Shown here: piece by piece, positions 1 to 9,930 of the stretch
Layout of the letters: each line of letters starts with the position of its first letter
How positions within the stretch are numbered: the first letter of the stretch is position 1
Source: DASVDK01 sp036562265 [NCBI: Thermodesulfobacteriota bacterium]
GTDB taxonomy: Bacteria > DASVDK01
Assembly (NCBI GenBank): GCA_036562265.1
Contig: DATCKS010000223.1
Coordinates: 1-9,930 of the forward strand
Direction of reading: 5' to 3'
DNA: 9,930 nucleotides
Made by a program: the position numbers and the translations under genes
Notes under the pieces: model-generated
Databases searched by the model: none
What the model was told of the DNA's origin: nothing
The model's input: only the letters and a program-made list of their open reading frames with translations

Positions 1-51
1 TCAAGACTCTGCCATCGACTGCTTCCCGCAGGCGGCGCCCCTATCGGGCCG

Positions 52-104
52 CTAAATTTAGAATATTGGATCGCTTTGCTTGACATGCTGTTCTGAACAT
101 TCTA
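52..104. repeat. AT-rich inverted repeats upstream of the regulator (candidate operators)
   Basis: This is the only AT-rich stretch in the window. It contains a perfect 10-bp palindrome CTAAATTTAG at 52-61. It also has a pair of inverted arms, TAGAATATT at 59-67 and AACATTCTA at 96-104 (8 of 9 positions complementary, centres 37 bp apart), and a short dyad TGTTC-T-GAACA at 89-99. The arms bracket the predicted -35 element and the right arm reaches into the -10. RpiR-family regulators usually bind palindromes near their own promoters, so these are reasonable operator candidates. Short AT-rich palindromes also arise by chance, and I cannot tell which one, if any, is used. Confidence 0.35.
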
Positions 105-108
105 GGCT
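80..108 (+). promoter_or_regulatory. Predicted sigma-70-type promoter of the rpiR-ABC-MmgE operon
   Basis: A perfect -35 hexamer TTGACA lies at 80-85. It is followed by a 17-bp spacer and a weaker -10 hexamer TAGGCT at 103-108 (3 of 6 consensus positions, including T1, A2 and T6). The expected transcription start is near 115, which gives a leader of about 28 nt to the ATG at 143. The next five genes are overlapping or closely spaced, so this is probably the main promoter for the whole + strand cluster. The imperfect -10 and the surrounding dyads suggest a regulated promoter, which is inference. Confidence 0.55.
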
Positions 109-130
109 GCCAGTGATCCCTGTTACTGGC
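109..130. promoter_or_regulatory. Inverted repeat GCCAGT-N10-ACTGGC at the predicted transcription start
   Basis: Perfect 6-bp arms, GCCAGT at 109-114 and ACTGGC at 125-130, are separated by 10 bp. The element lies just downstream of the predicted -10 and covers the expected transcription start near 115. A dyad here is well placed for a repressor, and the RpiR-type regulator encoded 13 bp downstream is the obvious candidate. If transcription starts further upstream, the same bases could form an RNA hairpin just before the ribosome-binding region. Confidence 0.4.
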
Positions 131-142
131 GATAAGAAGCAA

Positions 143-1096
143 ATGATTCATCCCGACGACAACTTCCTGGCCAGGCTGGCGGCGGTGCAACCGTCGCTCT
201 CGCCACGGATGGCGCAACTGGCGGCCTACGTGAGCGAGAACTACGTGAAGGCGGCCTTCATGAGCACGCGGGAACTCGCCGCGGCGGCCGGCGTGAGCCT
301 GGCAACGGTCGTCCGCTTCCCGGTGCTCCTCGGCTACAAGAACTTCGACGCCTTCCGCGAGAGCATCCAGGATCAGCTCAACTTCGACCTGACCGGCGTC
401 GAGCGGCTCAAGACGCTGCCGGCGGCCAACCGGTCCCCCGCGGCCCTCCTCCGGCGGATCATCGACGCCGACTTCGAGAGCCTGCGCGCCCTCGCCCGGT
501 CGTTCTCCGAGACGCAGCTCGAGCGCTTCGTCGAGGCGCTCCGCGCGTCCGAGCGGGTCACGATCGTCGGCTTCCGCTACGTGAGCCCGCTCACGATCTA
601 CTTCGGCTACTCCCTGGCCAAGATCAAGCCGAACGTCGAGGCCTTCACGCGGGCCGACTCGTCCCTCTACGACCGCGTCCGGCTGATGGACAAGGGCGAC
701 ACGCTCGTCGCGATCGCCTTCGCACGCTATCCGAGCGACCTCGTCGCGCTCGTCCGCTACGCGCGCAAGCACGGGGTGCGCGTCCTCGCCATCACCGACA
801 GCCCGCTGTCGCCCATCCTGCCGCTCGCGGAGGTCGCGCTCTTCGCGAGGGCGAGCATGCTCGACTTCGTCGGCTCGCTGGCCGCGCCGGCCGCGCTCAT
901 CAACTGCGTCGTCTCGGAACTCGGCGTCAGGCTCGGCGAGCGCGCCCTCGAGCGGCTGCAGGCGCTCGAGGCGGTGGCGGCCGAGATCGGCACCTACGTG
1001 CGCAGCGGCAGCCGGCCGACGCCGTACCGGGGCAACCTCCTCGCCTGGGCAGACGAGCCCGACGGCGCCGAGCGGGCGCCCGAGCCGACGCCGTGA
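143..1096 (+). CDS. MurR/RpiR family transcriptional regulator (HTH plus SIS domain)
   Basis: This 317-residue protein has the usual two-domain RpiR layout. An N-terminal HTH (about residues 5-80) has the typical spacing of MSTRELAAAAGVSLATVVRF followed by LGYKNFDAFR. A SIS phosphosugar-binding fold (about 120-275) shows VTIVGFRYVSP, GDTLVAIAFARYPSDLV and VRVLAITDSPLSPI. RpiR proteins bind palindromic operators and respond to small ligands, most often phosphosugars, through the SIS domain. I chose the ATG at 143 because the in-frame TTG at 80 is part of the -35 box and the GTG at 113 lies before the predicted transcript start. The ribosome site (AAGAAG at 134-139) is poor. The stop overlaps the GTG start of the ATPase gene (GTGA), so the regulator is probably co-transcribed with the importer it controls. 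The ligand is unknown. An RpiR protein next to a quaternary-amine importer suggests it senses the imported compound or a metabolite of it. Confidence 0.9.
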   Translation: MIHPDDNFLARLAAVQPSLSPRMAQLAAYVSENYVKAAFMSTRELAAAAGVSLATVVRFPVLLGYKNFDAFRESIQDQLNFDLTGVERLKTLPAANRSPAALLRRIIDADFESLRALARSFSETQLERFVEALRASERVTIVGFRYVSPLTIYFGYSLAKIKPNVEAFTRADSSLYDRVRLMDKGDTLVAIAFARYPSDLVALVRYARKHGVRVLAITDSPLSPILPLAEVALFARASMLDFVGSLAAPAALINCVVSELGVRLGERALERLQALEAVAAEIGTYVRSGSRPTPYRGNLLAWADEPDGAERAPEPTP

Positions 1097-2082
1097 TCCG
1101 CCTCGAGCACGTCTCCAAGGTCTTCACCTCGGCCGGCCACACCATCCGGGCGGTCGACGACGTCTCGCTCGAAGTGGCCCCGGGCGAGATCTGCGTCCTG
1201 ATCGGGCCGTCCGGCTCCGGCAAGACGACGACGATGCGGATGATCAACCGGCTCGAGCTGCCGACGTCCGGGTGCATCACGGTCGGCGGGCGGGACATCG
1301 CGTCGGTCGACGACGTCGAGCTGCGGCGCGGGATCGGCTACGTGATCCAGCAGGTCGGGCTCTTCCCGCACATGACCGTGGCCGACAACGTGGCGATCGT
1401 GCCGCGCCTGCTCAAGTGGCCGGCCGCGAGGCGGCGCCGCCGCGCGGAGGAGCTGCTCGAACTGGTCGGCCTCGAGCCCGCGCGGTTCGCCGATCGCTAT
1501 CCGCGGCAGCTCTCGGGGGGGCAACAGCAACGGGTCGGCGTCGCACGGGCGCTCGCGGCCGACCCGCCGATCGTCCTCATGGACGAGCCGTTCGGGGCGG
1601 TCGATCCGGTCACGCGCAAGCAGCTCCAGTGGGAGCTCAAGCGCATCCAGGCCGAGGTGCACAAGACGATCGTCTTCGTCACGCACGACATCGGCGAGGC
1701 GTTCCTCCTCGGCGACCGGATCGTCCTCATGGCCGACGGCCGGGTCGTGCAGCAAGGCGCCCCCCAGGACCTCCTTCGCCATCCCGCGGACCCGTTCGTG
1801 ACGAGCTTCATCGGCGAGAACCGGGCCGCCGGGATGCTCCAGTACACGACCCTCGCGGAGCTGGCCCGGCCGGCGGCCGAGGCCCCGCGGCCCGGCGTGA
1901 CCCCCCTTCCGGCGACGCTCTCGGTGCTCGAGGCGCTCAAGCGACTCGGCAATCGGCCGGACGAGGCCGACGACGCCATCTGGGTGTCCGATCCGGCCGG
2001 CCGGCCGGCGGGCCGCCTCACCTACCGGGACCTCGTCGTCGCGATCGGCGAGGCGATGGCAGACGATGCGGTACCTCGTTGA
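1093..2082 (+). CDS. Glycine betaine/choline/carnitine-type ABC importer, ATP-binding subunit (OpuCA/OsmV-like)
   Basis: This 329-residue ATPase would energise the importer formed with the next two genes. All ABC motifs are intact: Walker A GPSGSGKT (38-45), Q-loop Gln86 in VIQQVGLFPH, signature LSGGQ (140-144), Walker B IVLMDE (160-165) and H-loop His198 in FVTHD. The sequence most resembles the quaternary amine uptake (QAT) group. OpuCA-type subunits normally carry two CBS domains. Here only about 90 residues follow the ATPase core, with one CBS-like half (about 270-320, including AIWVSDPAGRPAGRLTYRDL), so the regulatory tail is shortened. The GTG start at 1093 overlaps the rpiR stop and implies translational coupling. 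The 3' end overlaps the first permease by 17 nt. The substrate is not settled by the ATPase. Confidence 0.92.
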   Translation: MIRLEHVSKVFTSAGHTIRAVDDVSLEVAPGEICVLIGPSGSGKTTTMRMINRLELPTSGCITVGGRDIASVDDVELRRGIGYVIQQVGLFPHMTVADNVAIVPRLLKWPAARRRRRAEELLELVGLEPARFADRYPRQLSGGQQQRVGVARALAADPPIVLMDEPFGAVDPVTRKQLQWELKRIQAEVHKTIVFVTHDIGEAFLLGDRIVLMADGRVVQQGAPQDLLRHPADPFVTSFIGENRAAGMLQYTTLAELARPAAEAPRPGVTPLPATLSVLEALKRLGNRPDEADDAIWVSDPAGRPAGRLTYRDLVVAIGEAMADDAVPR

Positions 2083-2701
2083 GCACCCGCAGCGCGTCCT
2101 CGAACTCGCGCTGCAGCACCTCGAGATCGTCGCCGCCTCCGTCCTGGTCGCCGTCCTCGTCGGCGTGCCGCTCGGGATCCTCGTGACGCGCCTGCGGTGG
2201 CTCGAGGGGCCGGTCATGTACACGGCCGGCATCCTCTACACCGTCCCGAGCCTCGCCCTCTTCGCGGTGCTCATTCCCGTCACGGGCCTCGGCGCGCGGC
2301 CGGCGATCGTCGCGCTGATCCTCTACTCCCTGCTCGCGATCATCCGCAACACCGTCGCCGGGATCGATGCCGTCGACCCCGCGACGCTCGAGGCGGCGCG
2401 GGGCATGGGCATGACCGGCACCCAGCGCCTGCTCCTCGTCGAGCTGCCGCTCGGGCTGCCGATCATCCTGGCCGGCGTGCGCGTCGCGGCCGTGGCGGCC
2501 ATCGGGATCGCGACCGTGGCGGCGTACGTGGGCGCCGGCGGCCTGGGCCTCCTCATCTTCGACGGCCTGCGCACCCTCGACACGGACCGCGTGCTCGGCG
2601 GCGCCCTGGCGACGTCGGCCATGGCCCTCGCCGTCGACGCCGGCCTGGCCCGGCTGGGCGGCAGGCGCGGCGAGGACATCGCGCAGGCGCGCGGCGGCTG
2701 A
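2066..2701 (+). CDS. QAT-type ABC importer permease 1 (OpuCB/OsmW-like)
   Basis: This is a 211-residue inner-membrane permease of the binding-protein-dependent transport family. Several hydrophobic segments are visible: roughly 20-42, 50-72, 79-97, and two towards the C-terminus around 130-165 and 175-195. The conserved TVPSLALFAVLIPVTGLG element of glycine betaine/choline permeases is at 59-76. The cytoplasmic EAA loop begins at EAARGMGMTG (109-118) and would contact the ATPase. The ATG at 2066 lies inside the end of the ATPase gene (17-nt overlap), and the protein begins directly with the MRYLVEHP-type N-terminus usual for this family. It is paralogous to the next gene and the two probably form a heterodimer. 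Confidence 0.9.
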   Translation: MRYLVEHPQRVLELALQHLEIVAASVLVAVLVGVPLGILVTRLRWLEGPVMYTAGILYTVPSLALFAVLIPVTGLGARPAIVALILYSLLAIIRNTVAGIDAVDPATLEAARGMGMTGTQRLLLVELPLGLPIILAGVRVAAVAAIGIATVAAYVGAGGLGLLIFDGLRTLDTDRVLGGALATSAMALAVDAGLARLGGRRGEDIAQARGG

Positions 2702-2712
2702 GGCGGTTCTCG

Positions 2713-3369
2713 ATGGGCAACCCGTTCGGCTTCGTGACCTACATCCTGGAGCACCCCGACAGCTTCCTCGAGCTCTTCCGGCAGCACGTCGAGCTCACGG
2801 CCCTGTCGGTCGTCTTCGCCGTCGCCGCCGCCCTCCCCCTCGCGGTCCTGGCGAGCCGCATCAATGCGCTCGCCGGCCCGATGACGTGGCTCGCCGGCGT
2901 CGGGCAGACGATTCCGAGCCTCGCCGTCCTCGCCCTCGTCCTGCCGTTCCTCGGCATCGGGTTCGCGCCGTCCCTCTTCGCGCTGACGATCCGCGCGCTC
3001 CTGCCGATCTTCCTGAACGCCTACGTCGGCATCCGCGGCGTCGACCGGGCCGCGATCGAGGCGGCGCGCGGGATGGGGATGAACGGCGCCGAGCGGCTCT
3101 TCCTCGTGGAGCTGCCCCTGGCGGTCCCGGTCATCCTGGCCGGCGTCCAGACCGCCACGGTGCAGAACGTCGGGGTCGCCACGCTCGCGGCCTTCATCGG
3201 CGGCGGGGGGCTCGGCGACCTGATCCTCCAGGGGCTCGCCATGGTCGACACGCCGGTGCTCCTCGCCGGCGCCGTGCCGGTTGCGCTGCTCGCGATGCTG
3301 GCCGACGTCGGGATGCGGCGCATCGGCCGCCTGCTCACGCCGGGCGGCCTTCGGGTGGTGCGGGCATGA
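2713..3369 (+). CDS. QAT-type ABC importer permease 2 (OpuCD/OsmY-like)
   Basis: This 218-residue permease is paralogous to the preceding one. It has the same opening (YILEHPDSFLELFRQH), the element TIPSLAVLALVLPFLGIG at 65-82, and an EAA loop at EAARGMGMNG (116-125). The reading frame stays open far upstream, but that part overlaps permease 1 in another frame and has no membrane-protein character. The ATG at 2713 is therefore chosen, preceded by GAGG at 2700-2703 overlapping the upstream stop. The gap to permease 1 is only 11 nt. The stop codon overlaps the ATG of the MmgE/PrpD gene (ATGA), so translation of the enzyme is probably tied to that of the permease. Confidence 0.9.
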   Translation: MGNPFGFVTYILEHPDSFLELFRQHVELTALSVVFAVAAALPLAVLASRINALAGPMTWLAGVGQTIPSLAVLALVLPFLGIGFAPSLFALTIRALLPIFLNAYVGIRGVDRAAIEAARGMGMNGAERLFLVELPLAVPVILAGVQTATVQNVGVATLAAFIGGGGLGDLILQGLAMVDTPVLLAGAVPVALLAMLADVGMRRIGRLLTPGGLRVVRA

Positions 3370-4709
3370 GCGCGGGAGACCGGACGCGCGAGGTCGCCAG
3401 GTTCGCGCTCGGCGTCCGCTTCGCGGACCTGCCGGCGGCCGTGCAGGCGCAGGCGCTTCGCTGCGTGCTCGACCTCCTGGGCTCGGCGGTCGCCGGCAGC
3501 CTCACCCCGGTCGCCCGGATCGCCGCCACCTACGCCCGGGCGGCGCACGGCCCGGGCGGGGCGACCATCATCGGCACCGACGGCGGCAGCACGCCGGTCG
3601 GCGCGGCGCTCGCCAACGGCTTCGCCGCCTCGGCGCTCGACATCGACGACGGTTATCGCCCCGTCAAGGGGCATCCGGGCGCGGTCGTCCTGCCGGCCGT
3701 CCTCGCGGCCGCGGAGCAAACCCGCGCGAGCGGTCAGGAGTTCCTGACGGCGCTCGTCGTCGCCTACGAGGTCGCCATGCGCGCCGGCCTCGTCCTGCAC
3801 CCGCTCTACGGCTTCTACCACGGCACCGGCGCCTGGGGGCCGGTCGGCGCGGCGGCCGGCGCGGCGCGCCTCCTCCGCCTCACGCCCGACCAGACCTGGC
3901 ACGCGCTCGGCATCGCCGAGTTCCACGCGGCGATGACCCCCGAGATGCGGTCGGTCGACTATCCGAGCATGCTCAAGGACGGCATCGGGTGGGGCGCCAT
4001 GGTGGGGCTTGCCTCCGCGGGGCTCGCGGCCGCGGGCTTCACCGGGATCCCGAGCCTCTTCGACGCGGCGCCCGAGGGCGCCGCGCTCCTGGGCGGCCTC
4101 GGCCGCGACTACCTGATCCTGGATCTCTACTTCAAGCCGTACCCCTGCTGCCGCTGGGCGCAGCCGGCGGTCGAAGGGGCGCTCGCGGCCGCGGCCGCGC
4201 TCGGCGCGCGGGGCGACGACATTGCCCGGGTCACGGTGTACACGTTCGAGGCGGCGACCCACCTGCGCGTCGTCGCCCCCCGTACCACCGAGGAGGCGCA
4301 GTTCAGCCTCCCCTGGCCGGTCGCCTGCGCGCTCCTCGGCGGCACCGTCACGCCTGCCGACGTGCTCGACGCCGCCCTCGAGGATGCCGCCCGCCGCCGG
4401 CTCGCGGCCCGCGTGGCGATCGTCGAGGATCCGGACCTCTCCCGGCAGTTCCCGGCCCGCGCCCTCGCCCGCGTCGAGGTCGAGACGGCCGACGGCCGCC
4501 GCGCCGCCTCCGGCGTGGTCGCCGCGCGCGGCGACGCCGACGCCCCGCCTGCCGACGCCGAACTGCGGGAGAAGTTCCATCGCCTCGCCGACCCCGTCCT
4601 CGGGGCGGACGGCGCCCGTTCGCTCGCGGCCGCGATCGAGGACCTGCCCGAGGCCGAGAGCCTGGACCGCCTCCTCGAACGGCTCCGCGTCCCCGCGCCG
4701 GCTTCCTAG
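3366..4709 (+). CDS. MmgE/PrpD family protein, paralogue A (inside the transporter operon)
   Basis: This full-length family member (447 residues) sits between the permease and binding-protein genes. MmgE/PrpD enzymes include 2-methylcitrate dehydratase, cis-aconitate decarboxylase and iminodisuccinate epimerase, so family membership suggests chemistry on a carboxylic acid but does not give the reaction. Visible landmarks are the N-terminal helical start (REVARFALGVRFADLP), Asn84, DIDDG at 92-96, His103 in KGHPGAVVLPA, His152 in FYHGTGAWGPVG, Lys204 in MLKDGIGWG and FKPYPCC at 256-262. After the CC pair the usual HIHPAID-type segment reads WAQPAVE, so the expected active-site His is Gln266. 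The residues after Lys204 also depart from the common KxxHxG pattern. These changes suggest a distinct subgroup or altered substrate. The start ATG overlaps the permease stop (ATGA). It is probably cytoplasmic, acting on the imported compound or a derivative. Confidence 0.88.
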   Translation: MSAGDRTREVARFALGVRFADLPAAVQAQALRCVLDLLGSAVAGSLTPVARIAATYARAAHGPGGATIIGTDGGSTPVGAALANGFAASALDIDDGYRPVKGHPGAVVLPAVLAAAEQTRASGQEFLTALVVAYEVAMRAGLVLHPLYGFYHGTGAWGPVGAAAGAARLLRLTPDQTWHALGIAEFHAAMTPEMRSVDYPSMLKDGIGWGAMVGLASAGLAAAGFTGIPSLFDAAPEGAALLGGLGRDYLILDLYFKPYPCCRWAQPAVEGALAAAAALGARGDDIARVTVYTFEAATHLRVVAPRTTEEAQFSLPWPVACALLGGTVTPADVLDAALEDAARRRLAARVAIVEDPDLSRQFPARALARVEVETADGRRAASGVVAARGDADAPPADAELREKFHRLADPVLGADGARSLAAAIEDLPEAESLDRLLERLRVPAPAS

Positions 4710-4730
4710 CGCGGCGCTCCACTCGTTACC

Positions 4731-4736
4731 AGGAGG
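4731..4736 (+). promoter_or_regulatory. Strong Shine-Dalgarno AGGAGG for the binding-protein gene
   Basis: A perfect AGGAGG ends 8 nt before the ATG at 4745 and 5 nt before an in-frame GTG at 4742. The 8-nt spacing favours the ATG. It is the best ribosome site in the + strand cluster. That fits the usual need for more periplasmic binding protein than permease. The 35-nt gap before this gene contains no other obvious signal. Confidence 0.7.
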
Positions 4737-4744
4737 TTGCCGTG

Positions 4745-5647
4745 ATGAACCATCGGACGCTTCTCGCCTCGCTCGTGGCTGCGCTCCTCGTGGCCGCCGC
4801 GTTCGTTGCGCCGACCGCCCGCGCCGGTCAGGCCGGCAAGACGGTCACGGTCGGCTCCAAGAACTTCACCGAGCAGCTCATCGTGGGGCAGATCGTCGCC
4901 GCGCTGCTCGAGCACGCGGGCTACCAGGTCGATCGCAAGCTGAACCTCGGCGGCACCGCGGTGGTGCACCAGGCGCTCGTCAGCGGCGACGTCGACGTGT
5001 ACGTCGAGTACACGGGGACCGGCCTCACGGCGCTCCTCAAGCTTCCCGCGCAGACCGACCCCGACAAGGTGTACGAGACGGTCAAGCGGGAGTACGAGAG
5101 CCGCTTCAAGGCCACCTGGCTGTCGCCCTGGGGCTTCAACAACACCTACGCGCTCGCGATGCGCGCGGACAGGGCTCAGGCGCTCGGCGTGAAGACGATC
5201 GCCGACCTCGAGGGCAAGGCGCAGGACCTCACGTTCGGCGGGACGCAGGAGTTCATCACGCGGCCGGACGGCCTGCCCGGCATCGAGAAGACGTACGGCC
5301 TCAAGTTCAAGCAGGCGCGCGGGATGGACTTCGGCATCATGTATCAGGCGGTGGCCTCCGGCCAGGTCGACGTCGCCTCCGCCTTCGCCACCGACGGCCG
5401 CATCGCCGCGCTCAACCTCGTGACGCTCGAGGACAACAAGCGGTTCTTCCCGCCCTACTACGCCGCTCCGGTCGTCCGGCAGGAGGTCCTCCAGAGGGAC
5501 CCGAAGATCGCCGAGGTCCTCAACACGCTCGCCGGCAAGATCGACGACGACACGATGCGCAGGCTGAACGCGCAGGTCGATCAGGAGAAGAAGGAGCCGG
5601 CGGACGTGGCCCGCGCCTTCCTCAAGGAGCGGGGCTACATCAACTGA
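4745..5647 (+). CDS. QAT-type ABC importer periplasmic solute-binding protein (OpuCC/OsmX/ProX-like)
   Basis: This 300-residue protein would capture the substrate in the periplasm and deliver it to the permease pair. It begins with a Sec signal peptide (about residues 1-27, basic MNHR then a Leu/Ala/Val core, predicted cleavage after PTARA). There is no lipobox cysteine, so it is soluble rather than lipid-anchored. Family landmarks are GSKNFTEQ at 37-44, DVYVEYTGTG near 84-93, WGFNNTYALAM at 129-139, EFITRPDGLPGIEKTYG at 169-185 and TDGRI at 216-220. These place it in the OpuAC/ProX-type glycine betaine/choline/carnitine group, in which some members bind other betaines such as ergothioneine. 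The exact ligand cannot be read by eye. It is the last gene of the + cluster, separated from the other transporter subunits by an MmgE/PrpD gene. Confidence 0.92.
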   Translation: MNHRTLLASLVAALLVAAAFVAPTARAGQAGKTVTVGSKNFTEQLIVGQIVAALLEHAGYQVDRKLNLGGTAVVHQALVSGDVDVYVEYTGTGLTALLKLPAQTDPDKVYETVKREYESRFKATWLSPWGFNNTYALAMRADRAQALGVKTIADLEGKAQDLTFGGTQEFITRPDGLPGIEKTYGLKFKQARGMDFGIMYQAVASGQVDVASAFATDGRIAALNLVTLEDNKRFFPPYYAAPVVRQEVLQRDPKIAEVLNTLAGKIDDDTMRRLNAQVDQEKKEPADVARAFLKERGYIN

Positions 5648-5667
5648 CGGACCCCCCGGGGGGCCCG
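5648..5667. terminator. GC-rich palindrome in the convergent spacer, possible bidirectional terminator
   Basis: The 20 nt directly after the binding-protein stop form an inverted repeat centred on CCCCCCGGGGGG (5652-5663) with one mismatched pair (A5651/C5664). It lies in the 40-nt spacer between two convergent genes, where a terminator serving both strands is expected. Against this, there is no T-tract on either strand and almost no loop, so it is not a classic intrinsic terminator. It may act as an mRNA 3'-end stabiliser or be incidental. Confidence 0.35.
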
Positions 5668-5687
5668 AGGCGCCGCCGCAGTAGCGG

Positions 5688-6290
5688 TCAGCGCACGGCC
5701 AGGACGACCGATCCGGCGAGGAGCGCGCCCATCGCGATGTCGAAGGCGCGGCGGGCGCGCTCGGTGCCGAGGACCCGTTGCGCGGCGGCGCCGAAGGCGA
5801 GCCACACGAAGCAGCAGGGCGAGGACGCCACGACGAACAGGCCGCCCAGGGCCAACGCCTGCGCGAGGGCGCTGCCGGACGCGGCGTCGAGGTAGGTCCC
5901 GGCCGCGCCGGCGCAGACGATCCACGACTTCGGGTTGACCCACTGGAACGCCGCCGCGCCGACGAAGCCGACCGGCCTCTTCCCGTGTTCCGCCGCCGCG
6001 CCGCCGCGACCCGCGGTCGCGATCCGGTAGGCGAGCCACAGCAGGAAGGCGGCGCCGATCCAGTTGAGCGCCCGCAACAGGCCGGGACTGGCCAGGACGA
6101 CGCTGCCCAGCCCGAACGCCACGACCGCCATCATCAGCCCCATCCCGATCGTCACCCCGAAGAGGCACGGGAGTCCGCGCAGGACGCCCACCCGGGCGCC
6201 GGTCGCCGTCAGGAGGAGGTTGCTCGGCCCCGGCGTGCCGGCGGCAACGACCGCGAAGAGCAGGAAGGCGGCCGCCTGCTCCGGCGTCAT
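5688..6290 (-). CDS. LysE/RhtB family amino-acid exporter
   Basis: This 200-residue inner-membrane protein of the LysE/RhtB (RhtB/ThrE-like efflux) family exports amino acids or related small molecules. It has the N-terminal signature GTPGPSNLLLTATGARVG (18-35), followed by hydrophobic segments at about 39-65 and 70-90. The conserved FQWVNPKSW lies near the middle, and there are two further hydrophobic stretches in the C-terminal half. Length and layout match the family. The start ATG at 6290 gives the usual MTPEQAAAFLLFAVVAAGTPGP N-terminus. No good Shine-Dalgarno precedes it. The 99-nt gap to the SDR gene (6291-6389) holds no clear promoter, only an ACGATCGT palindrome at 6356-6363. It may be transcribed with the SDR and MmgE/PrpD genes upstream. 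The exported substrate is unknown. Confidence 0.9.
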   Translation of the reverse strand: MTPEQAAAFLLFAVVAAGTPGPSNLLLTATGARVGVLRGLPCLFGVTIGMGLMMAVVAFGLGSVVLASPGLLRALNWIGAAFLLWLAYRIATAGRGGAAAEHGKRPVGFVGAAAFQWVNPKSWIVCAGAAGTYLDAASGSALAQALALGGLFVVASSPCCFVWLAFGAAAQRVLGTERARRAFDIAMGALLAGSVVLAVR

Positions 6291-6389
6291 GGTGTCGCGC
6301 GAGGAGACAGAGCCATGGCCGGCAGGCTACGCCCGGGCCGCGGCGGCGGTCTTGTACGATCGTGCGGGAACCGGCCCCCGATGCGGCCT

Positions 6390-7148
6390 CTAGAACGCGA
6401 AGCGCCGCATCCCGCCGTCCACGTGGATCACCTCGCCCGTGATGTAGCGCCCCCTGGGCGAGGCCAGGAAGGCGACGAGGTACGCGACGTCGTGGGGCTC
6501 GCCGAAGTAGCCGAGCGGGATGTTGGCCTTCGCGAACGCCTCCCGATCCTCGGGCGTCGGGTGGAGGCGCTCGACGATCTGCTCGCTCATGATCCGGCCG
6601 GGCGGGATGGAGTTGACGGTGATGCCGTAGGGGCCGACCTCCCGTGAGAGCCCCTTGGCCCAGGCGTGCACCGCCGCCTTGGCGGCGTTGGCCGCGTTCA
6701 TCCCCCGCGGTTCGGACGAGCCGGTGATGTTGATGATCCGGCCCCATCGGCGCTGCCGCATGGAGGGAAGCAGCGCGTGCGTGAGCCGCCGCAACGCCAC
6801 GAAGTTGACGGCGAAGGCCTCCGTCCACTGCTCCTCGGTGGCGTCGACCGGCAGCGGGCGCGAGCCGCCGGCGCTGTTCACGAGGATGTCGGCGCGCCCG
6901 AACGCACCGAGGACGCGGTCGCGGACGAGCGTGTGGGCGTCCGGCGTACCGAGGTCCACCGGGACGACGAGCGGGCGGGGCGCTCCCGAGGCGGCGATCT
7001 CGTCCGCGAGTCGCTCGAGGCGCTCCGCGCGCCGCGCCACGACGGCAAGCTGAACCCCCTCGGCCGCGAGCACCTCGGCGACCGCGCGCCCGATGCCCGC
7101 GCTTGCCCCGGTCACGACCGCCACCCGGTCACGCAACTCCAGGTCCAC
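6390..7148 (-). CDS. SDR-family oxidoreductase-like protein lacking the catalytic tyrosine
   Basis: The 252-residue protein has a classical short-chain dehydrogenase fold. TGASAGIG (13-20) is the dinucleotide-binding motif, NSAG (91-94) replaces the usual NNAG, Asn115 lies in AFAVNFVAL, serines 144-145 lie in NITGSSEP, and Lys157 is retained. The catalytic YxxxK is not intact: the position four residues before Lys157 is Ala153 (segment NAANAAKAAVHAW). Some SDR subgroups annotated as 3-oxoacyl-ACP reductase-like also lack this Tyr, so the reaction may be non-standard or lost. I chose the GTG at 7148 because it has AGGAGG 8 nt upstream and gives the usual short N-terminus (DLELRDRVAVVTG). The longer ATG at 7217 would add 23 unrelated residues that overlap the preceding gene. 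It starts 1 nt after the stop of paralogue B and is probably co-translated with it. Confidence 0.88.
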   Translation of the reverse strand: MDLELRDRVAVVTGASAGIGRAVAEVLAAEGVQLAVVARRAERLERLADEIAASGAPRPLVVPVDLGTPDAHTLVRDRVLGAFGRADILVNSAGGSRPLPVDATEEQWTEAFAVNFVALRRLTHALLPSMRQRRWGRIINITGSSEPRGMNAANAAKAAVHAWAKGLSREVGPYGITVNSIPPGRIMSEQIVERLHPTPEDREAFAKANIPLGYFGEPHDVAYLVAFLASPRGRYITGEVIHVDGGMRRFAF

Positions 7149-7149
7149 G

Positions 7150-8595
7150 TCACCGTCCTCCTGCCGCGGCCCCACCCGCGGCCTCGTGCCATGGTCGATC
7201 GACCCCGTCCCGCCCAAGGCCCCCGAGCAGCTCGGCGATCGCGCCGGCTGGCAGCGTGTCGACGCGCTCGAGCGTCTCGAGCGTGCGCGACGCCTCGGCC
7301 GGCCCGAGGAGGAGGCCGAGGCACCCGCGAGCCTTGTCCGCGAGGAGGCGCCTCTCGATCGGCCTGCCCCAGATGCCGGGCGGCCCGTCGCACCGGCGCT
7401 CGAGCGACCGGCCGTCGTCGAGGGTGACCTGGATCCGCACGTGCATCCGGTCGAAGCGGCCCTCGATGGCCGGGTCCTGGACGAGCTCCGTGCGGGCGAG
7501 GAGCCGCTCCATGTCGGGAGCGAAGCGGCGGGCGTCGGTGAAGCTCTCGATCCCCACCCGCCCGTCGAGCAGCGCGACGGCGGCCGCGTACTGGAAGCTG
7601 AACTTCCCCGCCAGGCCGGTGGCCGGCCGCGGCCGATCGACGTACGGCATGACGGGGGTGGTGATGCGCACCCGCTCGATGCGGGCGCCTGGCGGCAGCG
7701 CGGGGTGCAGGTCGAGCGCGGCGGCGATGGCGAAGTGTGTGCCGTACTGGCTCGGGAACACCTTGAAGGCGGGCCCCGGGTCGACGACGTGCAGCGTCTC
7801 GACCGGGGCGACGAGGCGCGACGGGTCGAAGGCCTCGCCGAAGAACGCGTAGCCGAAGCCGCGGCGGCCGGCCAGGGCGTCGGGGTCGGCGGTGAACCCG
7901 CGGCCGGCGAGGAGGGCGGCGTCGAGCCCAGAGGCCGCGGCGTCGCCGCAGTGGAGCCCCTTGGTCATGCTGCCGACGTTGACCAGCACCGCGCCGGCCC
8001 GCGACGCGGCGATCCCGAGGGCGTGCGCGAGCTCGTCGGCGCCAAGCCCGAGGAGCACGGCGCTTGCCGCCGCGGCGCCGAGGGGACCGACCACGCCCGG
8101 CGGATGGAAGGTGAGCTGTGCGGGCTCGTACTGGCCCGACGCGAGCCGCAGCCGCGCCTGCGCCTCGATGCCGACCGCCAGCGCGAGGAGGAGCCGCTCG
8201 CCGCCGGGGGCCGGTCGCGCCGCCGGCCCCGGCACCTCGACGCCGCGCGACAGCGCCTCGCCGAGGGCGAGGATCGCCGGTAGCGTGGTCGAGACGGCGT
8301 GGTTGGGCGGGTTCCACATCGGCTCCCAGTCGAGGACGTGCATCGCCGCCCCGTTCGTCCGGGCGGCGGCGACCGGGTCGGTGCGGAAGCCGTGACCGAT
8401 GACGGTGGCGACCGGCGCGCCGCCGGCGGCGGCCGCCTGCGCCGCGAGCAGGCGCGGCCCCTTCTCGAGGCTGCCGGCCGCGGCGATGGCGACGCCGTCG
8501 ACCACGAGATCGCGGCACGTCGCCCGCTCGGCGTCCGTCAGGCCGCGGTCGGCGATGGTGAGGAGCAGCCGGGCGAACTCGGCCGTCAGGCTCAT
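7150..8595 (-). CDS. MmgE/PrpD family protein, paralogue B
   Basis: This 481-residue member of the MmgE/PrpD family is slightly longer than its neighbours, with extra residues around 117-133 and a Gly/Ala-rich C-terminal end. Family landmarks are Asn81 (RTNGAAMHVLDW), Asp89, His99 in NPPNHAVSTTLPA, His164 in LTFHPPGVVGPLG, Lys212 and His215 in SMTKGLHCGDAA, and His287 in FPSQYGTHFAI. The set of candidate active-site residues is therefore retained. The DDxH segment is unusual (DWEPMWNPPNH), and the CC pair found in the other two copies is replaced by SQ. The reaction is not assignable. Family precedents are 2-methylcitrate dehydration, cis-aconitate decarboxylation and iminodisuccinate epimerisation. 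The start ATG at 8595 overlaps the stop of paralogue C (ATGA), and the SDR follows after 1 nt, so B, C and the SDR look like one translational unit. Confidence 0.88.
   Translation of the reverse strand: MSLTAEFARLLLTIADRGLTDAERATCRDLVVDGVAIAAAGSLEKGPRLLAAQAAAAGGAPVATVIGHGFRTDPVAAARTNGAAMHVLDWEPMWNPPNHAVSTTLPAILALGEALSRGVEVPGPAARPAPGGERLLLALAVGIEAQARLRLASGQYEPAQLTFHPPGVVGPLGAAAASAVLLGLGADELAHALGIAASRAGAVLVNVGSMTKGLHCGDAAASGLDAALLAGRGFTADPDALAGRRGFGYAFFGEAFDPSRLVAPVETLHVVDPGPAFKVFPSQYGTHFAIAAALDLHPALPPGARIERVRITTPVMPYVDRPRPATGLAGKFSFQYAAAVALLDGRVGIESFTDARRFAPDMERLLARTELVQDPAIEGRFDRMHVRIQVTLDDGRSLERRCDGPPGIWGRPIERRLLADKARGCLGLLLGPAEASRTLETLERVDTLPAGAIAELLGGLGRDGVDRPWHEAAGGAAAGGR
7157..7162 (-). 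promoter_or_regulatory. Shine-Dalgarno AGGAGG deciding the SDR GTG start
   Basis: On the - strand AGGAGG lies within the last codons of the upstream MmgE/PrpD gene, 8 nt before the GTG at 7148. This supports the shorter GTG-initiated SDR over the ATG at 7217 and indicates coupled translation. Confidence 0.65.
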
Positions 8596-9930
8596 GCCGC
8601 CGGCCGCTCGAGGAACCCGAGGAGATCGCCGGCGGACCACCGGTCGAGGTCGCCGACGGCGGCCTCGACGCGCTCCGCTCCCGCCTCGCCGAGGATCGGC
8701 GCGGCGAGCGCCCGGAACTTCGCGCGCAGGGCGGCGTCGCGCCCCGGGTTGGCCGGCGACCCGGAGGGGTCGAGCACGTCGACGCGACGGAACCGGCCGG
8801 GCGCCTCCTCGACCTCGACCCAGCCGGCGAAGCGGCCGGGATAGATCGCGTCGAGCGCCGGGTCGTGGACCACCTCGATCGACTCGGCCAGGGCGGTGAC
8901 GGTCCGGTCGGCGATGCGGTCGGCCGCGAACTGCCGCGGCAGGACCGCGCCGTCGGTGAGCGCCACGGCCACGCAGTAGCGGAGGCTCATCTGGGCGTTG
9001 AGGGCGGTGCCGGGACGGTAGGGGTAGCCGCACTGGACGTCCACGACGCGGGCGACGCCGGCGCGGACGCGCGCCCCGGGGCGGTAGCTCGCCCGGAGGG
9101 CGAGTGCGGCGTCGATGTGGGGGTGCACGCTGCCGCAGCACGAGTACGGCTTGAAGGTCGTCTCGGCGGCGTGCCAGGTCGCGCCGAGACCACCGACGAG
9201 CGGTCCCGGATCCGAGTGGTCGGAGAAGGCCTTGAGGAGCCCGCCGTCGGCCGCCTCGTACACGCTGGTCGGCCCGGTGAAGCCCATCGCGGCCAGCTCC
9301 GCCGCGAGGACGCCCGACTGGGCGGAGCGTCCGGGATGGAACCGCTTGCTCATCGACCCGTCGGCGTTGAAGGCGAAGAGGCCGGCGGACTGGGTGCCGG
9401 CGAGGCCGAGCGCCCACGCGGTCCGCTCCGCGTCGAAGCCGAGGAGGACGGCGGTCGCCGCCGCCGCGCCGAACGTGCCGCAGACGCCGGTCAGGTGCCA
9501 GCCGCGCAGGCGGGCGTGCGACGGCTCGAGGGCGAGCGCCGTGCGGATCATGACCTCGTAGCCGGCGACGATGGCCGTCTCGAGCCGCTCCCCTGCGCCG
9601 CCGTACGCCTCCGCCGTGGCGAGCGCCGCCGGGACGACGACCGCCCCGGGGTGGAGCTTGGCGTTGTGGAAGTCGTCCAGTTCGAAGGCGTGCGCCGCGA
9701 CGCCGTTCACCAGCGCGGCGTCGCTCGGCCGCAGGTCGGCGCGGCCGCTCCCCCATCGGCGGGCGAGCGGCCCCCTGCCCGGCGCCCAGCGCGACACCCA
9801 GTCGGCGACGATCCCGGTCCACGGCTGGTCCATGCCGACGAGACCGACGCCGAGCGTGTCGAGGACGAAGAGGCGGACGGCGCGGCGGACCGGCTCCGGG
9901 ATGTCCTCGTGCCCGAGCCCCGCCAGCCAG
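8592..9930 (-). CDS. MmgE/PrpD family protein, paralogue C (5' end beyond the window)
   Basis: The frame is open to the right edge of the window. An internal ATG at 9833 is not the true start, because the 32 codons before it encode a typical family N-terminus (LAGLGHEDIPEPVRRAVRLF, then VLDTLGVGLVG). About 445 codons are visible, and only some ten residues are probably missing. Landmarks are NGVAAHAFELDDFHNAKLHP with its Asp pair and His, the His in RGWHLTGVCGTFG, SMSKRFHPGRSAQSG with Lys and His, and FKPYSCCGSVHPHID with the CC pair and His. These are the conserved features of active MmgE/PrpD enzymes, so this is the most canonical of the three copies. It overlaps paralogue B by ATGA. Its promoter lies outside the window. 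The substrate is unknown. Confidence 0.9.
   Translation of the reverse strand, partial: WLAGLGHEDIPEPVRRAVRLFVLDTLGVGLVGMDQPWTGIVADWVSRWAPGRGPLARRWGSGRADLRPSDAALVNGVAAHAFELDDFHNAKLHPGAVVVPAALATAEAYGGAGERLETAIVAGYEVMIRTALALEPSHARLRGWHLTGVCGTFGAAAATAVLLGFDAERTAWALGLAGTQSAGLFAFNADGSMSKRFHPGRSAQSGVLAAELAAMGFTGPTSVYEAADGGLLKAFSDHSDPGPLVGGLGATWHAAETTFKPYSCCGSVHPHIDAALALRASYRPGARVRAGVARVVDVQCGYPYRPGTALNAQMSLRYCVAVALTDGAVLPRQFAADRIADRTVTALAESIEVVHDPALDAIYPGRFAGWVEVEEAPGRFRRVDVLDPSGSPANPGRDAALRAKFRALAAPILGEAGAERVEAAVGDLDRWSAGDLLGFLERPAA

What the first reader, a model, noticed from the sequence alone, without database searches (positions are those of the whole stretch)
3366..4709. MmgE/PrpD enzyme gene inserted inside a QAT-type ABC importer operon
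The usual order of OpuC/Osm operons keeps ATPase, permease, binding protein and permease together. Here an MmgE/PrpD gene lies between the second permease and the binding protein and is joined to the permease by an ATGA overlap. Such tight coupling suggests the enzyme acts on the imported substrate, and that the importer serves catabolism rather than osmoprotection. I infer an undescribed uptake-plus-catabolism module for a betaine-like or carboxylated zwitterion.
Basis: partly seen in the sequence, partly recalled or inferred. Interest (0 to 1): 0.6.

Follow-up and report, generated by a model that had tools for sequence, protein, structure and literature searches.

The report
Betaine uptake operon with built-in enzyme
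A bacterial gene set that imports betaine-like compounds carries, in the middle, an enzyme of a family not linked before to such compounds; relatives in bacteria and salt-loving archaea suggest they use it to eat an unidentified betaine rather than to resist salt.

Summary
At 3366-4709 (+) a complete MmgE/PrpD gene lies between the second permease and the binding protein of a QAT-type (OpuC/ProX-like) importer, joined to the permease by an ATGA overlap, in an apparent six-gene operon headed by an RpiR regulator. The order permease-permease-MmgE/PrpD recurs in two Chloroflexota genomes, once with the same overlap. Relatives of the enzyme lie near a QAT importer in haloarchaea, Gamma-, Alpha- and Betaproteobacteria and Syntrophales. 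In one unselected scan, 5 of the 8 closest loci had QAT genes nearby, against 0 of 71 other MmgE/PrpD loci; among 56 wider loci only 4 had a clear importer. Neighbours in relatives include betaine-demethylase-like genes (GbcA/GbcB, sarcosine oxidase, MTTB) and a nitrilase (11 of 14 QAT-linked loci). The binding protein keeps the residues that hold a quaternary ammonium and a carboxylate. Best reading: a catabolic module for a carboxylated quaternary amine, the enzyme moving an alpha-proton of it or of an early product. Substrate and reaction remain unknown. New variant of a known kind.

The parts
143..1096 (+). MurR/RpiR-type regulator (HTH_6 + SIS), first gene of the operon; ends 4 bases inside the ATPase gene
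   Evidence: Pfam SIS 54.3 bits, HTH_6 32.9 bits; coordinates; homologue at the same place in L002, 67% identity; no match in L147
1093..2082 (+). QAT-type ABC ATPase (ProV/OpuCA-like), without a clear tandem CBS region
   Evidence: ABC_tran; TIGR01186 proV 326.2 bits, cut-off 326.6; one CBS trace of 15.8 bits, below the 24-bit cut-off
2066..2701 (+). permease 1 (BPD_transp_1)
   Evidence: Pfam 79.7 bits
2713..3369 (+). permease 2 (BPD_transp_1)
   Evidence: Pfam 64.9 bits
3366..3369 (+). ATGA overlap of the permease 2 stop and the MmgE/PrpD start
   Evidence: sequence; same overlap in L147
3366..4709 (+). MmgE/PrpD-family enzyme, 447 aa; predicted fold closest to iminodisuccinate epimerase
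   Evidence: Pfam PF03972 184.1 and PF19305 129.3 bits; AlphaFold2 pLDDT 93.2; 2hp3 Z 46.5, rmsd 2.4 over 427
4731..4736 (+). AGGAGG, ribosome-binding site of the binding-protein gene (inferred)
   Evidence: sequence
4745..5647 (+). OpuAC-type binding protein with the quaternary-ammonium cage and carboxylate-site residues K39, Y89, T90, N133, Y135, E169, R173, D175, F214, Y238
   Evidence: Pfam OpuAC 258 bits; residues; model Z 31-36 to ProX/OpuCC/EgtUC-type chains

Best explanation
The six genes form a catabolic operon. The importer takes up a carboxylated quaternary ammonium compound (a betaine). The MmgE/PrpD enzyme, made in step with permease 2 by translational coupling, then works on that compound or an early breakdown product: its catalytic histidine (H103) removes a proton next to a carboxylate, the enolate being held by K257, giving an epimerised or eliminated product that downstream enzymes (in relatives: nitrilase, Rieske or corrinoid demethylases, FAD oxidases) can use. 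Shown: gene order, its recurrence, neighbours, conserved residues. Inferred: operon transcription, betaine ligand, catabolic role, enolate chemistry. Not known: the substrate, and whether the reaction is epimerisation, dehydration or another elimination.
For: Same order in L002 (RpiR-ATPase-permease-permease-MmgE-SBP, 60-67% identity) and L147 (ATPase-permease-permease-MmgE; ATGA overlap, and a secreted-protein-like start just behind the enzyme before the contig ends). In the single unselected scan, QAT genes lie near 5 of the 8 closest loci against 0 of 71 other MmgE/PrpD loci, p = 2.5e-06. On the tree the QAT label needs 8 changes, at least 6 forced by well supported branches, so the link recurs. 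Clustering of 1094 neighbouring ORFs at 73 loci, without preset markers, puts QAT-like ATPase, permease, nitrilase and MTTB first after the enzyme. Nitrilase at 11 of 14 QAT-linked loci. Paracoccus and Ancylobacter loci join importer, enzyme, Rieske oxygenase, reductase and FAD oxidoreductases; the Paracoccus ones resemble GbcA, GbcB and sarcosine oxidase. Binding-site residues are identical in the 13 of 14 binding proteins that reach them, K39 in 13 of 14. H103 and D92 in 72 of 72 and K257 in 71 of 72 aligned rows (window plus 71 loci).
Against: In the wider sample of 56 genome regions, 6 show a QAT-type SBP or permease match; 4 of these (L147, L150, L154, L155) are clear importers and 2 (L177, L198) are weak lone permease matches. 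MTTB is commoner there (12 of 56), and many regions show none of the markers. The closest relative, L001 (67%), has no importer on its short contig but GTP cyclohydrolase I, nitrilase and an FAD/Fe-S oxidase. Clostridia-type relatives, which the tree nests beside the window's group (support 87), have no QAT match. No demethylase, nitrilase or other marker of betaine breakdown lies in the window itself. The residues of the betaine site are shared by osmoprotectant binding proteins and so do not prove catabolism. The IDS-epimerase residue H85 is replaced (S89), and the epimerases' catalytic Tyr could not be matched with certainty, so the reaction may differ.
Confidence: 0.62

Rival explanations
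1. The importer is an osmoprotectant system and the MmgE/PrpD gene is a chance passenger using the operon's promoter.
For: Residues and fold of the binding protein are those of osmoprotectant systems too; MmgE/PrpD genes are common and two more lie in the same window; most of the 56 wider loci show no importer.
Against: Same order at 60-73% protein identity in two other genomes, recurrence on at least 6 supported branches, contrast to 0 of 71 other loci, and only a trace of one CBS domain in the window ATPase - though Paracoccus and Marinobacter ATPases do carry two.
Confidence: 0.13
2. The enzyme belongs to the pathway but acts late, on a C4-dicarboxylate intermediate made after demethylation or amide cleavage, as methylsuccinate isomerase does in itaconate clusters; the imported compound never meets it.
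For: All known MmgE/PrpD substrates share a 1,4-dicarboxylate (PMC12290011, Discussion and distribution sections); most carboxylate-site residues are kept; Paracoccus and Caballeronia loci add an acyl-CoA ligase and dehydrogenase.
Against: The H85 position of IDS epimerase is D, N, S or Q in 72 of 72 clade rows and H in 31 of 47 others, arguing for a different substrate; the enzyme is the one catabolic gene inside the window's transporter operon.
Confidence: 0.2
3. The importer carries no quaternary amine but another cation or zwitterion (for example an amino-dicarboxylate), the link to demethylases being incidental.
For: Binding proteins of this class can be made to hold varied amines: engineered relatives in the PDB are named as nicotine, acetylcholine, serotonin and cytisine sensors.
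Against: Conservation of cage and carboxylate residues plus two unrelated demethylase types next to relatives of the enzyme.
Confidence: 0.05

Closest known systems
Iminodisuccinate (IDS) epimerase, Agrobacterium (PDB 2hp0, 2hp3)
   Same: Best solved relative by sequence (1.2e-31) and by fold (Z 46.5; cis-aconitate decarboxylases follow at 44-45); D88, H99, H150, K198 and K266 align to D92, H103, H152, K204 and K257
   Different: 27% identity; H85 is S89 here; no QAT importer is known to me for it (recalled)
(S)-(R)-methylsuccinate isomerase of itaconate clusters (PMC12290011)
   Same: MmgE/PrpD enzyme in a catabolic cluster, alpha-proton chemistry proposed for the whole family (Discussion read)
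   Different: Paper says it always lies beside a methylsuccinyl-CoA dehydrogenase; the window has no acyl-CoA dehydrogenase
OpuC/ProX/EgtU type quaternary-amine importers (F-III binding proteins)
   Same: Gene set, binding-protein fold and binding residues
   Different: Enzyme gene inside the operon; ATPase with at most a trace of one CBS domain
Hydroxyproline-betaine and proline-betaine catabolic clusters (cited in PMC4113996, passages seen)
   Same: Betaine breakdown that includes an alpha-carbon epimerisation; same logic proposed here
   Different: Those epimerases are of the proline racemase type or enolase type (recalled), not MmgE/PrpD
Glycine betaine monooxygenase GbcAB and MttB-superfamily demethylation systems
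   Same: GbcA/GbcB-like genes (Paracoccus, Ancylobacter) and MTTB genes (15 of 72 loci) stand near relatives of the enzyme
   Different: None of them is in the window

Membership tests
MmgE/PrpD superfamily | both Pfam domains above cut-off | tested here: met
   184.1 and 129.3 bits against 32.1
MmgE/PrpD superfamily | whole-chain fold of solved members | tested here: met
   11 solved MmgE/PrpD entries at Z 33-46, 423-432 residues aligned
2-methylcitrate dehydratase PrpD (NCBIfam equivalogs) | score above curated cut-off | tested here: not met
   54.0/950, 41.4/575, 31.6/458 bits
IDS epimerase | residues H85, D88, H99, H150, K198, K266 (list from PMC12290011) | tested here: not met
   H85 is S89; the other five align to identical residues in the window protein
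IDS epimerase | catalytic Tyr145 | tested here: inconclusive
   HMMER puts P146 there, the spacing in methylsuccinate isomerase suggests Y148; Y148 is kept in 5 of 72 clade rows, Y151 in 71 of 72
methylsuccinate isomerase | gene next to methylsuccinyl-CoA dehydrogenase | tested here: not met
   no acyl-CoA dehydrogenase in the window
cis-aconitate decarboxylase | decarboxylase activity | not testable with these tools
   fold similar (Z 44-45); activity needs an assay
QAT importer with F-III binding protein | aromatic cage, Asn base, Arg and Lys for the carboxylate | tested here: met
   N133, Y135, F214, Y238, R173, E169, D175 match the motif spacing of EgtUC N339, Y341, Y419, Y443, R379, E375, D381 (no residue-by-residue alignment to EgtUC was printed); Y89 (F293 in EgtUC) and K39 are placed by motif and memory of AfProX
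osmoprotectant OsmF equivalog (NF049931) | score above curated cut-off | tested here: not met
   186.4 against 400 bits
osmoregulated ProV/OpuCA ATPase | tandem CBS domains (recalled as defining) | tested here: not met
   one region at 15.8 bits, cut-off 24; L010 and L082 have two
ProV subfamily TIGR01186 | score above curated cut-off | tested here: not met
   326.2 against 326.6 bits, a miss by 0.4

The most novel reading that the evidence does not exclude
The clade is a new functional family of MmgE/PrpD enzymes that act on quaternary betaines (an epimerase or lyase for a betaine, probably one with a succinate-like part), the core of an uptake-plus-catabolism module (importer, nitrilase, MmgE/PrpD, with exchangeable demethylases) that has passed between bacteria and haloarchaea, at times on plasmids.
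Probability: 0.35. Interest if true: 0.72.

Novelty: new variant of a known kind. Interest (0 to 1): 0.5.

Why it matters
Most MmgE/PrpD homologues have no known reaction (PMC12290011, section read, speaks of mostly uncharacterized proteins). A clade tied to a betaine importer and demethylases gives a testable substrate class, adds a possible new step to the breakdown of quaternary amines in soils, sediments and brines, and warns against annotating such importers as osmoprotection systems.

Tried and rejected
Own genome: not held, so the taxon of the window and the genes beyond its ends are unknown. PrpD, OsmF and ProV assignments miss their curated cut-offs. Search of the window with nitrilase, MTTB, Rieske oxygenase, amidohydrolase, FAD/Fe-S and GlxA markers: none. 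Rfam (gathering threshold) and tRNA scans of the window: nothing. The promoter and terminator scan gave one promoter-like site (minus strand, 126-99; shuffles 0.0 on average) and one terminator-like site (minus strand; shuffles 1.5 on average), neither serving the operon. Literature: searches gave 0 papers; (MmgE with betaine) gave 5 papers, none on this by title and start of abstract; searches matched 403, 109 and 177 papers, of which I saw 25, 12 and 10 rows, none on this by title and start of abstract, and none of the 25 rows holds the word MmgE. Lost osmosensing as an argument for catabolism: kept only as weak. A charge-swap idea for the active site (D89/H94 in 56 of 72 rows, H/D in 28 of 47 others) does not apply to the window, which has S89/D94. 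PMC2861598 (passages) gave no residue list that I could use.

Weak spots: the pooled association test (72 loci against 47) mixes seeds, 8 plasmid loci that I chose from the 40 listed of 199 matching records, and near-identical genomes, with 867 kb of flank against 467 kb; I therefore rest on the single unselected scan, whose loci are also partly related. That scan's 71 others include Clostridia-type relatives; nine such rows nest on the clade's side of the tree and one of them, L007, passes the profile limit (423 bits), so the clade's edge is not sharp. One profile match, G1562 (371.7 bits), was not fetched as a region and not counted. My ORF caller is crude: it missed the enzyme of L201, and rows L176_o and L014_c look misread (long branches; the single Q at position 89 is L176_o). 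L079 gave no MmgE match in the marker search. Placements around residues 146-152 and 204 are uncertain in the large alignment.

Full report
What is there. The window has ten protein genes with Pfam matches. Six on the plus strand form a tight unit: RpiR/SIS regulator 143-1096, ATPase 1093-2082, permease 1 2066-2701, permease 2 2713-3369, MmgE/PrpD 3366-4709, binding protein 4745-5647. Neighbouring genes overlap by 4 bases (regulator/ATPase), 17 bases (ATPase/permease 1) and 4 bases (permease 2/enzyme, ATGA), or are 11 and 35 bases apart. On the minus strand, converging, lie a LysE-type exporter, an SDR and two more MmgE/PrpD genes.

The enzyme. Both MmgE/PrpD domains score far above cut-off. 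No curated equivalog fits: the best is 54.0 bits against 950. Closest solved sequences are IDS epimerase (1.2e-31) and cis-aconitate decarboxylases. The AlphaFold2 model (pLDDT 93.2, 33 sequences) aligns to IDS epimerase with Z 46.5, rmsd 2.4 over 427 residues, and to cis-aconitate decarboxylases with Z 44-45 (Foldseek, agrees).

A clade of its own. Eight (L001-L006, L008, L010) are closest (39-66% identity). A 15-row profile gives their enzymes 604-674 bits; other MmgE/PrpD proteins of these and four further genomes score 305 bits or less, except the Clostridia-type L007 at 423. At E of at most 1e-110 there are matches in 3 of 301 genomes of the L002 phylum, 5 of 274 of the L010 class, 4 of 116 of the L005 family, 1 of 39 of the L001 class, 1 of 13 of the L002 order, 17 of 385 of the class of G583 (the L069 genome), 1 of 300 of the order of G586 (the L058 genome), 23 of 61 of the order of L003, 2 of 100 of the order of L004 and 2 of 29 of the class of L147's genome (seed genomes included, groups overlapping). 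The enzyme is thus patchy and crosses domains. Among plasmids, 199 records match at a loose limit (1e-5), 60 of them over at least 80% of the protein.

Gene order elsewhere. L002 (Chloroflexi MAG) has RpiR, ATPase, permease, permease, MmgE/PrpD and the start of the binding protein in the same order at 60-67% identity. L147 (a genome of the same phylum) has ATPase, permease, permease, MmgE/PrpD at 62-73% identity, the same ATGA overlap, and an open frame with a signal-peptide-like start right behind the enzyme before the contig ends; no regulator match. The closest relative, L001 (Rubrobacter MAG, 67%), has a GTP cyclohydrolase I end, a nitrilase, the enzyme and an FAD/Fe-S oxidase on a 4.9-kb contig and no importer. 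On the tree the four form one group with SH-aLRT 100.

Other neighbourhoods. Importer and enzyme are close, in other arrangements, in Haloarcula L005, Natronococcus L006, Natrinema L084, Halobaculum L085, two more genomes of the Haloarcula family (L154, L155), Marinobacter L010, a genome of its class (L150), Paracoccus L082, Ancylobacter L083, Caballeronia L081 and Syntrophales L004. With L002 and L147 that makes 14 QAT-linked loci; a nitrilase is near in 11 of them, the exceptions being L002, L004 and L147. The Paracoccus locus also has an acyl-CoA dehydrogenase, a CoA ligase, a GlxA-type regulator, a GbcA-like Rieske oxygenase (528.5 bits, cut-off 670; nearest solved chains 3vca and 4qup), a GbcB-like reductase (237/500) and sarcosine-oxidase-like proteins. 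MTTB genes stand near 15 of 72 loci; the one of L004 is closest to a glycine betaine methyltransferase structure, 9yce, tied with 2qne. These scores fall short of the curated cut-offs, so the names are resemblances. Three of the eight plasmid loci fetched have no importer nearby (L080, L086, L087).

Is it chance? Within the single scan, QAT genes lie near 5 of 8 closest loci and 0 of 71 others, p = 2.5e-06; nitrilase 4 of 8 and 0 of 71, p = 4.7e-05; MTTB 2 of 8 and 1 of 71, p = 0.026. The 71 include Clostridia-type relatives, nine rows of which the tree places on the clade's side; related loci are not independent, so the p-values are optimistic. In the 56 regions drawn by profile search, 6 have a QAT-type SBP or permease match, of which 4 are clear importers, 8 a nitrilase and 12 MTTB. 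A pooled test on 72 loci against 47 controls gave 13 against 0 for the binding protein and 15 against 0 for permeases, with the faults named under Tried and rejected. Clustering of 1094 called ORFs at 73 loci, without preset markers, ranks a QAT-like ATPase group (19 loci, some probably of other ABC types), permease (16), nitrilase (16) and MTTB (13) first after the enzyme. On the tree the QAT label needs 8 changes, at least 6 forced by well supported branches: the link recurs and is not one inherited cluster.

The importer's ligand. The binding protein model falls among ProX, OpuCC, OpuBC and EgtUC chains (Z 31-36), well above other betaine-binding types (Z 17-20). The EgtU paper (PMC9732360, abstract and passages) names the cage F293, Y341, Y419, Y443, base N339, and R379 with E375 and D381 at the carboxylate; the spacing matches Y135, F214, Y238, N133, R173, E169 and D175 here. 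These, with Y89 and T90, are identical in the 13 of 14 aligned proteins that reach them (L002 is cut off), and K39 in 13 of 14. So a carboxylated quaternary amine is the likely ligand; osmoprotectant systems share these residues, so this does not tell food from osmolyte. The window ATPase has only a trace of one CBS domain (15.8 bits) and L002 none listed, weakly against osmotic control, while Paracoccus and Marinobacter ATPases have two.

How it may work. PMC12290011 (Discussion and distribution sections read) proposes that all MmgE/PrpD enzymes use one histidine to move a proton at C2 of a 1,4-dicarboxylate, with lysine holding the enolate. The window protein keeps that histidine (H103, 72 of 72 aligned rows), D92 (72 of 72) and K257 (71 of 72). 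The residue equal to IDS H85, a carboxylate ligand, is D in 56, N in 11, S in 4 and Q in 1 of 72 rows (S89 in the window), but H in 31 of 47 other rows. Typical of the clade are also K101 (67 of 72; 2 of 47 others), Y151 (71 of 72), W157 (70 of 72) and W264 (71 of 72; 7 of 47 others, 8 of 9 Clostridia-type). I read this as the same proton chemistry on a differently shaped or charged substrate. An epimerase for a chiral betaine would parallel hydroxyproline-betaine use, where PMC4113996 (passages) says that breakdown of the resulting hydroxyproline can start with epimerisation. Elimination or dehydration is nearly as possible; I give epimerisation about 0.4 and elimination or dehydration about 0.35.

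Verdict. The substrate and the reaction are not established. Importer operons that carry a catabolic gene are a known kind (carnitine and choline clusters, recalled); an MmgE/PrpD enzyme in one did not turn up in my searches of the held library (listings only). Hence new variant of a known kind, interest 0.5.

Noticed in passing
7150-8595 and 8592-9929 (-): Two further MmgE/PrpD genes, overlapping by 4 bases, followed 1 base later by an SDR (6390-7148) and then a LysE-type exporter (5688-6290); both enzymes are outside the finding's clade (32% and 38% identity).
   Followed up: partly
L009, L012, L016, L026 (upstream of MmgE/PrpD): In gut Clostridia a related MmgE/PrpD gene follows directly on, or lies near, a gene that I read as alanine-dehydrogenase-like (my reading, no family scan).
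   Followed up: no
alignment of 72 rows, residues 89 and 94 of P0001: Reciprocal swap: D89 with H94 in 56 of 72 clade rows, H with D in 28 of 47 other MmgE/PrpD rows; suggests a paired change in the active site.
   Followed up: partly
L010:594-1874 and L150: Near the importer, nitrilase and MmgE/PrpD of Marinobacter lies an M24 protein with likeness to DMSP lyase DddP (321.3 bits, cut-off 600); a homologue (79%) is near the enzyme in L150.
   Followed up: no
L165, L180, L183, L184: These loci combine MTTB, nitrilase, GlxA-type regulators and an FAD oxidoreductase; the one of L165 scores weakly as sarcosine oxidase beta (71.2 bits, cut-off 529.45).
   Followed up: partly
L156, L157, L158 (genome G602): One genome of the Haloarcula family has three diverged copies of the enzyme, none with a QAT match in the stretches fetched.
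   Followed up: no
L001:2-328: A GTP cyclohydrolase I end lies just upstream of the nitrilase and MmgE/PrpD genes in the closest relative; its meaning is unclear.
   Followed up: no
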